Part shown: piece after piece, positions 1-64,000 of the stretch
Numbering within the stretch: position 1 is the first letter of the stretch
How the letters are laid out: every line of letters starts with the position of its first letter
IMG/VR virus record: IMGVR_UViG_3300044712_001255
Coordinates: 248,001 to 312,000 of that record
Source of the DNA: a virus
Length of the DNA: 64,000 bases
Reading direction: 5' to 3' (one strand)
Made by a program: the position numbers and the translations under genes
Notes under the pieces: generated by a model
What the model saw: only the letters and a program-made list of their open reading frames with translations
What the model was told of the DNA's origin: nothing
Database searches by the model: none

Positions 1-7
1 TGACGAT

Positions 8-766
8 ATGTTGCTGCTTGGAAACACGACAATTAACACCGTATATCACGAGTCGTTGAGCAATTATCGCTATCATTACATGTCTGACGAAGATCAACCT
101 GATGCTTTGGGACACGTGCCTGTTTATTCGGCGAGATACAAGCGATCATTTGATACTTCTCCTGATTCACGATCGTTGCGTTGGCCTCGATTCAACCCAA
201 ATCGCCTTGATACAAAGGACGGGTGGCGAAAGATTGAGAGGTCGTACGTTCGAGCAACGCAAATTTCCCACCGTACGTGGAATAAATTGGGCGAAACGCT
301 CCTACAAACAATAGAAGAATGTTCACTCGCGGTTGTCAATAACGTGTATGTGTTGTTCAGAGAAGATGACGAGATATCAGCCATTGTTTTTGAGTTTACC
401 AAAGATGGTAAACTTCGATCGTTTGCGAATGTCACGAATAAGTCAGAGCTAGATTACACAAATCCTGGTATTGCGATCATTCATGAACAATTCTCGGCGA
501 CGATAATCTCTGCGTTCCGCCAAAACAGAAACGCGCAAAGACGTTACGAACTCATGCGGTTTGTTCTGATGCGTTGGGCGTTCCCCAAATACCACGCAAA
601 AGAAGAATTTGAGGTCATTGACGCGCCTGGATCTGTCGTTACGACCATTATCGCACGAGCTACACCTGATTGTCCATTTGACAGGGCATATGTGATGCAA
701 GGCAGCTCGCAAGAGGTGCATTTTCCTGCGTTTTGGCCATACGGAAGTTTGAACACGATTGAGTGA
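8..766 (+). CDS. hypothetical protein, 252 aa
   Basis: I do not recognise a family. It is a soluble-looking mixed-charge protein with no membrane segment or Cys cluster. It begins seven bases into the window, so the true start could lie upstream; an internal ATG at 80 (MSDEDQPD) is another candidate. The stop is followed at once by a phage-type promoter at 767. Later genes run in the same direction, so this is probably the tail of an upstream transcription unit. Confidence 0.7.
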   Translation: MLLLGNTTINTVYHESLSNYRYHYMSDEDQPDALGHVPVYSARYKRSFDTSPDSRSLRWPRFNPNRLDTKDGWRKIERSYVRATQISHRTWNKLGETLLQTIEECSLAVVNNVYVLFREDDEISAIVFEFTKDGKLRSFANVTNKSELDYTNPGIAIIHEQFSATIISAFRQNRNAQRRYELMRFVLMRWAFPKYHAKEEFEVIDAPGSVVTTIIARATPDCPFDRAYVMQGSSQEVHFPAFWPYGSLNTIE

Positions 767-796
767 TGTGTAGAAAAATCTTCTACATATTAGGAT
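767..796 (+). promoter_or_regulatory. phage promoter, TGTGTA-N18-TAGGAT
   Basis: TGTGTA at 767-772 and TAGGAT at 791-796 are separated by exactly 18 bases. The ATG of the next gene is six bases after the -10 box, so the predicted transcript would start at or next to the ATG. Confidence 0.6.
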
Positions 797-802
797 GATT
801 GT

Positions 803-949
803 ATGTTGAATCCAAATCTTGTGTTGTTGATGCTTACGTTCGCGCTTGCCGGGTTTCTTATCGGCGGTACGACGGGCGCTGTGAGTGGTGCTCTTGTTGT
901 TTGCATATTGGGACTTATTGCAAACTTTATTGACGTCTTTCGTCGATGA
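803..949 (+). CDS. small membrane protein, 48 aa
   Basis: Short hydrophobic protein: a Gly/Leu/Val-rich stretch covers about residues 7-42 with GGTTGAVSG in the middle, suggesting two closely spaced membrane helices. It starts six bases after a promoter -10 box and has no Shine-Dalgarno sequence. Its TGA overlaps the next ATG (ATGA), so the two are likely translationally coupled. No family recognised. Confidence 0.6.
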   Translation: MLNPNLVLLMLTFALAGFLIGGTTGAVSGALVVCILGLIANFIDVFRR

Positions 950-1284
950 TGCGTATGAGAACATTTTCAACTCTAACGTTCAAGCGAATCGTAACGCGAT
1001 CAAAGACGCATGAAGAAACGTGGTGCGCTCACGTTGGTACGAATCGTCTGTACTTGAAACGTACTCGTAGCAAATTGTTTCCAGGTGATACGTGGTCTCT
1101 TGAGGCTTGGGGTCGAGGCCACAATAGATTCGGCCTTGGTGATACGTGGATCGTTTACGATGATGGTGATTTTGACATCATTGATCATCACAGACAGTGC
1201 AGTGATGCGCAAGATCCTGATGTTTGGTTGGCACGTGATCCTGACGTGCTAATTGCTTTCTGGTTGAAGATACACGGAAGATGA
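946..1284 (+). CDS. hypothetical protein, 112 aa
   Basis: Begins MMRMRTF in an ATGA overlap with the upstream membrane peptide and ends in an ATGA overlap with the next gene. Rich in Trp, His and Asp (DTWIVYDDGDFDIIDHH). No family recognised; the tight overlaps support a real gene in a three-gene operon. Confidence 0.65.
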   Translation: MMRMRTFSTLTFKRIVTRSKTHEETWCAHVGTNRLYLKRTRSKLFPGDTWSLEAWGRGHNRFGLGDTWIVYDDGDFDIIDHHRQCSDAQDPDVWLARDPDVLIAFWLKIHGR

Positions 1285-1808
1285 TCGATCAATCAAATTG
1301 GGCAAATACGCTTGAAAAGCTTGTGGGCGAAGAAGCGTCATTGTCAAATTGGGCGGCGTTTTTGTGGCGTAAACGGAAGCATACCCAAGTCAAAAAGATG
1401 CACGTAATTCATCTAAAGCATGAAGAACATAAAAATGCTTTTCGCCCTGGCGATGTTCTTCAGAACGTATACCGCCGCAGTGAGAAGGTGCGTGTTCAAT
1501 CATACGACGCAAAACGCGAACGTTATGATGTGGTGTATTGCGACTCAGGAACTTGTGGCTTTTACTCTGCGAGAAAACTTGAAGATGAATACACAAAAGT
1601 TTCATCTACGTTACAGACACGTCAGGAAAATTTGAATCTATTGCCAGGTATGATGTACAAGAACGTAAAAACTGGCGCATACATTTTCGTAGAAACAAAA
1701 CCAGATGCGAACATGAGAGTACTTGTGAACACTGATAATGGACATCGTACAATGAGCGTTGATGAATTTTGTGATGGTGACTGGCGTCGTGTTGATTTGC
1801 CTTATTAG
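1281..1808 (+). CDS. hypothetical protein, 175 aa
   Basis: Overlaps the preceding gene by 4 bases (ATGA). The N-terminal part has WxxFLWRKRKHT-like basic sequence; later segments (FRPGDVLQNVYRRSEKVRVQSY, then a second similar unit near LLPGMMYKNVKTGAYIFVE) look like two SH3-like beta repeats. Function unknown. Confidence 0.65.
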   Translation: MIDQSNWANTLEKLVGEEASLSNWAAFLWRKRKHTQVKKMHVIHLKHEEHKNAFRPGDVLQNVYRRSEKVRVQSYDAKRERYDVVYCDSGTCGFYSARKLEDEYTKVSSTLQTRQENLNLLPGMMYKNVKTGAYIFVETKPDANMRVLVNTDNGHRTMSVDEFCDGDWRRVDLPY

Positions 1809-1815
1809 TTAAACA

Positions 1816-1992
1816 ATGAGAATTACGCTCGGTGAGTTGAAGGCGCTTATTCATGAGGCGGCATCGAATGATCGTGGTAAGTGTCAAAAGTGTGGCAAAA
1901 TTGTGATGTTGACCGACGACGGGTTAATTGATCAACACGACGATTGTCGTGGGGCTGGCGTAAAACCTGTTTCGACGGCACCACTTACGTAG
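1816..1992 (+). CDS. small zinc-ribbon-like protein with shared N-terminal tag, 58 aa
   Basis: Starts MRITLGELKALIHEAA, an amphipathic leader that recurs on unrelated proteins in this window (see findings). It continues with a CQKCGK motif, then HDDC, which could bind one zinc. Follows the previous stop by 7 bases. Function unknown; the tag hints at a virion or processed protein. Confidence 0.55.
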   Translation: MRITLGELKALIHEAASNDRGKCQKCGKIVMLTDDGLIDQHDDCRGAGVKPVSTAPLT

Positions 1993-2037
1993 TTGCTTGC
2001 AAACGTTTACGGGTGATGTCCCTAAAAGGAAAATACG

Positions 2038-2373
2038 ATGCAGGAATTCATCAAATCAATACCCGTTCCTGTCTTCGTCATTGCGTATTCGTTGATGTAT
2101 ACGTTAGGTGAAGTGTTCTCAAAGTTGTGGGCTAACACTGGTAACATTCATAATTTTCTTGCTGCGTTTTCTACCTATTGCGTAGGTACGTTCATTTGGT
2201 TGATGTTGATACTGAACACGAATGAACTTGGAAGAATGGGATATCTCATCATCGCCCAAGGCACATTGGTGACATTCTTGCTTTCATTTTTCATTTTCTC
2301 AGAACGAATGTCAACTGCTCAGTACGTGGGCGTTGCGCTCGCCGCTATCTCTGTGTGGTTGTTATCGATGTAA
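2038..2373 (+). CDS. four-helix membrane protein, SMR/EamA-transporter-like
   Basis: 111 aa with about four hydrophobic segments (around residues 9-25, 42-60, 68-86 and 92-110). The end, SERMSTAQYVGVALAAISVWLL, matches the last-helix pattern of EamA and small multidrug resistance transporters (E-x-x-x-x-x-Q-x-x-G-x-x-L). SMR proteins are about 105-120 aa, so the length fits. Inferred to sit in the host inner membrane; substrate unknown. I cannot exclude an unrelated four-helix protein. Confidence 0.6.
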   Translation: MQEFIKSIPVPVFVIAYSLMYTLGEVFSKLWANTGNIHNFLAAFSTYCVGTFIWLMLILNTNELGRMGYLIIAQGTLVTFLLSFFIFSERMSTAQYVGVALAAISVWLLSM

Positions 2374-2396
2374 CTGCACCATTTCTGTGATATACT
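2367..2396 (+). promoter_or_regulatory. phage promoter, GATGTA-N18-TATACT
   Basis: GATGTA at 2367-2372 and TATACT at 2391-2396, 18 bases apart; the next ATG (2403) is six bases after the -10 box. The -35 box overlaps the end of the transporter-like gene. Confidence 0.6.
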
Positions 2397-2402
2397 TAAG
2401 AC

Positions 2403-2792
2403 ATGTTCAACTATCCGTCCGCAGGTGAGGGACACGTTCCCGCGTACCAGGTATCTGCTATTCCTTTCGTGTCTTCATCTACGATGGCTGTGGCTGAAAC
2501 GCAGCGAATTGATTTTGGTTTTCTAACAAGATTCTTGTTCGTAAAGAACACGGGAGCGGCTGCTACAAAACTCGCAGTTGGGTTCACCGCTAACGGCATG
2601 AATCCATCAAATGGGAATTTTTTCTATCTCGCGGGCTCTGAGAGTGTGAACGTAGACCTACGAGTCACTAGCATCTATCTCTCGAGTTCTGTGGGCACCC
2701 CAGGATATTCTGTTGTCGCCGGACTGACAGGTATTCCTGTGCAAAATGCGTCAATTCTAACCGGGTCGTCAGGCTATCCTGGCGTTGGATAA
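2403..2792 (+). CDS. small virion-like (decoration-type) protein, 129 aa
   Basis: Rich in Gly, Ser, Ala, Val and Tyr with beta-sandwich character and almost no charge, like phage head-decoration or tail-surface proteins. Begins MFNYPSAGEGHVPAYQVS. Predicted leaderless start six bases after TATACT. The assignment as a structural protein is inference from composition; a virion proteome would decide. Confidence 0.5.
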   Translation: MFNYPSAGEGHVPAYQVSAIPFVSSSTMAVAETQRIDFGFLTRFLFVKNTGAAATKLAVGFTANGMNPSNGNFFYLAGSESVNVDLRVTSIYLSSSVGTPGYSVVAGLTGIPVQNASILTGSSGYPGVG

Positions 2793-2794
2793 AG

Positions 2795-2989
2795 ATGATT
2801 GATCTAACAACGTGTGGTGGGTGGAACATCCCACGCCACGTCTTGCGTAAGTGTAAAAGAGAGAATCTTCTGCGTCTTGCGAGATTCTTACACTTACGTT
2901 ATGCGCTTGACTCAATGTCTGATAGACAATTGAGCAAGCTTGTGTATTGGAAACTAACTCGATGGAAGCAAATCTTGCGATTTGGGTGA
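2795..2989 (+). CDS. small basic protein, 64 aa
   Basis: Begins two bases after the previous stop. Basic and helical, rich in Arg, Lys and Leu (HVLRKCKRENLLRLARF). Its stop abuts the convergent kinase-like gene. No family recognised. Confidence 0.5.
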   Translation: MIDLTTCGGWNIPRHVLRKCKRENLLRLARFLHLRYALDSMSDRQLSKLVYWKLTRWKQILRFG

Positions 2990-3769
2990 TTACCCAATGA
3001 TCTTTTTGATTATTCGCTTGATTGCTTCTGTCACAGTTTCTATACGCCCACCCTTACCACGAACGCGTGACATACCAAGATCTATCAACACCAATTCACC
3101 GGTGTCAGGTCGCTTCATCATATTTCCTGCGTGGTAGTCGTGGAAGTCTATTCCGATCGCAGTTAATGTCTGGAAAAGATCACGTAGGTGAAATTTTGTA
3201 ACAAGCAAGTTCCACGCTGCGTTTGCTTTCTTAACAAATTCTTGTGCTTCTGGCGTAGAGATTCCACCAAAATCTTTCTTAGCTTTCGCGGCAATGTGTG
3301 ACTTCGTCTTCTCTTTCACAACAGACCAATCACCACCGCTCTTCGCCATCCACAGGGGTACAGCTGTCGCTATTAGCGCGCTATTGAACTCTTTTCCGTC
3401 TGCGTCGCTGATTGGTTCCAGCTTTTCTTGCAATATCGCAAACACGTTGGAATCGCCTAACTGCCATACGCCGAATACTTTTACCACGCCAGGAACATCA
3501 CCACCCAGGCCTGTCAACGCAGCGGACGCCGCTGCTTCTTTTTCATCATTTGTAACTTTTAAGACCTTACCGTCAGGCGTTTCTAACGCTGTACCACGTG
3601 TGCCCGTCGCAATTGTCTTCAATGATGACGCGTCAGATACGCCAATCTTCTCAAGGAATTTTGGAAATTTTGATAGCAACTGCGTAGATTGTGATGCGTC
3701 GACTGGTGATGAATTGATTGCTTCTTTGATCAACTTGCGAATATGACCTACTGTGGTGACGAATCTCAT
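2990..3769 (-). CDS. protein-kinase-like protein with N-terminal tag (kinase A)
   Basis: 259 aa from the ATG at 3769 (MRFVTTVGHIRKLIKEA, the shared tag). Kinase features in order: Gly-rich loop GTRGTA at about residues 56-61, Lys71 in VLKV, hinge-like FAILQEKLEP, catalytic loop HDYHAGN at 210-216, metal-binding DLG at 230-232. Only 27 residues follow DLG, so the usual C-lobe after the activation segment is missing; this resembles aminoglycoside-phosphotransferase or atypical kinases. Expressed from the opposite strand to its neighbours, divergent from the gene at 3822. Substrate unknown. Confidence 0.7.
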   Translation of the reverse strand: MRFVTTVGHIRKLIKEAINSSPVDASQSTQLLSKFPKFLEKIGVSDASSLKTIATGTRGTALETPDGKVLKVTNDEKEAAASAALTGLGGDVPGVVKVFGVWQLGDSNVFAILQEKLEPISDADGKEFNSALIATAVPLWMAKSGGDWSVVKEKTKSHIAAKAKKDFGGISTPEAQEFVKKANAAWNLLVTKFHLRDLFQTLTAIGIDFHDYHAGNMMKRPDTGELVLIDLGMSRVRGKGGRIETVTEAIKRIIKKIIG

Positions 3770-3821
3770 AGGGTTACTTATGGTCGTGAGCGTATTCAAT
3801 GACAAGAAGCTAGATATTGAT

Positions 3822-4295
3822 ATGAAACCAACAATCATCTTCGTTTCTTCGAAATCGTGGGTGTCGAAGGCAATTCAATTCATCACCGGCGGCAACGTAA
3901 CACACGCAATAATCGGTGGATTTACAATCGAGAGTGCCGACATTGTTATGCATTCTGCAACGAGCGGCGTCGCATTTTTGCCTCGAGAAAAAGCTCTCGT
4001 TGGTTGTGACATTGTAGGTGAATTTGCAATTTCACATGACGTTAACATCAAGCAGTTACTGAACGATCTTGGCCAGCCGTACGATTATCTCGAAATGCTT
4101 GGATATGTGTGGGTTTATCTAGGAAAATTGATCAAACAACGTTGGCATAACCCACTGGGTTCGTCGCAAAGTTTCGTATGCGTTGAACTCATAATGTCAA
4201 TGAATCTTCCGGAATTAAATCAACTTGACAAACACGCAACGTCTCCGCAAGATCTGTACAACGCGTGTAGTCTGTGCTATGATAGGATAAAATAA
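3822..4295 (+). CDS. permuted NlpC/P60 (YiiX-like) cysteine hydrolase
   Basis: 157 aa from ATG 3822 (MKPTIIFVSSKSW). The His motif VTHAIIG near residue 28 comes before the Cys motif FVCVELI near residue 120; this order is that of circularly permuted papain-fold proteins (YiiX/YebB type), which act on lipids, amides or peptides. Lies between two kinase-like genes. The start was chosen because the upstream ATG would overlap the divergent kinase gene and its leader. Confidence 0.55.
   Translation: MKPTIIFVSSKSWVSKAIQFITGGNVTHAIIGGFTIESADIVMHSATSGVAFLPREKALVGCDIVGEFAISHDVNIKQLLNDLGQPYDYLEMLGYVWVYLGKLIKQRWHNPLGSSQSFVCVELIMSMNLPELNQLDKHATSPQDLYNACSLCYDRIK
4264..4293 (+). promoter_or_regulatory. 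phage promoter, CGTGTA-N18-TAAAAT
   Basis: CGTGTA at 4264-4269 and TAAAAT at 4288-4293, inside the end of the preceding gene. The next ATG is nine bases after the -10 box. Confidence 0.45.
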
Positions 4296-4302
4296 GCGCA
4301 CT

Positions 4303-4638
4303 ATGGCTCGATGGTTGTTGTGGCTTGATGATCAAGCCAATGATATTGACACACCTAATCGCCACCCACCACAAGGATACACAGCGGCGACGTCATCTCA
4401 TGATGCCATTGCGTTAGTGTTGGCGAAGGGCACACCAGAATTCATGGATCTTGACCATGATTTGGGCATGTTAAATGATGGTACTGTCGATGACGCCTTG
4501 CGTTTCTTGACTTGGTTACAAGAACACGCGCCAGAACCTATTCGTTATCGTGTTCACTCGCAGAATCCAATAGGCGCTCAACGCATTCACGCTTTTATGA
4601 AATCGTGGCGACGTTGGTGGCTGTCACAAATCTCATAA
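4303..4638 (+). CDS. cyclic-phosphate-processing receiver-like protein (cREC)
   Basis: 111 aa. WLDD near the N-terminus, FMDLDHDLG at about residues 46-54 and YRVHSQNPIGAQRI near 85-98 are the hallmark motifs of the phage and bacterial cREC family, a receiver-like domain proposed to process cyclic phosphate ends of RNA. This agrees with the RNA ligase and HAD phosphatase genes elsewhere in the window. Its 3' end overlaps the convergent kinase B gene by six bases. Confidence 0.7.
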   Translation: MARWLLWLDDQANDIDTPNRHPPQGYTAATSSHDAIALVLAKGTPEFMDLDHDLGMLNDGTVDDALRFLTWLQEHAPEPIRYRVHSQNPIGAQRIHAFMKSWRRWWLSQIS

Positions 4639-5706
4639 TCCAAAAAACAGCCCGGGGTCAGAGATGACAAGCACGTCTTTTTCTCCGGGCCGCGCCATGA
4701 CGTTATCGCCATGCATATCGCCCCATTCTATGCCCATTTTTTGGCTCAACCAATTTAGCGCTACATGAAATGATCGTAGTTCGGGGTGCTGTTTAATCTT
4801 CTCAACGTCAACATCACGTTCACCAAATTCCATTGGAATCGGCGCTACAACGTTCTTTGTCAAAGCTCTATCGAATTCTACGAAGAAGTATTGTAGGTTG
4901 CGTTCATCAAAATTCTGGCCGCCAAGATCTTTAATCATGTCAACCATCGTTCCCGTAATCTTATCTCTTTCCTTTGTGATTTGTTTGATCACTTGGTCGA
5001 TATCCCATATCGACTCGTCGGCGTCAGAGTAAGCCTTTGGAGGATTGCTACGAACTATCTCTTTGATTTTTGTTACGAATAGGTTGAATGCTTTTGCTGC
5101 TGCATTGCGTGGTAAATTAGCAACGCACCCCTCCCAGAGATCTTGTAAATCATCGCTTTCTAAAAACGCTACAATTCGTTGGTAAGAAGCGTTCTCATCT
5201 AGTTCATAGCTATCAAAAAATGACGCCATCGCTCGTGACATAGGAATCAATGGTTCAACAACGATATACCAAAATGGATGAGTGGGTGATTTAAGCCTCT
5301 TTGAAATCGCAGTTTGCTTTCGTTCGCTTGGAATTTCTCCTATCTCTAAAATGTTCACCATGTGACGTTTCACAATGTCTGGCGCGGCTTCTCGAGCCTT
5401 TTGCCACTTTGCGTACGAGTCAGCCTCTTCTTTTGAGGTGATTTTTGCAATTGCGCGCTTGTTGTGCCAGAGTACTTCATGAGCCGTGCTGTACGCTCCA
5501 GAGCCGACAAAACCCATACCATGATGATCTCCGTCGCCCCTTGGTATTGGAATAAGTCCAACTGACAACAGACGTTTATCGTCTACGCTATTTGACGATT
5601 GCGCCCATTGCAATAGCTTCTCACGATAGAATTCGTCTCGCCCCTTTTCTTCCATGATGACGTTAATCATCGAACGTAACTGTCTAATCGTGATTTGCAT
5701 CATCAT
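4633..5706 (-). CDS. protein-kinase-like protein with N-terminal tag (kinase B)
   Basis: 357 aa from the first of three consecutive ATGs (MMMQITIRQLRSMINVIMEE, the shared tag). Gly loop GFVGSGAYST at about 65-74, Lys88 in AIAKI, hinge WYIVVEP, catalytic loop GDMHGDN at 329-335, and DPG at about 350 only eight residues before the end. As in kinase A the metal-binding motif lies at the extreme C-terminus. Overall identity with kinase A looks low, so these are diverged relatives, not recent duplicates. Confidence 0.7.
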   Translation of the reverse strand: MMMQITIRQLRSMINVIMEEKGRDEFYREKLLQWAQSSNSVDDKRLLSVGLIPIPRGDGDHHGMGFVGSGAYSTAHEVLWHNKRAIAKITSKEEADSYAKWQKAREAAPDIVKRHMVNILEIGEIPSERKQTAISKRLKSPTHPFWYIVVEPLIPMSRAMASFFDSYELDENASYQRIVAFLESDDLQDLWEGCVANLPRNAAAKAFNLFVTKIKEIVRSNPPKAYSDADESIWDIDQVIKQITKERDKITGTMVDMIKDLGGQNFDERNLQYFFVEFDRALTKNVVAPIPMEFGERDVDVEKIKQHPELRSFHVALNWLSQKMGIEWGDMHGDNVMARPGEKDVLVISDPGLFFGL

Positions 5707-5711
5707 ATCTA

Positions 5712-5741
5712 GGTGTAGACGTATCACGCGTAATGTATCAT
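5712..5741 (+). promoter_or_regulatory. phage promoter, GGTGTA-N18-TATCAT
   Basis: GGTGTA at 5712-5717 and TATCAT at 5736-5741, in the divergent interval between kinase B and the lipoprotein gene. The ATG at 5748 is six bases downstream, which also decides that start over the in-frame ATG at 5733. Confidence 0.65.
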
Positions 5742-5747
5742 AAGAAC

Positions 5748-6218
5748 ATGATCAAGCGTTGGTACGCGTTATTGCTTACGTGTGTTGCGTGCGGAAGCGC
5801 TCATCCTTACGACGGGTGGGACGGAGATCCAAATTATCGAGTCGCAGCGCCTGGACAGGGCGGCATGGCAACCGTTGAATACGTACCTGGGCCGTTCTCA
5901 AGATGCTCTCGATACGATTATATCTGCGCGAATGACCCGTCTGGAAAGTTTCATGCGTACAACGGTGATAGAGATCAGGTTGGCGCTGTACTACGTGATC
6001 CAAACGCTTGCGTTTCAATTCGTGCTGTGACACATGAACCGTCAGAGTGTTGCACCCCACTTGGTACGTGCGAAATCAATAAGGCGTTGGGTCTGTGCGG
6101 CACCGGACAGGTATACGTGTTGAACTGCGAGGCTACGAGTGATTTTGCAAAGCAACGTAGTTGTTCTGTGATTCCAAATGGTGGCGTGCCGTTTCCGGCA
6201 CTTTGCTGTACTTTGTAA
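5748..6218 (+). CDS. cysteine-rich secreted lipoprotein
   Basis: 156 aa from ATG 5748. Signal peptide MIKRWYALLLTCVAC followed by GSAHP: a positively charged n-region, a hydrophobic core and a lipobox-like LTCVAC. The mature part has more than ten Cys, including two CC pairs, suggesting disulfides in the periplasm or envelope. No family recognised; superinfection exclusion is one possible role, by analogy only. Confidence 0.6.
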   Translation: MIKRWYALLLTCVACGSAHPYDGWDGDPNYRVAAPGQGGMATVEYVPGPFSRCSRYDYICANDPSGKFHAYNGDRDQVGAVLRDPNACVSIRAVTHEPSECCTPLGTCEINKALGLCGTGQVYVLNCEATSDFAKQRSCSVIPNGGVPFPALCCTL

Positions 6219-6226
6219 GGAACGTA

Positions 6227-6715
6227 ATGATAAAGCTAGACAGTGACAAGCACCTGAACATTAAGATTCGTATCCAAGTCTCTGAGGTTGAGACTGGAAA
6301 ATTCATTGACTCAGATGACGTAGATACCACAATTCCAAGTTACGAAGTTCTTGAGTGGTTCACCAATTATGGACGTGCCATTACCTCCGTCTTCTGCGCG
6401 AAACAAAATGTTGGCATTCGCATAACTGGTCCTGCCGATCGCAAGATATTACAAATCAAGACTCTACGTGAAATGGGTATTGAAGTCGCCGGATACGTGG
6501 GATTGCGTGAAGCGAAGGACGCAATTGAACAAATCGATCGTGGCCCACACATGGTAATCGCAGGATTGTCGACCACGGGTATTGCTCGCATTCAGTCAAT
6601 TGCGCAAGCTGCTGGGGTGTCAATCGAACTTGCTGCGACGACATCAACAATCGCAGAAGGAAGAAATCAACAGCAATCACAATATGTCATCATGCTAACG
6701 GCGAAATCTGAGTGA
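6227..6715 (+). CDS. ribosomal protein bL12 (L7/L12) C-terminal-domain-like protein
   Basis: 162 aa. Residues about 70-140 follow the bL12 C-terminal pattern: DRKILQIKTLREM, then GLREAKDAIE (compare the conserved GLxEAKxxVE), a Pro-containing turn, and AQAAGVSIEL at the end of the domain. The N-terminal ~65 residues are not the usual L12 dimerisation domain. bL12 homologues are known from viral genomes. Could bind elongation factors or replace host stalk protein; this is inference. Starts nine bases after the lipoprotein stop. Confidence 0.6.
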   Translation: MIKLDSDKHLNIKIRIQVSEVETGKFIDSDDVDTTIPSYEVLEWFTNYGRAITSVFCAKQNVGIRITGPADRKILQIKTLREMGIEVAGYVGLREAKDAIEQIDRGPHMVIAGLSTTGIARIQSIAQAAGVSIELAATTSTIAEGRNQQQSQYVIMLTAKSE

Positions 6716-6761
6716 TGCAAATGCGCCCTGGGATGGTTATTTGTTAACCAAGGGTAAGACA

Positions 6762-6983
6762 ATGTTTGTTGCAGCATCACTAGATAAGAGCCTCAACGAC
6801 CAAATAATCGGTGGTGACGTCGTGCCATGTCCGTTCGATTGCGGCGGCACGCTTTCAGACGAAACGTCGTCAGCACCTATACGAATGATGCCGGCATCTC
6901 GAGCTCGGATGATCACCACTCGGTGTAGCGGATGTAACACGCTTTTTTACGCATGCGTGCCTGTTGCTCGGAGAGCGTCATAA
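6762..6983 (+). CDS. small zinc-ribbon protein, 73 aa
   Basis: Two CxxxC/CxxC knuckles, CPFDCGG at about 23-29 and CSGCNTLFY at about 56-64, make a likely single zinc site. ATG at 6762 follows a GGTAAGAC sequence. Function unknown; small zinc ribbons of this kind often bind nucleic acid. Confidence 0.55.
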   Translation: MFVAASLDKSLNDQIIGGDVVPCPFDCGGTLSDETSSAPIRMMPASRARMITTRCSGCNTLFYACVPVARRAS

Positions 6984-6985
6984 TC

Positions 6986-7363
6986 ATGCGAGTTGATCTC
7001 ATTTCAATCGTATCGCTCGCTGTTGCGGTACCCTCTGCTGCTGGAGCGGGCATATTTGCCACGCTTGACATGCATCCATTTCTAATCATCGGCACCGCGT
7101 GTTGTGCCGTGGGTGGCATCGCTGTTGCGACGTGGAGATTTGTTTCAACGTCAACTACGTCTAAGTCACCAGCGAAAAAGGTGTTAAGGTGGCGGCGGTC
7201 GTCTCAACGCAAAAGAAAACGCTTGAAGAGCTTTCCAGAAGATATCAGAAACATCAAACCACTTATCAACACGCGGTATAGCTTTCGTGAATCATCCCCA
7301 CCCGAAGAAATGAACGAAGAGTTCAATTCTCAAGGAGACAGAAATAGCGATATTTTTGGGTGA
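6986..7363 (+). CDS. two-helix membrane protein with basic tail, 125 aa
   Basis: Starts two bases after the previous stop. Hydrophobic segments at about residues 4-26 and 32-52, then a strongly basic stretch (KKVLRWRRSSQRKRKR) and an acidic end. Probably inner-membrane with a cytoplasmic tail. No family recognised. Confidence 0.55.
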   Translation: MRVDLISIVSLAVAVPSAAGAGIFATLDMHPFLIIGTACCAVGGIAVATWRFVSTSTTSKSPAKKVLRWRRSSQRKRKRLKSFPEDIRNIKPLINTRYSFRESSPPEEMNEEFNSQGDRNSDIFG

Positions 7364-7365
7364 CC

Positions 7366-7393
7366 AGTGTAAATGTTTGAAACCGTGTATTAT
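7366..7393 (+). promoter_or_regulatory. phage promoter variant, AGTGTA-N16-TATTAT
   Basis: AGTGTA at 7366-7371 and TATTAT at 7388-7393. The spacing is 16 here rather than 18. The ATG at 7411 is 17 bases further on. Confidence 0.45.
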
Positions 7394-7410
7394 TCTATCA
7401 GTCACCTAAA

Positions 7411-7815
7411 ATGAACGAAACACATAACGTATCCGGGCTCATCGCTCGGTTGCATTCAGAAACATCTTTAATCACTTCACGTCCTGGCAATGAACTCGAA
7501 GAGCGCATCATTCGTTGGACTGCATTGAGTCCAAACGTAATGTCATACGAGGTAGACGCAATCAACGTCATGTTGGACGAACTTGTGAAAAATGAGCCAG
7601 ACGTTGGCGTAATGTTCACAGCGTTTGACACGATCAAATTCAGATTTGAACATGGTGAATCACCAGCGGCCGTCTTGCTTGCATGGGAAATGTGCACGCT
7701 GGCGGCTGCAAATACAAGATCAATGTCGGCATTGCGTCTTTGCAGTACCGTGATGTTCAGTACGGTACGCAAGATGCACCAATCCCTACATGATGAGGCA
7801 GGTCGTGCTGCGTGA
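7411..7815 (+). CDS. hypothetical protein, 134 aa
   Basis: Helical, acidic protein beginning MNETHNVSGLIARLHSE. No motif recognised. It overlaps the next gene by 26 bases in another frame. Confidence 0.6.
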   Translation: MNETHNVSGLIARLHSETSLITSRPGNELEERIIRWTALSPNVMSYEVDAINVMLDELVKNEPDVGVMFTAFDTIKFRFEHGESPAAVLLAWEMCTLAAANTRSMSALRLCSTVMFSTVRKMHQSLHDEAGRAA

Positions 7816-8164
7816 ACAAGATTTCGTTCCAGGCAACGTCATAGTACAACGTATCATGACACGCGTTGTGAAGCATGTCAACAAAAAAGGCAAGCAAAGT
7901 GCTTTGTTTGATATCGACAAACGCGAAAAAATTGAATATGAATACGTTGAAGATGCACGCTTCATGATCATTTCGTGTGTCAAGCAATTCACGCGTCGTC
8001 ACAACAAACACAAGGTCAACACTGGCAGGTGGGAAGTATTTCTAATGCCGCTTGGATGCAAGACTACAGCACCCGTCAAAATGTCATTTTTGTATGGGCG
8101 TCGTAGCGACTCAGCTGTGAATTATGATTATCAACGCCTGAACATTTACGCTTCAAAGAGGTAA
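7790..8164 (+). CDS. hypothetical protein, 124 aa
   Basis: Begins MMRQVVLREQDF inside the end of the previous gene. Basic middle (MTRVVKHVNKKGKQ) and a predicted beta-rich remainder. No family recognised. Confidence 0.55.
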   Translation: MMRQVVLREQDFVPGNVIVQRIMTRVVKHVNKKGKQSALFDIDKREKIEYEYVEDARFMIISCVKQFTRRHNKHKVNTGRWEVFLMPLGCKTTAPVKMSFLYGRRSDSAVNYDYQRLNIYASKR

Positions 8165-8174
8165 ATTCCATCTC

Positions 8175-8393
8175 ATGGAAGATGAAGCGCAACGCAAGAA
8201 GGCGTTAGATGACTTTTTAAGTGTGTTCTCTCAGCAACAACGTGAATTTAAGTTCACTGCGCATGACACAAATGAGACGTTTCGGCCGCCGTTAGCAGGC
8301 GATGGCAATGAATGGCAATTTCAGGCATTTCAGGCATCACCTAAAACAACTGGCGTGGGATATGTGCTGTGGTCTAGAATTCGAAAGCCATGA
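8175..8393 (+). CDS. hypothetical protein, 72 aa
   Basis: MEDEAQRKKALDDF start, helical N-terminus, then aromatic C-terminal half (EWQFQAFQASP, GYVLWSRIRKP). Overlaps the HNH gene by four bases (ATGA). Unknown. Confidence 0.5.
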   Translation: MEDEAQRKKALDDFLSVFSQQQREFKFTAHDTNETFRPPLAGDGNEWQFQAFQASPKTTGVGYVLWSRIRKP

Positions 8394-8758
8394 GCAAGAA
8401 AAAGGAGAAACGTGTTCCACGTCCTCGAGGTCGTACGTTGGAACAACTTGCAATTCGAATTGCGCAAACTGATAAAACATTCGACGCATTGCCCGATGGG
8501 TGGAGCGGAAAGTGTATTTTTTGTGGTGGCAGAGTGTTTGTGTCATCATCAGGTAAGACGAACGCTACCATAGAACACATAGTACCAGTTTCTGCGGGTG
8601 GGACAAATGATGAACTCAATGTTGCATTAGCTCATAGCTCTTGCAACTCAGAAAAGGGCGTTCGACACGATCCCAACTACCCAAAAGACCCTCGATCTGT
8701 AGAAGTTGTCAATAACCTGCTCCAAAGACGCCAGGAGAGGTTTCGATCTGATATTTAG
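8390..8758 (+). CDS. HNH endonuclease
   Basis: 122 aa. CIFCGG, then the HNH core IEHIVPVSAGG with TNDELNVALAHSSCNSEKG: zinc knuckle, catalytic His-containing beta strand, Asn and final Cys are all present. Typical of free-standing phage HNH nucleases that act as homing enzymes. Overlaps the upstream gene by four bases. Confidence 0.85.
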   Translation: MSKKKEKRVPRPRGRTLEQLAIRIAQTDKTFDALPDGWSGKCIFCGGRVFVSSSGKTNATIEHIVPVSAGGTNDELNVALAHSSCNSEKGVRHDPNYPKDPRSVEVVNNLLQRRQERFRSDI

Positions 8759-8762
8759 CTGC

Positions 8763-9209
8763 ATGGACAACATTGCGTTGCTGCGGCACATCATTCTCGA
8801 CGAGGCTAAGAAGATTCAAAAGGCGAAGAAAGCCAAGGTGAAGCCTTGGGATGAAGCGCCAACAGGTGAAGGCGAAACCCAAGACATGGGCGATACCAAG
8901 GATGCCAAGGTTGGCGACAAGGCAAAGCAAACTGCTTGGGAAGATGGCAAGCCAAAGGGCAAGCTAAAGGCGACTCGTGCCACCGAGCGTAAACTTACGG
9001 CCGAAGAATTGCGTCGTCTTGTTATTGACGAGGCCAAGAAGGCTAAGGCGGAGAACGCGTCTGTTACGTCAGCCCGCACGCCGTTGGAAGATCCGGATCA
9101 AGTTCCTGAGCTTCCGTGGGAAAAGGGAATGCGTAAGAAGGGCGAGCACAAGCATGCCGTGAAGCAGGAAAGCGTTCTCAAAGGCCTTGCTGATTCGCTA
9201 GAGGAGTGA
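8763..9209 (+). CDS. Lys/Glu-rich tagged protein with two LRxxIxDEAKK repeats
   Basis: 148 aa from ATG 8763. Two copies of a helical motif, LLRHIILDEAKK at about 6-17 and ELRRLVIDEAKK at about 83-94, joined by a disordered Lys/Asp/Gly-rich linker. Composition and G+C-rich codons differ from its neighbours, suggesting high expression. Could be an internal head or scaffold-type protein; this is inference from composition and the tag. Confidence 0.55.
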   Translation: MDNIALLRHIILDEAKKIQKAKKAKVKPWDEAPTGEGETQDMGDTKDAKVGDKAKQTAWEDGKPKGKLKATRATERKLTAEELRRLVIDEAKKAKAENASVTSARTPLEDPDQVPELPWEKGMRKKGEHKHAVKQESVLKGLADSLEE

Positions 9210-9592
9210 TGCAAATCACCCTTGGACAATTAAGAACCATCGTGCGGCGCACGTTGTCCGAGCGCCGCCGTGGACACCGTAGACATCACTCACATTCATC
9301 GCATGGTCATGGTGGATTTGGCCCGGGTGATATCTTCAGCTGGGGATTGTTCGGTGGGTCAAAGGATTACGGTGGTTCTGAACCTGGGAGTTATTCCGGG
9401 GGCGGCTCGTGGGACATGTACGGCGGCTACGGAGACTATGGATATGGAGCGTATGCTTCTGGACACCATTATCACGACCCGCGCACAGACCCTGACGTTC
9501 CGGAGTTCATGAGGCCCTCTGGTGGAGTCACGGCAAGTACACATTCAGATGATTTTATGGATTTTGATGATGATTCTGACGGATTTGACTGA
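9209..9592 (+). CDS. tagged His/Gly/Tyr-rich low-complexity protein
   Basis: 127 aa. ATG shares its A with the upstream TGA. Tag MQITLGQLRTIVRRTLSE, then RRRGHRRHH, a Gly/Tyr/Asp/His low-complexity core and an acidic tail (DFMDFDDDSDGFD). The core resembles prion-like or metal-binding sequences. Likely co-expressed with the preceding tagged protein. Confidence 0.55.
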   Translation: MQITLGQLRTIVRRTLSERRRGHRRHHSHSSHGHGGFGPGDIFSWGLFGGSKDYGGSEPGSYSGGGSWDMYGGYGDYGYGAYASGHHYHDPRTDPDVPEFMRPSGGVTASTHSDDFMDFDDDSDGFD

Positions 9593-9621
9593 GTGTAAAG
9601 GGTCAAGCGAGGCTATATACT
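9592..9621 (+). promoter_or_regulatory. phage promoter, AGTGTA-N18-TATACT
   Basis: AGTGTA at 9592-9597 starts at the stop codon of the preceding gene; TATACT at 9616-9621. It lies upstream of the first tRNA cluster and may drive it. Confidence 0.6.
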
Positions 9622-9663
9622 AGAATCAACGCAACAGAAAATGCCACAGCGGTGGAAAATAGT

Positions 9664-9693
9664 TGTGTACAAGTGAAAGATTAATGATACTGT
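9664..9693 (+). promoter_or_regulatory. weak promoter-like pair, TGTGTA-N18-TACTGT
   Basis: Second match 40 bases downstream of the previous one, with a poorer -10 box. Possibly fortuitous. Confidence 0.3.
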
Positions 9694-9742
9694 ATGATTA
9701 CCGAGGCGTTCATACCGCTCGGTCCTACAAATAGGAAATCCA

Positions 9743-9856
9743 ATGAAGACTGCAATCGCAAATATCGCAAAACAATATCGCCAACCAGAATGGCGTATTG
9801 AGGCGAATTATGCGATTCGCAATGCCAATCAGGAGAAGGATAAGATCCCGAGCTAG
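9743..9856 (+). CDS. possible small protein, 37 aa
   Basis: AGGAAATCC lies just upstream of the ATG. Sequence MKTAIANIAKQYRQPEW continuing to an acidic/basic tail, helical. It is the only open frame between the promoter at 9592 and the first tRNA, and is followed by a terminator-like hairpin. No family recognised. Confidence 0.35.
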   Translation: MKTAIANIAKQYRQPEWRIEANYAIRNANQEKDKIPS

Positions 9857-9884
9857 CGTAGTTGAATAAATAAAGTTCAATGCG

Positions 9885-9920
9885 TCGGCTCGGAAGAAGA
9901 TTCCGGGCCGATTGTGTTTT
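9885..9920 (+). terminator. hairpin with U-rich tail
   Basis: About 11-bp stem (9885-9895 with 9901-9911, one G-T pair), loop GAAGA, followed by ATTGTGTTTT. A good rho-independent terminator shape just before the first tRNA; it may end the short transcript from 9621 or act as an attenuator for the tRNA cluster. Confidence 0.5.
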
Positions 9921-9925
9921 AGAAT

Positions 9926-10009
9926 GGTGCGTTGCCCGAATGGTTCAAGGGGCGAGGCTGTAGTCCTCGCGGTTAAGACCGATTGGTGGTTCGAATCCAT
10001 CACGCATCA
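9926..10009 (+). tRNA. tRNA-Tyr(GTA)
   Basis: Full cloverleaf with long variable arm; anticodon loop CTGTAGT on stem CGAGG/CCTCG; T-loop TTCGAAT; A73. CCA not encoded. Confidence 0.85.
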
Positions 10010-10055
10010 CCGGAACTAACGAGTTCTGATGTTCTCTGAAAACTGATCGTTGTAT

Positions 10056-10141
10056 GGATGTGTTGAGCAGGTGGTGAGCTCAGCTGACTGTAAATCAGCC
10101 GCCCGTAACGGGTTTGTCAGGTTCGATTCCTACCGCATCCA
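10056..10141 (+). tRNA. tRNA-Tyr(GTA), second copy
   Basis: Acceptor GGATGTG/CGCATCC, anticodon loop CTGTAAA on stem GCTGA/TCAGC, long variable arm, T-loop TTCGATT, A73. Confidence 0.85.
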
Positions 10142-10148
10142 CTCATAT

Positions 10149-10231
10149 TCTCGGGTCGGGAAATTGGTATCCCAAGAGATTGTTAATCTCTCGCACGTAA
10201 GTGTATGTAGGTTCGAGCCCTACTCCGAGAG
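10149..10231 (+). tRNA. tRNA with anticodon GTT (Asn) on a long-variable-arm body
   Basis: Acceptor TCTCGGG/TCCGAGA, anticodon loop TTGTTAA, G73 as in tRNA-Asn. The variable arm contains CAC-GTAA-GTG, a hairpin found only in class II tRNAs (Leu, Ser, Tyr), which is unexpected for an Asn anticodon. Confidence 0.65.
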
Positions 10232-10324
10232 CGAACTCATAATGCAAGTGCCTGCGTGGAGCAGGAATACTGCAAGTGAAAGGAAGATTAACATACCAAG
10301 TAACACCAAACAGTGGGTTCACAT

Positions 10325-10397
10325 TGCGTAGTAGGCAAATTGGTAAGCCGTGGAGTTGTTACCTCCTTGATTGCGGGTTCGAATCCTGCCTGCGCAG
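10325..10397 (+). tRNA. tRNA-Asn(GTT)
   Basis: Acceptor TGCGTAG/CTGCGCA, anticodon loop TTGTTAC, short variable loop, T-loop TTCGAAT, G73. The interval 10232-10324 before it shows nothing I can assign. Confidence 0.85.
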
Positions 10398-10595
10398 CGC
10401 CGGATAGTGGTGGGTTCCACTGCGTAAGTGAATGAAGTAACTATGCTAATGCGACGCTTGGGTTCGAGTCCCAACAGGTAACAAATGGGCATAATGGTAA
10501 CGGTTACTGGTTACGCAAAACAAGTTGACTACGAGGGCAAATGTTAGCGTAATCTACTGGGTTCGATTCCCGATAGTCCGCAAATCACAATGAAT
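10398..10595 (+). ncRNA. atypical tRNA-like region with two T-arms
   Basis: Two good T-arms (TTGGG-TTCGAGT-CCCAA at about 10459-10475 and a TTCGATT loop at about 10561) but no normal cloverleaf around either. An 8-bp stem GGTTACGC/GCGTAATC encloses about 30 bases just before the second T-arm, as if an anticodon or variable arm carried an insertion. Direct and inverted GTAAC/GTTAC repeats lie at 10476-10515. Could be decayed, interrupted or rearranged tRNA genes; I cannot resolve which. Confidence 0.4.
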
Positions 10596-10666
10596 GCCTC
10601 ACTAACATAATGGTAGTGTAACTGGTTCTTACCCAGCTAGTCTCAGTTCGATTCTGGGGTGTGGCA
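10596..10666 (+). tRNA. tRNA-Lys(CTT)
   Basis: Acceptor GCCTCAC/GTGTGGC with one mismatch, anticodon loop TTCTTAC, T-loop TTCGATT, A73. Confidence 0.85.
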
Positions 10667-10667
10667 C

Positions 10668-10738
10668 TGCGGCGTAGTTCAATGGTAAAACAGCTCGCTC
10701 TGACCGAGTATCTGTAGGTTCAACTCCTACCGCCGCAA
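10668..10738 (+). tRNA. tRNA-Gln(CTG)
   Basis: Acceptor TGCGGCG/CGCCGCA, anticodon loop CTCTGAC, T-loop TTCAACT, A73. One base separates it from the preceding tRNA. Confidence 0.85.
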
Positions 10739-10924
10739 CGAGCCGACAATTCCAGTTTCGAGTACTGGACGCACTTGATAACATTGGCGCTTGAAAGGGC
10801 CCATTCACATTGTCTCGAGCACCAGTGTGATGGGCAGCAAGTACGTAAAACGCCTCACGACATCGTAGAAATAGCAATGAAAACAAAGTGTGTAATGCAA
10901 GTGGTAGCATATCGGCGTGTTTTT
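10739..10924 (+). tRNA. candidate permuted tRNA gene (3' half - spacer - 5' half), locus B
   Basis: The 3' half comes first (10739-10777): anticodon-stem strand GCCGA, T-arm CCAGT-TTCGAGT-ACTGG, acceptor strand ACGCACT. A 108-base structured spacer follows, then the 5' half (10886-10924): acceptor strand AGTGTGT, D-arm TGC-AAGTGGTA-GCA, anticodon-stem strand TCGGC. The acceptor strands pair over 7 bp (8 if extended) and the anticodon strands over 5 of 5. The halves abut complete tRNA-Gln genes on both sides. The anticodon cannot be fixed; joining GTGT to CGA would give GTC. Confidence 0.55.
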
Positions 10925-10995
10925 TGGAGCATCATCTAATGGCAGGATAGTAGCCTTTGAAGCTATGAATAGGGGTTCGAGTCCCTTTGCTCCAA
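10925..10995 (+). tRNA. tRNA-Gln(TTG)
   Basis: Acceptor TGGAGCA/TGCTCCA, anticodon loop CTTTGAA on stem TAGC/GCTA, T-loop TTCGAGT, A73. Confidence 0.9.
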
Positions 10996-11164
10996 CAAGC
11001 CCGAGACCTGGGTTCGAGTCCCAGTTGGACGGTGGCGCTTGAGAGCAAGTCAACGTGCTGATCACACGGAGACATCGCTAGTACGTAAGTCGCCGGCAAT
11101 TGGCTGATCACCTTTTGTCTTGTCCAGTAGTTTAGCGGTCAGAACACGGGCAGTCCTTTCACAT
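10996..11164 (+). tRNA. candidate permuted tRNA gene (3' half - spacer - 5' half), locus A
   Basis: 3' half 10996-11032: anticodon strand GCCCG, variable AGAC, T-arm CTGGG-TTCGAGT-CCCAG, acceptor strand TTGGACG, G73. Spacer 11033-11120. 5' half 11121-11164: acceptor TGTCCAG (7 pairs with two wobbles), D-arm GTTT...GAAC with GG in the loop, anticodon strand CGGGC, which pairs perfectly with GCCCG. The spacer shares TGGCGCTTGA and AGTACGTAA-NN-CGCC with locus B. The anticodon is uncertain; joining AGTC to CAA would give TCC, while an intact CTTTCAC follows in the 5' half. Confidence 0.55.
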
Positions 11165-11237
11165 GCACTAGTAACTCAATCGGTAGAGTAGACGGCCTTT
11201 AACCGTAAAGTTGAGAGTTCGAGCCTCTCCTGGTGCA
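11165..11237 (+). tRNA. tRNA-Lys(TTT)
   Basis: Acceptor GCACTAG/CTGGTGC, anticodon loop CCTTTAA (C at position 33 instead of U), T-loop TTCGAGC, A73. Confidence 0.8.
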
Positions 11238-11252
11238 CTTCAACAACGATTT

Positions 11253-11324
11253 GCTTCTGTACGCATCGGGTGAGGCGGGTGGATTGTCAATCCATTGAGG
11301 CGGGTTCGAGTCCCGTCAGAAGCG
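11253..11324 (+). tRNA. tRNA-Asp(GTC)
   Basis: Acceptor GCTTCTG/CAGAAGC, anticodon loop TTGTCAA, T-loop TTCGAGT, G73 as expected for Asp. Confidence 0.9.
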
Positions 11325-11330
11325 CAATAC

Positions 11331-11403
11331 GTCCCTATAGCTCAACGGATAGAGCGCTTGGCTACGAACCAAGAGGTTGTAAGTTCGAATCTTGCTAGGG
11401 ACG
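11331..11403 (+). tRNA. tRNA-Arg(ACG)
   Basis: Acceptor GTCCCTA/TAGGGAC, anticodon loop CTACGAA, T-loop TTCGAAT, G73. Confidence 0.9.
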
Positions 11404-11404
11404 C

Positions 11405-11478
11405 TGCGGGTTAGAGAAGAGGCCCATCTCACTTGGCTCATAACCAAGAGACCGCCGGTTCGAATCCGGCATCCGCTA
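11405..11478 (+). tRNA. tRNA with anticodon CAT (Met/fMet or Ile2)
   Basis: Anticodon loop CTCATAA, T-loop TTCGAAT. The first acceptor pair is a T-T mismatch, which recalls the 1-72 mismatch of initiator tRNA, but the anticodon stem lacks the three G-C pairs of an initiator. Confidence 0.8.
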
Positions 11479-11479
11479 C

Positions 11480-11551
11480 GACGCTGTAGCTCAAATGCAA
11501 GAGCAGCTGCAATTAAGCAGCAAGATGTTGGTTAAAATCCAGCTGGCGTCA
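11480..11551 (+). tRNA. atypical tRNA, anticodon unclear
   Basis: Acceptor GACGCTG/TGGCGTC and stem GCTGC/GCAGC are good, but the anticodon loop is only six bases (AATTAA), the D-loop has GC for GG and the T-loop is TTAAAAT. Possibly Leu(TAA) or a decayed gene. Confidence 0.5.
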
Positions 11552-11555
11552 CCAT

Positions 11556-11631
11556 GGCCTTGTCGTCTATGAATGTAGGACGCCACCCCTTAGTCGAGGT
11601 GGAAAAACAGGTGCGAATACTGTCGAGGCCG
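11556..11631 (+). tRNA. atypical Glu-like tRNA with 10-base anticodon loop
   Basis: Acceptor GGCCTTG/CGAGGCC and a Glu-like D-arm (TCGTCTA). Anticodon stem CCACC/GGTGG closes a 10-base loop CCTTAGTCGA, so the anticodon cannot be assigned. T-loop TGCGAAT, G73. Confidence 0.5.
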
Positions 11632-11637
11632 CAAATT

Positions 11638-11710
11638 GATTCTGTCGTCTATGAGTAAGACAATCCCAAATTGGTGGGAATAAAAGCTGATTCGTTGTCA
11701 GCCTGGATCA
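11638..11710 (+). tRNA. atypical tRNA with six-base anticodon loop
   Basis: Acceptor GATTCTG/CTGGATC, stem TCCCA/TGGGA around loop AATTGG, T-arm GCTGA-TTCGTTG-TCAGC. If TGG is the anticodon it would read Pro codons. Confidence 0.5.
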
Positions 11711-11711
11711 C

Positions 11712-11785
11712 TGGCACATGATGTAGTGGTTTCTGCATGCTGGTCTGATAAATCAGTCGTACGAGTCCGATTCTCGTTGTGCCTA
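11712..11785 (+). tRNA. tRNA-Ile(GAT)
   Basis: Anticodon loop CTGATAA on stem CTGGT/ATCAG, T-arm ACGAG-TCCGATT-CTCGT, A73. Confidence 0.85.
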
Positions 11786-11786
11786 C

Positions 11787-11858
11787 GGCCTTGTCGTCTA
11801 TCGGTAGGACAATTGGTTCTCAGCTAATAAAGGACGGGTTCGACTCCCTCCAAGGCTA
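11787..11858 (+). tRNA. tRNA-Glu(CTC)
   Basis: Acceptor GGCCTTG/CAAGGCT, anticodon loop TTCTCAG, T-loop TTCGACT, weak T-stem. Confidence 0.8.
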
Positions 11859-11962
11859 CACTCTTTTGCATTGTGGTCGTGTCTCGACGGGGACCAGCGA
11901 TAGGTTCAAATCCTATCATAAAATTTGGTAGCTGAGCGTTGGTTCGAATCCAACGGGTGTAA
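11857..11962 (+). tRNA. long atypical tRNA-Leu(CAA)-like gene
   Basis: Anticodon arm ATAGG-TTCAAAT-CCTAT and T-arm GTTGG-TTCGAAT-CCAAC. TACACTC pairs with GGGTGTA as acceptor but overlaps the upstream tRNA by two bases; alternatively CTCTTTT pairs perfectly with AAAAGAG. The D-arm region is about twice normal length. Either a divergent Leu tRNA or a rearranged one. Confidence 0.5.
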
Positions 11963-11973
11963 AAGAGATTTTT

Positions 11974-12047
11974 GGTCCCATCTTCTAAATGGTCAGGATA
12001 CTAGACTTTCAATCTGGTAATGGCGAGTTCAAGTCTCCCTGGGATCA
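11974..12047 (+). tRNA. tRNA-Glu(TTC)
   Basis: Acceptor GGTCCCA/TGGGATC, anticodon loop CTTTCAA, T-loop TTCAAGT, A73. Confidence 0.85.
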
Positions 12048-12133
12048 CCTCGAGTTTCCTTCATGAACTTTGTCGTGCCTGCGTGCGTGGAAAGCGACTA
12101 GATCACCTGGTGACAATCGGGAAAGACCGATAA
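12048..12133 (+). ncRNA. structured spacer of unknown function
   Basis: Contains several short hairpins (GTCG...CGAC, TCACC/GGTGA, ATCGG/CCGAT) but no T-arm and no open frame. It could be a tRNA remnant or processing element between tRNA-Glu and tRNA-Pro. Confidence 0.25.
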
Positions 12134-12207
12134 CGGGGTGTACCTCAGTCTGGTAGAGGGCTTGTTTTGGGTACAAGACGTCGCACGTTCGATTCGTGTC
12201 ACCCCGA
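12134..12207 (+). tRNA. tRNA-Pro(TGG)
   Basis: Acceptor CGGGGTG/CACCCCG, anticodon loop TTTGGGT on stem CTTGT/ACAAG, T-loop TTCGATT, A73. Confidence 0.9.
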
Positions 12208-12221
12208 CAACGAAAGATTAC

Positions 12222-12293
12222 ATGCCACTGGTGTTAATGGTAACATGTGGGTTTCCAAGTCCCGTGATGCGCGTTCGATTCGTGCGTGGCATG
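12222..12293 (+). tRNA. tRNA-Gly(TCC)
   Basis: Acceptor ATGCCAC/GTGGCAT, D-loop TAATGGTA, anticodon TCC in an enlarged loop TTTCCAAGT, T-loop TTCGATT. Confidence 0.75.
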
Positions 12294-12360
12294 CTAAACA
12301 AAAATGTGTGATACAAGCTCACACATTAGGAATACAACATACAAACGCAAGGAAAAAGTC

Positions 12361-12876
12361 ATGAATATCAGCCAAGCTCTTCGTCGTATCTCAGTCATTA
12401 AGGGTCAGCTCGCAACCACAGCAACACGTTTCGCCAGTTCAGTCACGTGGATTGATGACGCAAAGCCAACATATTCGCTTGCTGAGTGCGATGTTGCGTG
12501 GGCTCGTCTCGTAGGTGAGCAGACGTCGCTTGAGGCCGCAGTGGCAATTGCCAATGCAACGAACAAGATCACCTATCGTGGTCAGGAATTCACGCTTGCG
12601 TTTGCCGTGAAGCAGTTGGCTGTTTTCAAGGCAAAGATTGCGCTCTTGCGAACCCTGAATTGTCAGGCGACTGCAGAACGCACCGATGTTACTCGTGATA
12701 CTGAGTACGTAAATGGAAATTACGTAACTGTCACTCGAGAGAAGAAGGTTCACTGTGCATTCACTGAGCGTGAGCGTGATACGAGTGTTCAGGTAGCGCA
12801 GACAGACTTTGACGAGCTCAACGCACTCGTCGAGGCGGCAAATCACACCATTCAGGTCGACCCTCAGGTCGTCTGA
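12361..12876 (+). CDS. DIP1984-like helical protein
   Basis: 171 aa from ATG 12361, preceded by AAGGAAAAA. The pattern VAIANATNKITYRGQEFTLA followed by a helix ending KIALLRTL matches the DIP1984/septicolysin-like family (NxTN, G-x-T-L, then a leucine helix). That family has no established role. G+C-rich codons suggest strong expression. It sits alone inside the first tRNA cluster. Confidence 0.5.
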   Translation: MNISQALRRISVIKGQLATTATRFASSVTWIDDAKPTYSLAECDVAWARLVGEQTSLEAAVAIANATNKITYRGQEFTLAFAVKQLAVFKAKIALLRTLNCQATAERTDVTRDTEYVNGNYVTVTREKKVHCAFTERERDTSVQVAQTDFDELNALVEAANHTIQVDPQVV

Positions 12877-13085
12877 TGTGAGATGCGCCGAAAGGGAAGT
12901 TGCTGTTGAAACCCTGTTGATTTAAAATCAACTCAACCCTAATAAGGAATGAAAGCTATTGGTATCGGTTCTGGCATCGCATTCAGCACTCAGCGTCCAG
13001 CATCTTTTCCTATCAGCTCATAGCCCTTAGCAGGTAGATTTCAGCAATCAGCAGTCAATTACAACACGCTTCCCTTGCGTTGTAT
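12877..13085 (+). other. non-coding interval with a Leu(TAA)-like anticodon arm
   Basis: No gene seen. GTTGA-TTTAAAA-TCAAC at about 12918-12934 is identical in form to a tRNA-Leu(UAA) anticodon arm, and a GGG...CCC D-arm-like hairpin lies just upstream, but no T-arm or matching acceptor follows. It may be a tRNA remnant or half gene. Confidence 0.3.
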
Positions 13086-13157
13086 GCGGTGATAGTTTAG
13101 TGACAAAACGGCAGGCAACCAAAGCCTGAGATCATGGGTTTGATTCCCACATCCGCG
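13086..13157 (+). tRNA. tRNA-Trp(CCA)
   Basis: Anticodon loop AACCAAA (A at position 33) on perfect stem CAGGC/GCCTG, G73 as expected for Trp. The acceptor has three mismatches at its inner end and the T-loop is TTTGATT, so it is somewhat divergent. Confidence 0.7.
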
Positions 13158-13270
13158 CTAAGTAACGAGAAAAATTATCGGGTGAAATACCCATATGCCT
13201 GATTGCGTAAGAAGGGTCGACACTTCTGCGATGGAGGTACAACGCCAGAGGAGCGTTAACGTGAAAGTTT
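13158..13270 (+). ncRNA. run of three hairpins between tRNA-Trp and tRNA-Ala
   Basis: GGGT/ACCC at about 13180-13193, a bulged stem ATTGC-AGAAG/CTTCT-GCGAT at about 13202-13237, and AACGC/GCGTT at about 13242-13257. No open frame and no T-arm. Function unknown. Confidence 0.3.
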
Positions 13271-13341
13271 GGGGCTTTCGTATAGCGGGATTACGCTGGC
13301 TTTGCAAGCCAGTCACACGGGTTCGAGTCCCGTAGGCTCCA
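13271..13341 (+). tRNA. tRNA-Ala(TGC)
   Basis: Acceptor GGGGCTT/AGGCTCC, anticodon loop TTTGCAA on stem CTGGC/GCCAG, T-loop TTCGAGT, A73. Confidence 0.9.
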
Positions 13342-13505
13342 CAAATCAACAATGACTGCGTTCAAAGTTGATCAATTACGAGTAACTATTAAGCGGTGTA
13401 AATCCGCATTGTATGCAACGTCATCGACAGTTCGCCTCGATCGGGGTGACTGCCCTCTGCACGTTGACGTACTGGCCGGTGAGCCTAATGTGAAAGTAGT
13501 GTCAT
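13342..13505 (+). other. non-coding interval
   Basis: No convincing frame. One GCGG-TGTAAAT-CCGC hairpin and a longer imperfect hairpin near 13428-13454. I cannot assign a function. Confidence 0.25.
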
Positions 13506-13577
13506 GGGCCTGTAGTTTAATAGGGAAAATTCCTGCCTCGCACGCAGAAAACTCGGGTTCGAATCCCGATGGGTCCA
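13506..13577 (+). tRNA. tRNA-Ala(CGC)
   Basis: Acceptor GGGCCTG/TGGGTCC, anticodon loop CTCGCAC, T-arm TCGGG-TTCGAAT-CCCGA, A73. Confidence 0.85.
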
Positions 13578-13589
13578 CACAATCAACGA

Positions 13590-14630
13590 TCAGTTTGATA
13601 AGAGGTGCCTAAGAACGTCATTGTATGATTCAACCTTGACGTTTGACAATGCATTAAAGATTTCATCTTGCGTTGCCTTGTCTTTCACGTTCTGCTTGAT
13701 CCAATCAATCACTTGGTCCTTATTTACGCCGCCTTGCGTTTGTGATTGTGTACGTGAGCTGCTGTTGGTTTGTTGATTAGGTTGCTGTTCAGTAGACTCT
13801 TCATTAGACCGTTGTGATACTTGCGTATCAAAATTTTGGATCTCTTTGCCCACAGCTTGCATTTTTTCGATCATCGCTGCTAATTTGCCGCTTTTCACTA
13901 TTTGCGCAATTTCTCTTGCTATATTTGCATCAACGTTCATGCCAGCTTGCTTACCAGCTGACATTACAATTGATTGCAACGTATTACTTCCGTGTTGATC
14001 GCCTCGTGGCAATTCACTGCCGCCTGGTACCTTACCAGCATCTAGCGATGTTGCCTGCTTTGTTGGCCTTTGTGCTGTGATTTGTGGTTGTGGTTTTGGC
14101 TTTGGCGTCGCAGGTACAGGTTTCTTTCCAAACTTTGCATTTGCAAGTTCTTCATCTGATTGCACGCCACGTTCTTGTTCGTCTACTGCTTCCATTAGAC
14201 GACGAAACTTTGTGTGAAATGACTCATTGATTTCAGCAGCATCAACTTTTTGTGCAACAAGCTCGTAAAAATGCATACATTTCATGAACTCTTTTTCAAG
14301 AAGCTTGAAATCGCCGTCCTCGTCGTCAAAAATGTCCTTGGAAATACGACCTAAAAATCCTTTTATCTTATCAATGGTGCTTTTCTTATTAACTTGCTTG
14401 TACTTTGCGAATTTCCCTTTTATGTTATCAAGCGTTGTTGCAAGTTGATTTGCGATCGTTATTTGATCATTAGCTTTTAGTACGTCCACTGTTTGCTTCA
14501 CATTTTTGAAAAGCGCTTTGAATTTTGCAAATAACTCTTTATCGATTGCTTCATTCAATTGCTGACGAATGTTCTCATCGATCTTCAAAAGCTTTCGACG
14601 TTGCGCAAGCGTAAGTTTGCTGGTAGACAT
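13590..14630 (-). CDS. hypothetical helical protein with Gln/Ser/Thr-rich linker, 346 aa
   Basis: N-terminal ~170 residues are charged and helical; a Pro/Lys linker (KPVPATPKPKPQPQ) follows, then a helical segment, a Gln/Ser/Asn stretch (EESTEQQPNQQTNSSS) and a folded C-terminal ~50 residues. No family recognised. Linker-joined domains of this kind are common in phage virion or scaffold proteins. It has its own minus-strand promoter and converges on the tRNA cluster. Confidence 0.65.
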   Translation of the reverse strand: MSTSKLTLAQRRKLLKIDENIRQQLNEAIDKELFAKFKALFKNVKQTVDVLKANDQITIANQLATTLDNIKGKFAKYKQVNKKSTIDKIKGFLGRISKDIFDDEDGDFKLLEKEFMKCMHFYELVAQKVDAAEINESFHTKFRRLMEAVDEQERGVQSDEELANAKFGKKPVPATPKPKPQPQITAQRPTKQATSLDAGKVPGGSELPRGDQHGSNTLQSIVMSAGKQAGMNVDANIAREIAQIVKSGKLAAMIEKMQAVGKEIQNFDTQVSQRSNEESTEQQPNQQTNSSSRTQSQTQGGVNKDQVIDWIKQNVKDKATQDEIFNALSNVKVESYNDVLRHLLSN

Positions 14631-14636
14631 AGCGAT

Positions 14637-14664
14637 ATTCTAACTATTCGTTCGGTGATACACG
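14637..14664 (-). promoter_or_regulatory. phage promoter on minus strand, CGTGTA-N16-TAGAAT
   Basis: Read on the minus strand, TAGAAT ends six bases before the ATG of the 346-aa gene and CGTGTA lies 16 bases further upstream. The fixed six-base gap is the same as at plus-strand sites. Confidence 0.5.
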
Positions 14665-14672
14665 ATCAGTCT

Positions 14673-14852
14673 ATGGCTTACTGTCAGCTTATGCAAGGAG
14701 AATACGTTAGGTGGCACGGGCAACTAGCCCTAGTTGTCTACGAATTTTGGGGCCTTGCAACGATTCGGTTGTGCGAGAAGCACTCGATCTACGAGGTTTT
14801 TTTGCACGATCTCAAACCTGTAACCCTTCAACCTGTCCGGTGTAATACCTGA
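14673..14852 (+). CDS. small SH3-like protein, 59 aa
   Basis: MAYCQLMQGEYVRWHGQLAL, then short beta-strand-like segments ending HDLKPVTLQP, like an SH3 or KOW-type barrel (GxxVxWxG...AxIxL...VxLxDLxP). Lies between divergent promoters. Function unknown. Confidence 0.4.
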   Translation: MAYCQLMQGEYVRWHGQLALVVYEFWGLATIRLCEKHSIYEVFLHDLKPVTLQPVRCNT

Positions 14853-14868
14853 CTCAACGTGATAGGCT
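14839..14868 (+). promoter_or_regulatory. phage promoter, GGTGTA-N18-TAGGCT
   Basis: GGTGTA at 14839-14844, TAGGCT at 14863-14868; ATG ten bases downstream. Overlaps the end of the small SH3-like frame. Confidence 0.5.
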
Positions 14869-14878
14869 TGTCCTAGGC

Positions 14879-15256
14879 ATGGACACCACAACATACGTTT
14901 ATATCGCGCTTGGTGCAGTCGCCACAGGAACATCATTGTGGTGGGTAATTCGAACAATTCGTCGTCGATTGACGCGTCCTGCTGGTGGTTCACAGTCGGT
15001 GAACGTGAAACAGCTGCGTGTTCGACTTACAACGTTGACTGGCGAGATTTTTGATATCTCGTTTGAAGGCAAGGCATTCTACATCAATGACACAATCTGG
15101 ATGCAGACTGCTAAAGAAATTTTCAATGATTGGCGTGACGCAGGCGAACACGGTTTGTTTCGTGTTTCTCGTAACCAATGGATTGGCGCGCAGAACGTAA
15201 AGGAACTTCTCTTGGTGAAAGAGAGTGATCTTTTTATTGACGTGCCGTACTCTTGA
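14879..15256 (+). CDS. membrane-anchored protein, 125 aa
   Basis: N-terminal helix at about residues 7-25 followed by RTIRRRLTR, so the C-terminal beta-rich part probably faces the cytoplasm. No family recognised. Confidence 0.6.
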   Translation: MDTTTYVYIALGAVATGTSLWWVIRTIRRRLTRPAGGSQSVNVKQLRVRLTTLTGEIFDISFEGKAFYINDTIWMQTAKEIFNDWRDAGEHGLFRVSRNQWIGAQNVKELLLVKESDLFIDVPYS

Positions 15257-15257
15257 C

Positions 15258-15287
15258 GGTGTACAATCGCACACCGTGTATTATAAT
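15258..15287 (+). promoter_or_regulatory. phage promoter, GGTGTA-N18-TATAAT
   Basis: GGTGTA at 15258-15263 and a perfect TATAAT at 15282-15287. The next gene has a 31-base leader with an AAGGAT ribosome-binding sequence. Probably a strong site driving the sigma operon. Confidence 0.65.
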
Positions 15288-15318
15288 AGCAACCCAAAAA
15301 GAACAAGAAGGATAGAAA

Positions 15319-15705
15319 ATGGCAAAGAAGCTGAAGAAGAACGCAAAGTCCGAGACCGTTGTCGAGAACGTGGCCGCCGTCACTGTTGACGCTGCCCCTG
15401 CAAACCTGTTTGAGGCGTTCATTGATCTGAGTGATCCTGAGCTGTCTCAGGCAATCGAGCGGCTTGAGGCTGAGCGTAACAGCTGCCTGGCGCATCGAGA
15501 GGATCCTATGGAGATTGAGATTGAGAAGTGTTTCGCTCAGCGTGAGTGGAGACTGCGTGCTGAGCGTTGGAAGGCGCATTGCGCGTATCTCGATGCAGAC
15601 GCAGAGTCTCTTCGAGAGGATCAGTACCCGATCGCAGACCTCGATAATTGGGAGTTCGTCTCAATTTGCAACGGTTCGCGAGCGCCTCGCGTTCAGCGCG
15701 CCTAG
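15319..15705 (+). CDS. hypothetical helical protein, 128 aa
   Basis: MAKKLKKNAKS start, then acidic helices rich in Glu, Ala and Arg. Codons are G+C-rich as in other apparently high-expression genes here. First gene of the sigma-factor operon. No family recognised. Confidence 0.6.
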   Translation: MAKKLKKNAKSETVVENVAAVTVDAAPANLFEAFIDLSDPELSQAIERLEAERNSCLAHREDPMEIEIEKCFAQREWRLRAERWKAHCAYLDADAESLREDQYPIADLDNWEFVSICNGSRAPRVQRA

Positions 15706-15716
15706 GATTTCTTGAC

Positions 15717-16532
15717 ATGAAGCAAACGAGTAAAGAACCAAAGATAGTACAAACGTATCTCGACTCATTGACACGTTTGCCGCAGCTTTCGCACCCTGAT
15801 CTTGTGAACCTTTTCAAGGTTCTTGAAGATACTGAAGAGAAGCTTGCGGCAAAGGAACGAGCTCGCAAGAAGGTCATTGAGTGTAATCTTCGTCTTGTCG
15901 TATCAATCGCAAAGAAGTACTACAAGAACTACAAGTTGCCCATTGAAGACCTCATTCAAGAAGGCAACATTGGACTCATGAAAGCCGTAGAGCGATTTGA
16001 CTACAAGAAGGGTTGGCGGTTTTCAACGTACGCTACATGGTGGATTCGCCAAGCAATCGGTCAGCATGTTCAAAAGCGACGTCGAACCGTGCGATTGCCT
16101 GCGCATGCCGCTGCCGTTCAACGCAAGTTGATTCAGGCTGCTGATGATTTCAAGCAACTGCATGGTACTAATCCTTCGAGCGAAGAACTGCAGGAAGTCG
16201 TCAAGGCTTCAGAGACTGTGGTGCGAGCAACGATGTTTGCGTCTCGAGGAACTGTGTCATTGAATGATCCTGCGTATGCAGCTGCCGGTGGACCTACCAA
16301 GACAATTGCTGATGTTCTTGAGGATGAAGATCCGGGTGCTTGCCCATTCACCAACTGTGCTGACGTAGAGATTGTGAACATTGTTCGACAAATCATGAAA
16401 ACGTTGACGGTGAAAGAGTCTGCGATCCTACGTCTGAGGTTTGGCCTCATTGAGGATGATACGAATTCTGAAGAGTTCCCAATCACTCAAGATGAGATTG
16501 ACAACCTTGACGAAGGACGTGGTTTGACGTAG
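15717..16532 (+). CDS. sigma-70-family factor lacking region 4.2
   Basis: 271 aa from ATG 15717, chosen because earlier starts overlap the previous gene. Region 1.2-like VQTYLDSLTRLPQLS; region 2 complete with NLRLVVSIAKKYY, EDLIQEGNIGLMKAVERFD and FSTYATWWIRQAI; region 3 RTVRLPAHAAAVQRKL; region 4.1 LTVKESAILRLRFGL. The protein stops at DNLDEGRGLT, just where the -35-binding helix of region 4.2 (consensus TRERIRQIE) should begin, and no other frame continues it. A -10-recognising but -35-deficient sigma is predicted. Confidence 0.85.
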   Translation: MKQTSKEPKIVQTYLDSLTRLPQLSHPDLVNLFKVLEDTEEKLAAKERARKKVIECNLRLVVSIAKKYYKNYKLPIEDLIQEGNIGLMKAVERFDYKKGWRFSTYATWWIRQAIGQHVQKRRRTVRLPAHAAAVQRKLIQAADDFKQLHGTNPSSEELQEVVKASETVVRATMFASRGTVSLNDPAYAAAGGPTKTIADVLEDEDPGACPFTNCADVEIVNIVRQIMKTLTVKESAILRLRFGLIEDDTNSEEFPITQDEIDNLDEGRGLT

Positions 16533-16590
16533 CGATGGGCGGTGATGGATATGTATTATCTGTCATCGTTGCCATTTTCTGGAGTCAGCC

Positions 16591-16752
16591 ATGAACTTTT
16601 CTGCTATCCTGGTCATAATTGGTCTCACATGCGCCGGTCTTAGCGCATTAGTTTTTACGTTACCGTTCATGGCCAGGATGCAGTGGTTCAAGGATCTTTT
16701 CATAGAGGAACAACCCGATATCGAAATAGTAGAACATGATGATGACGAATGA
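16591..16752 (+). CDS. small membrane protein, 53 aa
   Basis: One long hydrophobic helix at about residues 4-28, then an acidic tail ending EHDDDE. It overlaps the start of the next gene by up to 17 bases. No family recognised. Confidence 0.5.
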   Translation: MNFSAILVIIGLTCAGLSALVFTLPFMARMQWFKDLFIEEQPDIEIVEHDDDE

Positions 16753-17026
16753 GATTACAGTTGGCATAGCTTTCATCATTGGCATTGCGTTGGGATATGT
16801 GGTGCGCTATGCAAGTGAATTCTTGACATCAAGAAAAGTACCAACACCAAAGCGCCTCAAAAAGGCAGACCTTGTAAAAGATATGCAAGATCGTATGCAC
16901 GATCGTCTCAATGAGATTGACTTGCCATTCGGTCGACCACGAAAAACAGAACATGCTCCGGTGACTGCGATTGGCAACGCTCGGGCAAGAACGATGTTGA
17001 TCAATAGAAAAGAAACAAAAGAGTAA
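16736..17026 (+). CDS. membrane-anchored basic protein, 96 aa
   Basis: Three consecutive ATGs (16736, 16739, 16742) begin MMMTNEITVG. One helix (VGIAFIIGIALGYVVRYA) and a basic cytoplasmic-type tail. No family recognised. Confidence 0.55.
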   Translation: MMMTNEITVGIAFIIGIALGYVVRYASEFLTSRKVPTPKRLKKADLVKDMQDRMHDRLNEIDLPFGRPRKTEHAPVTAIGNARARTMLINRKETKE

Positions 17027-17028
17027 AA

Positions 17029-17328
17029 ATGAATCCAGGCAAGAAGTTCAAGGCGGGATATGCTACAGTTACAAGCGACAACGGTGGCGACAATTACCGT
17101 GAAATTGCCGAATTGATGACCCAGATAGGGTTCCCAATGAATCATTCATCTGCTCGTAATCACGTCATTAGGGCGATGCACAAGTTTGTGCTTGCATTTT
17201 GTCAAGCTCAAGGTATTGAATTCTCTGAAAAAGAGCAACTACGCATTGCTCGTGATCCTCGCTTTCAGGAGGCCATTTGCGATGTGATGCAGTACCTTGA
17301 GGCTGAGAAAGAAGATCGCCATATTTAA
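17029..17328 (+). CDS. stand-alone sigma region-4.2-like helix-turn-helix protein
   Basis: 99 aa. Residues about 23-56 read NYREIAELM...PMNHSSARNHVIRAMHKF; this fits the two helices of sigma region 4.2 (EEVGxxF, then TRERIRQIExxALxKL), with the recognition helix SSARNHVIRAMHKF. It lies 500 bases downstream of a sigma factor that lacks exactly this part. I infer that it supplies -35 contacts in trans or acts as a co-activator, as T4 gp33 does for gp55. It could instead be an independent HTH regulator. Confidence 0.55.
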   Translation: MNPGKKFKAGYATVTSDNGGDNYREIAELMTQIGFPMNHSSARNHVIRAMHKFVLAFCQAQGIEFSEKEQLRIARDPRFQEAICDVMQYLEAEKEDRHI

Positions 17329-17332
17329 GGAC

Positions 17333-17785
17333 ATGAAACTGAAGATCAAGTACCAGCCCACAACGGCTGTGAGTCTTGAAAAGATGTTAAAGCGTCGCAA
17401 GATGTCGTTAGCAACATTCTTGACAGAACAGGGCATTAGCACATACGAAAGCTTGCGATCACGTTGCGCCACGATTGGCATCGTTCCGCCGTCGGAAGAA
17501 GAGTACCTACGTGTGTCTGGTCCAATTGTCTCAAACCCCCAAGAGGGCGTTGTGATTCTTGAGCCTATTCCTATCATCAATGATTCCACCGGTAAGGAAA
17601 CTGAGGAGATAGCTCCCGCACCATCTGCGGCTGATATCGCTGGTATAAAACAAACAGATGATGAGAAACCACGCAAGAAACGTGGAGGCTTTCAGCGATC
17701 TGCAGTCGTGGAATCTGTAGACGCTCCTGAGCGCGCCGACGTCATTGACGCGTTCATGTCTGGTTCAATTTTGCCAACTGCATGA
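17333..17785 (+). CDS. hypothetical protein with disordered middle, 150 aa
   Basis: MKLKIKYQPTTAVSLEKML start; a short helical N-terminal domain (MSLATFLTEQGISTYESLRS), a Pro/Ala/Glu-rich middle and a Lys/Arg patch (KPRKKRGG). Last gene of the operon. Unknown. Confidence 0.55.
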   Translation: MKLKIKYQPTTAVSLEKMLKRRKMSLATFLTEQGISTYESLRSRCATIGIVPPSEEEYLRVSGPIVSNPQEGVVILEPIPIINDSTGKETEEIAPAPSAADIAGIKQTDDEKPRKKRGGFQRSAVVESVDAPERADVIDAFMSGSILPTA

Positions 17786-17814
17786 GTGTAGACAACGTAA
17801 TCATGAGATAGACT
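17785..17814 (+). promoter_or_regulatory. phage promoter, AGTGTA-N18-TAGACT
   Basis: AGTGTA at 17785-17790, starting at the upstream stop, and TAGACT at 17809-17814. The ligase ATG is exactly six bases downstream, so a leaderless ligase mRNA is predicted. Confidence 0.65.
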
Positions 17815-17820
17815 GGTCTC

Positions 17821-19149
17821 ATGATCAATCAGACCGTCGTCCAGATCCTAGAAGCACTCGAGAAAACTTCCAAGCGCACGGAGAAGGAAACCATCCTTAA
17901 GCAGCACGTAAAAAACGTGCTGCTTCGACAGGTCTTTGTTGCAGCAATGGATCCGTATACGAACTACGGCATTACGAAGTTTAAGAAGTGTCGTCCAGTC
18001 GCCCAGGAGAATGGCGGATCTGACGTTCTTCTAGAGGCGTATTTGACTCGTGTACTTCCTGTGTTGGCATCACGCGAAGTGAGTGGAAATGCGGCACGAG
18101 ATGTCATTGAAAAGACATTCAGCACGTTCAATGCTGACGAGCAGAAGTGGGCAGAACGCATTCTGTTGCATAATCTTCGATGCGGTGTGCAAGAGAAGAC
18201 TGTGAACAAGATCTGGCCCGGTACCATTTCTCCTTATGCGGTTCAGCTAGCAGTTCCTCTTGAACATCACGTTGTTGGTGAGAAAATCGTTCTTGACGAA
18301 CCCATCGTCTTTCCCGTTCTTGTTGAACCAAAGCTTGACGGTTTGCGACTCACTGCGACGAAAGAGAAGGGCGTTGTCACGCTGCGTACTCGAAACGGTA
18401 CTGAGCTTGATACGTTCCCGTCATTGATCAACTTTCTTACCGAGACCGACGGTGATGATTACGTTCTTGATGCCGAAGCCATGGGTGCAGATTGGAATGA
18501 AAGCGCATCTGTATTGATGTCTCGCAAGCGTAGCAAGGATGATAAGAACATGGTCTACAACTTGTTCGATGCCTTGACTCTGCAGGAGTGGAAGACACAA
18601 GATTGTAAGCGCACGCAAGGCACACGTAGAACTGACATGCTGTCATTGTGGAATCAACGCTGGCAGTGCGGTCCTATCAAGCCTACTGACGCGAAGCTGT
18701 GTCACAACCTTGAAGAAGTTCAAGCGTATTATGTAGAATGTGTTAACGCCGGGTACGAGGGCGTGATGATAAAGGATCCAAATGGTCTCTACACATTCGA
18801 TCGTACCAAGGCGTGGCGCAAGCTGAAGCCTTTCACTACGTACGAAGGCGTCGTGGTTGGGTGGTACGAGGGCAAGCGCGGCACGAAGCGTGAAGGAGAC
18901 TTTGGCGGGTTTAACGTTCTGTTGCCGAATGGCGTTGTCACAAACGTCGGTAGCGGATTCTCTGATGATGAGAAAGCAGAGATCAACAACGACCCAACGT
19001 CTTGGATCGGTAAGATCGTTGAAGTAAAGGGACAGCCCCCGCTGACTGACGACGGCAAGGTGCGCTTCCCGAGCAAGGTACGTTACCGCGAGGCGAGTGA
19101 CGTAGATCCCAAGGTTCTCGAAGCTTACGAAGCTTGGTCGGCTAGGTAA
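17821..19149 (+). CDS. 30: ATP-dependent DNA ligase
   Basis: 442 aa. Nucleotidyl-transferase motifs: I EPKLDGLR with Lys171 as the predicted AMP-accepting residue; Ia-like LRTRNG; III YNLFDAL; IV YEGVMIKD; V WRKLKP; then an OB-fold C-terminal domain. Size and order fit T4 gp30-type replicative or repair ligases, which seal nicks in phage DNA. The gene starts six bases after a promoter -10 box. Confidence 0.9.
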   Translation: MINQTVVQILEALEKTSKRTEKETILKQHVKNVLLRQVFVAAMDPYTNYGITKFKKCRPVAQENGGSDVLLEAYLTRVLPVLASREVSGNAARDVIEKTFSTFNADEQKWAERILLHNLRCGVQEKTVNKIWPGTISPYAVQLAVPLEHHVVGEKIVLDEPIVFPVLVEPKLDGLRLTATKEKGVVTLRTRNGTELDTFPSLINFLTETDGDDYVLDAEAMGADWNESASVLMSRKRSKDDKNMVYNLFDALTLQEWKTQDCKRTQGTRRTDMLSLWNQRWQCGPIKPTDAKLCHNLEEVQAYYVECVNAGYEGVMIKDPNGLYTFDRTKAWRKLKPFTTYEGVVVGWYEGKRGTKREGDFGGFNVLLPNGVVTNVGSGFSDDEKAEINNDPTSWIGKIVEVKGQPPLTDDGKVRFPSKVRYREASDVDPKVLEAYEAWSAR

Positions 19150-19156
19150 TTACATC

Positions 19157-19447
19157 GTGGACAACGATCTGCAACATGCGTTCGCGCGAATAAGTTCTAT
19201 CTTGGAAGCTCACGAAATTATTGATTTTCGTGCAAGATGTTCCATGGGAATTTGGCAGGTCGTATTGCTTGGAAAAAATGGCGTCAAACGAGGCTCTGCC
19301 GACGTAGATCTGAGCAGAGCCTTTAATGACGCAGTGAATTACTACGTTGCAGCAACTACTGAGAATTCAACGGGATATTCACAGGATGGTATTGGAATTT
19401 CTCCCATTTCACTTGATCCACCGCCGTCTCCAAATCGTAGACGCTAG
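19157..19447 (+). CDS. hypothetical protein, 96 aa
   Basis: Starts GTG at 19157 (GTGGACAACG) seven bases after the ligase stop. Alpha/beta pattern MGIWQVVLLGKNG, then a Pro/Ser/Arg-rich tail. Unknown. Confidence 0.5.
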   Translation: MDNDLQHAFARISSILEAHEIIDFRARCSMGIWQVVLLGKNGVKRGSADVDLSRAFNDAVNYYVAATTENSTGYSQDGIGISPISLDPPPSPNRRR

Positions 19448-19474
19448 ATCAATAAAATCAATACCTTGTACACG

Positions 19475-19504
19475 AGTGCAGGTTTACTTTGCCCATGGTA
19501 GAGT
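19475..19504 (+). promoter_or_regulatory. phage promoter, AGTGCA-N18-TAGAGT
   Basis: AGTGCA at 19475-19480 and TAGAGT at 19499-19504. A 34-base leader with AAAGGA precedes the ATG of the VWA gene. Confidence 0.5.
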
Positions 19505-19538
19505 CAGACCATAGGCAAGGCAAAGGACACAAACACAC

Positions 19539-21179
19539 ATGGCTAAGAAGACTGCTAAGAATGTTGCTCCGGTTCAGATGTCTGAGGCTGACGCAGCGAA
19601 ACTGCGTGAGGCTGCGGCTCGATTCGATCTCAACGTTCACATCATCAATTTCCTCAGCTCTAACGCATTCTATGCTGAGATCTCTCGTCGAGTTCACAAG
19701 ATCAGCACGAAGGACATTCCCACCGCTGCTGTGGCTTGGAACCAGAAGCTCGACAACATCGTGTTGTACTACAACCCGGAATTCATGTGCCAGCACACCC
19801 CAAAGCAGGTGATTGGCATTCTGAAGCACGAATTCAGTCACTTGTTCTACGGACACTTGAACGCTCGTCGGAAGACTCCACACCGTATGTGGAACATCGC
19901 TACCGATCTTGCAATCAATTCGCTGATTGTTTCGAGCGAGCAGAATTCTGCTTCATATTCTAACATCAACAATCCTCAGGCTGTTTTGCCGGAATGCGCA
20001 TTGATTCCCGGCCACCCGGTTTTCTTTGCAGATCTCAAGCGGCCCTTGACGGCTGATGAGAAGGCTGCGCAGCCCATCGCTGCTCTTATCGAGAAGATGA
20101 AGCCGTTGCTCGCTTCTGAGGATTATTTCCAGCAGCTGATGAAGGTCGCAAAGGAACAGCAGAACACTTGCCCGATGTGTGGCGGTTCTGGCAAGATCAA
20201 GGTGAAGTCTGACGCGGGTGGAGATGAGAATAGCTCAGACGGGCGGGACGGCGTCGAGAAGGAAGGCCAGGACAAGGGCGAAAATGACAAGGGTAATGGG
20301 TCATCTCGCGGAGATGATTCTCACGACGAGGGATGCGAGGGCGATGGAAATTGTTCTTGTGGCCACGGCGATAACGAGCCCGGTGGTTGTAGTGGTCCTG
20401 ATGGTGAATATGATTGCCCTTGCTGCAAGGGCGATGGTGAGCTCGGTGACGGCATTGGTTCGATGGACGATCATGGATTTTGGGATGACATCCCGGAAGA
20501 TATGCGTGAATACGTCGAAAATCGTGTGCGTAACGTGATTGAGCGCGCTGTTGAATCCGCCGATCAGAGCTCGAATGGCTGGGGCTATATGCCTGCTTCG
20601 ATTCGTGAGGAGATTCGTCGGTTCGTATCCAAGAAGGTGCCGTGGCGCTCTGTACTCCGGCAGTTCATTGGAGTGCTTCTGCCAGGCGATCGTTCTACCA
20701 GCATCAAGCGCATCAATCGTCGCTATCCGTATATCCATCCCGGTGTGAAGCGTGGTCGCAAGGCTAAGCTTCTCGTCGCAATCGATATGTCTGGTTCTGT
20801 TGGAGAGGAACTTCTCGCAACGTTCTTTGCGGAACTAACCAACTTGGCAAAGAATTGTGAGATCGATGTTGTCCCGTTCGATTGCTCTGCTGAACCTGAA
20901 CATATCGTCAAGTGGCGACGTGGTGGTCCCCCTCCGATGGGTCGGGTGAAGGCCGGTGGTACCAGCTTTGATGCTCCCACTGACCTTGCCAATGATCCTA
21001 AGAACCGCGGTCGTTGGGATGGTCTGCTAATCGTCACAGACGGGATTTGCAACGCTCCCAAGGAAAGTCGGGTACGTCGCGGATGGGTTCTTGGTCCTGG
21101 GTGCAAGCTGCAATTCGACTCGAACGAGCTCCAGGTCTTCGTAGACAATGAGCGACCGATGGTCGGAGCGTGGAGGTGA
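19539..21179 (+). CDS. VWA/metallopeptidase-like protein (DUF2201 type) with DnaJ-like Zn motifs
   Basis: 546 aa. Zinc-protease motif KHEFSHLFYGH with His97, Glu98, His101, followed by WNIATDLAIN. The middle (about 205-310) has CPMCGGSG and CPCCKGDG, the CxxCxGxG repeats of DnaJ zinc fingers, in a Gly/Asp/Glu-rich acidic stretch. The C-terminal domain has a MIDAS motif DMSGSVG and LLIVTDGIC of a von Willebrand A fold. The family often pairs with MoxR-type AAA ATPases; none is seen here. Likely a metal-dependent chaperone- or protease-like factor; substrate unknown. Confidence 0.8.
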   Translation: MAKKTAKNVAPVQMSEADAAKLREAAARFDLNVHIINFLSSNAFYAEISRRVHKISTKDIPTAAVAWNQKLDNIVLYYNPEFMCQHTPKQVIGILKHEFSHLFYGHLNARRKTPHRMWNIATDLAINSLIVSSEQNSASYSNINNPQAVLPECALIPGHPVFFADLKRPLTADEKAAQPIAALIEKMKPLLASEDYFQQLMKVAKEQQNTCPMCGGSGKIKVKSDAGGDENSSDGRDGVEKEGQDKGENDKGNGSSRGDDSHDEGCEGDGNCSCGHGDNEPGGCSGPDGEYDCPCCKGDGELGDGIGSMDDHGFWDDIPEDMREYVENRVRNVIERAVESADQSSNGWGYMPASIREEIRRFVSKKVPWRSVLRQFIGVLLPGDRSTSIKRINRRYPYIHPGVKRGRKAKLLVAIDMSGSVGEELLATFFAELTNLAKNCEIDVVPFDCSAEPEHIVKWRRGGPPPMGRVKAGGTSFDAPTDLANDPKNRGRWDGLLIVTDGICNAPKESRVRRGWVLGPGCKLQFDSNELQVFVDNERPMVGAWR

Positions 21180-21183
21180 TATC

Positions 21184-21459
21184 ATGTGGGGATTTCTTAG
21201 GGCAGTATTCTTTCTTTCATTGTTCTCAGGAGCGCTGAAATTCAGTCCACTGCTGAGATTGGTCACAGGAATCATCTTGACGCCAATCTGCGGGTTGGGG
21301 TTTGGAACCCTACTAAGCGTGCCATTTATTCTCCTGTTGCTCTTGGTGGGCGGTGGAGGAGGCTTAGGCTTGATGATTGGCGTATGGGGAACTTGTGTAC
21401 TCATTGCGTCAGGATGGGCATTCATCTCTTTGTTGCTTCCAAGCGTGAGTGACGATTAG
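21184..21459 (+). CDS. multi-pass membrane protein, 91 aa
   Basis: ATG at 21184, four bases after the VWA stop. About three hydrophobic helices with a GGGGGLGLMIGVWG stretch. Holin-like in size and topology, but no other lysis gene is adjacent, so that role is only a possibility. Confidence 0.55.
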   Translation: MWGFLRAVFFLSLFSGALKFSPLLRLVTGIILTPICGLGFGTLLSVPFILLLLLVGGGGGLGLMIGVWGTCVLIASGWAFISLLLPSVSDD

Positions 21460-21467
21460 CTATATAC

Positions 21468-21719
21468 ATGACATTCTTCTGCGCCGGTGATGCGGTGACG
21501 GTGAAACCCGAATGGGACGCTGTCACCGTTTTTTCGTCATCAACGGCAAGTGATCGTGTTGCTATTGGAGAGTTCAAGCGTGGTCAACATGGTCTCGTAA
21601 TTTCAGTGGGTAAAGACATCGGGCAACCAATGATAGAGATCCTTGTAAGATCATTGGTTGGGTGGGTTGCTACAGCTGGCGTCATTAAGACATCATGGTC
21701 GTCGAACATTGACAGCTAA
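21468..21719 (+). CDS. SH3/KOW-like small protein, 83 aa
   Basis: GDAVTVKPEWDA at the start, then GQHGLVISVG and WVATAGVIKTSW: alternating strands as in a KOW or SH3-like barrel. Unknown role. Confidence 0.5.
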   Translation: MTFFCAGDAVTVKPEWDAVTVFSSSTASDRVAIGEFKRGQHGLVISVGKDIGQPMIEILVRSLVGWVATAGVIKTSWSSNIDS

Positions 21720-21755
21720 AATCCGCGTAGCGTGTGTATAGTATTGTTTGACGTT

Positions 21756-22607
21756 ATGGCAATTCGTATTGTTCGTGGAATTGATCGCACTCGTAACAAA
21801 AAAGTGTATTCTTACGGACGACTAACTCATCCAGGATTAGGCGTAAGAAAAACATATATGAATGTACGTAATTCGCCAAATGATGGGTCGCCATTCCACC
21901 CAATGAATTTTGGATCAGATTTGAAGTTTTGGCTTCGGGGTGATCTTGGTGTGACGACAAGGGATTCATCAGTTGTAAAATGGGAATGTCAAGTTTCTGG
22001 TATTTCATTTGATGAAACTGGTTTTGGTGATCCTCCTACGCTTGTTGCACAGGATTCACGTCTTAACAACGTTGCAACAGTTCAATTCACAAATTCTCTA
22101 TTGACAAAATTATCGTCAACAGGTCCGATTATTTCAGATACGTGGACTTGGTTGATCATTGGATATTGGGATGCAATTAGCGACGCACCAAACTTGTGGC
22201 AGTTGAATTATTCAATCAGTCCAGCCCTTGTTGCTGGTTTCTTGTTTTCGCGACAAAATTACGTATCATCGTATGATCAAACAACCATTATCTCGGCGCA
22301 ATCAGATGACGCTGACGTTGATGCATTATCTGGAGTTAAGGCAGCATTTCTATTATCACAAGATGCAACAGGAGATGTTAATCAAACAACATTGGGATAT
22401 CGTAATGTGAATAGACGATTAGGCGCAACGGACTATGTTTATTCGCCTACGGCTATTCGATTGGACACAACGCTTTCCATGTCTAATACGTACAACAAAT
22501 TGAGTTCTATTGCTGAAGTACTGGTAATTTCAAAACCAATTTCTGATATCTTTAGGCTGAGCCCATATATTCGTGATCGCTACATGATCGATTTATTGGA
22601 CATCTAA
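21756..22607 (+). CDS. LamG/lectin-like virion protein, 283 aa
   Basis: ATG 21756 (MAIRIVRGIDRTR). From about residue 45 it follows the phage concanavalin-like pattern: FGSDLKFWLRGDLGVTT, VVKWECQVSG, ATVQFTNS, WTWLIIGYWD. Such jelly-roll domains decorate tails or fibres and bind carbohydrate. A second virion-type gene follows two bases downstream. Confidence 0.6.
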   Translation: MAIRIVRGIDRTRNKKVYSYGRLTHPGLGVRKTYMNVRNSPNDGSPFHPMNFGSDLKFWLRGDLGVTTRDSSVVKWECQVSGISFDETGFGDPPTLVAQDSRLNNVATVQFTNSLLTKLSSTGPIISDTWTWLIIGYWDAISDAPNLWQLNYSISPALVAGFLFSRQNYVSSYDQTTIISAQSDDADVDALSGVKAAFLLSQDATGDVNQTTLGYRNVNRRLGATDYVYSPTAIRLDTTLSMSNTYNKLSSIAEVLVISKPISDIFRLSPYIRDRYMIDLLDI

Positions 22608-22608
22608 T

Positions 22609-23364
22609 ATGAAAAACGTAATTGAACGCATCAAAAATGGTGAAATGTTGTTGGCATGGGAAACCATCACGCTTACAAGCTCAAAATCTCAATTGGTTGA
22701 TTGCACACTAGAAATTCAAGTGATGCAAGACGCAATGAAACTACAGAATGATTCTGGTAATTGGGTACGTTTCATGGTGACTGCATATCAACAGCAACAA
22801 ATCGCAGATATTGTTGGTGGAATTTTCCATTCTGAGAAGACGGCAGAAGAACGACACAAGCACGCAAATACAATAATTTCCCCAGTGACTCAAACGCCTC
22901 CAGGAAGCGGCAAAATAACTGCGCTCGCAACCGAGGACGATTACAATCACTACGTAGATCTAGCGCTTCAAAAGGCGCAGCCTGACGGCGTCTTTGGTAT
23001 TGTCTCTGCGGTTGGCAAGCCGTGGTGTCTAACAAACAATATGGCAGGTCAACAACGTTATGGTTCAAAAACAGCGTATAACTTCGGTTGGTTTGACAAT
23101 GGGGGCATATACACAAGCCCATGTGGGCTAAAGTGCTGGCAGGCTGTTGCAAGCGGCATGTCAGAATACGTACACAATGATTCTCACGCCGATCCCTCAC
23201 AAGTTTGTGAATTTCCACATAATGATTGCGTGCTGACACTAGCCGACGGGTCTAGACAAGATTGGAAACTAGCTGACGTCTATCAGCATGAGTTATACTG
23301 CGATTTCGTTACACACGGTGGGCCACTAAAGATCGTTAGACAAAATTCTGTCCCTCTTAGTTGA
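22609..23364 (+). CDS. conserved-looking virion-type protein, 251 aa
   Basis: Middle section PWCLTNNMAG...YNFGWF and a later HNDSHADPSQVCEF resemble a phage protein family that I remember only as uncharacterised. Several His and Cys in the C-terminal half could be catalytic, but I cannot name a fold. Probably co-transcribed with the lectin-like gene. Confidence 0.55.
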   Translation: MKNVIERIKNGEMLLAWETITLTSSKSQLVDCTLEIQVMQDAMKLQNDSGNWVRFMVTAYQQQQIADIVGGIFHSEKTAEERHKHANTIISPVTQTPPGSGKITALATEDDYNHYVDLALQKAQPDGVFGIVSAVGKPWCLTNNMAGQQRYGSKTAYNFGWFDNGGIYTSPCGLKCWQAVASGMSEYVHNDSHADPSQVCEFPHNDCVLTLADGSRQDWKLADVYQHELYCDFVTHGGPLKIVRQNSVPLS

Positions 23365-23370
23365 TTTTTT

Positions 23371-23400
23371 AGTGTACTTGTGTGCGAGACATGATAACCT
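23371..23400 (+). promoter_or_regulatory. phage promoter, AGTGTA-N18-TAACCT
   Basis: AGTGTA at 23371-23376 and TAACCT at 23395-23400, just after the stop at 23364. No protein gene follows for almost 500 bases, so it probably drives the non-coding RNA and tRNAs downstream. Confidence 0.55.
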
Positions 23401-23600
23401 ATACTCAAGGTGCTGCGGCATCTACTTCAGGATGGTAAACATGCTACGCCAACTCAACACGATACAGAGAACACATACCGGCTTGATGCTGGTGTGCGGC
23501 CTGTCGTGTTTAGGTTTGCCATCCAGCGTCGGCCTCCTTACCCCCTCAGGGGTAAGATTTAGTTGCTGACATAGGCCCCTCGTCCTGGGCTAGAAGTTTT
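23401..23600 (+). ncRNA. untranslated structured RNA region
   Basis: No convincing frame. Contains a strong hairpin CTTACCCC-CTCA-GGGGTAAG near 23535-23555 and several G+C-rich pairings upstream. It follows a phage promoter and leads into a tRNA-like gene at 23601. Could be a small RNA, a leader or decayed tRNA sequence. Confidence 0.35.
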
Positions 23601-23670
23601 CAAAGCGTAGCTCAAAGAGAGCGGCTGATCGTGGAGATCAGTGATGCAGAATCGGTACCTGCCGCTTTGA
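23601..23670 (+). tRNA. atypical tRNA-like gene without canonical T-loop
   Basis: Acceptor CAAAGCG/CGCTTTG and D-stem GCTC/GAGC are perfect; anticodon stem CTGAT/ATCAG with loop CGTGGAG; T-arm position holds GCAG-AATCGGTAC-CTGC instead of a TTCGANT loop. Perhaps Pro(TGG) or His-like, or a decayed gene. Confidence 0.45.
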
Positions 23671-23722
23671 CGGATCGAAAGAAAGTTGTTTCGATCTTGT
23701 TCATTGACAATCTGCATTCTTT

Positions 23723-23793
23723 CAGCCTATGGCGTAGTGGTAACGCTCCAGTTCGGGGAACTGGCATCATTGGTTCGATTCCGATTAGGCTGA
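23723..23793 (+). tRNA. tRNA-Pro(GGG)
   Basis: Acceptor CAGCCTA/TAGGCTG, anticodon loop TCGGGGA (C33) on stem CCAGT/ACTGG, T-loop TTCGATT, A73. Confidence 0.85.
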
Positions 23794-23887
23794 CTGGGAA
23801 TACGTCATTTTCCTAGTGCAGGGACGCCTGTTGAGTGAGAGTGACGTAGACCATACACTAGAAAAATGATTGATAGAATTGATCGAT

Positions 23888-24466
23888 ATGAAGAAATGTG
23901 ATGCATCTCTTGAAGAGATTCAAAGATTCGTAAAAGAATCAACATGTATTTCGCAAGTTGTCATTGCGCTCAAATTACCGTGTAATGCGAAGTACGCAGA
24001 ATTTGTTCGTCAATTGATCTCACAACACGCACTTGACACATCTCACTTCACACGCAAACGAAAATATGAACGAATCAGAAAAGCTTGTCCTGTTTGTCAA
24101 ACAACGTTTGAAACATACGTAAATCATCCTAAATACAACAAAACAACGTGTTCGTGTGCTTGCGCAAATTCATTCTTTCGTAGTGGAAATAACAACCCAA
24201 ACACAAAGCATGACGAAGATAAGGGAACGTGGATGTACACGTTATGTTGGAAAAATCATGAACATCAATGCGTCATTTGTGGTGAACAAAACATCGTAGC
24301 TGTTCACCATTTTAATGGTAAACATGATGACAATCGACCAGAGAATTTGGTACCTATGTGTCCAACACATCATCAATATTGGCACTCTAAATTTCGATCA
24401 CTCATAGAGGAAAAAGTAAACACATATGTAGAAAATTGGATCTCAACACATCAGAGATTAGTGTAG
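23888..24466 (+). CDS. HNH endonuclease with N-terminal zinc-binding region
   Basis: 192 aa from ATG 23888; an in-frame TTG at 23870 is another start. Cys pairs CPVCQTTF and CSCACANSFF, then CVICGEQNIVAVHHFNG with DNRPENLVPMCPTHHQYWHS: a complete HNH core. The last 15 bases overlap the 5' end of the tRNA-Pro gene at 24452, placing this nuclease gene directly against a tRNA as homing elements often are. Confidence 0.85.
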   Translation: MKKCDASLEEIQRFVKESTCISQVVIALKLPCNAKYAEFVRQLISQHALDTSHFTRKRKYERIRKACPVCQTTFETYVNHPKYNKTTCSCACANSFFRSGNNNPNTKHDEDKGTWMYTLCWKNHEHQCVICGEQNIVAVHHFNGKHDDNRPENLVPMCPTHHQYWHSKFRSLIEEKVNTYVENWISTHQRLV

Positions 24467-24522
24467 TGGTTGCACACCTGCCTTGGGGACAGGTTGTCGG
24501 AGTTCGATTCTCCGATCTCTGA
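24452..24522 (+). tRNA. tRNA-Pro(TGG), second copy
   Basis: Acceptor CAGAGAT/ATCTCTG, TGG in loop CCTTGGGGA on stem ACCTG/CAGGT, T-arm CGGAG-TTCGATT-CTCCG, A73. Its first 15 bases are also the end of the HNH gene. Confidence 0.8.
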
Positions 24523-24689
24523 CGCACACGTGGTGGAAAGGCAGACACAACATTAAAAGCGTAAGGTGCTTGTTGGCGTTGATTCGCCAGCATCAAGCAT
24601 GGATCGAGGGAGCGTAACGCGGTGCGGAAAACGGCCAACGGGTACGACAATCGTGAAGTGTGCAGCAGGTTTGCGGATGCACCGGAACG
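24523..24689 (+). ncRNA. tRNA-Leu-like 5' half followed by unresolved structured RNA
   Basis: GCACACG then a Leu-type D-arm GTG-GAAAGGCAGA-CAC at about 24526-24551, a CAACA...TGTTG stem with an oversized loop and a GGCG-TTGATT-CGCC hairpin. AGTGTGC near 24656 could be the matching acceptor strand but no TTCGA T-loop precedes it; GTGCG near 24616 is an alternative. Probably an interrupted or decayed tRNA-Leu. Confidence 0.35.
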
Positions 24690-24770
24690 GCGCTCGAGGG
24701 TGTCGTAAGGGAAGCGAGCTTATCCTAAAAGCTGCAGATGTGGATGCGGGTTCGAGTCCCGCCGTGCGCA
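24690..24770 (+). tRNA. tRNA-Arg(CCT), first copy
   Basis: Acceptor GCGCTCG/CGTGCGC with one mismatch, anticodon arm AGCTT-ATCCTAA-AAGCT, T-arm GCGGG-TTCGAGT-CCCGC, A73; variable loop longer than usual. Confidence 0.7.
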
Positions 24771-24773
24771 AAT

Positions 24774-24844
24774 CAGGGACAGGTGTAATGGTTGCACCTC
24801 TGTTTCGGGAACAGATAGTCGGAGTTCGATTCTCCGGTCCTTGA
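24774..24844 (+). tRNA. tRNA-Pro(CGG)
   Basis: Acceptor CAGGGAC/GTCCTTG, anticodon loop TTCGGGA on stem TCTGT/ACAGA, T-loop TTCGATT, A73. Confidence 0.9.
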
Positions 24845-24956
24845 CAACATCATAACACGACCAAATGGTGCCGGCAAAACCCCCGGAGTGCAAAATGTAG
24901 CTGTGGCAGGCGAATTGACGCCAAGGCGATAACATAGCAACGTGCGATGATGAAAT
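24845..24956 (+). other. non-coding spacer
   Basis: Short G+C-rich pairings (GCCGG/CCGG and GGCG/CGCC-like) but no T-arm, no frame and no recognised RNA family. Confidence 0.2.
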
Positions 24957-25028
24957 ACCGGGATAGCTCAGTGGTAGAGCGTCTCCCTTACAAGGAGAGT
25001 GTCGCAGGTTCGAGCCCTGTTCCCGGTA
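24957..25028 (+). tRNA. tRNA-Val(TAC)
   Basis: Acceptor ACCGGGA/TCCCGGT, anticodon loop CTTACAA on stem TCTCC/GGAGA, T-loop TTCGAGC, A73. Confidence 0.92.
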
Positions 25029-25029
25029 C

Positions 25030-25102
25030 GAGCGTCTGGTGTAGATGGTTCGCACAATACCCTGAAGACGTATGGGACTCGGTTCGATCCCGAGGGCGCT
25101 CG
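25030..25102 (+). tRNA. tRNA-Phe(GAA), divergent copy
   Basis: Acceptor GAGCGTC/GGCGCTC, GAA in loop CCTGAAGAC with a C-C mismatch closing it, T-arm CTCGG-TTCGATC-CCGAG, G73 (Phe normally has A73). Confidence 0.75.
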
Positions 25103-25106
25103 CAAT

Positions 25107-25178
25107 CCCAAGTTGGTTAAGACGGATGAACGCGTGCCTGAAGAGCACGAGAGGGTGGTTCGATTCCACTGCTTGGGA
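25107..25178 (+). tRNA. tRNA-Phe(GAA)
   Basis: Acceptor CCCAAGT/GCTTGGG, anticodon arm CGTGC-CTGAAGA-GCACG, T-loop TTCGATT, A73. Confidence 0.85.
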
Positions 25179-25197
25179 CAATACGAGCAAGATATGT

Positions 25198-25812
25198 ATG
25201 TTTGCTATGTCTGGAGAGAAGAACGGCGTACGTATCAATTCATTAGCAGACGTTGAGGGACCATCGTCCTCCAACTGGCCGGCAAAGATACGCGCTAGTT
25301 CAGGAGAAAAGCTCAAAAATTGGGCCGCAGTGCTGATGGGCGTCGCGGCGCTTGTGACCGCTGGTGGCACATATATCAAGCCCGCGGATGACACAAAAAC
25401 ACGATCGACTTATGAAGAGATTCGACGCGAGATAGGCGAAATGTCGAAAGACATTAAGAATGTGTCGCAGGACGTTGAGTTCTTATACCAGGTGCGTATC
25501 TCTGATGAGAAACAACGACATGACGCGTTTGACAAAGAAGCAAAGATGCAGGAAGAGGAAGATTCATACATAGAGCAATTCCTTGCAAAGAAAAACGGAT
25601 CAAAAGCCGCGAAGGACTACATTGACAAGCGCAAGCTTGAACGTAAAAAGTTGCGTGTGTTGTTCAAGGTAAGTTCAGACAAACGTGAACTCGCACGCCC
25701 ACCGACTACGAGAAATCTTCCGTCGTATGACGCAGTTCCACAAACTTCGGCGAGTGCAGGCGCACCAAATACCAATGATGGTGGGTCAAGCAGGCCGAGT
25801 GTAAACAAGTAA
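25198..25812 (+). CDS. membrane-anchored coiled-coil protein, 204 aa
   Basis: ATG 25198 chosen since earlier in-frame starts lie inside tRNA-Phe. One helix (NWAAVLMGVAALVTAGGTYI) near residues 41-60, then a charged helix/coiled coil (IRREIGEMSKDIKNVSQDVEF) and a Lys-rich helix, ending in a Pro/Ser/Gly tail. The topology is like an i-spanin, but no outer-membrane partner overlaps it. The stop codon abuts tRNA-Cys with no gap. Confidence 0.55.
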   Translation: MFAMSGEKNGVRINSLADVEGPSSSNWPAKIRASSGEKLKNWAAVLMGVAALVTAGGTYIKPADDTKTRSTYEEIRREIGEMSKDIKNVSQDVEFLYQVRISDEKQRHDAFDKEAKMQEEEDSYIEQFLAKKNGSKAAKDYIDKRKLERKKLRVLFKVSSDKRELARPPTTRNLPSYDAVPQTSASAGAPNTNDGGSSRPSVNK

Positions 25813-25884
25813 CGCCAAGTGGTAGAACGATAATACATCCGGTTGCAACCCGGAAGATTGCAGGTTTAAGTCCTGTCTTGGCGT
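25813..25884 (+). tRNA. tRNA-Cys(GCA)
   Basis: Acceptor CGCCAAG/CTTGGCG, anticodon arm TCCGG-TTGCAAC-CCGGA, T-loop TTTAAGT, T73, the Cys identity base. D-loop lacks the usual GG. Confidence 0.85.
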
Positions 25885-25886
25885 CA

Positions 25887-26043
25887 GATCAAGTAACCAG
25901 ATCTTTTGATCCGATGTTGATAACGTAAGTCAACTTTTTGGCGGAACTGGCAGACGCGCCGGCCTAAGAAACTGGCATGATCATTTGAACAAAATTCTTG
26001 TGATCTATGTGGGTTCAAGTCCCACAAGAGAAGGTGAACGATC
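25887..26043 (+). ncRNA. bracketed tRNA element 1 (outer helix, GTAAC, AGGTGAA)
   Basis: GATC at 25887-25890, two bases, GTAAC (25893-25897); at the far end AGGTGAA (26032-26038), one base, GATC (26040-26043). The bracket encloses the Leu-type tRNA at 25932-26033. The same layout recurs three more times downstream. Confidence 0.45.
25932..26033 (+). tRNA. tRNA-Leu, anticodon AAG or TAA
   Basis: Leu-type D-arm GCGGAACTGGCAGACGC, anticodon stem GCCGG/CTGGC around the nine-base loop CCTAAGAAA, very long variable arm closed by GATCA/TGATC, T-arm GTGGG-TTCAAGT-CCCAC. The acceptor pairing is poor. Confidence 0.6.
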
Positions 26044-26047
26044 ATTT

Positions 26048-26119
26048 GCTGGAGTGGTGATAGTGGTAGCACAGTTGCTTGGTAAGCAACCTGCAGGGGT
26101 TCGATTCCCCTCCCCAGCA
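26048..26119 (+). tRNA. tRNA-Thr(GGT)
   Basis: Acceptor GCTGGAG/CCCCAGC, anticodon arm GTTGC-TTGGTAA-GCAAC, T-arm AGGGG-TTCGATT-CCCCT, A73. Confidence 0.9.
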
Positions 26120-26121
26120 CA

Positions 26122-26212
26122 GAGCGCGGTAACTACGTTCGTTGTCATGGTTTGACAAGGAATTCTTTCAAAAATTCCTATTTTGGTTCGAATCCAAATA
26201 GGTGAAGCGCTC
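26122..26212 (+). ncRNA. bracketed tRNA-like element 2
   Basis: Outer helix GAGCGC/GCGCTC (26122-26127 with 26207-26212), GTAAC at 26129-26133, AGGTGAA at 26200-26206. Inside: arm TTGTC-ATGGTTT-GACAA (GGT or similar anticodon), a variable arm GGAATT/AATTCC and a T-loop TTCGAAT on an extended stem. Confidence 0.5.
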
Positions 26213-26219
26213 AATCTTC

Positions 26220-26318
26220 AAACAAAAGTAACCTCACAAACGAAGTGTTGATAGTGACACAACTTGAGTTTAACAAGAAAAAGTAGGTGCAAGTCCTGCC
26301 GTGAAGGTGAAATTGTTT
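26220..26318 (+). ncRNA. bracketed tRNA-like element 3
   Basis: Outer helix AAACAA/TTGTTT, GTAAC at 26228-26232, AGGTGAA at 26305-26311. Inside: D-arm-like GTGT/ACAC, arm CTTG-AGTTTAA-CAAG (Lys- or Asn-like loop) and a T-arm-like GTAGG-TGCAAGT-CCTGC. ACCTCAC pairs with GTGAAGGT with one bulge as a possible acceptor stem. Confidence 0.5.
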
Positions 26319-26324
26319 CTTTTT

Positions 26325-26421
26325 CAACAAAGTAACTGTTTTCGTGTTGATTGATAATCATCTTAGCTTAAAACTAAGACAATCTGGTGAGACTCCAGAC
26401 TCGAGTTTAGGTGAAATGTTG
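26325..26421 (+). ncRNA. bracketed tRNA-like element 4, Leu(TAA)-type anticodon arm
   Basis: Outer helix CAACA/TGTTG, GTAAC at 26332-26336, AGGTGAA at 26409-26415. Inside: perfect anticodon arm CTTAG-CTTAAAA-CTAAG, identical in form to tRNA-Leu(UAA), and a T-arm-like CTGG-TGAGACT-CCAG. Confidence 0.5.
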
Positions 26422-26424
26422 TAC

Positions 26425-26510
26425 AAACGTGATGAGTAACATACAATGTCAAGGTGACATCCACAAGATGTCATACGTGGTGCAAATCCCGGACGTGAAA
26501 ATCATACGAT
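26425..26510 (+). ncRNA. related element 5, weaker match
   Basis: GTAAC at 26436-26440, a stem ATGTC/GACAT region, T-loop-like CGTGG-TGCAAAT-CCCGG and GTGAAAA before a short CGT.../...ACG outer pairing. Fewer shared bases than its neighbours. Confidence 0.35.
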
Positions 26511-26581
26511 GCTGGTCTAGTATAGTGGCATTACAGCTGTTTCGTAAGCAGCCTACAGGGGTTCGATTCCCTTGACCAGCA
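26511..26581 (+). tRNA. tRNA-Thr(CGT)
   Basis: Acceptor GCTGGTC/GACCAGC, anticodon arm GCTGT-TTCGTAA-GCAGC, T-loop TTCGATT, A73. Confidence 0.92.
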
Positions 26582-26663
26582 CGATACTAAAAACACAGTA
26601 ACGAAAAAAAGCAATAAACGCTTTGAGAGATTATTGCTGAAGTGAAAATGAGAGTAGGTATCG
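26582..26663 (+). ncRNA. hairpin element 6 with outer helix CGATAC/GTATCG
   Basis: Six-bp outer helix, GTAAC at 26598-26602, an 8-bp hairpin AGCAATAA/TTATTGCT and GTGAAAA at about 26642. It lacks a T-arm, so it may be a reduced relative of the preceding elements. Confidence 0.35.
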
Positions 26664-26668
26664 ACGTC

Positions 26669-26741
26669 GCCCGTGTAGCTCAATTGGCAGAGCAAGCGCC
26701 CTGTAAGCGCGAGGTTAGGTGTTCGACTCACCTCATGGGCA
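26669..26741 (+). tRNA. tRNA-Thr(TGT)
   Basis: Acceptor GCCCGTG/CATGGGC, anticodon loop CCTGTAA (C33), T-arm AGGTG-TTCGACT-CACCT, A73. Confidence 0.85.
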
Positions 26742-26765
26742 TCAAGATCAACAATGATCTTTTAT

Positions 26766-26837
26766 GGACTGGAAGAGCAAACGGTTAGCCGACAGGTTGT
26801 GGCCCTGTCGTAGTGGGTTCGACTCCCGCCCAGCCCT
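26766..26837 (+). tRNA. tRNA-His(GTG)
   Basis: Anticodon arm ACAGG-TTGTGGC-CCTGT, T-loop TTCGACT. The extra G(-1) pairing typical of tRNA-His is not obvious in the encoded ends. Confidence 0.85.
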
Positions 26838-26838
26838 C

Positions 26839-26921
26839 GCTGTCGTGGTGGAATTAGGCAGACACATCAGGTTGAGAGCCTGACGGTTTATACCATGCAG
26901 GTTCGACTCCTGTCGACAGCA
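26839..26921 (+). tRNA. tRNA-Leu(GAG)
   Basis: Class II; acceptor GCTGTCG/CGACAGC, anticodon arm TCAGG-TTGAGAG-CCTGA, T-loop TTCGACT, A73. Confidence 0.92.
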
Positions 26922-26922
26922 C

Positions 26923-27006
26923 ACAACTGTGGCGGAATTGGCAGGCGCGCCAGACTTAGAATCTGGTGACCGCAAGGTCGTGGAGGTTCGATCCCTCTCA
27001 GTTGTA
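26923..27006 (+). tRNA. tRNA-Leu(TAG)
   Basis: Class II; acceptor ACAACTG/CAGTTGT, anticodon loop CTTAGAA, variable arm GACC-GCAA-GGTC, T-loop TTCGATC, A73. Confidence 0.92.
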
Positions 27007-27014
27007 CGAGATAC

Positions 27015-27557
27015 ATGGCAAATCAATATTCTAAGTTTAAATGGGAAGATGAACGTCCATTTGAAGATCTGGGCCGAGTAAAACAACGTAACTTCCTAAT
27101 AAAAGAAGCGAATTTTAGTTGTTCTGCTTGCGGCTTCAATAAGTCAAGAGAAGACGGACGATCAATTTTAGAAATTCATCACATCGATGGGAATCATCAA
27201 AATAATGTTCGATCAAATTTGAAAGTGTTATGTCCAAATTGCCATGCCATGACGTTAAAATTCAGATTTTACGGAAAATCACATCTATCGTCAAAAGATC
27301 ATAGAGCTCGAACTATCAATAAAGAGCTCAGAATAAAACGTAAATTAGCGAGAGAACAACGCCAATCAAAAATTAGAGATCAGTTTTGTGAAACGATATT
27401 GTTATGTCATGAGACAAAAGAAATTGATTTCTCTAAATTTGGATGGGTATTACGTCTATCTGAGATGTTTGGCGTAACGCACCAAGCAATTGGTAGACGT
27501 ATAAGAAAATTGATGCCAGAATTCTACAATGATCATTGCTTCAAAAGGAAAGCATAA
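27015..27557 (+). CDS. HNH endonuclease with C-terminal HTH-like tail
   Basis: 180 aa. CSACGFNKS, then ILEIHHIDGNHQNN with RSNLKVLCPNCHAMT: full HNH core. The C-terminal ~50 residues (GWVLRLSEMFGVTHQAIGRRIRKLMPEFY) form a likely DNA-binding HTH as in many phage homing HNH enzymes. Inserted between tRNA-Leu and tRNA-Ile. Confidence 0.9.
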   Translation: MANQYSKFKWEDERPFEDLGRVKQRNFLIKEANFSCSACGFNKSREDGRSILEIHHIDGNHQNNVRSNLKVLCPNCHAMTLKFRFYGKSHLSSKDHRARTINKELRIKRKLAREQRQSKIRDQFCETILLCHETKEIDFSKFGWVLRLSEMFGVTHQAIGRRIRKLMPEFYNDHCFKRKA

Positions 27558-27563
27558 AATACG

Positions 27564-27641
27564 GGACTCGCGGCTTATCCGGATGGTTTGCCGGAATCTG
27601 TCCTATGAACAGACGCCAATGGTTCAATTCCGACGAGTCCT
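27564..27641 (+). tRNA. tRNA-Ile(TAT)
   Basis: Acceptor GGACTCG/CGAGTCC, anticodon arm TCTGT-CCTATGA-ACAGA (C33), large D-arm, weak T-stem with loop TTCAATT. A TAT anticodon would read AUA directly instead of through a lysidine-modified CAT tRNA. Confidence 0.7.
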
Positions 27642-27647
27642 ACATAC

Positions 27648-27720
27648 ACCAACATGGCTGAGTGGTTGAGGCGCTCGCTTCATAAGCGAGTTTACGTGGG
27701 TTCGATTCTCACTGTTGGTA
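27648..27720 (+). tRNA. tRNA with anticodon CAT (Met or Ile2)
   Basis: Acceptor ACCAACA/TGTTGGT, anticodon arm CTCGC-TTCATAA-GCGAG, T-loop TTCGATT, A73. Confidence 0.85.
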
Positions 27721-27724
27721 CAAC

Positions 27725-28042
27725 ATGATAGCACAAAAAGCACGGTTGATGACTAAACTAGTCTCTCTATTGAGAAAGAAGTTGTTTGATAATTCACCTT
27801 TCATTGAAGAGGTGCTCACTCAACTCGACATATTGACTCTCGAGAGAGGCATCAAAGTATGCGTAGAAGATCAGTTGATCGTGGTGTATTTACCAAGCAA
27901 ACCGGGATTCAATCCAATTCCCGTCGCGGCTGGCGTGATGCACCAGGCTGACGTCATTTTTGAATATGAAGCTGGCACGGGACGCATTGTCAAGTGCCTC
28001 AAGCATCGTGAACGTAATCCAGAAGAATTCAATAACGTATGA
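27725..28042 (+). CDS. hypothetical protein, 105 aa
   Basis: Starts five bases after tRNA-Met. Helical N-terminus and a beta-rich middle (IKVCVEDQLIVVYL). Its stop overlaps the next ATG (ATGA), so it belongs to the SLOG-NADAR operon. No family recognised. Confidence 0.55.
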   Translation: MIAQKARLMTKLVSLLRKKLFDNSPFIEEVLTQLDILTLERGIKVCVEDQLIVVYLPSKPGFNPIPVAAGVMHQADVIFEYEAGTGRIVKCLKHRERNPEEFNNV

Positions 28043-28443
28043 AAATACTTGTTTGCGGCTCTAGACATTGGGATGACATCGAGACAATTGCGCGTGTGTT
28101 GGAGGGGTTACCCAAATCTGGTGTCACGATAATACATGGGGCGGCTCGAGGGGCTGACATGATAGCCGGAGAGGTGGCCAAGCAGTTTGGATGGAACGTA
28201 CGTGAATACCCGGCGCAGTGGGACAAACACGGTAAAGCTGCTGGACCTCTTAGGAATCAGCTCATGCTTGATCGTGAAAATCTACGAGACAATCCTATTG
28301 AACTGTGCATTGCATTTCATGATGAGTTGCACAAGCAAGAGGGCGGTACTTACGACATGGTGAGACGATCTGCAGCTCTTGGCATACCCGTTAGAAATGT
28401 GAGATCATCAAATGACTCAACAAATAACACGCTTCATCAATGA
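28039..28443 (+). CDS. SLOG-family (YspA/DUF2493) nucleotide-binding protein
   Basis: 134 aa. CGSRHWDD near the start, IIHGAARGADMIAG at about 31-44 and WDKHGKAAGPLRNQLML at about 61-77 are the DUF2493/YspA signature of the Rossmann-like SLOG fold, which senses nucleotides such as ADP-ribose derivatives. Paired with the overlapping NADAR gene, so both likely act on NAD or ADP-ribose metabolites. Confidence 0.8.
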   Translation: MKILVCGSRHWDDIETIARVLEGLPKSGVTIIHGAARGADMIAGEVAKQFGWNVREYPAQWDKHGKAAGPLRNQLMLDRENLRDNPIELCIAFHDELHKQEGGTYDMVRRSAALGIPVRNVRSSNDSTNNTLHQ

Positions 28444-28876
28444 GTACGCATTTTTGAGCAGCTTTCATACGTCCACGGTGCGATGGGACGGTAGACTCTG
28501 GAAGTCGGTTGAACACGCGTATCAGGCAGCAAAGACGCTTGATGCCAAACAACGAGACATGATTCAGGCTGCAAAAACTCCTGGCGAAGCAAAGCGGATT
28601 GGGCAAGCTATCACGCTTCGACCTGATTGGGACGACGTAAAGTTGAACATCATGCGTGAATTGATTCATGAAAAGTTTATGAATCCTTTCCTGCGTCACA
28701 GGTTGCTTGAAACGGGTGAAGCAGAGTTGATTGAAATCAACTTTTGGAACGATAAATTTTGGGGCGTCTGTCGCGGTGAAGGAAAAAATCACTTAGGCAG
28801 AATTCTCATGGATGAGCGAGACAGCATACGAGAAGAATTGATCGCAGATAACACCACCGTGGAGGAACTTCGGTAG
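28412..28876 (+). CDS. NADAR-domain (YbiA-like) N-glycosidase
   Basis: 154 aa. FLSSFHTSTVRWDGRLWKSVEHAYQAAKTLD is the NADAR start; DDVKLNIMRELIHEKF and FWGVCRGEGKNHLGRILM follow with the conserved WG and G-x-N-x-L-G residues. Members cleave riboflavin intermediates or remove ADP-ribose from guanine. Overlaps the SLOG gene by 32 bases, and its last 24 bases form the 5' end of tRNA-Leu(CAG). Confidence 0.8.
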   Translation: MTQQITRFINEYAFLSSFHTSTVRWDGRLWKSVEHAYQAAKTLDAKQRDMIQAAKTPGEAKRIGQAITLRPDWDDVKLNIMRELIHEKFMNPFLRHRLLETGEAELIEINFWNDKFWGVCRGEGKNHLGRILMDERDSIREELIADNTTVEELR

Positions 28877-28936
28877 ACTCGATAGACTCAGACTCTATTG
28901 TCGCAAGATGTGCAGGTTCGAATCCTGTCGGTGGTA
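28853..28936 (+). tRNA. tRNA-Leu(CAG)
   Basis: Class II; acceptor ACCACCG/CGGTGGT, anticodon arm ATAGA-CTCAGAC-TCTAT, T-loop TTCGAAT, A73. Begins inside the NADAR gene. Confidence 0.9.
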
Positions 28937-28938
28937 CG

Positions 28939-28968
28939 AGTGTAGATACGTACAACATATTGTATCAT
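28939..28968 (+). promoter_or_regulatory. phage promoter, AGTGTA-N18-TATCAT
   Basis: AGTGTA at 28939-28944 and TATCAT at 28963-28968; ATG at 28975 is exactly six bases downstream. Confidence 0.65.
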
Positions 28969-28974
28969 GAGGTC

Positions 28975-29265
28975 ATGATGGAACAAGAAGACATGCAGAC
29001 GGTGAATGTGCCTGAGCGTCGACCTGACGCTGTCCTACTTGAGACTGGCGAGTTTGAAGTCGTTAGAAAGCTTCGCTCTCGCATCCTCGATCAACACGCC
29101 AAGATGTACCCGTGGGTGTATATCACCAGGGTTGGATACGGAGACGATGTGAAGTACGTCCTCTCGGTTGCGAATGGTTTCGGCGGAAAGCTGTCATCTA
29201 GCGAGCTTGAGAAGATTGCTGCCTCGGTCTCTGAAGAGCTGGAAAATCTCACGTTGCCTTCATAG
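28975..29265 (+). CDS. hypothetical protein, 96 aa
   Basis: MMEQEDMQTVNVPERRPDAV start set by the promoter six bases upstream. Alpha/beta composition with WVYITRVGYGDDVKYVLSV strands. No family recognised. Its last ten bases overlap tRNA-Arg(TCG). Confidence 0.6.
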   Translation: MMEQEDMQTVNVPERRPDAVLLETGEFEVVRKLRSRILDQHAKMYPWVYITRVGYGDDVKYVLSVANGFGGKLSSSELEKIAASVSEELENLTLPS

Positions 29266-29327
29266 TAAAACGGAAATAATGGTGCGCTTCGAACGCACAG
29301 TTCTAGGTTCGAATCCTAGTGAGGGCA
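29256..29327 (+). tRNA. tRNA-Arg(TCG)
   Basis: Acceptor GCCTTCA/TGAGGGC, anticodon arm GTGCG-CTTCGAA-CGCAC, T-arm CTAGG-TTCGAAT-CCTAG, A73. Its 5' end overlaps the upstream coding sequence by ten bases. Confidence 0.88.
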
Positions 29328-29338
29328 CACCATTATTT

Positions 29339-29411
29339 CTCTTCGTAGTTCAGTGGATAGAACATCGCTTTCCTAAAGCGAATGTCATGTGTTCAAATCA
29401 CATCGAAGAGA
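29339..29411 (+). tRNA. tRNA-Arg(CCT), second copy
   Basis: Acceptor CTCTTCG/CGAAGAG, anticodon arm TCGCT-TTCCTAA-AGCGA, T-loop TTCAAAT, A73. Confidence 0.9.
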
Positions 29412-29415
29412 CTAC

Positions 29416-29489
29416 GTCCCCATAGCTCAGCTGGATAGAGCGTCGGCCTTCTAAGCCGAATGTCGTAGGTTCGAATCCTACTGGGGATG
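29416..29489 (+). tRNA. tRNA-Arg(TCT)
   Basis: Acceptor GTCCCCA/TGGGGAT, anticodon arm TCGGC-CTTCTAA-GCCGA, T-loop TTCGAAT, G73. Confidence 0.9.
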
Positions 29490-29492
29490 CTA

Positions 29493-29522
29493 AGTGTAGA
29501 CGAACATAAAGTGTGGTAAGTT
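29493..29522 (+). promoter_or_regulatory. phage promoter, AGTGTA-N18-TAAGTT
   Basis: AGTGTA at 29493-29498 and TAAGTT at 29517-29522; ATG at 29529 six bases downstream. Confidence 0.6.
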
Positions 29523-29528
29523 GAAATT

Positions 29529-29942
29529 ATGGAAACGTCAAATAGCAACATGGCGAACGTCATCATGGAAACTTGGACGGAATCCGAAAGCGGATGGGGC
29601 TGTCGTCCAGACGGATGTTCATTGCACCTCAATCTTGCTGATCTTGATGCTTACGTCAAGGAATATTGGGCAAAAATGCCTAAGGAAGTTCCGTATGAGT
29701 ATAGCACACCAGACGAAAGTCCTAAGTTGATTTCTATCCCAAGGGACAGTTCAGAATACAAACGCCTGTTGGAAACTTGCAATGGTGTTCGACTTTGTCA
29801 GGACGAAATCAATAAGCTACGTTATCCCAACGGGTGGAAACAAGGAGCACATGATGAAACAAACCCTCGCAAGATCGTTGATGATGTGTCTAGTAATGTT
29901 GTCACTCGTTCAACTGCTGACCAGCTGTTACGCAGAGTTTGA
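29529..29942 (+). CDS. hypothetical protein, 137 aa
   Basis: METSNSNMANVIMETWTESE start six bases after a promoter. GWGCRPDGCSLHL, then a helical C-terminus ending QLLRRV. Overlaps the lipoprotein gene by 92 bases in another frame. Unknown. Confidence 0.6.
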   Translation: METSNSNMANVIMETWTESESGWGCRPDGCSLHLNLADLDAYVKEYWAKMPKEVPYEYSTPDESPKLISIPRDSSEYKRLLETCNGVRLCQDEINKLRYPNGWKQGAHDETNPRKIVDDVSSNVVTRSTADQLLRRV

Positions 29943-30057
29943 TTTTCCAATCAAGACTCCACGTACAGATCCTTGCACGTCAAAGACAGACGTGGCATAC
30001 GTGTACATCAATCCAACGTGTAGAAATCCTCGAATCATTGTTAGAAAGCCAGAATAG
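29851..30057 (+). CDS. small lipoprotein, 68 aa
   Basis: MMKQTLARSLMMCLVMLSLVQLLTSC: basic n-region, hydrophobic core and lipobox LLTSC. The mature part is about 45 residues with two Cys and a Pro-containing start, similar in size to Rz1-type o-spanins, and like them it overlaps the upstream gene out of frame. The upstream gene lacks the membrane helix of an Rz, so the spanin reading is weak. Confidence 0.55.
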   Translation: MMKQTLARSLMMCLVMLSLVQLLTSCYAEFDFPIKTPRTDPCTSKTDVAYVYINPTCRNPRIIVRKPE

Positions 30058-30065
30058 GAGAAAAC

Positions 30066-30305
30066 ATGGAAAAGAGTAAAAAGCAACAGGATATTGAAGG
30101 CAAGTTGGTGGCGTGGCGTAAGCTTACTCCCGCGGAGCAGCTCGCTGATTTGGACCGTCGCCTCGGTAAGGGCGTTGGCGCCGCAAAGCAGCGCGCTCGC
30201 ATTCAGGCAAAGCTCGATAAGCAGCCCGCCAAGGCTGAGGCGATTGCTACTGACGTTGTCAAGGAGCGTCCTCAGCGCCCGAAGCGGCAGAAGAAGGACA
30301 AGTGA
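30066..30305 (+). CDS. small basic protein, 79 aa
   Basis: AGGAG ribosome-binding site nine bases before the ATG, one of the clearer Shine-Dalgarno sequences here. Lys/Arg/Gln-rich helix (DRRLGKGVGAAKQRARIQAK) and a basic tail; likely nucleic-acid-binding. Stop overlaps the radical SAM start (GTGA). G+C-rich codons. Confidence 0.6.
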   Translation: MEKSKKQQDIEGKLVAWRKLTPAEQLADLDRRLGKGVGAAKQRARIQAKLDKQPAKAEAIATDVVKERPQRPKRQKKDK

Positions 30306-31363
30306 CAAATCGATCACTCACTGTCATTCAACAGGGTGCGCTTCGATGTGTCTCTTCTGAGGGATACAACTACACGTTTGATACCGAGACGGGTCGGTTT
30401 GCTCGATGGGGCAAGACTGCTAATGACGATCCCATCATGGCTCCACACCCAGAAATTGCAGATATTGAAGTAACCACTATCTGCGCTGGCGTTGGTGGAA
30501 AGCTGTGTGGGCACTGTTATAAGTCCAACACTCGCAGCGGATCGAACATGTCACTCGATACCTACAAGCGAGTTTTTGATCGCATCGCAGCGTCAGGCAC
30601 TCTCACGCAGGTTGCATTTGGCGCAGACAGCACTGGACGAGCAAATCCTGATCTCATTGAGATGATGAAATACACTCGTTCAAAGGGAGTTGTACCAAAC
30701 ATCACAATTGCCGACATTGATGACGACATGGCCCAGCAACTTGCAAGCGTTTGTGGTGCTGTGGCCGTGAGTCGATATGCTGACAAGAACTATTGCTATG
30801 ATTCTGTGGCGAGGTTGTCAGCAGCTGGTCTCAAGCAGATCAACATTCATTTGATGATCAGCCGCGAGACGTTTGATTGGGCATATGAGACGATCAAGGA
30901 CGTTCATTCTGATCCTCGACTAAAGGGGTTGAAGGCAGTAATCTTGCTGTCTCTCAAGCAAAAAGGTCGGGGAACTCGGTACAACACTCTCGTTCAGTCG
31001 CAGTTCGCAAAGCTTGTGCGAGAGTCCGTGGATTACAACGTTCAAATTGGATTTGACAGTTGCAGTTCATTGAAGTTCTTGAGAACACTCAAGAAGAATC
31101 ATCCGGATTACCCCCGCATCAAGCAGCAGGTCGAGCCGTGTGAAAGCACTCTGTTTTCAGTGTTTGTGAATCACAAGGGTGAGACTTTCCCGTGTTCCTT
31201 CACGGAAGGCACGCCAAATTGGGAAAGCGGAATTGATACACTTGCGTATGATGATTTCAATGATGTGTGGAATCACACCAGGATGCAAGACTTTAGGGCA
31301 AAATTGCTTGCGTCAGACAAGAATGAACATGAATGCCGAGAGTGCACGTTATTCAACGTGTGA
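30302..31363 (+). CDS. radical SAM enzyme with SPASM-like C-terminus
   Basis: 353 aa from GTG 30302. IEVTTICAGVGGKLCGHCYK supplies Cys61, Cys69 and Cys72, a C-x7-C-x2-C variant of the radical SAM cluster motif. Repeated beta/alpha strands follow (LTQVAFGADSTGR, GVVPNITIADID, QINIHLMIS). C-terminal Cys in CESTLF, FPCSF and ECRECTLF suggest a second Fe-S cluster, as in peptide-modifying maturases. Directly upstream of two paralogues with an identical N-terminal leader, its likely substrates. Confidence 0.8.
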   Translation: MTNRSLTVIQQGALRCVSSEGYNYTFDTETGRFARWGKTANDDPIMAPHPEIADIEVTTICAGVGGKLCGHCYKSNTRSGSNMSLDTYKRVFDRIAASGTLTQVAFGADSTGRANPDLIEMMKYTRSKGVVPNITIADIDDDMAQQLASVCGAVAVSRYADKNYCYDSVARLSAAGLKQINIHLMISRETFDWAYETIKDVHSDPRLKGLKAVILLSLKQKGRGTRYNTLVQSQFAKLVRESVDYNVQIGFDSCSSLKFLRTLKKNHPDYPRIKQQVEPCESTLFSVFVNHKGETFPCSFTEGTPNWESGIDTLAYDDFNDVWNHTRMQDFRAKLLASDKNEHECRECTLFNV

Positions 31364-31374
31364 AAGAAGGAAAA

Positions 31375-31911
31375 ATGAAGATTAGAGATGGTTTTGTAAG
31401 TAATAGCAGCTCAACGTCGTTCACTTGCTCAGTCACTGGCACAGTCCTCACGGGATATGACGGTGAATATGACGAAGCAATCTGTACTTGTCAGCATTGT
31501 GGTGCTGAATTTCTGGCGTCAGAGTTGTATACTCCCAAGCAACCCACTGAAGAATTTATGAAGATTGCTATTGCTGCTTCACGCAATGAATACGATGAAG
31601 ACGAAGACGACAATGTTGAGTCAAGCGCAATACCTGAGAAGCTGAGCGAACTTAAGAAAGCTTACAAGCTTGCAGTTGACAAGATCAAGTCTGGGAGTGG
31701 GAACACATACGTTCCAAAGGAAATGTGCCCAATTTGCACGCTTGATTACATTGATGATAATGATTTGCTTCATTATTTGATGGCAAAGACAGGCGTAGTT
31801 GACGTCTCTGAGATTTACGATGAGATCAAGGCAACTTTTCAGGACCATGATTTGTTGAAGAATTTTCTTGACACAATTGCAATCAAGAGGAGCAAGAAAG
31901 ATGAAGATTAG
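31375..31911 (+). CDS. FVSNSSSTSF-leader protein 1, putative radical-SAM substrate
   Basis: 178 aa. ATG 31375 behind GAAGGAAA. Leader MKIRDGFVSNSSSTSFTC, then zinc-ribbon-type CTCQHCGAEF and, near residue 120, CPICTLDYI; charged middle and helical tail. Paralogous to the next gene over the whole length. The leader type SNSSSxSF is seen on many phage and bacterial proteins of unknown role. Confidence 0.7.
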   Translation: MKIRDGFVSNSSSTSFTCSVTGTVLTGYDGEYDEAICTCQHCGAEFLASELYTPKQPTEEFMKIAIAASRNEYDEDEDDNVESSAIPEKLSELKKAYKLAVDKIKSGSGNTYVPKEMCPICTLDYIDDNDLLHYLMAKTGVVDVSEIYDEIKATFQDHDLLKNFLDTIAIKRSKKDED

Positions 31912-32437
31912 AGACGGATTTGTAAGTAATAGCAGCTCAACATCATTCACGTGTCAAATTTCCGGGCGTGCGTTAGCCGGTCGAGATGGTGAATATGAGG
32001 AAGGTACGTGTACGTGCATCAAATGTGGCACAGATTTTCTATCTCATTACGCACTTAAAGTTGACATTGATCAACTTTCTATTGCGCAAAAGCGTGACAT
32101 CTTGTCCGTAATGAATGAATCAAACTACGGCGGTGGCGCATTCGAAAATCTTGAAATTGACGATCCCAAGCAGATAATCAACGTGACGGATGATGTGATT
32201 ACGTCAACAATGATCGCCGTCAAGCAACAGATTGAAGATGGATATGAACACACCGACGTACACGAAGTTTTCTGTCCATGCTGCAATTTGACTCACATCA
32301 TTGATGCTGACGTAACTGATTATCTGATGGCAAAGTGCGGTTTCTTCACCAAAGATGCCGTACGAGATGAAATTCGTAGTGTTTTCAACTCACGAGAAAC
32401 ATTGCAAAACTTCACAAAGACAATGTTGCGTAAGTAA
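31901..32437 (+). CDS. FVSNSSSTSF-leader protein 2, tandem paralogue
   Basis: 178 aa. The first 18 residues are identical to those of the previous protein; CTCIKCGTDF and CPCCNLTHI sit at matching positions, and both end in a similar helical region (YLMAKxG, then a D-E-I helix). Start lies inside the end of paralogue 1 (11-base overlap) behind AGAGGAG. A tandem duplication with strong leader conservation and diverged bodies. Confidence 0.7.
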   Translation: MKIRDGFVSNSSSTSFTCQISGRALAGRDGEYEEGTCTCIKCGTDFLSHYALKVDIDQLSIAQKRDILSVMNESNYGGGAFENLEIDDPKQIINVTDDVITSTMIAVKQQIEDGYEHTDVHEVFCPCCNLTHIIDADVTDYLMAKCGFFTKDAVRDEIRSVFNSRETLQNFTKTMLRK

Positions 32438-32443
32438 CATTGA

Positions 32444-32517
32444 GTGCGGCGACTGTAGCTGGTGAAACTGCCTGCTCGACAAGCAGGATATGGTGGGTTC
32501 GATCCCCACGCTGCACA
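32444..32517 (+). tRNA. tRNA-Val(GAC)
   Basis: Acceptor GTGCGGC/GCTGCAC, anticodon arm CCTGC-TCGACAA-GCAGG (C33), T-arm GTGGG-TTCGATC-CCCAC, A73. Confidence 0.85.
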
Positions 32518-32521
32518 CGGG

Positions 32522-32550
32522 AGTGTAACATACGCATCCGTTGGTATAGA
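32522..32550 (+). promoter_or_regulatory. phage promoter, AGTGTA-N17-TATAGA
   Basis: AGTGTA at 32522-32527 and TATAGA at 32545-32550. Unlike the leaderless sites, the gene downstream has GGAGG before its ATG. Confidence 0.45.
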
Positions 32551-32570
32551 TTCAATAATCGGAGGTCTCA

Positions 32571-32957
32571 ATGAACGAAGTGAAGCAGGTGATCGTAGTT
32601 CGTAAAGATCTCTCAATGAGGAAAGGAAAAATGTGTTCTCAAGTTGCTCACGCAGCTATGAAGTTCATCCTTGATAACAATGACGCTGATAAAGCGGATA
32701 AAATTCAGGTCGATTTGACGGCGGCCGAGGCAGAATGGGTGAGTGGTACATTCACAAAAATTGTTGTAGGTTGTGATTCTGAGGATGAGCTTGAACAGCT
32801 TATTCTAAAGGCTCAAGTGATGGGCGTCACAGTTCACAAGATCATTGACAATGGCAATACAGAATTTCATGGTGAGAAAACACTGACATGCGCGGCCTTC
32901 GGACCTGCGTATACAGATGAGCTCAATCCAATCACAGGACACCTAAAGTTGCTGTGA
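32571..32957 (+). CDS. peptidyl-tRNA hydrolase, Pth2 type
   Basis: 128 aa. KQVIVVRKDLSMRKGKMCSQ with SQVAHAAM, the Pth2 N-terminal signature; C-terminal DNGNTEFHG and AFGPAYTDELNPITGHLKLL match the DAGxTQ...GPxxxxxIDxVTGxLKLL pattern. It frees tRNA from stalled peptidyl-tRNA. Pth2 is usual in archaea and eukaryotes; here it sits between two tRNA-Val genes, consistent with tRNA recycling during infection. Confidence 0.85.
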   Translation: MNEVKQVIVVRKDLSMRKGKMCSQVAHAAMKFILDNNDADKADKIQVDLTAAEAEWVSGTFTKIVVGCDSEDELEQLILKAQVMGVTVHKIIDNGNTEFHGEKTLTCAAFGPAYTDELNPITGHLKLL

Positions 32958-32961
32958 ATTT

Positions 32962-33033
32962 GGCCCACGCACCAGCTGGTGACGGTACTTGGCTTACACC
33001 CAAGCATGCACAGTTCGATCCTGCGGTGGGCTA
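32962..33033 (+). tRNA. tRNA-Val(TAC), second copy
   Basis: Acceptor GGCCCAC/GTGGGCT, anticodon arm CTTGG-CTTACAC-CCAAG, T-loop TTCGATC, A73. Starts four bases after the Pth2 stop. Confidence 0.85.
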
Positions 33034-33035
33034 CG

Positions 33036-33260
33036 ATGTCAGAAGATAAGACATATATCTTTTTTGGTAGTGGAAGCAATCGTTCGTTGGTGGCTCAAGA
33101 CCTCGAGGGTGCCCTCGTTCAATTGGTGAGCATAAAGGGTAGGCTTCCCAATACAATGGGCGCTGTTCCCAAGGGTGACTTTCGAAGAACTAAAGAAAAT
33201 GACTATGAATTCTTCCCAAATGGAGAATTTTCTGAAACACTGTTTGAAACAACATGGTAG
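33036..33260 (+). CDS. hypothetical protein, 74 aa
   Basis: ATG 33036 (MSEDKTYIFFGSGSNRS), three bases after tRNA-Val. Alpha/beta. Unknown. Confidence 0.5.
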   Translation: MSEDKTYIFFGSGSNRSLVAQDLEGALVQLVSIKGRLPNTMGAVPKGDFRRTKENDYEFFPNGEFSETLFETTW

Positions 33261-33282
33261 AACGTACTAAAAGATAAATCAT

Positions 33283-33370
33283 AGAAGGTTGGCCGAGTGG
33301 TCTAAGGCGACGATTTTGAAAATCGTAGGTCCTCAAAAGGGACCCGGGAGTTCGAATCTCTCACCTTCTG
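33283..33370 (+). tRNA. tRNA-Ser(TGA)
   Basis: Class II; acceptor AGAAGGT/ACCTTCT, anticodon arm ACGAT-TTTGAAA-ATCGT, variable arm GGTCC/GGGACC, G73. Confidence 0.92.
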
Positions 33371-33381
33371 CTATGTACTTT

Positions 33382-33466
33382 GGAAGTGTGTCCGAGAGGC
33401 TTAAGGTAGCTGTTTGCTAAACAGCCGGCGGTAAAACGCCCGCAGGTTCGATTCCTGCCACTTCCG
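33382..33466 (+). tRNA. tRNA-Ser(GCT)
   Basis: Class II; acceptor GGAAGTG/CACTTCC, anticodon arm CTGT-TTGCTAA-ACAG, variable arm GGCG/CGCC, G73. Confidence 0.92.
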
Positions 33467-33469
33467 TGA

Positions 33470-33712
33470 ATGAAATTTACAATTAAAACACTTGTGAGTG
33501 AAAAGAACTTCACACTCGAGCACTTCGAAGGCTACATCATCTGTCTTCGCAAAGAAGTCGCAGGTGTGAAGGGATTCATGTTGCTTGGGTTTCTTCAAGA
33601 ACTCTGGATACCAATTTCATTATTGACATTGTCACAAATCAAAGTATTGTTGAAAGTGATGAGAGATCGTAAGAAAAGATATCCATTGGTGATTTCAAAA
33701 AAACGTAAGTAA
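33470..33712 (+). CDS. hypothetical protein, 80 aa
   Basis: Starts three bases after tRNA-Ser and stops one base before the next tRNA-Ser. Hydrophobic centre (FMLLGFLQELWIPISLLTL) and a basic end (RDRKKRYPLVISKKRK). Unknown. Confidence 0.45.
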   Translation: MKFTIKTLVSEKNFTLEHFEGYIICLRKEVAGVKGFMLLGFLQELWIPISLLTLSQIKVLLKVMRDRKKRYPLVISKKRK

Positions 33713-33713
33713 T

Positions 33714-33800
33714 GGAAATGTGGCCGAGAGGTTTAAGGCACCAATTTCGAAAATTGGCAGGGGCTACCGCCCCTCATAGGTTCGAATCCTATTGCTTCTG
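33714..33800 (+). tRNA. tRNA-Ser(CGA)
   Basis: Class II; anticodon arm CCAAT-TTCGAAA-ATTGG, variable arm AGGGGC/GCCCCT, T-loop TTCGAAT, G73; acceptor has one mismatch and wobbles. Confidence 0.88.
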
Positions 33801-33812
33801 CTGGAGTAAAGT

Positions 33813-34013
33813 ATGTTACGCAAAATTCTACGTTGGCTTGATGAATATGCATTTTTACGATATGGACATCAATTCACTACGGTTAAGTACGAAGAACCAA
33901 TTTCAACTTGTTTGATTCCTAAAGAAATCATCTTAACTGACGAGGACATTACGTATGGAAAACAGCTCGCAGAACAACTCGCAAAAAGAAGCGCTAACGC
34001 AGGATATCGATAA
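33813..34013 (+). CDS. hypothetical protein, 66 aa
   Basis: MLRKILRWLDEYAFLRYGHQ start. Overlaps the next gene by 59 bases in another frame. Unknown. Confidence 0.4.
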   Translation: MLRKILRWLDEYAFLRYGHQFTTVKYEEPISTCLIPKEIILTDEDITYGKQLAEQLAKRSANAGYR

Positions 34014-34176
34014 TGATATCGCGTGGCTAAAGAAAAAGAGCCACCAGAAACTCAAGACAGAACAGGAGACAAGAGAGGCTCGTCGTATCTTCAAACGCCT
34101 GACGTCTAAGAAGCAACGTAAATATGGTAAGAAGATTATAGAAAATGTTGATGAGGACGATGAAGCGATCGATTGA
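33955..34176 (+). CDS. charged helical protein, 73 aa
   Basis: MENSSQNNSQKEALT start, then a Lys/Arg/Glu-rich helix (EARRIFKRLTSKKQRKYGKK) and an acidic tail. Unknown. Confidence 0.45.
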   Translation: MENSSQNNSQKEALTQDIDNDIAWLKKKSHQKLKTEQETREARRIFKRLTSKKQRKYGKKIIENVDEDDEAID

Positions 34177-34189
34177 TACTTAAAACATC

Positions 34190-34591
34190 ATGGGCGTACC
34201 GACGAGAGACACATTGGTCGAAAATGTAGCGCGGGGATGCTACGAATTGCAACTGATTCAATATGAACTCAAGGGAATTTTTCTGCCGCATTGGGACAAC
34301 AATGATCCCAACCTTGACGCAAGCGCAAGAGCGCTTTTAGAAGCATCAAAGACAGATATGTTGGGATTCACATATGCATCTCTCGCAGGATGGGATCCAA
34401 TACGCCAACACGAATCGTGGTTATTTGATCAGGCAGTTCTTGGATGGACATACGGTGATTCATATGATCCCGTAAATAAAAAAGATCCACGCATGGTTCA
34501 TTGGGATGAGTACCCACAAGAGAAACAAATGGAAATTATGCAAGCGTTCAAGGTGATTCGTACGCTTTGTGCGCTTATTGGACTAATTTAG
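34190..34591 (+). CDS. RyR-domain protein 1
   Basis: 133 aa. HESWLFDQAVLGWTYGDSYD followed by KKDPRMVHWDEYPQEKQ is the RyR-domain core (W-x5-GWxYG, D, KxxP-x-x-x-x-x-Y). RyR domains in prokaryotes and phages are thought to bind nucleotides or ligands and often occur in conflict systems. A second RyR protein lies at 38013. The stop codon TAG overlaps the first two bases of tRNA-Ser. Confidence 0.75.
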   Translation: MGVPTRDTLVENVARGCYELQLIQYELKGIFLPHWDNNDPNLDASARALLEASKTDMLGFTYASLAGWDPIRQHESWLFDQAVLGWTYGDSYDPVNKKDPRMVHWDEYPQEKQMEIMQAFKVIRTLCALIGLI

Positions 34592-34676
34592 TAGGGTGGC
34601 CGAGAGGCTTAAGGCACCGCGCTGGAAACGCGGAGGTCCCGTAAGGGACCCGCACGTTCGAATCGTGTCTCTACTG
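34590..34676 (+). tRNA. tRNA-Ser(GGA)
   Basis: Class II; acceptor AGTAGGG/CTCTACT, anticodon arm CCGCG-CTGGAAA-CGCGG, variable arm GGTCCC/GGGACC, G73. Overlaps the upstream stop codon by two bases. Confidence 0.92.
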
Positions 34677-34694
34677 CGGTGGAATAGTTAAGAC

Positions 34695-34928
34695 ATGCGT
34701 ATCAAGGTTGGTGAACTTCGTAAGTTAGTGCGTGAATCGTTGGAAGGGCCAACAGCCTGGAGTGATTTGCCACGAATTGAGCAGATCAAGTCAGAATATT
34801 CGGACATCTACAAGGAAAAATTTGGCATTCGTCCAAGATGGAAGCTAGCAGAGCTTGAACAGATGTCGTTAGAAGACGCAGAGGCTGTTCTTCAGGAACT
34901 TCTTGACACGCCGGGTGATGAATTTTGA
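34695..34928 (+). CDS. small tagged protein, 77 aa
   Basis: Begins MRIKVGELRKLVRESLEGP, the recurring leader; the rest is acidic and helical (KLAELEQMSLEDAEAVLQEL). No family recognised. Likely a small virion or packaged protein if the tag has that role. Confidence 0.55.
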   Translation: MRIKVGELRKLVRESLEGPTAWSDLPRIEQIKSEYSDIYKEKFGIRPRWKLAELEQMSLEDAEAVLQELLDTPGDEF

Positions 34929-34957
34929 GTGTAAGTGTTTGAAACACCAGATATAAT
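34928..34957 (+). promoter_or_regulatory. phage promoter, AGTGTA-N18-TATAAT
   Basis: AGTGTA at 34928-34933 and a perfect TATAAT at 34952-34957, nine bases before tRNA-Gly. It probably drives the last four tRNAs and the HNH operon. Confidence 0.65.
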
Positions 34958-34965
34958 GGTGTTAT

Positions 34966-35038
34966 GCGGTAGTAGTTCAGTTGGTAGAACGTCTGCTTGC
35001 CATGCAGAAGGTCGCGGGATCGTACCCCGCTTACCGCT
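34966..35038 (+). tRNA. tRNA-Gly(GCC)
   Basis: Acceptor GCGGTAG/TTACCGC, anticodon loop TTGCCAT on stem CTGC/GCAG, T-arm GCGGG-ATCGTAC-CCCGC, T73 as expected for Gly. Confidence 0.88.
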
Positions 35039-35039
35039 C

Positions 35040-35110
35040 GCGGAATTGGTATATTGGTCGTGCCTTGGGTTTCCAACCCAAAGAAACCGTTTCGATTACG
35101 GTATTCCGCT
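35040..35110 (+). tRNA. tRNA-Gly(TCC), second copy
   Basis: Acceptor GCGGAAT/ATTCCGC, anticodon arm TTGGG-TTTCCAA-CCCAA, T73. Confidence 0.9.
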
Positions 35111-35139
35111 CATAAGAATGCAGATTGTTTGAAAATTAC

Positions 35140-35222
35140 GCTATCGTGGTGGAACTGGCAGACACGCTAGTCTCAAAAACTGGTGCCCAAAAGGCGTGTG
35201 GGTTCGACTCCCACCGATAGCA
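35140..35222 (+). tRNA. tRNA-Leu(CAA)
   Basis: Class II; acceptor GCTATCG/CGATAGC, anticodon arm CTAGT-CTCAAAA-ACTGG, T-loop TTCGACT, A73. Confidence 0.92.
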
Positions 35223-35223
35223 C

Positions 35224-35307
35224 GGCCCCTTGTTGGAATTGGTAGACAACGTCGATTTAAAATCGATTGCGATAAAAAGCGTCTCGGTTCGAGTCCGGGA
35301 GGGGCTA
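35224..35307 (+). tRNA. tRNA-Leu(TAA)
   Basis: Class II; acceptor GGCCCCT/AGGGGCT, anticodon arm GTCGA-TTTAAAA-TCGAT, T-loop TTCGAGT, A73. Confidence 0.92.
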
Positions 35308-35311
35308 CAAA

Positions 35312-35632
35312 ATGTCGAATCGCAAGAAGGAAATAAGAGAAGTATTTCGACAATGCGTTTTTTCTCGAGACAAATTTAGATGTGTGATGTGTGGAATTGC
35401 AGGAACGCAAGATACGCTTGATGCACATCATATTACTGATCGTAAATTGATGCCCAATGGTGGGTATGTTGTTTCAAATGGAATTAGTCTTTGCGCTGAT
35501 TGTCACATAAAGGCTGAAGAATTTCATATATCTGGAGGCGATCATGTTGACATCGGGTGGGCGCCCGTTGACCTTTATAAGAGAATCAACTCTTCATTTC
35601 AAAGAGCATTCATTGATAGCGAAAAATTATGA
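35312..35632 (+). CDS. HNH endonuclease
   Basis: 106 aa. CVMCGIAGTQDTLDAHHITDR, then VVSNGISLCADCHIKAE: full HNH core with two CxxC knuckles. Starts four bases after tRNA-Leu, so it is another nuclease gene placed directly against a tRNA. Overlaps the next gene by four bases. Confidence 0.88.
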   Translation: MSNRKKEIREVFRQCVFSRDKFRCVMCGIAGTQDTLDAHHITDRKLMPNGGYVVSNGISLCADCHIKAEEFHISGGDHVDIGWAPVDLYKRINSSFQRAFIDSEKL

Positions 35633-35934
35633 GCGATGGTAGCAAATTACACATTCAATCTCTTCTAGAAGGAATTCCCGTCAAATTTCGTCCTCACGGC
35701 AATAGCATGGTGCCAATCATTTACAGCGGTCAACTTGTGACGATCTCCCCCTTGACGCGAGAACCAGAAGTTGGTGACGCAGTGCTATGCAAGGTTCGAG
35801 GGCGACAAATGTTGCATAAGGTAATTGCAATTGGCAGTGACGGACGTTTCCAAATTGGGAACAATCATGGTCTCATCAACGGGTGGTGCACCAGACAAAA
35901 TATTTTTGGCGTCCTTACCTGTGTCGAACCATGA
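35629..35934 (+). CDS. S24/S26-like peptidase-fold protein
   Basis: 101 aa. FRPHGNSMVPIIYSGQLVTI carries the G-x-S-M-x-P of signal-peptidase/LexA-like folds (Ser at about residue 26); EVGDAVLCKV, then HKVIAIG and QIGNNHG follow in the order seen in S26 and S24 enzymes. A Lys in HKVI could be the general base. Could process a phage protein or be an inactive relative. Confidence 0.6.
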   Translation: MSDGSKLHIQSLLEGIPVKFRPHGNSMVPIIYSGQLVTISPLTREPEVGDAVLCKVRGRQMLHKVIAIGSDGRFQIGNNHGLINGWCTRQNIFGVLTCVEP

Positions 35935-35964
35935 AAATTCTTCCTGTCGACATAATTGAAAGAT

Positions 35965-36126
35965 ATGGCCAATTTCAAGAGAGGTCGCGCAAAGAACAGA
36001 AGACACGGATGCCTGCTTTGCAAGCCGTGGAAGATGAACGGCGGCAAGAAGAAGTTGTGCAAACACAAGTATCGTTGCGAATCGATCTCTATGCGTGAGC
36101 AGATCAACGAACTAGATGAACGTTGA
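35965..36126 (+). CDS. small basic Cys-containing protein, 53 aa
   Basis: MANFKRGRAKNRRHGCLLC, then KPWKMNG and a second Cys pair. Resembles a short conserved bacterial/phage protein with the pattern KxRxxRxGCLLCKPWK; role unknown, probably nucleic-acid- or zinc-binding. It ends inside the convergent HAD gene. Confidence 0.5.
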   Translation: MANFKRGRAKNRRHGCLLCKPWKMNGGKKKLCKHKYRCESISMREQINELDER

Positions 36127-36625
36127 CAATACACCCCCACTCAAGTGCTTCTTTTGCCAATAACTTTGCGCCATTGATGTGAAAGTTATTGTCATCATAG
36201 AATTCCACTTGACGTAGGCCACGTTGCTTGATCAATTGCGCAATATATCGCGCCTTTCCAGGTGGAATGTCTGCTTTCTCGCCGAGTGCCATGACTTCGC
36301 ATCCCGGCATATTGTGCATATCAAGGAACTCCTTGGGTCCATTGGGAGATCCTCGGGCAGTCATCACCATCACGCCTTCAGGACCCAATCGCTTGTATGC
36401 GTCCTTTGCTATGTCGAGAATCTCATCATTCTCGTGAAATTCGGGCGCAAGCGACTGGAATTGACTCATATCGTATGAGTACTGTGTTTCGTCCATGCGA
36501 TGTTCTCGCCATTGTCGAGAATCTAGCCATTGGACCTCACCAGTGTCGAGGTCAGTTACCTTGATGCGTGCATCAGAGACACACAACGTATCATCAAAGT
36601 CGAAAATGTAAAGCTTGTTTGGCAT
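36104..36625 (-). CDS. HAD-family phosphatase
   Basis: 173 aa. Motif I FDFDDTLC, motif II MVMTARG, motif III Lys in GKARYIAQL, motif IV FYDDNNFH. The DxDDT and late DDxxF form resemble the phosphatase domain of T4 polynucleotide kinase (PseT), although no kinase domain is attached. Divergent from the RNA ligase gene, sharing a 77-base interval; together they could repair cleaved tRNA ends. Confidence 0.75.
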   Translation of the reverse strand: MPNKLYIFDFDDTLCVSDARIKVTDLDTGEVQWLDSRQWREHRMDETQYSYDMSQFQSLAPEFHENDEILDIAKDAYKRLGPEGVMVMTARGSPNGPKEFLDMHNMPGCEVMALGEKADIPPGKARYIAQLIKQRGLRQVEFYDDNNFHINGAKLLAKEALEWGCIVNVHLVR

Positions 36626-36702
36626 CTAGCTTACCTAGCAAATCCTATCCCTCTTATACGCGGTGTACTCGAGCGTCATTGTGTGGTAATGTACCTATAA
36701 AT

Positions 36703-37938
36703 ATGGCACACAATATTCCCATAGTGATCGAATACTTGAAGACCCACTCTCTCCAGGAGCTGGAGGATGAGCATGGCGTCAAAGCTCGTCCTGACGCGGC
36801 GAACACCAAGTTTAGCCTAAATTACGATCAATTGGCTATCAAGGGCGGTGACAAGCTTGCTGAGCAGTGCCGCGGTATGGTTGTTCGTCCAATCAATGTT
36901 GCAACTTCTGGCGCATCATTTGATTGGGAAAAGCTACGTTCTGCACCCGTTGGCGAGTGCGTTGTCCTGTGTCGGCCAATGGATCGATTCTACAATGACG
37001 GTGATTTCTACGCCGCAAAGATAGACTATGATTCTGCCGTCGTGTATGAGAAGCTCGACGGTACTATGATGGCTGCATATTGGGACCCGCTCAAGGCTGC
37101 ATGGCACACCGCAACTCGATCAATTCCTGAGGCTGACCTGCCAATTCGGTTGGGAGACTTGGTGTTGGAAGATACCACGTTCCGTGGTCTGTTCGATCAG
37201 GCATTGGAATACATGATTAATGGTGAACGTGATCCAATGTTTCCAAATGCAATGACGTGGTGGAATCGACTCAACAAGCAATACACCTATGTCTTTGAAC
37301 TGACGAGCCCATTGAATCGTGTAGTTGTGCAGTATGACGAACCACGTATTACTGCGATCGCTTGTCGAGATAACGTATCTGGTCGTGAATGTCTCACTGG
37401 TATGTATCAACTCTGGCCTCGCCCTCGCACGTGGAAGCTCAATGACACTCATGCTATTAAGGCATTGGCGGATTCATTCTCTCCCGCTGAGTTGGAGGGG
37501 TTTGTAGTGTGTGATGTTCATTTCAAACGCGTCAAGATCAAGAATGCTGCATACGTCTTGGCACACCACGCCAAGGATGGCATCGTGTCTTCAAAGCGCA
37601 ATGCGCTTGTCGCAGCATTCAAGGGAATCCTTGATGACGTCATGCCCATGGTCGATCCTGCAACGCGAAAGGCAATGGAGGAACTGCAATTTGCTGTTGG
37701 CAAGTTCATCAAGGAGAGCGAAGCAAAGTACGCAGATTGGGCATCGCAGTGCGAACCCGGTGACAACAAGACGTTTGCGTCCTTTGTGAGCGCAAATCAA
37801 CCCGTGTTGTCGTCAGCGTACTATGCCGTGTTCCGCGGCAAGAGCAAGACCATCGGAGAATACATGACTCAACACATTGGCGAAGGAATGATTGGCGACA
37901 AGGCACTCGACAATATTCTTACCTACTTGAAGGTGTGA
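36703..37938 (+). CDS. RNA ligase, T4 Rnl1 family
   Basis: 411 aa from ATG 36703. CRGMVVRP upstream of motif I, YEKLDGTM with Lys117 as the AMP-accepting residue, FELTSP (motif III), EGFVVCD (motif IV) and VKIKN (motif V) in Rnl1 order, followed by a helical C-terminal domain as in T4 RnlA. It seals 5'-phosphate and 3'-OH RNA ends, classically a cleaved anticodon loop. TATAAATA directly before the ATG could be a late-type promoter. Partners: HAD phosphatase next door, cREC at 4303. Confidence 0.88.
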   Translation: MAHNIPIVIEYLKTHSLQELEDEHGVKARPDAANTKFSLNYDQLAIKGGDKLAEQCRGMVVRPINVATSGASFDWEKLRSAPVGECVVLCRPMDRFYNDGDFYAAKIDYDSAVVYEKLDGTMMAAYWDPLKAAWHTATRSIPEADLPIRLGDLVLEDTTFRGLFDQALEYMINGERDPMFPNAMTWWNRLNKQYTYVFELTSPLNRVVVQYDEPRITAIACRDNVSGRECLTGMYQLWPRPRTWKLNDTHAIKALADSFSPAELEGFVVCDVHFKRVKIKNAAYVLAHHAKDGIVSSKRNALVAAFKGILDDVMPMVDPATRKAMEELQFAVGKFIKESEAKYADWASQCEPGDNKTFASFVSANQPVLSSAYYAVFRGKSKTIGEYMTQHIGEGMIGDKALDNILTYLKV

Positions 37939-37976
37939 TCCACATCTGCACAAGAAGAATAAACGGATGCCATGAG

Positions 37977-38006
37977 ATGGGCTCGATGATATTGCGTCGA
38001 GCCCAT
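37977..38006. terminator. bidirectional terminator-like hairpin
   Basis: Perfect 10-bp stem ATGGGCTCGA/TCGAGCCCAT with a 10-base loop, lying between the convergent RNA ligase and RyR genes. No strong T-run follows on either strand. Confidence 0.55.
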
Positions 38007-38012
38007 TTGCCG

Positions 38013-38366
38013 TTATATGTTCTGCAGGATCTTGGCTAGTGTAGCAGCGCGTGTCAGCTGACTTCGTTTTGTTTCTGGGTAATCAACCCAATGCATCAAA
38101 CGTGGATCGGTTTTTGCGACATCATCGTACTGTTCACCGAACGTCCACCCAGCCAGAAGCTGGTCGACCACCCAAGATTCTTGATGTGCTTCTGGGGTTT
38201 TACCTTCAAACATCGCAATCACAAAAGCAATAAGCTCCTGTTGCGCAAGCGTTGGGTAATCCTCCCAGTGAGGCATTGTCCCGCTTGATTCTATACGATC
38301 AAGTTCACATATTGCTTGCGCAACTAACGAGGCTTTTGCTATCATTGCACTTGGTAATGTTGTCAT
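38013..38366 (-). CDS. RyR-domain protein 2
   Basis: 117 aa. ESWVVDQLLAGWTFGEQYDD then AKTDPRLMHWVDYPETKRS: RyR core, clearly related to the protein at 34190 but shorter and on the other strand. N-terminal half helical. It is the last gene of the minus-strand operon, 8 bases after the tail-fibre gene. Confidence 0.75.
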   Translation of the reverse strand: MTTLPSAMIAKASLVAQAICELDRIESSGTMPHWEDYPTLAQQELIAFVIAMFEGKTPEAHQESWVVDQLLAGWTFGEQYDDVAKTDPRLMHWVDYPETKRSQLTRAATLAKILQNI

Positions 38367-38374
38367 GTTTCACC

Positions 38375-41300
38375 TTAGAAGTTGATTGGACGCCAGACTC
38401 CATTCAGATAAATGAAGTTTCCTTGACGTGCGTTCATGCGAATTTGACCATTTCTTGGGCTCGCGGGCGCCGAGAAGTCGGCGAATGCTGCGGCAGATGG
38501 TGTGAATGCTTGTCCCTTATATCGAGCCCAACCAGAAACACGTACTTCGTCCATGTATCCTAACATTGGTTGACTAATGATGCCACCAATTCTTATACGA
38601 TCTCCGCCGTACATGTATGGAACATATGCTGTAGCTGTTTGGAACGTTCCATCAATGGCCATTCTTACTATGCCATCGTATCGTTCAACACATATATGAT
38701 GCCATGCGTTCAATCCAATCGTTGTAATTGTTGAATTTGATGAGAATGATCCAGCCCACGTACCAGGTGTGATAGACCACGCAAATGACGGTTTGCTATT
38801 ACTTGTTTCAACATAAATGATTGGACCAATTTGATCACCACCAGCTGCGTTGGTGGCAGCGAACCACATGTTATAACCCGTGCCAGACGTAGGATACGCC
38901 CAAAACTCTATTGTGAAATCACCAAATTCTGGGAAGAATGTTGTGTTGGTCACTGTCAAATAGTTTGCAGCATTATCACCAGTATTCAATGACGTTGAAC
39001 CAAATTTCTTTTGTGTTGAACTGCGTGTGGGTGAGCCGGCGGCAGTTACTGTTTGATTACCAATACCTGAATCTGTCCAAGCCGCACCTTCAAAGTGAAG
39101 GTGCAAGTAGTTTAAACATGTGTCAAGCGTAAGAGGAGTCGTATCACTAATTGGATCAACGTAACTGAATGGTACGCCATCGTCAGACGCCGCTGGCGCT
39201 GGTACGCCTTTCAATCGTTTTGAATATAGATTCAATCCATCATTTTCAAATTGATAAGCAGTAACGCCGTTCAAATATACGGATGCGACTGTACCCGCCC
39301 TTATGGATGTCCTAAATAACGTCCATGAGCCAAGCGCTACGCCGCCGCCAGCTTCAACAACGTCTGTCGATAGAATATCAGTGAGACCGCCATACCCTGA
39401 GCGCGTCGTTATCACTGATTCGCCGTCAGACACTCTGATGAGACCAGATGTTGATCCTGAATACGCTGCTCGAGCAGAATACAATGCGTCTCTTGCAACC
39501 CAAGAACCACTGACATTTTGAATCAATTGATTATTGATTCCAGACGGTAACGTCCCAGAAAATATCTGTAGAAGCGTTTTGCCAGTAGGTATTGTTTCGT
39601 CTGTAAACAATAATGATTGATTTACTCGAGTTAATTTGATGCTTGACGTACCAAATTGAACATCGTTAGACGTTATTGTAATAGAACCAGTACCAACTGT
39701 AAGTGATCCTGAAATTCTTACATCACCCGCAAATAGCGCAATTTTGCGATTTGATCCTGATGACACTCCGACAGACCCAGAGACATAAAAGAATACGTCA
39801 CTCCCGGCTAATGATCCAGAATCAAGAAATTGTGTAGGAGAACCAAACGCGACAGAACCTGTTGATAACAACGAACCGCTAAAGTCCATCCATCCGGCAA
39901 ATGATCTTCGTCGTGTAAAATCCGCAAATTGCTCAGTTGGAACTGAGAATGCAACAGGGTATCTGTCTATGCCAACCGTTATTCTAACATCGTCAATATA
40001 TCCATTAAGCGTTCTTGCGCCGCCTGGGAAGTACGGGTAATGTCCAATCCAACACTTGGTGCTTGTGTACATGCTAGTCGCGTATGCGTATGTGCCGGCA
40101 TACACTCCATCGTACCAAAGTCGTATTTGACCACCACTTCTGCTTGCAGCGACATGATGCCAAGCACCTGCGGTTGGCGTAATCACCCCGCCTGGGCCAC
40201 CAGCCCACCCCACCCCAGCAGCAGATACAAGAAACTGTAACGTATTATTCGACTCAAGATAGAGTATTGGTCCCTGCCCATCGGCCGACGTTGCGAACAT
40301 GATAATCGGTTGATAGCCGACACTGACACTTGTGAACCAAACCCAACATTCAATCGTCCAATCACCTGAACCGAGCGTGATAACGCCACCAGAGTTATCA
40401 GCATATAACGTGTTTGTGTTAACTCCATTAAGACCTAATGATGTAGTGCCCCATTTCACCTGAGTGTTTGATAACTGAATTGTTCCCGCCGACGTCATTG
40501 TCATCGGATTACGAGAAGAATCTATCATTGTTGTGCTGCCATTTGACCCATTGAAATGTAGCAACAATTTAGTGTAATCAAAATATGAATCGCCCAAAAA
40601 TAACCCAGAATCACCGCCAGATGCCGTAGATGAAATAGTGACTTGCCCGTTTGATTGAGTCACTATCGCTATATTGCTGCCTGCTGTAAGATACGTTTGT
40701 CCGTTTGTAAGTTTTTGTAATGATCCTCTTAACCCACCAACAAAGTCTACATTACCAGTGAATGTAGCGCCTGATATTGTCGCAACAATGTCATCGTCAA
40801 TAGCAAGCGTGAAAAATCCCGCGCCCCCACCGAGTGGATCTACGACTTGATCATTGAGTTCTAATGCAATAAATGAAACATTATCAACAGTAGACGCATA
40901 GACGTTATCACCATTTTTTGCATATAACTCATACGTATGAGTTCCTGCTGTAGGTGAATCTACAAATGTTATGAATGATGAATTATACGTATATGATGTT
41001 GAAGGAGAATTAGTAACGCCAGGATTCGTAACGCTTATTCCATGTACGGCATTGCTAAGTGGTTGGCCATCTCGATAAATGTTGAATACAGCTGACGCTG
41101 AGTAAAATGGCGTTGGCGTAGTCAGATAGAACGTATTAGCGCATGTTCCCATCAACAGAATTTTCTTACCAAGAGTTGATAGTGTGATGGAATTTGCAAT
41201 AGGTTGATATGACGATGATAACGTCATCGAATTTGATAGGAACGCTGAACCGTAGTTAACGTCAGGCGTTAGTTCGATCGCAATGACTTGTGAAAGTCGT

Positions 41301-43096
41301 GGTACACTGGCCACTTGGCCATTCACTACAAAATTTGATGCAACGTATCCACCTACTTTGACATTGTAGTTATGTGTTCCCGCCGGGGGCGAATCTACAT
41401 GAACAAATGTATCATTAATGTAGCTAAAATCAGAACCAAGGTGCACGCTAAGTGCTGTTTCATCTCGATACGCATGTACGCCTTGAATATATTGATATTG
41501 AGGTGATTGATAGTTCACCTGGCCCAGCATCAAAACAGGGTATCCTGTTGTTGTAATTGACGCAGTTAAATATGGGATTGTCCATAAACTAGCGTCAAAC
41601 CCAAATGACATAACGCTTGACGTTGATCCACTTGCCCAATTTAATGTCGGTGAGAACTCAATCACAGAAAATTGAGCTCTATCGACTGCCGTTGTGTCTG
41701 CGATGATTGACCAATCTTGAGCCTTTTTATTTCTAACGGCTGCAATTGAGTGCGTGCCGGCCGGCGGTGTTTCCATGAAAAAACACCCAAGATTTGCGTA
41801 ATGTTTGTAATTGTGTAGAAACCATGTAGAGTATTCGACATAGTGAGACGCAATTGATGCTGTCGATAAAAATAGACCATCACGACTGTAATATACGTCA
41901 GGATACCACGTACTTCCAGCAGATGTTGTCGCGAAGAGAGACGCAACATACAATACCGGACCGCCCCTTGTGACAATCGATCCTGAAAATTCAGGTATAA
42001 TTGGTGGCCATTGCGTCAGATCATCAGGCCCTGGCATATCGTGAGTTGTAAATGAACTCGTCGTGAATAGCCCATATGTCACAGATGATGCTGACGATGC
42101 TAGCTGTAGACCAAGCCCAGCGTGAAGCACAAGCGAATTTGTGAGTGATGATGTTACGTTGGCAAGAATGTAATACGGGTAAATGTCGCCAGGTCTAGTG
42201 TTTGTGAATGTAATTTGACCATTTGATTGTGTTACTATCGATATGCCTAAGCCTTCTGAGAGATATGACACCCCGTTAGTTGTTTGTTGTAATGAGCCGC
42301 TAAGACCGCCATTGAAATTAACGACACCTGTAAATGTTGATCCTGATATCGTAGCAACAATATTGTTATTGATATTAAGGCTATACGTACTTCCTGCTCC
42401 ATTGTCTGTGCCTATGAGGCTAGGACCAGGAGTGAACACTCGTTCATCTGTGAGATATGTATCAGTTGTTAGCGTGAGGTATTGTGCTGACGATACCGGA
42501 CCAGTTGCGCCCGTGGGACCTGTCGGACCCGTCGGGCCTATCGCGCCAGTCGCTCCAGCAGCACCGGTCGCCCCCGTGGGACCTATAGGACCCGTAGGAC
42601 CTACGCCACCTCCTGACCCTCCCGTGGCCCAAGCGTGCCACTGATCATCATACCAATACGCAGCGTATGATCCATAATCTGTTGATATAGTTTGTGTATA
42701 CGAATCATCGATTGTGATTTTGTTTAATGAATCATCACCAGCAATGATGATGTTTACGCTGGACGCGAGTCCAGAAGCGTCTTTCGCTATGATTAATTGG
42801 CCTTCTCGCGGTGAAGGCGGCAACACAAGAGTTACGCTTCCACTCGGTCCCGTTAGCGTTGAGACAAAATCAACCTCAATTATTGAATCATTGTTATTTG
42901 CGTATTGAACTTCTGTATCGCTAGAAAAAGTATGCTTTACTACATTGATCGATAATCGTCCTGTTATATCAAGTTCAGCAGGTTTATTCACCGTGCCGAT
43001 TTGGAAGTCGCTTGTTGCAGCGACGCGTTGAATATTTCCAAATTGGTCCTGTGCTATAAAGAACAGCGATGTGAGTGTATCGATAGATGTCGGCAT
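38375..43096 (-). CDS. large tail fibre/adhesin with collagen-like and LamG domains
   Basis: 1573 aa. N-terminal ~150 residues are beta-rich; a collagen-like Gly-X-Y run (GPTGPIGPTGATG...) covers about 167-200. A repeat unit around FTGVVNFNGGLSGSLQQ and ISIVTQSNGQI occurs twice, PPAGTH/PTAGTH modules recur three times, and two LamG-type domains follow (LLLHFNGSNGSTT near 835 and HLHFEGAAWTD near 1355). The C-terminus is GNFIYLNGVWRPINF. Receptor-binding or fibre role inferred. The reverse strand of the collagen run gives a false open frame. Confidence 0.8.
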   Translation of the reverse strand: MPTSIDTLTSLFFIAQDQFGNIQRVAATSDFQIGTVNKPAELDITGRLSINVVKHTFSSDTEVQYANNNDSIIEVDFVSTLTGPSGSVTLVLPPSPREGQLIIAKDASGLASSVNIIIAGDDSLNKITIDDSYTQTISTDYGSYAAYWYDDQWHAWATGGSGGGVGPTGPIGPTGATGAAGATGAIGPTGPTGPTGATGPVSSAQYLTLTTDTYLTDERVFTPGPSLIGTDNGAGSTYSLNINNNIVATISGSTFTGVVNFNGGLSGSLQQTTNGVSYLSEGLGISIVTQSNGQITFTNTRPGDIYPYYILANVTSSLTNSLVLHAGLGLQLASSASSVTYGLFTTSSFTTHDMPGPDDLTQWPPIIPEFSGSIVTRGGPVLYVASLFATTSAGSTWYPDVYYSRDGLFLSTASIASHYVEYSTWFLHNYKHYANLGCFFMETPPAGTHSIAAVRNKKAQDWSIIADTTAVDRAQFSVIEFSPTLNWASGSTSSVMSFGFDASLWTIPYLTASITTTGYPVLMLGQVNYQSPQYQYIQGVHAYRDETALSVHLGSDFSYINDTFVHVDSPPAGTHNYNVKVGGYVASNFVVNGQVASVPRLSQVIAIELTPDVNYGSAFLSNSMTLSSSYQPIANSITLSTLGKKILLMGTCANTFYLTTPTPFYSASAVFNIYRDGQPLSNAVHGISVTNPGVTNSPSTSYTYNSSFITFVDSPTAGTHTYELYAKNGDNVYASTVDNVSFIALELNDQVVDPLGGGAGFFTLAIDDDIVATISGATFTGNVDFVGGLRGSLQKLTNGQTYLTAGSNIAIVTQSNGQVTISSTASGGDSGLFLGDSYFDYTKLLLHFNGSNGSTTMIDSSRNPMTMTSAGTIQLSNTQVKWGTTSLGLNGVNTNTLYADNSGGVITLGSGDWTIECWVWFTSVSVGYQPIIMFATSADGQGPILYLESNNTLQFLVSAAGVGWAGGPGGVITPTAGAWHHVAASRSGGQIRLWYDGVYAGTYAYATSMYTSTKCWIGHYPYFPGGARTLNGYIDDVRITVGIDRYPVAFSVPTEQFADFTRRRSFAGWMDFSGSLLSTGSVAFGSPTQFLDSGSLAGSDVFFYVSGSVGVSSGSNRKIALFAGDVRISGSLTVGTGSITITSNDVQFGTSSIKLTRVNQSLLFTDETIPTGKTLLQIFSGTLPSGINNQLIQNVSGSWVARDALYSARAAYSGSTSGLIRVSDGESVITTRSGYGGLTDILSTDVVEAGGGVALGSWTLFRTSIRAGTVASVYLNGVTAYQFENDGLNLYSKRLKGVPAPAASDDGVPFSYVDPISDTTPLTLDTCLNYLHLHFEGAAWTDSGIGNQTVTAAGSPTRSSTQKKFGSTSLNTGDNAANYLTVTNTTFFPEFGDFTIEFWAYPTSGTGYNMWFAATNAAGGDQIGPIIYVETSNSKPSFAWSITPGTWAGSFSSNSTITTIGLNAWHHICVERYDGIVRMAIDGTFQTATAYVPYMYGGDRIRIGGIISQPMLGYMDEVRVSGWARYKGQAFTPSAAAFADFSAPASPRNGQIRMNARQGNFIYLNGVWRPINF

Positions 43097-43115
43097 CTCA
43101 AACTACCTAGCTGCG

Positions 43116-46100
43116 TTAGATCACAAGATTACCGTTTGAATCAGTTGTGATGCTTTGTAAAGTTTGGTTGAGTTGTAGGGGATTGATTGTCGATCGATTG
43201 TGAGCTTCACCATCGAAATATGGTAATGATGACGTTGCTTCAAGACTTAGATTTGACGACCACGTGGTTTCTGGTTCAACGTGTTGACTTGTGATTGGGT
43301 TCACAAAACGAACTTGTACAGGTGAATCCTCTATGTTGTTATCAACAAACATTTTTGTGTCAATCCCTTGTTCAAGCATATCGCGGAATTGACCAAAACG
43401 ACCGCGACGAAATACGAGAGATGTGTTAGATGTTATTCCGCTGAACAGCCCGTATTTCCACCCACGAATCATTACACCATATACGTTATTTCGACCCCAT
43501 AGATCGACTGTCTTAAATTGTGGAAGATGATTTGCTCCACATCTTATCGTATTTGATGAAATATGTTGTAATGTAGAGGGAATTGTTTGTGTACCGTAAT
43601 TGGGATGAGAAAAATCAAAATCATTTCCATTCTTTACACCCAATGCAATGTTGTTTAGATCACCAAATCCAAAAATGATTTTACGTATTTCATCTCTAGA
43701 GATATTAACAGTTCCCGGACCACCTCGATACCACCACGCACCATTTGGTTCAAATTTTAGTGGCGAGTAAAATCCTGTAGGTGACGCATTTGCCCATCCA
43801 CCATAATAGACGTAAATGTTATGTGACGTCCTTAGCAAAACACTGGTGTTAATAACGTCTGGAGCAAGTCCATTCAAATTATATAGTGATGAATTCCAAT
43901 AACGATTGGTATCATAAACAGAAATGAATGGATCAAGTGATCTATCAATAGATGCGTATCTTGATTCAAATGGAAACCCAAATGGCCAATCATTATCGGT
44001 TATATTTGCCGTACCTGGTGTTGCTGGTGGTAATCCACACCAAGACCATAAAATACCACTTACACCGCCAAATTCAGTAGTTTCTGTTGACGTATCAGAA
44101 ATATTTGCAATTGGGAAATTTGTCTCTTGCAATAAATTTGAAAGTGAAGGAACAAATGAATCATAAATGATTTGTTGTGATGTCATTCTTACATTGCTGA
44201 TTATGCCTGCTACTTCGAATTGCTTGCGTAACGCAACATCTCTTTGCATCACCGTATCAGAATATAATTGATTGATGTCTGATAAATCATAGAAAGTATT
44301 TTGAGATGCACTTACAATATTGAATTGTTTTTTACGTTCCTGTAGGGACATAGATCCCGTGACATACGCGTCATTGTACGTACCGTAAAGCGCACGTCTT
44401 CCATAAACTTCAAATTGATCAAGTGCAGGATCATTACCAATAACATCGCTTATTATCGTAGATTGAAATTTCGTATTACGAACATCATGGAATTCTTTTG
44501 CTTCACGTAAGTAACTTCCAAAAAATGTGATCTTTACTGATGATCCTGATGGGATCTTGATGTCATGGCCTAATGTGCCAGTTACATAAAATCTATCATT
44601 AGGATCTCCACCTACGAATGTTGCTCGTTTCACGCATGGTCGTGTTTTACTCACTGCTAACGTAAGCTTTTGATTTGGGAAAATAACATATGGACTTTTT
44701 TGCGTTTGCATTACGCAAATGGGTTGTGTTAACGTAAATGACTGGGCTGCTAACGCAGATGATTTCTCTGTATCTGACATGTAGAAATACTTGTTTTTGT
44801 ATTTCAATGGTGATCGAGATGTAATTTGTTCACGACCAAAAATTGATTGTCCAGACCCGACAAATCCATCTTGGTTTCTTCCAATGTTATTGATCCAATT
44901 TATTCGGTAGTGATTATCATTTCCACCTACAAACAATTTTGTGTCTGTGGACGTTATGATGAATTCCTCTGTACTCACAAATTGAGAAAATCTTAATCTA
45001 TTGTTGTCTGTTCCGCCATTAAGCGCATCGAAACGTAACGTTCCGATGACCCCGTTGGTAATGGCACTCTCGGCAAGTAATTTAACACTACCTGTGAATT
45101 CATAATTGGATTTATTAGGATAAACAATAGTTGATGCTGATGGCAAAAATGAGTTTATGCCGCGAATTTGTCCAACTGCTTCCAACAGCGGCCAAATGAT
45201 TTCTGGACCTTGACTGCCAGTGAAGTCATTACAATTTGTTATTGTAGCAGATAGAATAAGCTCTTGTCGCGTTAGATTATTGTACGTAGTTTGAGCAAAT
45301 AGTGCGACCGTGACCAGCGGACCACCTATATCAATAAACGTGTTCTCCGTGCTTGTCCAATCGTATCCATATGGTTGCACGCAACGAGTTACGTCATCAA
45401 ACCAGGTTTTACCAGCCTCAAGAGGCAATTCAATCATTGCTTTTTCAATAATGAAAGGTTCATTGATTGGCAATGAAAATGTTTCCGTGTTTGACGGAAC
45501 GTACTCTTGATTTATGCAAATACTTTTTGCATACTCCTTTTGAATCGCAACATTGTAATTTTGCTCATTGAAAACATTATTGATATTGTCGTCAGATGAA
45601 TTTGCGATATAATACGGTGGTGCTGTTACAATTGCATCGCTTCCACTAACAATCAAATTGCCTAATGGACCAAATCCCCGGTAATCTTCTGACGTACGTT
45701 TACTATCGATATAAGCCATTCCGTCAGCGAGATCACTTGGATTTTTCACCAAAAATTGTTTATATCGAGTATCATAATACATGATTGAGCTTGTGAGCCC
45801 AAGCATCGGAGTCGTATATTGAATTGGAAGTTCAATATTGATTTGATTCTTTGATTGTAATGTTTCAGTGAGATCTGCGTTGGCATTCACAAAAAATACA
45901 CCATTTGGGGTGGTGATATCATCAATCATAATTTGACGATTGTGCTCACTAAATGGTTTAATTCTTGACCAATTTCGAGGATCATTCTCGGCGATTGAGT
46001 TGATGTCAAGCGTTGCAAACGTTGATCCTGTGGCTTGAATTGTCGTGCCACTTAGGATATCTTCAAGAGATTGAATTTGTTGTGTGTATCCGAGGTTATT

Positions 46101-47492
46101 ACGACTTATCATTGCAGGATATGACACAACGGCTTGAGTTGAGAATATTGTTGATTTTTGATCATCAAACATTCCAATCGAAACACTTGACCCATCATAT
46201 TTTGATGATACACGAGGAAGAAGCTTACGTCTCACCGCAGGAGGTTGAAACACTAATGATGTTGCATTTCCTTGTTGACAAGGCCAATCATACGCCGTCA
46301 ACAAATAGTTGTAGTACGTAGTTGGCATTGACCAGTATTTTTTGTATTGCGCAGGTGTGCTTATTCCACCAAGTGGATGACGTTCAACAGAATTTAAAGA
46401 TGAAACCATTCCCCCTAAAGATGGCGCCCATTCAGGGAATATCAATAATGAAGATCCAATATTGATTTCTGACGTAAAATCTCTAAACCCGTTTTTTGTG
46501 AAAACACCTACGCAAGCAGCGTGGTTTGATTCAAAGTTGTAATTTGCGTAAACACCCGTCTCTTTTATCTGTTCTCCCCCACGTAACTTACGATACGTAA
46601 ATTCTAGACGTCCATTCTCAAAAATTTTCAATTGAAATTGAAAACTTGAAGAAATTGTAGGTACTTTCATCTCAAGATCGGCATACGTTATATGATGAAA
46701 CGAACACCATTGAATTGCTCTATAAAGACCATGTACTGTGTCTGATAGAACTTGTGTCCATCGCACTCCTGCTTTTGAGGGTGAGAAAATTAAATCTGGG
46801 GGTTGTGTCATCCCATAATGAATCTTTTCTACAAGATCATCAGAGTTATATCCCCCCAAATCTACAAGCGATTCATAGTAAATCGATCCAGATAACGCAC
46901 CCGTATTAGGGATCACCTCATTTTGATATTTTGATCCACTAAGATTTGCAATGTAATTAACGGGCGTAGATCCTAATGAGGCAAGGCTATTGGACGGTAA
47001 TGTTGGACCATTTATTTGATAGTTGTCAAGATTAATAGAAAACCATGGTGCAACTAATACACCGTCAAATGTCATGTTCAAATTGATTGAGTGCGGTGAA
47101 CCTGGACCCATACAATTTGTGGGAGAATAAAGATCACGCGCCATTGTATTCCACAATGACGAACTAACGTGCGTAAGTAGATCAGGGTTTTTGCCAATAA
47201 TGCAATATCCTGACATACTGATAACGATATGATCGTATTCTTCACCATTCATACGAAATGAAAAGCCAAGAGGAATAGGCAACGACTGTGGTTCTGTGTG
47301 CCATGTTGTGTTATCAGTTCCAACGTACCCAACTAACGCAACTAACCCGCCAATAGAAGGATCATGTACGGTAGTTGCAGGAATCTTTGTGAACAACGCA
47401 TCATCTAACATCGCCGTGTTGGATACTCTTTTCAACGCGTAATCGTTGATATAGTTTGTGCGTGTTCTTTGTACTTTAGGTGTTGCAGGCAT
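43116..47492 (-). CDS. large virion protein, 1458 aa
   Basis: Beta-rich, Asn/Ser/Thr-rich, no catalytic motif seen. Near residue 75, PLGFSFRMNGEEYDHIVISMSGY resembles adhesion-type sandwich domains. Expected to be a tail, whisker or baseplate-peripheral protein from its position in the virion operon. Its start overlaps the upstream stop by one base. Confidence 0.7.
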   Translation of the reverse strand: MPATPKVQRTRTNYINDYALKRVSNTAMLDDALFTKIPATTVHDPSIGGLVALVGYVGTDNTTWHTEPQSLPIPLGFSFRMNGEEYDHIVISMSGYCIIGKNPDLLTHVSSSLWNTMARDLYSPTNCMGPGSPHSINLNMTFDGVLVAPWFSINLDNYQINGPTLPSNSLASLGSTPVNYIANLSGSKYQNEVIPNTGALSGSIYYESLVDLGGYNSDDLVEKIHYGMTQPPDLIFSPSKAGVRWTQVLSDTVHGLYRAIQWCSFHHITYADLEMKVPTISSSFQFQLKIFENGRLEFTYRKLRGGEQIKETGVYANYNFESNHAACVGVFTKNGFRDFTSEINIGSSLLIFPEWAPSLGGMVSSLNSVERHPLGGISTPAQYKKYWSMPTTYYNYLLTAYDWPCQQGNATSLVFQPPAVRRKLLPRVSSKYDGSSVSIGMFDDQKSTIFSTQAVVSYPAMISRNNLGYTQQIQSLEDILSGTTIQATGSTFATLDINSIAENDPRNWSRIKPFSEHNRQIMIDDITTPNGVFFVNANADLTETLQSKNQINIELPIQYTTPMLGLTSSIMYYDTRYKQFLVKNPSDLADGMAYIDSKRTSEDYRGFGPLGNLIVSGSDAIVTAPPYYIANSSDDNINNVFNEQNYNVAIQKEYAKSICINQEYVPSNTETFSLPINEPFIIEKAMIELPLEAGKTWFDDVTRCVQPYGYDWTSTENTFIDIGGPLVTVALFAQTTYNNLTRQELILSATITNCNDFTGSQGPEIIWPLLEAVGQIRGINSFLPSASTIVYPNKSNYEFTGSVKLLAESAITNGVIGTLRFDALNGGTDNNRLRFSQFVSTEEFIITSTDTKLFVGGNDNHYRINWINNIGRNQDGFVGSGQSIFGREQITSRSPLKYKNKYFYMSDTEKSSALAAQSFTLTQPICVMQTQKSPYVIFPNQKLTLAVSKTRPCVKRATFVGGDPNDRFYVTGTLGHDIKIPSGSSVKITFFGSYLREAKEFHDVRNTKFQSTIISDVIGNDPALDQFEVYGRRALYGTYNDAYVTGSMSLQERKKQFNIVSASQNTFYDLSDINQLYSDTVMQRDVALRKQFEVAGIISNVRMTSQQIIYDSFVPSLSNLLQETNFPIANISDTSTETTEFGGVSGILWSWCGLPPATPGTANITDNDWPFGFPFESRYASIDRSLDPFISVYDTNRYWNSSLYNLNGLAPDVINTSVLLRTSHNIYVYYGGWANASPTGFYSPLKFEPNGAWWYRGGPGTVNISRDEIRKIIFGFGDLNNIALGVKNGNDFDFSHPNYGTQTIPSTLQHISSNTIRCGANHLPQFKTVDLWGRNNVYGVMIRGWKYGLFSGITSNTSLVFRRGRFGQFRDMLEQGIDTKMFVDNNIEDSPVQVRFVNPITSQHVEPETTWSSNLSLEATSSLPYFDGEAHNRSTINPLQLNQTLQSITTDSNGNLVI

Positions 47493-48394
47493 CAGTAAGT
47501 CAAGCCTCCAAATGCTATCGAGTCAGTTCCAACGCCTTGTACGCTGTCATACACAAATCCACATGGCGCTGACACTTGATTGTACCTCACGTATGAATCT
47601 GTGCTATATGCAACATGACCTGTTGCATTGTCTATATCTTGTAAATTCAACGCTACATTCATCTGCGAATCATTTGTTTGTGATAGAGGTACACCGCGAG
47701 GTAAACGTTGATCAGTGAATGGTAACAATGAGGTTTGATCATCATTCACATAACCAACAATCACTGTATTTCCAAGATTGTCAGCCGTGTCGATGAACGA
47801 AATGGGCGTGGGATGTGGATTGAAGTAATCAAGAGATAAAATTTGTGGAGTCGCCTTACGAATGTTCGCAGTTCCCCCACACACTTCACCATAAACAGCA
47901 TGCGCTTCAAATGGAGAATCAATACTACTAAATGATGCAACGTTACGAATTGAAAGTGGCTCAATTACGCCATCAAAATCATCTGGTGCGCCGTCGTTAT
48001 CAGGCAACACAACTGGCCAAGCTGCGAATTTCGTTGGTGACAAGTTTGCAGGATCATATACATCAGATGACTGTAACGCGATGTATTGCGTAGGATCAAA
48101 TGGCGCAACGTCTTCAAATTCTGCTATATTTTCTCGATATGTGATACCTTGACCAAACGTACGTTTTGGAATGACATGGCCGGGTTCGCCCGCGTGAATC
48201 TTACAGACGCCAGCGTCCCAATCTGATTGATGTCGTAGTTCAACACCTTGCTTATATGTCGCAATTTGTGACGTGTCTATCGATGACGTGTTGATCATCG
48301 ATGCAACAATCTTTTTGTCATGTACGGGTGGTCCGTCATCAAACCATAACGTTTGCGCGACGAACGGTTGAATCGTTGCGTTTATGACAATCAT
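47492..48394 (-). CDS. virion protein, 300 aa
   Basis: Beta-rich, Asp/Pro/Asn-rich protein without recognised domain. Packed between two large tail genes with a 1-base overlap downstream and a 9-base gap upstream, so probably a tail or baseplate component. Confidence 0.65.
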   Translation of the reverse strand: MIVINATIQPFVAQTLWFDDGPPVHDKKIVASMINTSSIDTSQIATYKQGVELRHQSDWDAGVCKIHAGEPGHVIPKRTFGQGITYRENIAEFEDVAPFDPTQYIALQSSDVYDPANLSPTKFAAWPVVLPDNDGAPDDFDGVIEPLSIRNVASFSSIDSPFEAHAVYGEVCGGTANIRKATPQILSLDYFNPHPTPISFIDTADNLGNTVIVGYVNDDQTSLLPFTDQRLPRGVPLSQTNDSQMNVALNLQDIDNATGHVAYSTDSYVRYNQVSAPCGFVYDSVQGVGTDSIAFGGLTY

Positions 48395-48403
48395 GGTTGA
48401 TCC

Positions 48404-51400
48404 TTAGTATTTGCGCAAAGATCCAACGACTTGTTGAACCAACAGAACGTCTCTGATCCTTGAGCGATTGCTTTCACCAACATACATCTCTTCAAAATGA
48501 TACTGCAACTTGTGACGTTCCAACATGTGAGATTCAATCAAGAAGTTTGTGCCCTTGAAATTACTCTTATGTGGAATCAGCTGCTCGATAAATGTGCCAA
48601 TGGCGACATCGAACCACCGGAAGAAATCAAAGAAAGCTCTAAAGTTGATTTTTTCCTGTACCTGCGTAAAGTATATGTTACGCAGCTGCTCAAGATCAGG
48701 ATAATCTGATGAGAACGCAAGCTCTGGCGCACCGATTGCTTCATTCAACTTCTCGAACGTTGAAAAGATCGTGATGATATCGCGATTCAATGAATCAATT
48801 AGCGAAAATTCAACAGAGAATTTTGAACTATCAGTTGGCTTTTCAGCTGGTGGGACTTCATACACGGGGGCAAATTGCGTCCATGGATTCATTTCAACTA
48901 CGTCTAATTCCTTTGCGCTTCTAATTCTAATCTTATCAGCTGACACAGCTTCATCAAAATACGGCGACAAGTAGCTGTACCCAAACGTTTGTCCACCAAG
49001 CGCAAGAGTTCCCACGGTAAATTGAGATCCCGTGAGGTGGTTTCCATTAAGACTAAGATCCCACATTATTACGGACCCTGTTGGGAGCCCGAGTGAGGCA
49101 GTTGCGAGCGGATAACGGTAATCGTCTTGTTGCCAGATTGAGAATAACCTAAGTCGTTCCCAAGAACCAGAACTTGTTGTGTTGAAGTTGTAGTTGATCC
49201 ATGGATCGTCCACACCGACGCTCTTGTAGTTACGAACGTGTTCTTTGAATTCTATTTCTGTCTGAGACTTCGTCCAGAATCTAACGTTTGACATTCTTCC
49301 GACAAACATTGTTGTTCGCGCTACAGAATCTACAGAGTCATCATTAAGGAATGCGCCGCCAGTTGTAGTTGACATTGACGTATTACCCCAACGTAATGAA
49401 CTACCTGAAACGTTATCTGACGACTTTGTTTTCAGAACGTTATCTTCTGTATAGAAGACTTCTGAGAAGTACGATGACGTCATCGTCAACTTTGTGATGT
49501 CGCCAAAATCATTTTGTGCAGCTCGCAAAAAATACGTACCAGATGCAGTACCAGATTCTGATGAGTCGATGTATCCAAATGAAACATTCCACGGATCACC
49601 ATCAAATAATCCATCGCCAGATAGATTTAGAGGCATTGCAAGCAGCGGAGAATTTGCGCTGTTACCGGGACGTGCGTATAATGTGAGTTTTGAGCCATTC
49701 TCAACAACAAGGTTCATTATTGTGCGTTCGCTATTCGGAGTAGAACCTGTGATGATGAAGCGTACCAATGATTGCTGATCTTCGAATGAATATTGTCGTT
49801 TCTGTATTGCCAGCGGAAAATGATAGATCGCTTCATACGTCCAGGACGCTCGTGTCAATAACCCATCATTCGCGTTATTTGAGATTCCATGTGGTGGATG
49901 AACGTCTTTTTGCACAAAAGTTCCATACGGCGTCGGAAATCCTGGTTCGATACGAGACGCCGTAAGAAATGGTGTAGTGACTATTGATCCACTGGACATG
50001 TTTATCATTAGTCCAGATTCAATGTGACGTTCTCTAGACGCGTCTAACATTTGTTCTGTTGGACCACCATATTCTCGAATACGAACGCTGTTGTTGGGAT
50101 CAATACCAAGCGCTCTTAAAAATGCTTCAATTGCGTATCGAGTTCCCTTAGATCGTAGGATTTTTGGGAGGTAAATTAGCACCCTTTTCAACAATTCGTC
50201 CTGTACAGTGCGTAATGCTATTGGTCCTGTGTTGATTTCATCATCTATGTTTTCTGCGTAGATGTATTGATCAATTGTTGATTCGTTGAAAAGTGGAGGT
50301 AAGTCTACACCCCATGTACGAGCAACGTCAATCAAAAATGGATTTGGTACTGTGTCATGTGTATCATGAGATACACTTCGCATGTTTGCAAATTGATCGA
50401 TTAGAATTTTGATGTTATCGAAAAACTTTGCATACACGTATAAGAACGACAAGATCAGGTGCGTTGAACCCATTTCGCCTTGTCCGGGAATACCTTCGCC
50501 ACCATACGCATTATTTGCGTCACCCAATTGCGTTTTAAATCCTTCGTATGATTGCCCTTGCAAAATGAGATTTTCTGGCACGAGCTTCGTGATGATGTTG
50601 GGATTTGCTGCATCATACAGTGATGCACTTTGTAGTAGCGTTTCATTCAATGACACAATTGATGGATACGCTGGGAACAAAACAGGCGATAGCTCATCAC
50701 GCTCATAGATCATCAATGATGAAGCTTCATCATCAACGCTCTTACGTAGAGTGCCGACAAAAGCGTTTACTAATGCATGTAAGCTATTTCCAGAGCTATC
50801 AAGCACAATAGCATTCACGTACCCGTTGTCGGGAACCAACGGAGGTGGTGGCTCATTGAACTTATAGTAGAGCTTCAAATCGTCAGACGCTGTAATCAAT
50901 TTTTGATGATATGCTTGTTGCTGTGCAATTGTCCTAACGCTGTGAAAGAATCGAAACTCGTCAAGGCTTCCTGAGAATGTTTGCGTCGGCGTAATTACTG
51001 ACGTGCCATTTATCCACGATGATCCCGACGCAATCGTTAGGGGTGACGTTGTTAACGCAAGGTTTCCAATGACGGGCGTTGTTCGTGATGTCGCCAATAA
51101 TGAAAAATTCTGGTAAAGCGCAGCCAACGCAGGCCCATTGTCTTTGTTCAATACTGCGGCGATGTGCGTGAACGTACCTTTTGGAATTTCCCCTGTTGCA
51201 AATACGCTTGTTGATCCTGAAACTACATTGAAACACAATGTTGCAGCAGCAGAACTAACTGACGGTTCCAAATACAAGGAGAATCCATTGCCATCATTTT
51301 GTTTTTGGCAAATCACCTGTAAATCATTCGCAACTGGTGCAACAAATACATGTGTCTCAACACTAAATGATTTATCGCCGGGATTCATTATCCCGAGACC

Positions 51401-51883
51401 AGTTGCATTTTTTGCAAGCTCTGGGAATAGCGCGCCAGCTTTATCTTGTATGGATATCCAATTACCCAACGCGCCATCCTCGCCTACTTGCGTGCCAGAG
51501 AACATCAAGAATCCATGATACTTTGGGAATTGATCGAATACCCAACGTTCAAATCCAGTCAATTCGTCAAAAAAACGTTCAATCTCTAACTTTGTTCCAT
51601 CAAATGGGAATCCATTGATGATTTGATCGAATGTTGCGTTCACAAGAACTTCAGCTGGCATGAAGAAGCAATGATTCTCAAATTGAGACCAATCAACGTT
51701 CAACTGTTGTGTTGACTTTAGAGGTTCACCACGTGGATCGTATTTGAAAGAGCTAGATGATGCTACGTTTGTATCGATGACATCTTCAAGAGTCATCGTT
51801 ACAGGTCGTACACCTTCTATTGCCGCCTTAAGAAAGCTTGGTACGCCAAACGTTTTTGTTGGAGAATTTGATTTAATGTCCAT
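48404..51883 (-). CDS. large virion protein with LamG-type domains, 1159 aa
   Basis: At about 180-340 a concanavalin-like domain (FSVETHVFVAP, FSLYLEPS, HIAAVLNKDNG, SLDEFRFFH); a second one appears near 690-900 (MSNVRFWTKSQTEIE). A helical section lies between them and the C-terminus (about 1050-1159) is helical. Likely tail-surface or baseplate-linked, binding glycans. Confidence 0.7.
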   Translation of the reverse strand: MDIKSNSPTKTFGVPSFLKAAIEGVRPVTMTLEDVIDTNVASSSSFKYDPRGEPLKSTQQLNVDWSQFENHCFFMPAEVLVNATFDQIINGFPFDGTKLEIERFFDELTGFERWVFDQFPKYHGFLMFSGTQVGEDGALGNWISIQDKAGALFPELAKNATGLGIMNPGDKSFSVETHVFVAPVANDLQVICQKQNDGNGFSLYLEPSVSSAAATLCFNVVSGSTSVFATGEIPKGTFTHIAAVLNKDNGPALAALYQNFSLLATSRTTPVIGNLALTTSPLTIASGSSWINGTSVITPTQTFSGSLDEFRFFHSVRTIAQQQAYHQKLITASDDLKLYYKFNEPPPPLVPDNGYVNAIVLDSSGNSLHALVNAFVGTLRKSVDDEASSLMIYERDELSPVLFPAYPSIVSLNETLLQSASLYDAANPNIITKLVPENLILQGQSYEGFKTQLGDANNAYGGEGIPGQGEMGSTHLILSFLYVYAKFFDNIKILIDQFANMRSVSHDTHDTVPNPFLIDVARTWGVDLPPLFNESTIDQYIYAENIDDEINTGPIALRTVQDELLKRVLIYLPKILRSKGTRYAIEAFLRALGIDPNNSVRIREYGGPTEQMLDASRERHIESGLMINMSSGSIVTTPFLTASRIEPGFPTPYGTFVQKDVHPPHGISNNANDGLLTRASWTYEAIYHFPLAIQKRQYSFEDQQSLVRFIITGSTPNSERTIMNLVVENGSKLTLYARPGNSANSPLLAMPLNLSGDGLFDGDPWNVSFGYIDSSESGTASGTYFLRAAQNDFGDITKLTMTSSYFSEVFYTEDNVLKTKSSDNVSGSSLRWGNTSMSTTTGGAFLNDDSVDSVARTTMFVGRMSNVRFWTKSQTEIEFKEHVRNYKSVGVDDPWINYNFNTTSSGSWERLRLFSIWQQDDYRYPLATASLGLPTGSVIMWDLSLNGNHLTGSQFTVGTLALGGQTFGYSYLSPYFDEAVSADKIRIRSAKELDVVEMNPWTQFAPVYEVPPAEKPTDSSKFSVEFSLIDSLNRDIITIFSTFEKLNEAIGAPELAFSSDYPDLEQLRNIYFTQVQEKINFRAFFDFFRWFDVAIGTFIEQLIPHKSNFKGTNFLIESHMLERHKLQYHFEEMYVGESNRSRIRDVLLVQQVVGSLRKY

Positions 51884-51893
51884 CTTTCACCGT

Positions 51894-53396
51894 CTAGCGT
51901 AGGTCATTCACTCTAAATGCTGGGGATACGTTTCGATATACGTACTCATTACCTTGCGTAGAAATCATAATGTCTATCGTATACGTGCGTTGATCACGCA
52001 ATGATGACATATCAAGCTCAAAGTACATTCCATCGCCATCACTTGATACTCTTGTCGAGTTGTATGTTGTGTCAAATGGAATGATATTGTCATCAGTCGA
52101 GATGTCTCGTATCTGATAGTGAACATCACGGATCACTAACCCTGGGAGCGCCAAAAACTCCTTTGTTAACTTGATGTATGGAGACAGATAATCGAATATG
52201 TTTACCCTCACAAACACCATCTCATTGGTCTTATGCGACTGACGTAGGCCCGTTGTTGTCACAGTGTAATGGCTATGTTCAATGCGTTTATTCGTCCGTA
52301 GTGGTGGTCTAATTGACAACATCGAACCTGTGACAAACCCGATCGTGTTGTCAACTGACCCCCAAATTGGTATGAATTCAACTGACCCTGATAACAACAA
52401 TTTTGATGCAATTTGATTCGTTAGTGGTACGTTGATTGTAGCGTAGTAAATGCCATCAACTGGTATTGATCCACGAGTGTGTTGTGAACCAGTGAAACCA
52501 AATTCTAACATTCCACCAGAAACTGCCGTTTGTAGTCGAAGAGTGATGCAATTTGTTCCAGTCACTGGCATTGACGCCGACATTAGATTTTGTAATGAAT
52601 TGAATCTATAGTTGTACAGAAATACGTTACAATCACTATCAAATTCAAGTATTTGTGTATCATCTTGTACTGAGTCGTCAAAGCGCACAACTAGACGAGG
52701 ATGCTTTTCTTCATTATATGCATTGCGAGCTGCAAATCTCTTCACAAAGTACGTTCGCGCGTCGTTTTCAAAGTCAGAACTTAGTGAAATACGAAATCCT
52801 TCATCTGGGATTTGACTTGACAATGTGGCGGATATTGCAGCTGTAACGTCTACTGACAGATTTTCTTCTCCGGTTGTGAAGAATTGAGATGCCTTTAGCG
52901 ACACCGCATTTACTGATGTTAAATAATCATGCGCACCAGATGCATCGCCCCCATCATTTGCGCCAGACGCTATCCACACAGAATTTGGATATGAAGCTGT
53001 CAAAAAATTCGTTACATCAAAATCTGCATATTTGACAACGTCACGACCTCTTCCTTCGTCGAAGGATTGAGATAATGGAAAAACATCTATTGTGAAGTTT
53101 TCAGGTGTTGGTTGACCACCATAAACATCAAACAGTTGTAGCTGCGCATTGAAACTTGCATCCGTAATGTCAAGTTCCTTATTTACGATTGCTTTTCGCA
53201 ACTCAGAAAGATCGAACTTTACAAGTAAACGTGACAATTCAATAGGAGATCCAGACAACACGTAGTTGCCTTCGTTGTATAATTTGAACAAATCAAGCGT
53301 AGCTGCGGTACCAACGTTTGAAGTTGAACATCGTACGTTATTGATCACCTTGTCGGTGATGTACGTGTCCTTTGTGACCTGTAGAACCTTGAACAT
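51894..53396 (-). CDS. DNRLRE-like virion protein, 500 aa
   Basis: Begins FKVLQVTKDTYITDKVI with LLVKFDLSEL at about 57-66, the pattern of DNRLRE/jelly-roll modules (KDTYI...N...L..FDLS). The rest is beta-rich. Lies between LamG protein and gp6-like gene; a baseplate-fibre connector is plausible. Confidence 0.6.
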   Translation of the reverse strand: MFKVLQVTKDTYITDKVINNVRCSTSNVGTAATLDLFKLYNEGNYVLSGSPIELSRLLVKFDLSELRKAIVNKELDITDASFNAQLQLFDVYGGQPTPENFTIDVFPLSQSFDEGRGRDVVKYADFDVTNFLTASYPNSVWIASGANDGGDASGAHDYLTSVNAVSLKASQFFTTGEENLSVDVTAAISATLSSQIPDEGFRISLSSDFENDARTYFVKRFAARNAYNEEKHPRLVVRFDDSVQDDTQILEFDSDCNVFLYNYRFNSLQNLMSASMPVTGTNCITLRLQTAVSGGMLEFGFTGSQHTRGSIPVDGIYYATINVPLTNQIASKLLLSGSVEFIPIWGSVDNTIGFVTGSMLSIRPPLRTNKRIEHSHYTVTTTGLRQSHKTNEMVFVRVNIFDYLSPYIKLTKEFLALPGLVIRDVHYQIRDISTDDNIIPFDTTYNSTRVSSDGDGMYFELDMSSLRDQRTYTIDIMISTQGNEYVYRNVSPAFRVNDLR

Positions 53397-53399
53397 GGG

Positions 53400-55235
53400 T
53401 TAGACCGCCCTTCCAATGATATCGACTTCCGGGTATCTGATTTCAAACATTCCTCCCGGAGGTGGGAAAATGATATCCTTGAACGTATTGGATGTTACGT
53501 CAAACGTTCTGTCACTGTAAGAACGATTGTTCACCATACCCGTCATTGTCGTGAATGTCAAAGCATCTGGTCTCACTGAGATGACGCCACGAATTGCCGA
53601 CAATGAATTACGAACCTCTGATAGAATGATGGGTTGATCGATGTAGAAATTTTGTGTTTTGAAGAATTGTTGTAGGCGATTGAGCACGCTTGTTAATACA
53701 AGTTGTTTGTTTAATGCCGGGTCTATCACCACATCAAAATTCAAGCGTAAGTTAATGATTTGACCATCTAACACATCGATCGCGTCTGAGATCATGCGAT
53801 ATGGCGACAAGTATTTCACAAGATTCAACTTTAGTGAATCTGGTGCTGTCACCATCAACCCGTCTGCATCACGTGAAATGATGAATAACTGGGTCGCCAT
53901 TGGATTGTTGGGATTTGCACGAACAGCGGCTCTATACACTCTACCAAAGTTGCTTGGGATAGTATAGACATGCGCAAGCAAGTCTTGACGTGACACCATA
54001 CGTTCCTGCGCTGCTTTTGTCGCAGGAATCAATTCCTTTAACTCATTAATTGTTAACGCGTCCTCTCCACCTGCTGCCCTAGCGTCATTGCTAACTTCGA
54101 TACTGTTTCTTACCTGTGCAGCTATCACAGCAGACGGATTATTTGGGAACGTCATCGTCAATTGAGATACGATTCGAATCTCATTAGGACCAACGTTGTG
54201 ATTTAGACCACCGCCGTATCGATACGTGGCATACAACGTAGTGTTGGTACCAGCAACACCCAAAGTATTTGTCTGCATCATCTTCGTTGGATTAATTGGT
54301 TGTCGAGAGAACGTGCGACGATATGGGTACCGAATTGCAAACGTTGAAGGGTCTGGTATGATATCGTCTTCAAGTGAGTCTGCAGAACCACCACCAAACG
54401 TTAGAGTTGTTTTTCGGCTACCGATATTGACGTTCTTCGTAAATCTGTAAGGCGCAGGAATGATCTTGATAGCTTCGGGTACATCACCAGAATCATCGCG
54501 ATAATTTGGAATGTTTTGATACACTACATCATCAGTCAACGCTGAAACTTCGTAGTAATCATTTCCCAAGGCATCATATACAGATATGATTTGTGTTACA
54601 TGCGCATTTGTGAGTGTTAGTTGTCTGAACGGAACAAACTGCGTTCCAATTTCAAACGTGTCAGTTGTTTCCTGCCCAGAGATACACTCTCCCGACATGA
54701 ACATAACATAAGACAGCACGGCACCTGACGATGATGTTTTGCCAATTTTGATCGTTGCGTAATAATCGCCATTTGCCTTCTTGCGTGTGAAGTCAACGTC
54801 TTCTAACAAAATAAATTGCACGCCATTGTCTGATAACAACGTTGAGTTTGCCTTAATGATGGGTAACGCGTCTACATTTGGGCCCGTCGGTCCAGCGGGT
54901 ACTTGAATGTAGAAAGATACGTCAACTACGGCTGGTGATGCGCCAGACACAGGAACGCCAGAATTGAGCAGGTGTCTTTCTACGTTTCTATTTTCAACTG
55001 CGAGTTGCGGGTCTAGTTCATGGTATTGATGATCTAGATAAAACGCCATGTTATCGCCGACGAATGCGGCAAAATCGATGAGCAAACCACCAAGACCGTT
55101 CTCAGAAAAATCCTGAATCTTGTCAGGGTAGTACCGCCTGGCATAATTCACGAGTTCTGCTCGCAGTGAGTCGAAGTCTCGAGCCAGATAGTTGCGTTGG
55201 CGTGGCTCCTTGATGATAGTATTTTTGAGTGCCAT
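53400..55235 (-). CDS. 6: baseplate wedge protein, T4 gp6-like (baseplate J family)
   Basis: 611 aa. RNYLARDFDSLRAELVNYARRYY then DFSENGLGGLLIDFAAFVGDNMAFYLDHQ is the T4 gp6 N-terminal signature; the C-terminal half holds the baseplate-J core (TINELKELIP, RMVSRQDLLAHVYT, GRVYRAAVRAN). It forms the wedge dimer ring of contractile baseplates, next to gp25 and gp53 in T4. Here gp25-like lies immediately upstream, as in T4-type clusters. Confidence 0.88.
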   Translation of the reverse strand: MALKNTIIKEPRQRNYLARDFDSLRAELVNYARRYYPDKIQDFSENGLGGLLIDFAAFVGDNMAFYLDHQYHELDPQLAVENRNVERHLLNSGVPVSGASPAVVDVSFYIQVPAGPTGPNVDALPIIKANSTLLSDNGVQFILLEDVDFTRKKANGDYYATIKIGKTSSSGAVLSYVMFMSGECISGQETTDTFEIGTQFVPFRQLTLTNAHVTQIISVYDALGNDYYEVSALTDDVVYQNIPNYRDDSGDVPEAIKIIPAPYRFTKNVNIGSRKTTLTFGGGSADSLEDDIIPDPSTFAIRYPYRRTFSRQPINPTKMMQTNTLGVAGTNTTLYATYRYGGGLNHNVGPNEIRIVSQLTMTFPNNPSAVIAAQVRNSIEVSNDARAAGGEDALTINELKELIPATKAAQERMVSRQDLLAHVYTIPSNFGRVYRAAVRANPNNPMATQLFIISRDADGLMVTAPDSLKLNLVKYLSPYRMISDAIDVLDGQIINLRLNFDVVIDPALNKQLVLTSVLNRLQQFFKTQNFYIDQPIILSEVRNSLSAIRGVISVRPDALTFTTMTGMVNNRSYSDRTFDVTSNTFKDIIFPPPGGMFEIRYPEVDIIGRAV

Positions 55236-55265
55236 AGCGGTTCACACGATAAGTATCGAGCTGCA

Positions 55266-55742
55266 TTACGTCACATACAACGTGATTTCGATGATAGCGT
55301 TCTTGACGTCTAGCGCAGCGACGTCGTACGTTACCATGATCTTAATCGCGGCAACGCGGTTGTTTTTGTTGTTTCTGTCGACGGACGACGCGAAGTTGTT
55401 CAATGAGATATACGGCATCCACTTCGTCACGGCGTTTCTGATGCGTTCAATTGCTTGAGAATCAAAATCATCCAATGAGACGAGTTCTGTTGTTATCGGT
55501 CGGAGGTTGGCACCGTAGTCGTAAAGACCGAGTCTTTCACCGTAGTTTGTAAGTAATAGATTGCGTAGATTGTCGGCAACTTGGTCTTTCAATGAATATG
55601 TGACATCAAATATCAACCCACCCGTAGACGAACGTAACGGGGTCTTAATGCCATACATTGTAGGCGTTTTTGCAGCAGAAGTTGATGACTCAATGTTGTC
55701 TTGAGTTGTTTTGCCGGCGCTGCGAAAGCTAAAGTTTCCCAT
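55266..55742 (-). CDS. 25: baseplate wedge protein, T4 gp25-like
   Basis: 158 aa. YGIKTPLRSSTGGLIFDVTY, NLRNLLLTNYGERLGLYDYG and the IVTYD-like strand near the end match the gp25/IraD family, the most conserved piece of contractile-tail baseplates, which connects the wedge to sheath and tube. Thirty bases upstream of the gp6-like gene. Confidence 0.88.
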   Translation of the reverse strand: MGNFSFRSAGKTTQDNIESSTSAAKTPTMYGIKTPLRSSTGGLIFDVTYSLKDQVADNLRNLLLTNYGERLGLYDYGANLRPITTELVSLDDFDSQAIERIRNAVTKWMPYISLNNFASSVDRNNKNNRVAAIKIMVTYDVAALDVKNAIIEITLYVT

Positions 55743-55749
55743 TTAGACC

Positions 55750-57381
55750 TCAATCGTTATATTTGTTCTCTGACGACGTGTCAGGTTGATACTCTTTCGG
55801 TTTTGGACGTCCAGTATCAGCAGTAACTACCTTCTCACTGTCGATGACATACCGAACAACGCGTCGATTGCCTGTCTTAGTTGAATTTAGCGCGAACGGA
55901 ACCTGATAAGTCTTGTTGCTTGACCCAAGCTCAAATCTGTATTCATCTGAAGCGACAGCAGACGGGTACAGTGGGCCGTTGGGATCTGAAGTCTTGGGGT
56001 TCAACTTATCGGGTGATCCTCCACCAATTGTTGCTATCGTTTTCCCATTATTTTCTCCACCGCCGTAATCATCTACGAACAGTTCAGCGTGCAACTCAGC
56101 GTCAGTCGCGCCGATGATAACGAAATCTCCCTTTTTGAACGATGGTATTGTTTTGTCACCTTTTTCATAGTTGAATAACACGGCATCACGTCTTGTTGCT
56201 TCACGAATTAGCAATGTTATGGCAGAGCCGTCTGCGTAAGGTCCTTCAAAATAACCTGTTTGTTTACCGTTCTTTTCATATTCTACAAAGTCGCGAGTGC
56301 CCGCTGCTATCAAACAACTTCTGACAAACATGCCACATGAAGATGCTGTTTTTGCGAAATTCACTGCTTTTTGCAATGGGTCACCAGTTTTAGGATCAAG
56401 ATCAGTTGGCATCAACGATTGTGTATACTTCTGGCTGTCTTTCCCCCAACTGCTGTTCACCATTTTATTTGCGTGGTCAATAATCTTTTCCCTTGGAGAG
56501 CGTTGTTTTGCTGTAGATTTCTCTGGTGGTGGTGGACGATACCCATACATGTCGCCAAGCCCGCCAACTGCCCCACCAGATGCTGAACCTAACGTAGCGC
56601 CTACTATGAGAATCGAAGCACATTCTACAGTTTTCTTTACAAGAACAATGTTCGTAGCGATTTGTAATGCTGGATTTGGGCCATTCGGCGCAGGAAAAGC
56701 GCCATAAATCAACTTACAGATGCCTGATAGTTGTAAGCCTAACAATGGTAATAAAATGTCAGGTGATAACATCCCAGGCACTATCATTGTTGGCAATTCT
56801 AACAACTTCAGGTTCAGCTTCACCAACTCGCCCATAAGCGCAATATCATACGATGGAAAATTCACCTTTGGTATGTCAATAGCAGGCGGTTTTGGTATAC
56901 ACAATTGAGCCAACTCAGGAATCTTTACTGCGAAATCTGGTGGTTGTATTTCCAATTTCATTAGAAGCATTGGAAGATTACCCATCAAACTTGGAAATTC
57001 TCCAAAGCTAATCTGTGGCATTGGCAAATTTGCTGATGCTGCCAATGATATTGGATCGAACATTAGTGGAAATAATGCTCGAATGCCTTCGACATTGAAT
57101 GCCGCAGCGATGTTGGCGTACGTACCAAAATTTGTGCTACGCCAATCATGATAGATTTCTTTGTTTGTTAAGTAATCATCTGGTAAAGTCGTACCAGCGG
57201 GTAACGGTGGAACAACAGGAAAGCAATCTCCAAACATCGGTGGAATGACACTTGACGATCCGTCAGACAACACCTTTTTGACGTCTTTGATAAAGCTGTC
57301 TTTTGCGCCAGACGTAAGAATAGCTTTTCCTGTGTGGCTACCCACTATTAGGACACCAGCGTCTTCTTGAGTCCACCCCAT
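55750..57381 (-). CDS. baseplate-associated protein with C-terminal cysteine-hydrolase domain
   Basis: 543 aa. The first ~270 residues are Pro/Leu-rich and partly hydrophobic. After a linker (RPPPPEKSTAKQRSP) a CHAP/NlpC-like domain begins: IIDHANKMVNSSWG, ASSCGMFVRSCL with the likely Cys nucleophile near 354-357, and FKKGDFVIIGATDAELHAELFVDD with the His. Probably a virion-borne peptidoglycan hydrolase that acts during injection. Confidence 0.65.
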   Translation of the reverse strand: MGWTQEDAGVLIVGSHTGKAILTSGAKDSFIKDVKKVLSDGSSSVIPPMFGDCFPVVPPLPAGTTLPDDYLTNKEIYHDWRSTNFGTYANIAAAFNVEGIRALFPLMFDPISLAASANLPMPQISFGEFPSLMGNLPMLLMKLEIQPPDFAVKIPELAQLCIPKPPAIDIPKVNFPSYDIALMGELVKLNLKLLELPTMIVPGMLSPDILLPLLGLQLSGICKLIYGAFPAPNGPNPALQIATNIVLVKKTVECASILIVGATLGSASGGAVGGLGDMYGYRPPPPEKSTAKQRSPREKIIDHANKMVNSSWGKDSQKYTQSLMPTDLDPKTGDPLQKAVNFAKTASSCGMFVRSCLIAAGTRDFVEYEKNGKQTGYFEGPYADGSAITLLIREATRRDAVLFNYEKGDKTIPSFKKGDFVIIGATDAELHAELFVDDYGGGENNGKTIATIGGGSPDKLNPKTSDPNGPLYPSAVASDEYRFELGSSNKTYQVPFALNSTKTGNRRVVRYVIDSEKVVTADTGRPKPKEYQPDTSSENKYND

Positions 57382-57384
57382 GAT

Positions 57385-58896
57385 TCACGCCTTCACCAAT
57401 AAACGATTTGCCCAAACGCCTTGAGCTGGTACACCTGTCACTAATTGCCCACCCATCGTAGATATCGGACCAGGGCCTGACACCTTGCCAGTGTCTCTGT
57501 CAAACGTGCATTTTATGCCAGACACTAAAACGCCCTTATCGGCGTCTTCACCACCAAGCTTGATGCAACCACGTTTGCCAGGCTTGAAAATGAAATCACC
57601 AGCTGGTGTTATCGCAAACGCTGCCCATTCATCAATGTTCTCGACGCGTTTCATGCGTCCTTCATTGTCCCCATCTGGTTCATATGTTGTCACGTAAAAT
57701 ACAACGTCAGAACGAGCGATGATGCGTACTTTGTCTGAGGACACGACAACACCACTATCACCAGACACGGCAGATGTTAATTTTTCTTTATCTTCCCCTC
57801 TGTCTAAGATTGCCTTGCCACCGTCTTGTTCTGTGAAATTCGCCTTATTGAACTTGTCTATTTTGAAATTACGATCTATTAACGTCGTGTTTGCTATCAA
57901 CACTCTAGAACGATCATTCACGTAATCAATATCGCCTTCGTTAGGCACGAGTTCTTGCGCAGCTTTTCCAAGTTCATCAAATCCTATTAGATTTGTGACG
58001 ACTTTTCCAGAAGTTTCTGGTGTTTGCCCACGGCCCACAACAAGATCTAAAACGCCGGTATTCTTACCCGTAACGTCAGTTGTTGGTATTGATGTTGTGA
58101 TACCACGTTCATCATCTTTTTCTGTTGTCAGAGCCTTATTCAAGCGATCAGTTCCAAAGATGATAGCTTGGTTATTTGACCCTTCGAACACAAGGTCGGC
58201 AGGGCGCTTACGAAAACGTGGTACTGCTTCTTTATTGATAAGACCACTTACGATGCTATTAGTGATTATATCTTCATACGCATCAGGACCGCCCGAGATG
58301 TATCTTGAATCTGCTAGCGTGAATGGCTCATCATTCTCGTCTTTTGCCGCGATACCATTGTACAGATGGTATATTGGGTCTGTCTTTCCAGACGCTAACG
58401 CTTTTGCAGATTCACCAAGAAAAAAGCCAGGATCGACGTCTCTTGGCGCATGTGAATGATTCACGTCATCAGTGTGTTGAAACGTCACTGCTCTCCACAA
58501 CCACCAACATATTTCTATGCTTTTCACTTCTGGCGATTCAGCAAATGCCCAAACATGTTCGCCAGGTTTGCACGGCAGAGAAATATGTGAAGGCAAAAAT
58601 GGAAAGAAGAATTGTGGTTGCGTTAGTTCTGACGCATCTAGTAACAGTCTCTGACCAACGATTGTATTTCTTGGTAACACGGCACCAAGATTTGCATTGA
58701 TCACCCCAAGATCTTGAAAGTATGTCAAGGTAGCATTATCGATTACAGTTGGATCACAAATTACGTCTAACACAACGACGCGAAAGAAATTTGGTACGGG
58801 AGGTCCATCACCACGATGATACAATGCCTCCCAATTTCGAGCTACGTCAGCTTTACCTTGGGCAATTGCTCCAAATTTGTCGATAATGCCGGTCAT
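57385..58896 (-). CDS. baseplate hub/spike protein with gp5-type OB domain
   Basis: 503 aa. FFRVVVLDVICDP, LPRNTIVGQRL, FFPFLPSHISLPCKPGEHVWAF fit the N-terminal OB-fold of T4 gp5-like spike or hub proteins. The middle is polar; the end has repeated short strands (SDKVRIIARSDVVFYV). No lysozyme domain is present; the downstream gene may supply lytic activity. Confidence 0.65.
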   Translation of the reverse strand: MTGIIDKFGAIAQGKADVARNWEALYHRGDGPPVPNFFRVVVLDVICDPTVIDNATLTYFQDLGVINANLGAVLPRNTIVGQRLLLDASELTQPQFFFPFLPSHISLPCKPGEHVWAFAESPEVKSIEICWWLWRAVTFQHTDDVNHSHAPRDVDPGFFLGESAKALASGKTDPIYHLYNGIAAKDENDEPFTLADSRYISGGPDAYEDIITNSIVSGLINKEAVPRFRKRPADLVFEGSNNQAIIFGTDRLNKALTTEKDDERGITTSIPTTDVTGKNTGVLDLVVGRGQTPETSGKVVTNLIGFDELGKAAQELVPNEGDIDYVNDRSRVLIANTTLIDRNFKIDKFNKANFTEQDGGKAILDRGEDKEKLTSAVSGDSGVVVSSDKVRIIARSDVVFYVTTYEPDGDNEGRMKRVENIDEWAAFAITPAGDFIFKPGKRGCIKLGGEDADKGVLVSGIKCTFDRDTGKVSGPGPISTMGGQLVTGVPAQGVWANRLLVKA

Positions 58897-59264
58897 TAAT
58901 TCTTGCCTTTGATCTGATTGAAGAGATCTTCAGCGGACACATTCTCTTCGGAACTTTTTGCCTTTGCAACAAGTTCTGCTAGACGAATCAATTGGTCATT
59001 TGCCTTACTCATACGTTCAAGAAAAGACGCCATGGTTTTGCCATGTACGGCGTGTTCCGAGCTTTTCTTTTGGCATATCTCAACTAACACCAAGTAGTTT
59101 TGCATCGCATTCTGTCGATCAGTGATTGCATTTTCGTAGATTTCCAACCACAAAAGACGCTTTTTATCGTCCAGACTTTCAATGTCAGACAGCAACTGCC
59201 TGAAATTGACAAGCTTTTTGCCAATGCTGACTACGTTATCATTCAAAGAGTCTGAATCGGGCAT
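58896..59264 (-). CDS. coiled-coil protein, 122 aa
   Basis: Entirely helical with heptad-like leucines (LLSDIESLDDKKRLLWLEI, LIRLAELVAKAK). Overlaps both neighbours. A baseplate chaperone or adaptor is possible, but no family was recognised. Confidence 0.6.
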   Translation of the reverse strand: MPDSDSLNDNVVSIGKKLVNFRQLLSDIESLDDKKRLLWLEIYENAITDRQNAMQNYLVLVEICQKKSSEHAVHGKTMASFLERMSKANDQLIRLAELVAKAKSSEENVSAEDLFNQIKGKN

Positions 59265-60066
59265 CTGTCTTTATCCTTCGATAGTGTCGCTTGATTTGCT
59301 GCATGGTTGTTGTGAGTTGCTTTGGGCTGAGTCCAGACAGCTCTCTTAGATAGAGCAAAATTGCGCCCTTATTCAACAAATCAAGATCATCAATGTTTTC
59401 AAAAATAGTGATGATAGAATTGATGCATACGAGCTCGTTCTCTGTCTTTGACTTCCCTCTAATCTCATATAGCATGTCAACAATTCCTTGAGCCGAATTT
59501 TGTTGTTCAAGGATGACATCTTGGCTTGGAATAGTACAGTGATCTTCAATGATCTTCGTTTCATGCGCATTTAGTGCATCTGGATCATCTAGACTCACTG
59601 AGCGACGAGATCGAGTTGTCTTTTGTTTTGTCTTGATGACGAGCCAATTTTTTGCAACAACGTTGAAATAACTGAACGCATTTGTCCCACGGGTTGCATC
59701 AAATTTGCTGATCGTTTCGAACAAAAAGTTGACGCAATCATTCTTCAGATCATCGTAAGATTCATGCATCGCAGAAAATTTATGGATGTTTATCAGGTTC
59801 TCAGCGAGCTTCTGAAATGCTGGCATGATATCTGTGACATAAATCTTCTCACGCTCCTTTGCAAGCGTTGACTGCTGATACGCTACGATTGCCGCTTGCG
59901 TACCCGCATGAAAATACATCTTGTTAGGATTGGGCGCGGCACCCGTCTTGCCTCGACGTCGAATAACGCGAGGCTTTGCATCAACGACCTTTTTCTTTTC
60001 CTTAGGTTGTTTCTTGGTCGTTTGCTTGACTTGAGTTTTCTTGTTCTTGACGGGTGTTGTACTCAT
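59239..60066 (-). CDS. 55: late sigma factor, T4 gp55-like
   Basis: 275 aa. Lys-rich start, then a sigma region-2-like core: AFQKLAENLINIHKF, DLKNDCVNFLFETISKFD, then RGTNAFSYFNVVAKNWLVIKTK, the gp55-type signature. There is no region 4. T4 gp55 directs RNA polymerase to TATAAATA late promoters with clamp and co-activator help. It lies between virion and glycosyltransferase genes on the same strand. Confidence 0.75.
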   Translation of the reverse strand: MSTTPVKNKKTQVKQTTKKQPKEKKKVVDAKPRVIRRRGKTGAAPNPNKMYFHAGTQAAIVAYQQSTLAKEREKIYVTDIMPAFQKLAENLINIHKFSAMHESYDDLKNDCVNFLFETISKFDATRGTNAFSYFNVVAKNWLVIKTKQKTTRSRRSVSLDDPDALNAHETKIIEDHCTIPSQDVILEQQNSAQGIVDMLYEIRGKSKTENELVCINSIITIFENIDDLDLLNKGAILLYLRELSGLSPKQLTTTMQQIKRHYRRIKTDARFRLFE

Positions 60067-60379
60067 CTATTGCCTCTCGTAGATTCTCTAGCAGCCCTGT
60101 GATGTCATCACGCCCTTGTTTGACCACCTTTACCAGGTGTTGAATGATGGGATCGTCGCTTGTGACCGGATATTTGGAAACCTTGTCAATATCATTATGA
60201 ATTCGTGATATGACAGTTCGTGTTTGATTGAGAAATTTCGCGCCGATATCATGCGCTTCTTCAACATCGCTTTCAAGCTGGATGACTTGGTTTGCTAGCG
60301 ACAAGGCTCGCGTCAACAACCAAATTGATGTACCAAGAAAAAGCAACGTCGTTATTGCGAAAATGATCGTCCAAATCAT
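60002..60379 (-). CDS. membrane-anchored coiled-coil protein, 125 aa
   Basis: N-terminal helix (WTIIFAITTLLFLGTSIWLL) then a long coiled coil (ANQVIQLESDVEEAHDIG). Overlaps the sigma gene by 65 bases and the glycosyltransferase by four. Unknown. Confidence 0.55.
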   Translation of the reverse strand: MIWTIIFAITTLLFLGTSIWLLTRALSLANQVIQLESDVEEAHDIGAKFLNQTRTVISRIHNDIDKVSKYPVTSDDPIIQHLVKVVKQGRDDITGLLENLREAIDEYNTRQEQENSSQANDQETT

Positions 60380-61533
60380 AGCACACCTTGGAACGTAGAT
60401 TCATACGTTTTTGCAATTTCATTGAATGAGTAACGTGGAACGATCTTTGATTGTAAGTCAAGAGCCCACTGTCGTGGTACGTCGTGAGATTCATAGAACT
60501 TACGAACTCTCTTCTTGAAGTCTAATGCTGACGGTTCAGCCCACTTTGCACCTTCCATGAAGATCTGATTATCAACTCGAGACTTGTGAATTGCTCGAAG
60601 GTCATAATACACTTCGATGAATTTGCCAAGCTTGAGGAAGTCCATATGACCAGACCACCCGGTTGCGATGATAGGCAATCCACTTGCAGCTGCCTCTAGC
60701 GTTGGCAAACCGTATCCTTCGCCACGTGTCAAAGAAACGAAGCACTTTACCTTTGGATGTTGGTATAGCGCTGCAACTTCATCATCAGACATTGCGCCGT
60801 GTAGCAAGTGAATGCGTGGATATGGGCCCTTACGCACTTCACCAATCAATTTCTGCACGAGGCGCGTGACATTGTGTCGATCGATGCGAGTATTTCTTGC
60901 AGTGTTTGTCTTCAAGATGATGCCAACGTCGCCGTTATTTGCAAACTCTTCGCACAACCAACGCAACGTGTAAAAGATGTTCTTGCGATCATTTTCTGGA
61001 TTTGTACCCGTTATTTGACCGAACACAAGAAAGTTGAAATCAGTAGAAATGTCAAGATCAAGCTGCGGCATCTTCGTAGCTACGGCGTCATGATAAGCCT
61101 CTGGGATGACGTGCAGTGGAACTGTGATGTTACCCGTATTTGTCAATGCCTTCTTGACATGTTCCGACGGTACTACGATTGCCTGCATCTTGTTGCACGC
61201 ATTGATCCACGCAGGATTGCACTTATCAGTTTCAACTGCGGCAGTTACACCAACATTGAATCGCGCCAAATTTGGATCCCATTCATTTGGTAACTGAACT
61301 TGAAAACTTACGTCTACAGGCTGATTGATGGGTTTTGATCTCTGCATGATCTTACCGATCAACCCATCGTTCAATGATTCATTCAATAACCAAGGCGTTG
61401 CACCCCATGGAAGCGCGCCCATTATGACATCATTATCGCCCGGTCGTTCAATCAACCAACGAGCGATTTGTCGAGAATGAACGCCATACCCAGACTGCGT
61501 GAGAACAGGGCCTCTTACAACAATTTGCTTCAT
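60376..61533 (-). CDS. glycosyltransferase, GT4/GT-B type (1)
   Basis: 385 aa. GVHSRQIARWLIE at the start and GEGYGLPTLEAAASGLPIIAT near residue 270 (E-x7-E motif of GT4 nucleotide-sugar binding). Could modify phage DNA, virion proteins or host surface. Tandem with a second GT two bases away, so likely a stepwise sugar addition. Confidence 0.85.
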   Translation of the reverse strand: MKQIVVRGPVLTQSGYGVHSRQIARWLIERPGDNDVIMGALPWGATPWLLNESLNDGLIGKIMQRSKPINQPVDVSFQVQLPNEWDPNLARFNVGVTAAVETDKCNPAWINACNKMQAIVVPSEHVKKALTNTGNITVPLHVIPEAYHDAVATKMPQLDLDISTDFNFLVFGQITGTNPENDRKNIFYTLRWLCEEFANNGDVGIILKTNTARNTRIDRHNVTRLVQKLIGEVRKGPYPRIHLLHGAMSDDEVAALYQHPKVKCFVSLTRGEGYGLPTLEAAASGLPIIATGWSGHMDFLKLGKFIEVYYDLRAIHKSRVDNQIFMEGAKWAEPSALDFKKRVRKFYESHDVPRQWALDLQSKIVPRYSFNEIAKTYESTFQGVL

Positions 61534-61534
61534 T

Positions 61535-62779
61535 TTAGATCTCCTTAATTGACCACGGCTTGTAATTTTGACGCCAATTCTTCAACGTTGATTCGAGTGA
61601 TTCATCCCATTTGGTTATCAAATCATCCATACGATAATCGCGTTCTGCGTGGGCTCGGCACTTCTTTGAAAGTTCGATCTTTTCGTCTACTGACAACGCA
61701 TAAATCTTCATGATAGCGTCGCTAAACGTCTTGTTGGAAACAAAATCCTCGTAGATATAAGGGATTGCCTGATTTCCGGTACACACCCTGACCTCCGGAT
61801 CAAGACCAATTCCATAGTGGACGCCAGTCTGATGATCAACAAGCTGGCGTGTTAGCCCACCTGTCTTTATGGTGATAGCTGGAACACCCGCTAGTTTTCC
61901 TTCCAGGATAGGCACGCCAAATCCTTCATTACATGATCTGTTTAGCTGCACATCAGAGATGTTGTAGAGCATATTCATCATATCGAAGCCAATACGCTCT
62001 TGCGAATAGACAACATTGTCAGTTATACCGTACATGTTGACAACTTCATACAGATTTGACCCTTCCTTGTCAAGAGGATCGGTATGCATCACCAACGTAG
62101 CTTTACGATGTCCATGCTTTTGCTGTAATTCATCAAGGAAGATCTTCCATGATGCTATGATATCATTCACCATCTTTCGTCGAGCGTTACGGCCTACGTA
62201 CAACCCAATGAAATGATCTGCCCGTTGATCGCCAATCAAACGTCGCTTGTGTTGTAACGCTTCTTCTCGAGAGAACGGCTTGTAAATCTCAAATGGCACA
62301 GCATGTGGAATGTAGTTCGTACGTTCTGGTAACCACTTATGCACCATCTCGTACGTTGGATAGTTGATGCAATTGATCAAGTCAGTGGATTCGTATAGCA
62401 CCTTATTAAACTCAGGGGCTGGGTCGTTATCCCACAGATGGTTATAAACTATTGGACAGACTTGATGTATTTCATCCTCCTGTTCCCAAACCCAATAGAA
62501 GAATCTAGGGTCAGTAAATAGAAAAATTGCATCTGGCTTTTCGATCGCCAATGCTTGTCTAAGCATCTGTGGATCGCCAAATCCATCCGTTGGCTTAATG
62601 ATGAAATCCTCATTAACAACTACGGTACGATAATCTTCGTGCTTTACCGCTCCCCCAAAACAACGAAAGCTATATTTACCTGTCTTAACAAGTCCTTCTA
62701 TCAACCAACGTGCCTGAACACCGACACCCGACGTTGATAAAGGGTGATCACTTAACATCAAAATCTTATGCTTATGCAT
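61535..62779 (-). CDS. glycosyltransferase, GT4/GT-B type (2)
   Basis: 414 aa. DHPLSTSGVGVQARWLIEGL at the start, then HAVPFEIYKPFSREEAL and NEGFGVPILEGKLAGVPAIT, the GT-B donor-binding motif. Related in layout to the preceding GT but diverged. A TATTGT box lies six bases before the ATG on the minus strand, though without the usual -35 sequence. Confidence 0.85.
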   Translation of the reverse strand: MHKHKILMLSDHPLSTSGVGVQARWLIEGLVKTGKYSFRCFGGAVKHEDYRTVVVNEDFIIKPTDGFGDPQMLRQALAIEKPDAIFLFTDPRFFYWVWEQEDEIHQVCPIVYNHLWDNDPAPEFNKVLYESTDLINCINYPTYEMVHKWLPERTNYIPHAVPFEIYKPFSREEALQHKRRLIGDQRADHFIGLYVGRNARRKMVNDIIASWKIFLDELQQKHGHRKATLVMHTDPLDKEGSNLYEVVNMYGITDNVVYSQERIGFDMMNMLYNISDVQLNRSCNEGFGVPILEGKLAGVPAITIKTGGLTRQLVDHQTGVHYGIGLDPEVRVCTGNQAIPYIYEDFVSNKTFSDAIMKIYALSVDEKIELSKKCRAHAERDYRMDDLITKWDESLESTLKNWRQNYKPWSIKEI

Positions 62780-62800
62780 AAGTCAACAATACTACGATCG

Positions 62801-63724
62801 TTAGCATTGTGTAATGCTATCCGGCAATAATGCTTTGATACGTAACAATTCGTAAATATCGGTCTTTAATATTTCAACGTCAGTAATACGTGTGAGATGC
62901 AACGTTGATTGTTGCGTAAACCAAATATCTTGTTCACGGTCTCGCAACCACTTTTTATAGATCGCCTTGTCAACACAAGAAATAGATGTCTTTATTGATG
63001 TTATGTCTCTGTTGAGGCCATGCCAATACACACCGTCTACTTGGACGTATGTGTTGAGTGGTACAATCAATATGTCCATTGACCACCCATTCAACATGGT
63101 GTGAATTAATATATTTGTGTTCCCCCATACATCAATTAATGCATTACGTAACTGAACTTCTGGACGTGATTCCAGCAGTTTACCTGTTTTTCTCTTTGTT
63201 TCATATGCTTTCAAAAATCGTTCACGTCTATTGAACTTTACGAATCTTGAGTTAGCTGCACAGTGACACCCAAAACGTTCGTAGATTGCAACTTGTGCTT
63301 TATTTTGTACGTCTTTACGCGTGAATGGAGAAACAAATGATCTACAATGAATATTGTGAATGTGACCGTATCGTATAAGATTTGTTTTAGATACTTTTTC
63401 ACGCACAGCGCTCGCTTGCATTGCGTGCTTAACGCCAAATCGCATCCATAGTGTGGATGCGATTTTTTCGTTCAATTTTGATCCAAAAGAACCTACGTAA
63501 CCATATCGTTCTTGCATTGTCGATTGATGTCGCAACGCAGTCAACAGACGATGAAATTCTTCTACTGGCACACTATCATGACATTTTTCTAAGCAAGATA
63601 TCGAACAATAGTGGTATTTGTGATTGTTTTTCTTTCCTCTTACAATCTCAGATGAACAACAATCACAAACATAGACATATCTTGCATTTTTTCCTTCATG
63701 TCTTCTACATAGAAACAATTTCAC
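62801..63724 (-). CDS. Vsr-like homing endonuclease with YG repeats
   Basis: 307 aa from GTG 63724 behind AAAGGTG. N-terminal CDCCSSEI...CSISCLEKC zinc motifs; YG-type repeats (TMQERYGYVGSFG, WMRFGVKHAMQ, NLIRYGHIHN, YERFGCHC) that bind DNA in homing enzymes; C-terminal nuclease WSMDILIVPLNTYVQVDGVYWHG, then K and Q residues as in Vsr/EDxHD enzymes. Inserted between two otherwise adjacent genes. A TAGCATT/AATGCTA hairpin covers its last codons. Confidence 0.7.
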   Translation of the reverse strand: MKLFLCRRHEGKNARYVYVCDCCSSEIVRGKKNNHKYHYCSISCLEKCHDSVPVEEFHRLLTALRHQSTMQERYGYVGSFGSKLNEKIASTLWMRFGVKHAMQASAVREKVSKTNLIRYGHIHNIHCRSFVSPFTRKDVQNKAQVAIYERFGCHCAANSRFVKFNRRERFLKAYETKRKTGKLLESRPEVQLRNALIDVWGNTNILIHTMLNGWSMDILIVPLNTYVQVDGVYWHGLNRDITSIKTSISCVDKAIYKKWLRDREQDIWFTQQSTLHLTRITDVEILKTDIYELLRIKALLPDSITQC

Positions 63725-64000
63725 ACCTTTCTAAACACAGAGTCACAGTGCTCGGTGCCAAAAAAATCGCACCATTGACATGACATTCTGTTTTTTAGAG
63801 CTACATTTCTTTCCATACTTGTCAACATATTTCTCACAAGCTGCGTTGACTTTTGAATTGTCGTTTCTCCGACTGACACTGGAAATAACTCACAATGATT
63901 CCCAGGCTTTGCAGATCTTTTCAAAATGACAAATCCACAACGAACGTCCTTGATGGGCGTAGACGTCTTTCTTGTCCAGAAATCCTTGTACAAAATCAAC
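63721..64000 (-). CDS. C-terminal part of a probable PD-(D/E)XK nuclease (runs off the window)
   Basis: Partial: only the last ~92 residues are inside the window. KDVRCGFVILKR looks like the core strands of a PD-(D/E)XK fold, and SCQWCDFFGTEHC is the Cys-rich tail of Cas4/RecB-type exonucleases that hold an Fe-S cluster. Its stop overlaps the GTG of the homing endonuclease. Confidence 0.5.
   Translation of the reverse strand, partial: LILYKDFWTRKTSTPIKDVRCGFVILKRSAKPGNHCELFPVSVGETTIQKSTQLVRNMLTSMERNVALKNRMSCQWCDFFGTEHCDSVFRKV

Follow-up and report, generated by a model that had tools for sequence, protein, structure and literature searches.

Short tagged kinase-like proteins of a jumbo phage with a T4-type head module as probable virion cargo

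Why would a phage encode two kinase-like proteins that end shortly after their D-x-G motif and begin with the same N-terminal segment? This question arises at positions 2990-5706 of the stretch analysed here, a 64,000-nucleotide window (G000:C1:248001-312000) of an IMG/VR virus record of 324,468 bases; 45 tRNA genes lie within the window alone. A first-pass annotation of the letters had read the locus as two tagged kinases with a reduced C-lobe, placed on either side of a permuted NlpC/P60 hydrolase, and had suggested that the kinases might enter the host with the DNA, like T4 Alt. We interrogated the fold, the N-terminal tag, the upstream regions, and the relatives of these proteins in order to understand what they may do. 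Our preferred reading, to which we give a probability of about 0.62, is that they and a third paralogue are small Ser/Thr-type kinases carried inside the virion, ejected, and active in phosphorylating the host.

Results

Kinase A is a tagged protein of 259 aa encoded on the minus strand (2990..3769), with ATG 3769 as the best start and the stop at 2990. It contains a Gly loop (GTRGT), the lysine of VLK, the loop HDYHAGN, and DLG. Five other viral contigs carry relatives, which represent three distinct sequences at 51-54% identity, and the four-phage alignment shows TGTRGT, KVLKVTND, GIDFHDYHAGNMM, and LVLIDLGMS to be invariant. Both the catalytic loop HDYHAGNMM (3116..3142, minus strand) and the D-L-G metal-binding motif (3074..3082, minus strand), 27 residues from the C-terminus, are among the invariant positions. 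Because they are unchanged across four phages at this level of identity, we do not attribute the motifs to chance. The PHROG profile phrog_18305 points to kinases with an E value of 0.0034, and one of the relatives reaches 1.6e-5; Pfam has no match for kinase A or kinase B. AlphaFold2 modelled kinase A from the four sequences with a pLDDT of 84 and a pTM of 0.77. All PDB matches listed for this model are protein kinases or kinase-like phosphotransferases (best Foldseek E 3.8e-6), and the alignment with PKR (Z 9.4, 141 residues, rmsd 3.6) stops just past D-x-G. BFVD matches include T7-type 'protein kinases' together with many phage proteins of 146-250 aa. Structure prediction thus shows a protein-kinase-like fold for kinase A. 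A scan of bacterial and archaeal genomes with kinase A gave no relative. PADLOC PD-T4-6 gave marginal matches only, which we took as generic kinase similarity.

Kinase B is a tagged protein of 357 aa on the same strand (4633..5706), starting at ATG 5706, 5703, or 5700 and stopping at 4633, with the motifs GSGAYS, an AK lysine, GDMHGDN, and DPG. Its catalytic loop DMHGDN (4702..4719, minus strand) aligns with DMHSGN of T7 gp0.7 at 46% identity over 28 columns, and the protein matches phrog_15752, the T7 kinase family (E 7.5e-4). The AlphaFold2 model, built from two sequences only, reaches a pLDDT of 60; this low-confidence model aligns with IRE1 over 142 residues (Z 10.3), and its matches are kinases or kinase-domain proteins. 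A kinase-like fold is therefore likely for kinase B, at low confidence and with the model in a supportive role only. The fold search that the first-pass annotation had proposed as a check accordingly returns a kinase fold for both proteins, firmly for A and at low confidence for B.

Two kinases were annotated and both are real, but the genome encodes three in all. Kinase C, a tagged kinase-like paralogue, lies outside the window, about 1.3 kb upstream (G000:C1:245688-246662, or 5688-6662 of stretch L003, minus strand; search match G000:C1:246159-246665). Kinases B and C are 23% identical (E 6e-22) and have in common the tag, the Gly loop, Lys, Asp, Asn, and SDPGLF, which includes the D-P-G motif of kinase B (4651..4659, minus strand). 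Since K, D, N, and SDPGLF are shared at such low identity, these motifs are unlikely to be accidental either. In kinase C, SDVRRCN replaces the usual HxDxHxxN loop, so that the catalytic-loop His is lost and the enzyme could be weak; a kinase-like fold is nonetheless likely. All three proteins keep Lys, the catalytic Asp, Asn, and D-x-G, and in kinases A and B the Gly loop, beta3 Lys, catalytic Asp and Asn, and D-x-G follow one another in order, as had been annotated. Scans of viral contigs with kinases B and C found no relative, and the relatives' records that were searched yielded no homologue of B or C, with no positive control for that search. Among 50,697 phage records, searched at both the DNA and the protein level, no relative of kinases A, B, or C was found, and a PDB sequence search returned matches at chance level only.

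The early end after D-x-G was also read correctly: 27 residues follow it in kinase A (19-20 in its relatives), 5 in kinase B, and 9 in kinase C. Kinases A and B do not have the activation segment and helices F to I that complete the C-lobe of a full-length eukaryotic-type kinase domain, and the structural alignments of both models, which superpose the N-lobe and catalytic core on solved kinases, likewise finish just past D-x-G. Truncation by a frameshift or an assembly error was ruled out, as the endpoint of kinase A is nearly identical in four phages and B and C end alike. Extra helices precede the catalytic loop, about 80 residues in kinase A and an insert of roughly 150 residues in kinase B, and they may stand in for part of the missing C-lobe.

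The same layout is found in T7-type kinases. Nine of them, several free-standing at about 243-244 aa, have the motif order of kinases A and B and end 5-30 residues past ITDP in the stretches compared, where the count for T7 gp0.7 covers its kinase domain only. Like kinases A and B, T7 gp0.7 (phrog_15752) has a Gly loop, Lys, a DxHxGNxM loop, a D-P/L motif 16-20 residues on, and 5-30 residues after it. Profile alignment with hhalign against the nine gave P 2.3e-5 and a probability of 76% for both profiles, below a firm family assignment, and extended over the whole domain of kinase A and over the catalytic end of kinases B and C. T7 gp0.7 is a phage protein directed at host control, as kinases A and B probably are, and the substrates that it phosphorylates include RNase III, translation factors, and the beta' subunit of RNA polymerase (PMC4858673). 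Because an active Ser/Thr kinase shares the layout, a reduced C-lobe is ordinary for phage kinases and is no argument against activity; the annotated reduction is correct in that the sequences stop after D-x-G, but it is not an oddity. Unlike kinases A and B, T7 gp0.7 lacks a packaging tag, is synthesised in the cell at an early stage, and has in T7 a C-terminal transcription shut-off domain (PMC4858673). The helical inserts before the catalytic loop are longer in A and B than in T7 gp0.7. Among bacterial effectors, OspG/NleH and HopBF1 are injected minimal kinases with a reduced C-lobe; they offer a parallel to the phage proteins in general outline, and they differ in being delivered into eukaryotes by bacterial secretion systems.

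The N-terminal tag was scored with a position-specific matrix (PSSM) trained on tagged non-kinase proteins, with the kinases left out. Kinase A scores 16.8 (MRFVTTVGHIRKLIKE followed by A; 3722..3769, minus strand; IKE site, residue 16), kinase B 12.3 ((MM)MQITIRQLRSMINVIME followed by E; 5646..5706, minus strand; IME site), and kinase C 14.2, whereas about 0.3 matches at >=12 and 0.05 at >=14 are obtained when the whole window is shuffled. The annotated common start of A and B is therefore borne out by a kinase-free model. Residues 1-18 of the kinase A model have a pLDDT <50, which places the tag outside the confident fold, and a tag-like N-terminus is preserved in the homologues of kinase A from related phages.

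The tag, with a consensus of about M-K/R-I-T-x-x-Q/E-L-R-x-L-I-x-E, is common to at least 14 otherwise unrelated proteins, a number that is a lower bound since the genome was examined in stretches; the bodies behind it are mostly unmatched. In the window, all on the plus strand, it begins a small CxxC protein (1816..1992; MRITLGELKALIHE followed by A; PSSM 30.1), a His/Gly-rich protein (9209..9592; MQITLGQLRTIVRRTLSE followed by R; PSSM 28.1; LSE site), and a 77-aa protein (34695..34928; MRIKVGELRKLVRE followed by S; PSSM 28.9) with TAGTTA 10 nt upstream. A tag-like N-terminus (MDNIALLRHIILDE followed by A) opens the frame at 8763..9209, with TATTTA 11 nt upstream; this frame also has a second, internal tag-like copy, ELRRLVIDEA. 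The same matrix also picks out tagged proteins in genome stretches beyond the window.

Three core genes of the phage's own head block, at 35750, 41606, and 42143, also carry the tag. This block has the order terL-portal-S77 protease-scaffold-MCP. The syntenic head block of one relative (G002) has the tag at the same three places; in another (G004) two of these places are tagged, as are two additional genes next to the capsid gene. At 40563-40979 the genome encodes an S77 prohead protease of T4 type (E 3.7e-26), which is also present in two long related records, and at 45063-46706 a major capsid protein of gp23 type (E 3.5e-59); since both are there, the head is probably assembled in the T4 manner.

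A motif of the S77 prohead protease type, [LIV]xE, occurs at residues 14-20 in 13 of the 13 tags scored, compared with a mean of 4.1 after shuffling (0 of 20,000 shuffles reached 13), a statistic that is partly circular because the motif has Glu in most training sequences. Four tags, those of the gene at 9209, of stretch L022, and of kinases B and C, lack the usual Glu; their site follows after roughly one more helical turn, and only these are independent of the Glu built into the motif. In T4, the internal proteins and Alt bear cleavable N-terminal segments, and Alt is cut at ITE and LTE (PMC5694885). The tag resembles them in being a short N-terminal segment that ends in a prohead-protease-type site, and the genome resembles T4 in pairing an S77 protease with a gp23-type capsid protein, although the tag consensus is not the T4 sequence. 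Computation strongly supports the tag as a T4-type capsid-targeting sequence.

Upstream of the tagged genes we found a promoter-like element. TAAGTA lies 11 nt before the start of kinase A (3775..3780, minus strand), and TANTTA or TAAGTA is placed mostly 10-14 nt ahead of the ATG of tagged genes (1806, 3780, 8752, and 34685 in the window; 4658, 6673, and 7492 in L003; 9109 in L013; several in L020). In the phage's own genome TANTTA precedes 8 of 14 tagged genes (10 of 14 with TAAGTA) versus 11 of 162 other genes (p 8e-6). The relatives have it before 8 of 13 tagged versus 8 of 73 other genes, with the caveat that the TANTTA form was refined after both genome sets had been viewed; the form fixed on the phage's own genome, TA[AGT][TG]TA, precedes 4 of the relatives' 13 tagged genes. 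Untagged genes with the element include those of an endolysin and of a 1573-aa tail-fibre/baseplate-like protein, and the upstream region of kinase B is without it. TANTTA is a candidate late promoter, suggesting late expression of kinases A and C, and its distance to the ATG suggests leaderless or nearly leaderless messages. No T4 late promoter TATAAATA was seen ahead of tagged or head genes, and GTATAA/TATACT is enriched before starts generally but not before tagged genes.

Kinases have been detected by proteomics in virions of the cyanophages S-CREM2, S-CRM01, S-TIM5, and S-CBWM1, and co-purification was not excluded by the authors (PMC10665884), so that true cargo versus contaminants had been left open. 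We examined two regions of S-CREM2 (GenBank OR473000; L039, L041). The S-CREM2 kinase, detected in virions by mass spectrometry, starts with VKRFDAFLTE, and similar N-termini are found on the SAM hydrolase (MKDFDSFLEE), the NMNAT-like protein (MKNFSSFLTE), gp13 (MKDLHSFLTE), and the Cas9-like protein (..RFASFMAE). Thus, the non-structural virion proteins detected by mass spectrometry (kinase, SAM hydrolase, Cas9-like, and NMNAT-like), along with gp13, share a T4-like segment, F-x-x-F-[LM]-x-E, which is carried by 0 of 15 undetected proteins in the same two regions. This distribution speaks for the S-CREM2 kinase being genuine cargo and for the existence of tagged kinases inside T4-like particles. 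The S-CREM2 kinase also opens with a targeting-type segment (FxxFLTE), but is 756 aa long with a long C-terminal part after D-L-G, whereas the proteins described here are 259-357 aa and stop at D-x-G. Packaged kinases, as the first-pass annotation had imagined them, would hence have a precedent in cyanophage virions, and the tag behaves as a T4-type capsid-targeting sequence would.

Discussion

The fold, the truncation, and the shared T4-type-like tag together make an Alt-like delivery route plausible. Alt is an ADP-ribosyltransferase, whereas the tagged proteins here are putative kinases. What we computed are the fold, the catalytic residues, the shared tag and its presence on head-core genes, the cleavage-type motif, the protease gene, and the promoter-like element; packaging, cleavage, ejection, catalytic activity, and host substrates we infer. 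In outline, the kinases would be transcribed together with the late genes, and their N-terminal tag would dock them on the prohead core, alongside scaffold-side core proteins. The S77 prohead protease would then cut after [LIV]xE and free the kinase inside the head, from which it would be ejected with the DNA. Host proteins could in this way be phosphorylated before any phage gene is expressed, the role of T7 gp0.7 but exercised at entry. The phage thus probably loads its kinases into particles, injects them with the DNA, and modifies the host at once. Such proteins would belong to a known kind, the virion-associated phage kinases, here in a short, T7-like form and in three copies. The more general proposal is tentative, and we place it slightly below even odds: a jumbo-phage lineage with T4-type heads would inject several truncated T7-type kinases at once by means of detachable core-docking tags, their genes being read from a late promoter class of their own that lies 10-14 nt ahead of the start codon, and phosphorylation of the host would thus precede phage transcription.

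Because T7 gp0.7, whose fold and layout these proteins share, is an early, newly made protein, one may ask whether they are ordinary cytoplasmic kinases that act after synthesis and whose N-terminal segment is a docking helix with no part in packaging. We think this improbable, since the same segment is found on head-core genes of three phages, beside an S77 protease and with a cleavage-type motif, and since the promoter-like element of the tagged genes also precedes endolysin and tail genes. The tag does group the kinases with core proteins, which are largely degraded in T4 (PMC5694885), and they could accordingly enter the prohead core only to act on core or shell proteins during assembly or to be destroyed, with no effector ejected. 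A single cut at the tag, however, leaves a whole kinase, and homologues of B and C were not found in relatives with the same head module (again with no positive control), a pattern more like that of accessory effectors; a purely assembly-related role is accordingly doubtful.

The chemistry itself could differ, the proteins being pseudokinases or APH-like small-molecule kinases that bind ATP for regulation or phosphorylate metabolites, whether packaged or not. Kinase domains of the ABC1, APH, UbiB, Bud32, and LanL types are among the weak matches of kinase A, the DxHxGN loop resembles that of APH and ABC1, and the loss of the catalytic-loop His in kinase C points the same way. Against this, Lys, the catalytic Asp, Asn, and D-x-G are retained in all three proteins, and the same loop occurs in T7 gp0.7, a kinase that acts on proteins (PMC4858673); we therefore regard such a function as unlikely. 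Under the preferred reading of injected protein kinases, host phosphorylation would rank among the first events of infection. A targeting segment, a protease site, and a late-type promoter element would further form a sequence rule that predicts the injected proteins of jumbo phages, and cargo lists could then be read from genomes.

Other features of the locus and genome

The ORF between the two kinases (3780..4295, plus strand; the start may be 3831) has no tag and runs on the opposite strand, so that its position is what ties it to the kinases. It had been annotated as a permuted NlpC/P60 hydrolase. Its His (NVTHAIIG) does precede its Cys (FVCVEL), read by eye, although motif order alone is weak evidence, and it matches phrog_1128 (E 8e-6), although the name of that family is unrelated; Pfam, NCBIfam, and the PDB gave no match. 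The gene is thus a candidate for a permuted papain-like hydrolase, an assignment to which these data lend weak support. At 4303-4638 (plus strand), beside the kinases in this tRNA-rich region, is a cREC_REC domain protein (Pfam PF20274, E 1.6e-16); receivers of this type process cyclic phosphates and are linked to RNA repair.

In the head block, the portal-like ORF at G000:C1:36287-39592 (L013; 1101 aa) has an HNH-like stretch and intein-like ends, suggesting that the portal gene is interrupted by an intein, and G002 has a 1503-aa ORF at the portal-like position. The gp23 capsid family has a second, short match at G000:C1:185435-185548 (E 1.2e-7), in a 155-aa frame far from the head module.

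Follow-up and report, generated by a model that had tools for sequence, protein, structure and literature searches.

The window analysed here – 64,000 bases, taken from positions 248001-312000 in the 324,468-base record of an uncultured giant bacterial virus with a terminase akin to those of T4-like phages – carries 45 tRNAs according to ARAGORN and 46 according to Rfam. In the first tRNA array, two elements alternate with complete tRNA genes in the order tRNA-Gln(ctg), A, tRNA-Gln(ttg), B, tRNA-Lys(ttt). Both A (10742-10916) and B (10999-11151) hold the halves of a tRNA in reversed order: the 3' half, with its anticodon strand, variable loop, T-arm and acceptor strand, comes first and is followed by a spacer and then by the 5' half (Table 1). 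This arrangement, proposed in a first-pass annotation, was borne out at both loci, together with the location of both breaks within the anticodon loop and the tight placement of the elements between complete tRNAs, where the fit is exact. Element A shows irregularities: positions 53 and 61 form a U-A pair, and one base too many separates the T stem from the acceptor stem; an alternative 5' acceptor strand (AAGTGTG, from 10886) gives it a canonical U8 and a 4-bp D-stem.

Other oddities populate the window. tRNA-like stretches missed by both Rfam and ARAGORN occur at 10399-10595 and 11555-11711; with their orphan T-arms, anticodon loops of ~8-10 nt and mismatched acceptor stems, they are probably decayed or highly unusual tRNAs. 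At 24524-24770, a tRNA-Leu-like 5' half and a 3' half stand ~180 nt apart and form 11/12 pairs, possibly representing an interrupted tRNA, the downstream part of which is called by ARAGORN as tRNA-Arg(cct). Four more places (25938-26040, 26130-26500, 27561-27645 and 23604-23675) resemble tRNAs but have unusual loops or carry long insertions, and receive no full call from tRNA finders. Genes for a NADAR-domain protein and HNH endonuclease-like proteins lie among the tRNA arrays (28412-28876; 19539-21179; 23870-24466; 27015-27557).

The phage also encodes the RNA ligase that the first-pass annotation had listed. Both the family profile and the KxDG nucleotidyltransferase motif place it in the T4 Rnl1 family, with PF09511 scoring below its cut-off. 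Of the HAD phosphatase listed alongside, a HAD-like protein is indeed present, weakly matching a polynucleotide-kinase family and giving no match in Pfam. RtcB, considered as another joining enzyme, is absent from the 324-kb record, which is possibly incomplete.

Table 1. Features of the two elements, their neighbours, the RNA-repair genes and the YrlA-like RNAs of other phages (window coordinates unless a locus is given)
Feature	Position	Strand	Remarks
Complete tRNA-Gln(ctg)	10668-10738	+	immediately upstream of A; C74 at 10739
A 3' half	10740-10775	+	loop GA; anticodon strand GCCGA, 10742-10746; variable loop CAATT
A T-arm	10752-10768	+	CCAGT/TTCGAGT/ACTGG; loop TTCGAGT
A 3' acceptor strand	10769-10775	+	ACGCACT; alternative CGCACTT, 10770-10776
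A spacer	10776-10886	+	111 nt
Shared motif 1 in A	10785-10794	+	TGGCGCTTGA
Shared motif 2 in A	10840-10854	+	AGTACGTAA-AA-CGCC
A 5' half	10887-10924	+	acceptor strand AGTGTGT, 10887-10893; D-arm; anticodon strand TCGGC, 10912-10916; tail GTGTTTTT
Complete tRNA-Gln(ttg)	10925-10995	+	between A and B; C74 at 10996
B 3' half	10997-11031	+	loop AA; anticodon strand GCCCG, 10999-11003; 4-nt variable loop AGAC
B T-arm	11008-11024	+	CTGGG/TTCGAGT/CCCAG; loop TTCGAGT
B 3' acceptor strand	11025-11031	+	TTGGACG
B spacer	11032-11120	+	89 nt
Shared motif 1 in B	11033-11042	+	TGGCGCTTGA
Shared motif 2 in B	11080-11094	+	AGTACGTAA-GT-CGCC
B 5' half	11121-11164	+	acceptor strand TGTCCAG, 11121-11127; U8 A9; D-arm GTTT/GAAC; anticodon strand CGGGC, 11147-11151; tail AGTCCTTTCACA
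Complete tRNA-Lys(ttt)	11165-11237	+	immediately downstream of B
HAD-like protein	36104-36625	-	divergent from the ligase gene; weak match, phrog_415, E 1.7e-4 (polynucleotide-kinase family); DFDDT motif
T4 Rnl1-type RNA ligase	36568-37938	+	phrog_562, E 2.9e-34; T4 RNA ligase 1 in PDB, 6e-6; KLDGT motif; candidate joining enzyme if the halves are ligated
Rhodobacter phage RcXuper (OP186293.1) YrlA-like module	L302 3686-3749		Val-like; 6-nt acceptor loop; basal stem
Ruegeria phage RpAliso YrlA-like RNAs	L307 1587-1652 and 1733-1808
Streptomyces phage Alone3 YrlA-like RNA	L306 1473-1587
Caulobacter phage CcrPW YrlA-like RNAs	L305 1485-1595 and 1983-2092
Bacillus phage G YrlA-like RNA	L324 7233-7319

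Pairing between the halves

All 21 cloverleaf pairs form at A and all 21 at B, including 12/12 cross-half pairs in each. Both strands of the 324,468 bases were scanned for an anticodon strand, T-arm and acceptor strand followed, within at most 400 nt, by an acceptor strand, D-arm and anticodon strand, and the matches with 12/12 cross-half pairs were A and B alone. When each 3' half was paired with each 5' half at other distances as a null set of 3.17 million combinations, 12/12 pairs with at least 10 Watson-Crick pairs arose in only three, two of which are A and B; among the neighbouring combinations (n=4,548), ~0.0014 such matches would be expected. The permuted pattern is thus far beyond chance, which the two matches against this expectation – and the spacer motifs described below – rule out as the origin of the elements.

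Comparison of A with B shows 13 of the 21 pairs differing on both sides and none broken (a count made from the sequence). These differences would amount to compensatory change if the elements share descent, as is suggested – from two sequences – by their spacers.

Not every approach separates A and B from the rest of the array. The covariance-model search proposed in the first-pass annotation does score both (26.9 bits for A, 35.0 bits for B), but ordinary adjacent tRNAs, read as the 3' half of one and the 5' half of the next, reach scores just as high, so that the covariance score does not discriminate and mismatch-free pairing alone does. In the minimum free energy (MFE) structure of either precursor, none of the four permuted-cloverleaf stems is missing, but the folding energies are unexceptional against dinucleotide shuffles (z = -2.1 and +0.1), and the case therefore rests on the pairing pattern and the sharing of motifs.

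Two technical or structural explanations were also tried. Misassembly is unlikely because no long repeat spans any of the four junctions, junction-spanning 20-mers having at most 10-12 nt in common with the rest of the genome. Nor is tRNA-Gln nested in the anticodon loop of another tRNA: the flanking halves fail to pair across it.

A motif shared by the spacers

Two spacers are present, as first described, although their lengths come to 111 and 89 nt from acceptor strand to acceptor strand rather than 108 and 88 nt, a discrepancy that reflects where the discriminator is drawn. The motifs reported to be common to them were found in the same order in A and B – TGGCGCTTGA, then AGTACGTAA-NN-CGCC – with the possibility of a GGCG/CGCC closing helix. 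A shared 10-mer followed by a shared 9-mer appeared in 0/20,000 shuffles of the two spacers, and the mismatch-free motif pair is found nowhere else in the phage genome. The conserved motif is asymmetric (GGCG-CTTGA ... AGTACGTAA-NN-CGCC) and would enclose a variable hairpin; in the MFE structures, the conserved domain of A folds unlike that of B. Both spacers are too short for a permuted intron-exon arrangement of the group I kind.

Features bearing on tRNA maturation

The halves retain most of the invariant tRNA bases, including U8, A14, G18G19, A21 and the TTCGA T-loop. When 4 nt (GTGT in A, AGTC in B) are joined to 3 nt (CGA and CAA, respectively), 7-nt loops result and ARAGORN calls tRNA-Asp(gtc) and tRNA-Gly(tcc), compared with 56/930 (6%) of the control chimeras made from the phage's own halves. 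Untrimmed, however, the anticodon loops would measure ~11 and 15 nt. A 7-nt loop with U33 is possible in A, as Asp or Asn, whereas B offers only G33; of the 45 complete tRNAs, at least 42 have a U immediately 5' of the anticodon. The isotypes that the joined loops spell – Asp, Asn and Gly(tcc) – are all already encoded by the phage.

A and B also depart from the complete tRNAs at the acceptor end. C74 is encoded by 43/45 complete tRNAs of the phage but by 0/2 of A and B (p = 0.006), so that the acceptor ends of the two elements look not to be built for the same maturation as those of the complete tRNAs. The claim that A and B are tRNA genes is weakened accordingly, by the lack of C74 in both and of U33 in any 7-nt loop of B. 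The C that follows each upstream tRNA had been taken as a base of the anticodon loop, but is most simply the C74 of that tRNA-Gln; if so, it is probably not position 36, and the anticodon of A is either GUC (Asp) or GUU (Asn). Also weakened, because a C follows 43/45 complete tRNAs, is the idea that exact 7-nt loops are produced by RNase Z, leaving CGA or CAA, and exonucleases, leaving the 4 nt.

As a side observation, the 43/45 complete tRNAs with C74 (in the window arrays, 9926-35308) do not encode CCA. The same is seen in mycobacteriophage Erdmann (23/26) and in huge phage LR756511 (26/26), while the tRNAs of RcXuper and XacN1 encode CCA.

Search for relatives

In IMG/VR and GTDB contigs, the spacer motif gave chance matches only, mostly within genes. 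Loci near relatives of the array-adjacent protein, the terminase, the DNA ligase and the RNA ligase contained no permuted halves – for the terminase, identity to the closest relatives is ~58% along their length – and a blast search of rejoined A and B against phages returned no good homologue. Altogether, no related locus was found in IMG/VR, the GTDB contigs or the phage collection. Within the genome itself, the best identity to a complete tRNA is 64% for A and 67% for B, against a nearest-neighbour median of 70% among the complete tRNAs; neither element was thus copied freshly from one of them.

Interpretation

Any reading of A and B starts from what can be seen directly, namely their potential to fold, the above-chance pairing, the common cap motif and the exact fit between tRNAs. 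From sequence alone, the halves may either be joined into working tRNAs or form tRNA look-alikes, and the order in which the readings are taken here is one of judgement rather than computation.

The best reading, which we hold tentatively and at somewhat less than an even chance, sees in A and B a paralogous pair of structured noncoding RNAs, which mimic tRNA rather than mature into it and carry a conserved domain at the acceptor end. We infer that both would be transcribed as part of the tRNA operon, released by processing of the complete tRNAs on either side and stable thereafter. Each would fold into a T-arm, an acceptor stem, a D-arm and a closing, anticodon-like stem in permuted order, with its free ends in the anticodon loop, while the 89-111-nt domain – the conserved asymmetric motif around a variable hairpin – would cap the acceptor stem. 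By analogy with YrlA, the tRNA-like part may function as a mimic of tRNA, or as bait, for anticodon nucleases or proteins that bind tRNA, with the conserved cap as the site where a partner would be held. What A and B have in common is the very stretch that tRNA maturation would throw away, which is what one would anticipate were this domain the working part.

Several observations speak for mimicry: neither element has a broken pair, both lack C74, B lacks U33 and the isotypes are redundant; phages, moreover, offer a precedent for permuted tRNA-like modules in the YrlA-like RNAs of five phages described below. Against it stands the absence of all YrlA-specific marks, namely the basal stem, a TROVE gene and a match to RF02553. 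The conserved domain, furthermore, is known from two sequences, too few for support by covariation, and has differing MFE folds, and the coaxial T and acceptor stems might, upon an RNase P cut, give a two-piece or ligatable tRNA.

The latter leads to the next reading, which we regard as possible but the less probable of the two: that A and B are true permuted tRNA genes. Here the spacer would be removed by RNase P (and RNase Z), the 5' half trimmed towards the anticodon stem and the loop sealed by the Rnl1-type ligase into a functional tRNA. RNase P and RNase Z leave 3'-OH and 5'-phosphate ends, which an Rnl1-type ligase can join, and processing of the neighbouring tRNAs would free the loop ends in just this form. 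The complete pairing, the invariant bases and the ARAGORN calls for both joined loops, rare among chimeras, all agree with such a route, as does the Rnl1 homologue of the phage, given that T4 Rnl1 mends tRNAs whose anticodon loop has been cleaved (PMC10264068); the closed spacer is also similar to the intervening sequence that permuted pre-tRNAs of algae contain (PMC3978253).

It is countered by the missing C74, by G33 in B and the U-A pair and irregular T/acceptor junction in A, by the presumed position-36 C that probably belongs to the upstream tRNA (without it, A reads GUU for Asn), by loops too long unless trimmed and by the redundancy of the isotypes. The spacers, too, exceed any known intervening sequence (1-74 nt) and, unlike known cases, share a motif. 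In its fullest form – a phage encoding true permuted tRNAs that are sealed in the anticodon loop by its own T4-type ligase, requiring neither splicing endonuclease nor bulge-helix-bulge (BHB) motif, and that are intact only where the repair enzyme is active – the proposal seems to us slightly less probable again.

Decaying remnants are unlikely. According to this explanation, tandem copies of two tRNAs lost their outer 5' and 3' halves through recombination of the array, and the inner halves pair through descent from the same parent. Degenerate tRNA-like stretches do occur in the same array (10399-10595 and 11555-11711), and the presence of HNH genes between tRNAs hints that the region is mobile and recombines. 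Yet 0/42 pairs are broken across A and B, and no complete tRNA resembles either, the low identities implying that any loss was not recent. Two independent losses would be required, each ending in the anticodon loop flush with the neighbouring tRNA, while C74 should have been kept and the common spacer motif is left without explanation. Finally, that A and B are YrlA-family Y RNAs binding a Ro/TROVE protein is largely refuted and highly improbable: they share the permuted order of T-arm, acceptor stem and D-arm with an RNA that superposes on tRNA by permutation, and phage YrlA-like RNAs likewise lie in or near tRNA clusters, as well as Ro genes, but A and B lack the YrlA-specific marks and their acceptor loop is far longer (89-111 vs 6-25 nt).

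If the halves are joined, the phage RNA ligase would have a constructive job beyond repair; to our knowledge, Rnl1 has never been shown to assemble tRNAs from separately encoded halves, and we know of no earlier report of permuted tRNA maturation in the bacterial world, of which A and B would be the first case. If A and B are mimics, tRNA mimicry would here take a new form, in which the permuted tRNA-like body bears a conserved domain at its acceptor end and is encoded inside a tRNA operon, by a virus equipped with RNA-repair genes as well. Whichever holds, the outcome is relevant to why giant phages have large tRNA arrays and how they cope with anticodon-cutting defences.

Comparison with known systems

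The first-pass remark that no permuted tRNA gene was known to have been described in a phage is weakened, as YrlA-type RNAs, which are permuted and tRNA-like, already occur there: several phages carry YrlA (PMC7765460), a tRNA mimic that superposes on tRNA by circular permutation (PMC11472068) and whose basal stem holds Ro, its tRNA-like domain binding PNPase (PMC8394870). Using our own scan and the Rfam YrlA model, we found unannotated YrlA-like elements, below the Rfam cut-off, in five other phages: Rhodobacter phage RcXuper, Ruegeria phage RpAliso, Streptomyces phage Alone3, Caulobacter phage CcrPW and Bacillus phage G. The RcXuper element, at 40.7 bits against a gathering threshold of 69, first surfaced when the permuted-tRNA covariance model was tested on other phages. 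Annotated Ro/TROVE proteins lie near the elements in two of the five, Alone3 and G. That these RNAs had gone unannotated indicates how easily tRNA finders miss such elements. In RcXuper, the module adjoins a permuted tmRNA of the alphaproteobacterial type (L302 3216-3632), and RpAliso also has a permuted tmRNA (L307 1240-1461).

Given this precedent, finding a permuted tRNA shape in a phage does not suffice to identify a permuted tRNA gene. A and B share with YrlA (RF02553) the permuted module of T-arm, acceptor hairpin and D-arm, but are not YrlA. Whereas YrlA forms a long basal stem from its ends and binds Ro/Rsr, the ends of A can form 7 Watson-Crick pairs and those of B 5 (the null averages 6.4, and the YrlA-like RNAs of phages have 7 to 17), and both elements abut complete tRNAs; RF02553 gives no match to either at E<=10, and the 324-kb phage record, possibly incomplete, contains no TROVE gene (PF05731), though the host may encode one.

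In unicellular algae and in Thermofilum pendens, circularly permuted tRNA genes likewise place the 3' half first and an intervening sequence in the acceptor loop, but they rely on a BHB motif, a tRNA-splicing endonuclease and an unconserved intervening sequence of 1-74 nt (PMC3978253). A and B differ in being flanked by tRNAs instead of leader and trailer, in their 89-111-nt spacers with a common motif and in the lack of C74. As to a splicing motif at the junction, the flanks of A and B are complete tRNAs and pair with each other no better than background. In two-piece (permuted) tmRNA (RF04321), too, the 3' piece with the acceptor end is encoded first and the 5' piece later; the spacer is cut out, and the two pieces, held together by pairing, function unligated. 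A tag-coding part is absent from A and B, and no match to RF04321 or tmRNA was found within the array. The T4 tRNA repair system (Pnkp/Rnl1), for its part, resembles the situation here in its Rnl1-type ligase, which in this phage stands beside a HAD-like protein, and in the site of the break to be sealed, within the anticodon loop; it differs in that the T4 system mends tRNAs that have been cut.

What the first reader, a model, noticed from the sequence alone, without database searches (positions are those of the whole stretch)
25887..26663. Tandem tRNA-like elements, each inside an outer helix with GTAAC and AGGTGAA
Four consecutive elements share one layout: short outer helix, 1-2 bases, GTAAC, a tRNA-like core, AGGTGAA, 0-1 base, then the other helix strand. 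The helices differ in sequence (GATC; GAGCGC/GCGCTC; AAACAA/TTGTTT; CAACA/TGTTG) while the inner motifs stay constant, so pairing and not sequence is conserved in the helices. Cores contain good anticodon-type arms (for example CTTAG-CTTAAAA-CTAAG) and T-loop-like TGCAAGT or TTCGAAT hairpins. Two weaker relatives follow. This may be an unusual class of interrupted or embedded tRNA, or a new RNA element.
Basis: seen in the sequence. Interest (0 to 1): 0.85.

Follow-up and report, generated by a model that had tools for sequence, protein, structure and literature searches.

The report
Capped tRNA-mimic RNAs in jumbo phages
Between the tRNA genes of this giant phage sit small RNAs that look like tRNAs whose working end is replaced by a conserved clamp; at least 12 other phages carry them, no RNA database models them, and they may be decoys for tRNA-handling enzymes.

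Summary
Five elements in the window (E1-E5, plus a weak E6) share one module: a sequence-variable outer helix, then AGUAAC...GGUGAA, which has the signature of a bulged-G (loop E/sarcin-ricin) motif AGUA/GAA stacked on an ACC/GGU pairing, then a tRNA-like core. A descriptor finds them only on the tRNA strand (6 versus 0.28 expected; none on the other strand). I found the same module in 12 further tRNA-array phage contigs. Helices change sequence but keep pairing (104 double-sided changes versus 39 in shuffles). E1 has orthologues at the same place, between tRNA-Cys(gca) and tRNA-Thr(ggt), in about nine other phages. Most elements span the gap from the upstream tRNA's 3' end to 3-5 nt before the next tRNA. 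D- and T-loops are kept; most anticodon loops are not (U33 and 7 nt in 17/43 versus 272/311 ordinary tRNAs). Rfam has no model for them. They are not Y RNAs: no Ro60 gene, and a different arm order and stem motif. Best reading: a new family of phage tRNA-mimic small RNAs, capped against maturation, probably binding tRNA-recognising proteins as decoys or scaffolds. Structure and family are shown; function is inferred.

The parts
25887..26043 (+). E1: bracketed Leu-like element: outer helix GATC/GATC, A, AGTAAC, extra hairpin (GTTGA..TCAAC), D-arm, anticodon-type arm (loop CTAAGAA), long variable arm, T-arm (TTCAAGT), AGGTGAA, C
   Evidence: Descriptor; orthologues between tRNA-Cys(gca) and tRNA-Thr(ggt) in about nine other phages
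26122..26212 (+). E2: outer helix GAGCGC/GCGCTC, GGTAAC, D-arm with GG, anticodon-type arm with 8-10-nt loop, T-arm TTCGAAT, AGGTGAA
   Evidence: Descriptor; covariance model 47.7 bits, but E2 was in the training set
26220..26318 (+). E3: outer helix AAACAA/TTGTTT, AGTAACC, D-arm, loop AGTTTAA, T-arm TGCAAGT, AGGTGAA
   Evidence: Descriptor; covariance model 72 bits, but E3 was in the training set
26325..26421 (+). E4: outer helix CAACA/TGTTG, AGTAACT, D-arm, anticodon-type arm CTTAG-CTTAAAA-CTAAG, T-arm-like TGAGACT, AGGTGAA
   Evidence: Descriptor; 30.2 bits, not in training
26429..26505 (+). E5: outer helix GTGAT/ATCAT, AGTAAC, two hairpins, the second with T-loop TGCAAAT, CGTGAA
   Evidence: Descriptor; 22.1 bits only
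26583..26662 (+). E6 (weak): GATAC/GTATC, AGTAAC 26597, a hairpin without tRNA features, GTGAA 26642
   Evidence: Read from sequence; linkers too long for the strict descriptor
13375..13500 (+). Possible further element in the gap between tRNA-Ala(tgc) and tRNA-Ala(cgc): ATTAC, G, AGTAAC ... GTGAA, A, GTAGT; T-type hairpin GCGG-TGTAAAT-CCGC
   Evidence: Descriptor; may be chance
25813..25885 (+). tRNA-Cys(gca), upstream neighbour of E1 and syntenic anchor
   Evidence: ARAGORN; synteny
26048..26120 (+). tRNA-Thr(ggt), ordinary tRNA between E1 and E2, downstream syntenic anchor
   Evidence: ARAGORN, Rfam 53.2 bits
26511..26582 (+). tRNA-Thr(cgt), ordinary tRNA between E5 and E6
   Evidence: ARAGORN, Rfam 59.5 bits

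Best explanation
E1-E5 belong to a family of phage-encoded structured small RNAs that lie in the tRNA arrays of large phages. Each is a tRNA mimic: it keeps the D- and T-loops (the tRNA elbow) and usually an anticodon-type arm, but its acceptor end runs through ACC/GGU into an AGUA/GAA bulged-G motif and a further helix of any sequence. [Shown: conservation, covariation, synteny, lack of an Rfam model. Inferred from sequence signature: the bulged-G fold.] Because the module fills most of the gap between two tRNAs, it is probably released when the flanking tRNAs are processed. The extended acceptor would hide it from RNase P, CCA addition and charging. [Inferred.] The capped mimic would then bind proteins that recognise tRNAs by their elbow or loops, most likely host tRNA-cleaving or tRNA-sensing defence enzymes, as a decoy, or it would be held by a protein on the conserved handle as bacterial Y RNAs are. 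[Inferred, not shown.]
For: Enrichment on the tRNA strand: 6 versus 0.28 in the window, 16 versus 1.1 in 17 other array loci. Outer-helix pairing in elements not selected for it: 13/36 with at least 4 Watson-Crick pairs against 2.1 with permuted flanks, maximum 9 in 2000. Covariation in 33 distinct rows: 104 double-sided changes versus 38.8 +/- 4.8, all 6 outer pairs involved; the bracket pairs also covary, C-G to A-U and C-G to U-A (fitted alignment). About 10 elements not used in training score 35-62 bits. E1 orthologues between the same two tRNAs in about nine other phages, each with its own helix sequence. Helix starts -2 to +1 nt from the upstream tRNA and ends 3-5 nt before the next tRNA in most cases. 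Anticodon loop of 7 nt with U33: 17/43 elements versus 272/311 ordinary tRNAs, p = 3e-11, including a GAAA tetraloop in L029. No Rfam family at threshold. Phage tRNAs are known to counter host tRNA nucleases (PMC10264068, PMC11555353).
Against: No expression, binding or phenotype data. About 40% of cores keep a 7-nt loop with U33, so loss of decoding is not universal. Ordinary tRNAs of these phages also show C33 in about 10%. E3 and E4 lack the D-loop GG. The loop classification was curated by hand, and the covariance model was trained on part of the set. The bulged-G assignment is by sequence only. Host and binding partner are unknown.
Confidence: 0.55

Rival explanations
1. The elements are processing or spacing modules: the tRNA-like core and outer helix recruit or position RNase P and the 3' processing enzymes so that the long array is cut correctly, and the excised piece has no further role.
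For: They fill the gap exactly: helix adjacent to the upstream tRNA 3' end and 3-5 nt before the next tRNA.
Against: Many tRNA junctions in the same arrays have no spacer or only a few nucleotides. D-loop, T-loop and bracket are conserved far beyond what a spacer needs. Some elements sit 100-200 nt from a tRNA (E3, E4, L029).
Confidence: 0.2
2. They are functional tRNAs with an unusual precursor: the bracket is removed and a decoding tRNA is made.
For: 17/43 cores keep a normal anticodon loop. L029 has 6 of 7 canonical acceptor pairs. ARAGORN calls a few elements outside the window tRNAs.
Against: In many cores nothing but ACC/GGU closes the acceptor. Tetraloop, 5-, 6- and 8-nt anticodon loops and a missing U33 predominate. 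The arrays already hold a near-complete set of ordinary tRNAs.
Confidence: 0.12
3. They are Y RNAs (YrlA type) that bind Ro60 of phage or host.
For: Same general design, a tRNA-like domain on a stem with a conserved motif; several per array.
Against: No TROVE/Ro60 gene in 12 of the 13 contigs, the thirteenth not tested. Real phage Y RNAs beside Ro60 have T-arm before D-arm and GGUUACUUC/GUUCC stems. No RF02553 hit above chance level.
Confidence: 0.06
4. Decaying tRNA genes whose bracket motifs are coincidence.
For: Cores resemble different tRNAs and vary in quality; E5 and E6 are poor.
Against: Enrichment, helix covariation and synteny across phages.
Confidence: 0.03

Closest known systems
Bacterial and phage Y RNAs (YrlA, Rfam RF02553)
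   Same: Non-coding RNA with a tRNA-like domain attached to a stem that carries a conserved protein-binding motif; several copies per phage
   Different: Arm order is normal here (D, anticodon, T) but T-arm first in YrlA; stem motif differs (AGUAAC/GGUGAA versus GGUUACUUC/GUUCC); no Ro60 gene in the phage contigs
Phage T4 stable RNAs C and D (species 1 and 2 RNA)
   Same: Small RNAs annotated as stable inside a phage tRNA cluster; RNA C ends in a perfect T-arm
   Different: No AGUA/GAA bracket, no full tRNA core; the covariance model matches only the T-arm of RNA C at 9.9 bits
Phage tRNAs that evade anticodon nucleases (PMC10264068)
   Same: Encoded in long phage tRNA arrays; altered anticodon loops
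   Different: Those are translating tRNAs with normal acceptor stems; these have a capped acceptor end and often no usable anticodon loop
DUF2693 RNA (Rfam RF02956)
   Same: T-loop hairpin followed by GUGA and a tRNA-like part; weak overlaps with E1 and E5 plus the next tRNA
   Different: 23.8 and 21.6 bits against a cut-off of 81.3; no bracket around a tRNA core

Membership tests
Canonical tRNA (RF00005) | Cloverleaf scoring above the gathering threshold | tested here: not met
   None of E1-E5 listed at threshold; best is E1 at 24.3 against 29 bits; ARAGORN calls none
Canonical tRNA (RF00005) | 7-bp acceptor stem with free CCA-type 3' end | tested here: not met
   Acceptor continues through AGUA/GAA into an outer helix; covariation supports that helix
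Canonical tRNA (RF00005) | 7-nt anticodon loop with U33 | tested here: inconclusive
   17/43 elements versus 272/311 ordinary tRNAs
Y RNA / YrlA (RF02553) | Encoded with Ro60 (TROVE, PF05731) | tested here: not met
   Absent from 12 of the 13 bracket-bearing contigs; some contigs are fragments, one (that of L192) untested
Y RNA / YrlA (RF02553) | T-arm before D-arm, Ro60-type stem motif | tested here: not met
   Compared with YrlA alignment and Y RNAs of six Ro60-encoding phages
Y RNA / YrlA (RF02553) | Binds Ro60 | not testable with these tools
   Needs a binding assay
T4 stable RNAs C and D | Stable RNA made from a phage tRNA cluster | not testable with these tools
   Position in the array agrees; stability needs RNA from infected cells
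T4 stable RNAs C and D | Sequence or structure homology | tested here: not met
   Covariance model finds only the T-arm of RNA C
Bulged-G (loop E/sarcin-ricin) motif | AGUA opposite GAA, flanked by helices | tested here: met
   AGUA and GAA near-invariant and both flanking helices covary in 33 rows; three-dimensional form not tested

The most novel reading that the evidence does not exclude
A previously undescribed class of viral non-coding RNA: capped tRNA mimics in which one conserved handle, read by an unknown protein, displays interchangeable tRNA-like domains that titrate host tRNA-targeting defence enzymes; a Y-RNA-like system without Ro60.
Probability: 0.35. Interest if true: 0.9.

Novelty: new variant of a known kind. 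Interest (0 to 1): 0.75.

Why it matters
The role of phage tRNA arrays is still argued over, and the gaps between their tRNAs are usually ignored. Here the gaps hold a conserved RNA family present in at least 13 phage contigs, with kept elbow, altered anticodon loop and a capped acceptor end. If they are decoys, they are a counter-defence by RNA that tRNA finders mostly miss; if they ride on a protein, that protein is a new RNA-handling partner. The covariance model and the syntenic Cys-Thr position make both ideas directly testable.

Tried and rejected
Y RNA hypothesis: pursued because tRNA mimicry on a stem is the Y RNA design and because one pattern hit (L011) lay on a contig with Ro60. That hit is about 26 kb from the Ro60 gene and unrelated to the true Y RNAs beside it; rejected on Ro60 absence, arm order and stem motif. 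AAGUAACC is the reverse complement of the Y RNA motif GGUUACUU; the canonical T-loops fix the strand here, so I treat this as coincidence.

Close relatives by the ORF beside E1 (25072-25812): none (the single hit falls inside a tRNA-Phe). DNA similarity to isolated phages finds only ordinary tRNA genes. Reference phages with long arrays (Tunturi_5, Faust, four huge phages of 595-735 kb) gave no clear element; Tunturi_5 has one borderline tRNA-Val with AGTAAC...AATGAA.

Bacterial genomes: 35 pattern hits, best 32 bits, at the level of ordinary tRNAs; nothing convincing. A hairpin form with the two motif strands in reverse order is not enriched. Literature searches found no description of such elements, within an open-access library only.

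Full report
WHERE. The window is bases 248001-312000 of a 324-kb phage contig with 48 tRNA predictions by ARAGORN or Rfam, all on the + strand. The finding lies in a dense stretch of the array between tRNA-Cys(gca) and tRNA-Thr(tgt).

WHAT IS THERE. I restate the layout as: outer helix; one stacked position that is a pair or a mismatch; AGUA; ACC or ACU; tRNA-like core; GGU or AGU; GAA; one stacked position; other helix strand. AGUA opposite GAA, flanked by base pairs, is the known sequence signature of the bulged-G motif (loop E of eukaryotic 5S rRNA, sarcin-ricin loop; established knowledge), so the bracket is most simply a bulged-G motif inside one long extended acceptor stem. That fold is inferred.

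CHANCE. A strict descriptor finds six distinct elements on the + strand of the 64-kb window, none on the - strand, and 0.28 per strand in shuffles. Five are E1-E5. The sixth, 13381-13494, sits in another tRNA gap and may be chance.

OTHER PHAGES. DNA patterns (bracket plus T-loop) scanned over IMG/VR gave, besides chance hits in coding DNA, a set of hits in long tRNA arrays. Searching 17 array loci with the descriptor, without asking for a T-loop, gave 16 elements against 1.1 expected, nearly all with a tRNA-like core. The clearest, L029 2497-2424, folds on its own into an 8-bp outer helix, the open AGUA/GAA motif, a 5-bp ACCUC/GAGGU stem and three arms; its anticodon loop is a GAAA tetraloop. 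A covariance model from 11 elements found about ten further elements not used in training at 35-62 bits, whereas ordinary tRNAs reach about 32 bits. In all, 13 contigs carry the module. Bacterial genomes gave nothing above the tRNA background.

COVARIATION. On the model-fitted alignment (33 distinct rows) 87% of pair cells are standard, with 104 double-sided changes against 38.8 +/- 4.8 in shuffles; all six outer-helix pairs show double-sided changes; sliding the partner by 1-3 columns destroys the signal. Because that alignment leans to the structure, I made an independent test: of 36 elements picked by bracket and T-loop only, some of them chance hits, 13 have an outer helix of at least 4 Watson-Crick pairs, against 2.1 on average and 9 at most in 2000 permutations of the flanks. 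The bracket pairs themselves covary: ACC/GGU becomes ACU/AGU and AAC/GUU.

SYNTENY. E1 is not a local oddity. In nine or ten other phage loci the gap between tRNA-Cys(gca) and tRNA-Thr(ggt) holds a related element, Leu-like with a long variable arm and often an extra hairpin before the D-arm; most have the bracket intact and each has its own outer helix sequence. In the L030 gap only the 5' half of the bracket is clear, and L095 is rearranged. Across elements the outer helix begins -2 to +1 nt from the upstream tRNA end and ends 3-5 nt before the next tRNA in most cases; the exceptions are mainly multi-element gaps such as E2-E5. The likely consequence, release by tRNA processing, is inferred.

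CORES. T-loops are almost always intact and D-loops usually keep GG. Anticodon-type loops are often wrong for decoding: 4, 5, 6, 8 or 9 nt, or 7 nt without U33. Two recurring classes are YGUCCAA (U33 to G) and Leu-like C[A/C]NAAAA (U33 to A or C), each seen in several phages. By hand curation 17 of 43 elements have a 7-nt loop with U33, against 272 of 311 ARAGORN tRNAs of the same loci (p = 3e-11). So most cores, not all, look unable to decode. A few bracketed segments have no tRNA core (E6, L090 10050, L170 2558, L186 970), which suggests, weakly, that the handle is the constant part.

NOT Y RNAs. This was the strongest rival. I obtained true phage Y RNAs beside Ro60 genes in CcrColossus, Brevundimonas, Xanthomonas, Microcystis and crAss001 phages and in contig G008. 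They have T-arm before D-arm and a stem with GGUUACUUC and GUUCC. The window elements have neither, and no TROVE gene is found in 12 of the 13 contigs, the thirteenth not being tested. Works-like remains possible; membership fails on tested features. T4 stable RNAs C and D are the nearest kind by location, but share only a T-arm.

MECHANISM. Shown: a conserved structured RNA family with a tRNA-like core and an extended, capped acceptor end, sited in tRNA arrays. Inferred: it is excised with the tRNAs; the cap blocks RNase P, CCA addition and charging; the kept elbow allows binding to tRNA-recognising proteins. Given that phage tRNAs are known to counter tRNA-cleaving defences (PMC10264068, PMC11555353, PMC12409363; found, the first read), a decoy or inhibitor role is the most economical guess, with a Y-RNA-like scaffold and an array-processing module as alternatives. 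No data here decide between them.

LIMITS. One assembly-based contig, host unknown, no expression data, no cultivated phage with a clear element, no metagenome scan, loop curation by hand, bulged-G fold by signature only.

Noticed in passing
window 10740-10924 and 10997-11164: Two circularly permuted tRNA-like genes: T-arm first, then a 6-7-bp acceptor pairing enclosing a long insert, then D-arm, with the anticodon stem formed by the two ends (GCCGA/TCGGC; GCCCG/CGGGC). Their inserts share GGCGCUUGA..AGUACGUAA..CGCC. The descriptor gives none in 8 shuffles, although tRNA arrays in general give some chance hits.
   Followed up: partly
window 24524-24770: Looks like a Leu-type tRNA (acceptor GCACACG/CGTGCGC) with an insertion of about 160 nt; ARAGORN calls only the 3' part, as tRNA-Arg(cct).
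   Followed up: no
window 11552-11711 and 10399-10595: Further cloverleaf-like segments with good T-arms but odd anticodon loops (10, 6 or 8 nt), unbracketed, between annotated tRNAs.
   Followed up: no
window 19539-21179: 546-aa ORF that appears to have a VWA-type domain (KAKLLVAIDMSGSVGEELL) near the array; the TROVE profile does not match the contig.
   Followed up: no
window and L090, L096, L103, L104, L105 tRNA arrays: About 10% of the ordinary phage tRNAs have C33 instead of the near-universal U33 (31 of 306 with a 3-nt anticodon).
   Followed up: partly
L062, L081, L083, L084, L086: Ro60-encoding phages carry clusters of Y RNAs with GGUUACUUC/GUUCC stems, below the Rfam YrlA threshold (28-50 against 69 bits).
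   Followed up: partly
window 27015-27557 and 23795-24451: HNH-type endonuclease-like ORFs inserted in the tRNA array.
   Followed up: no
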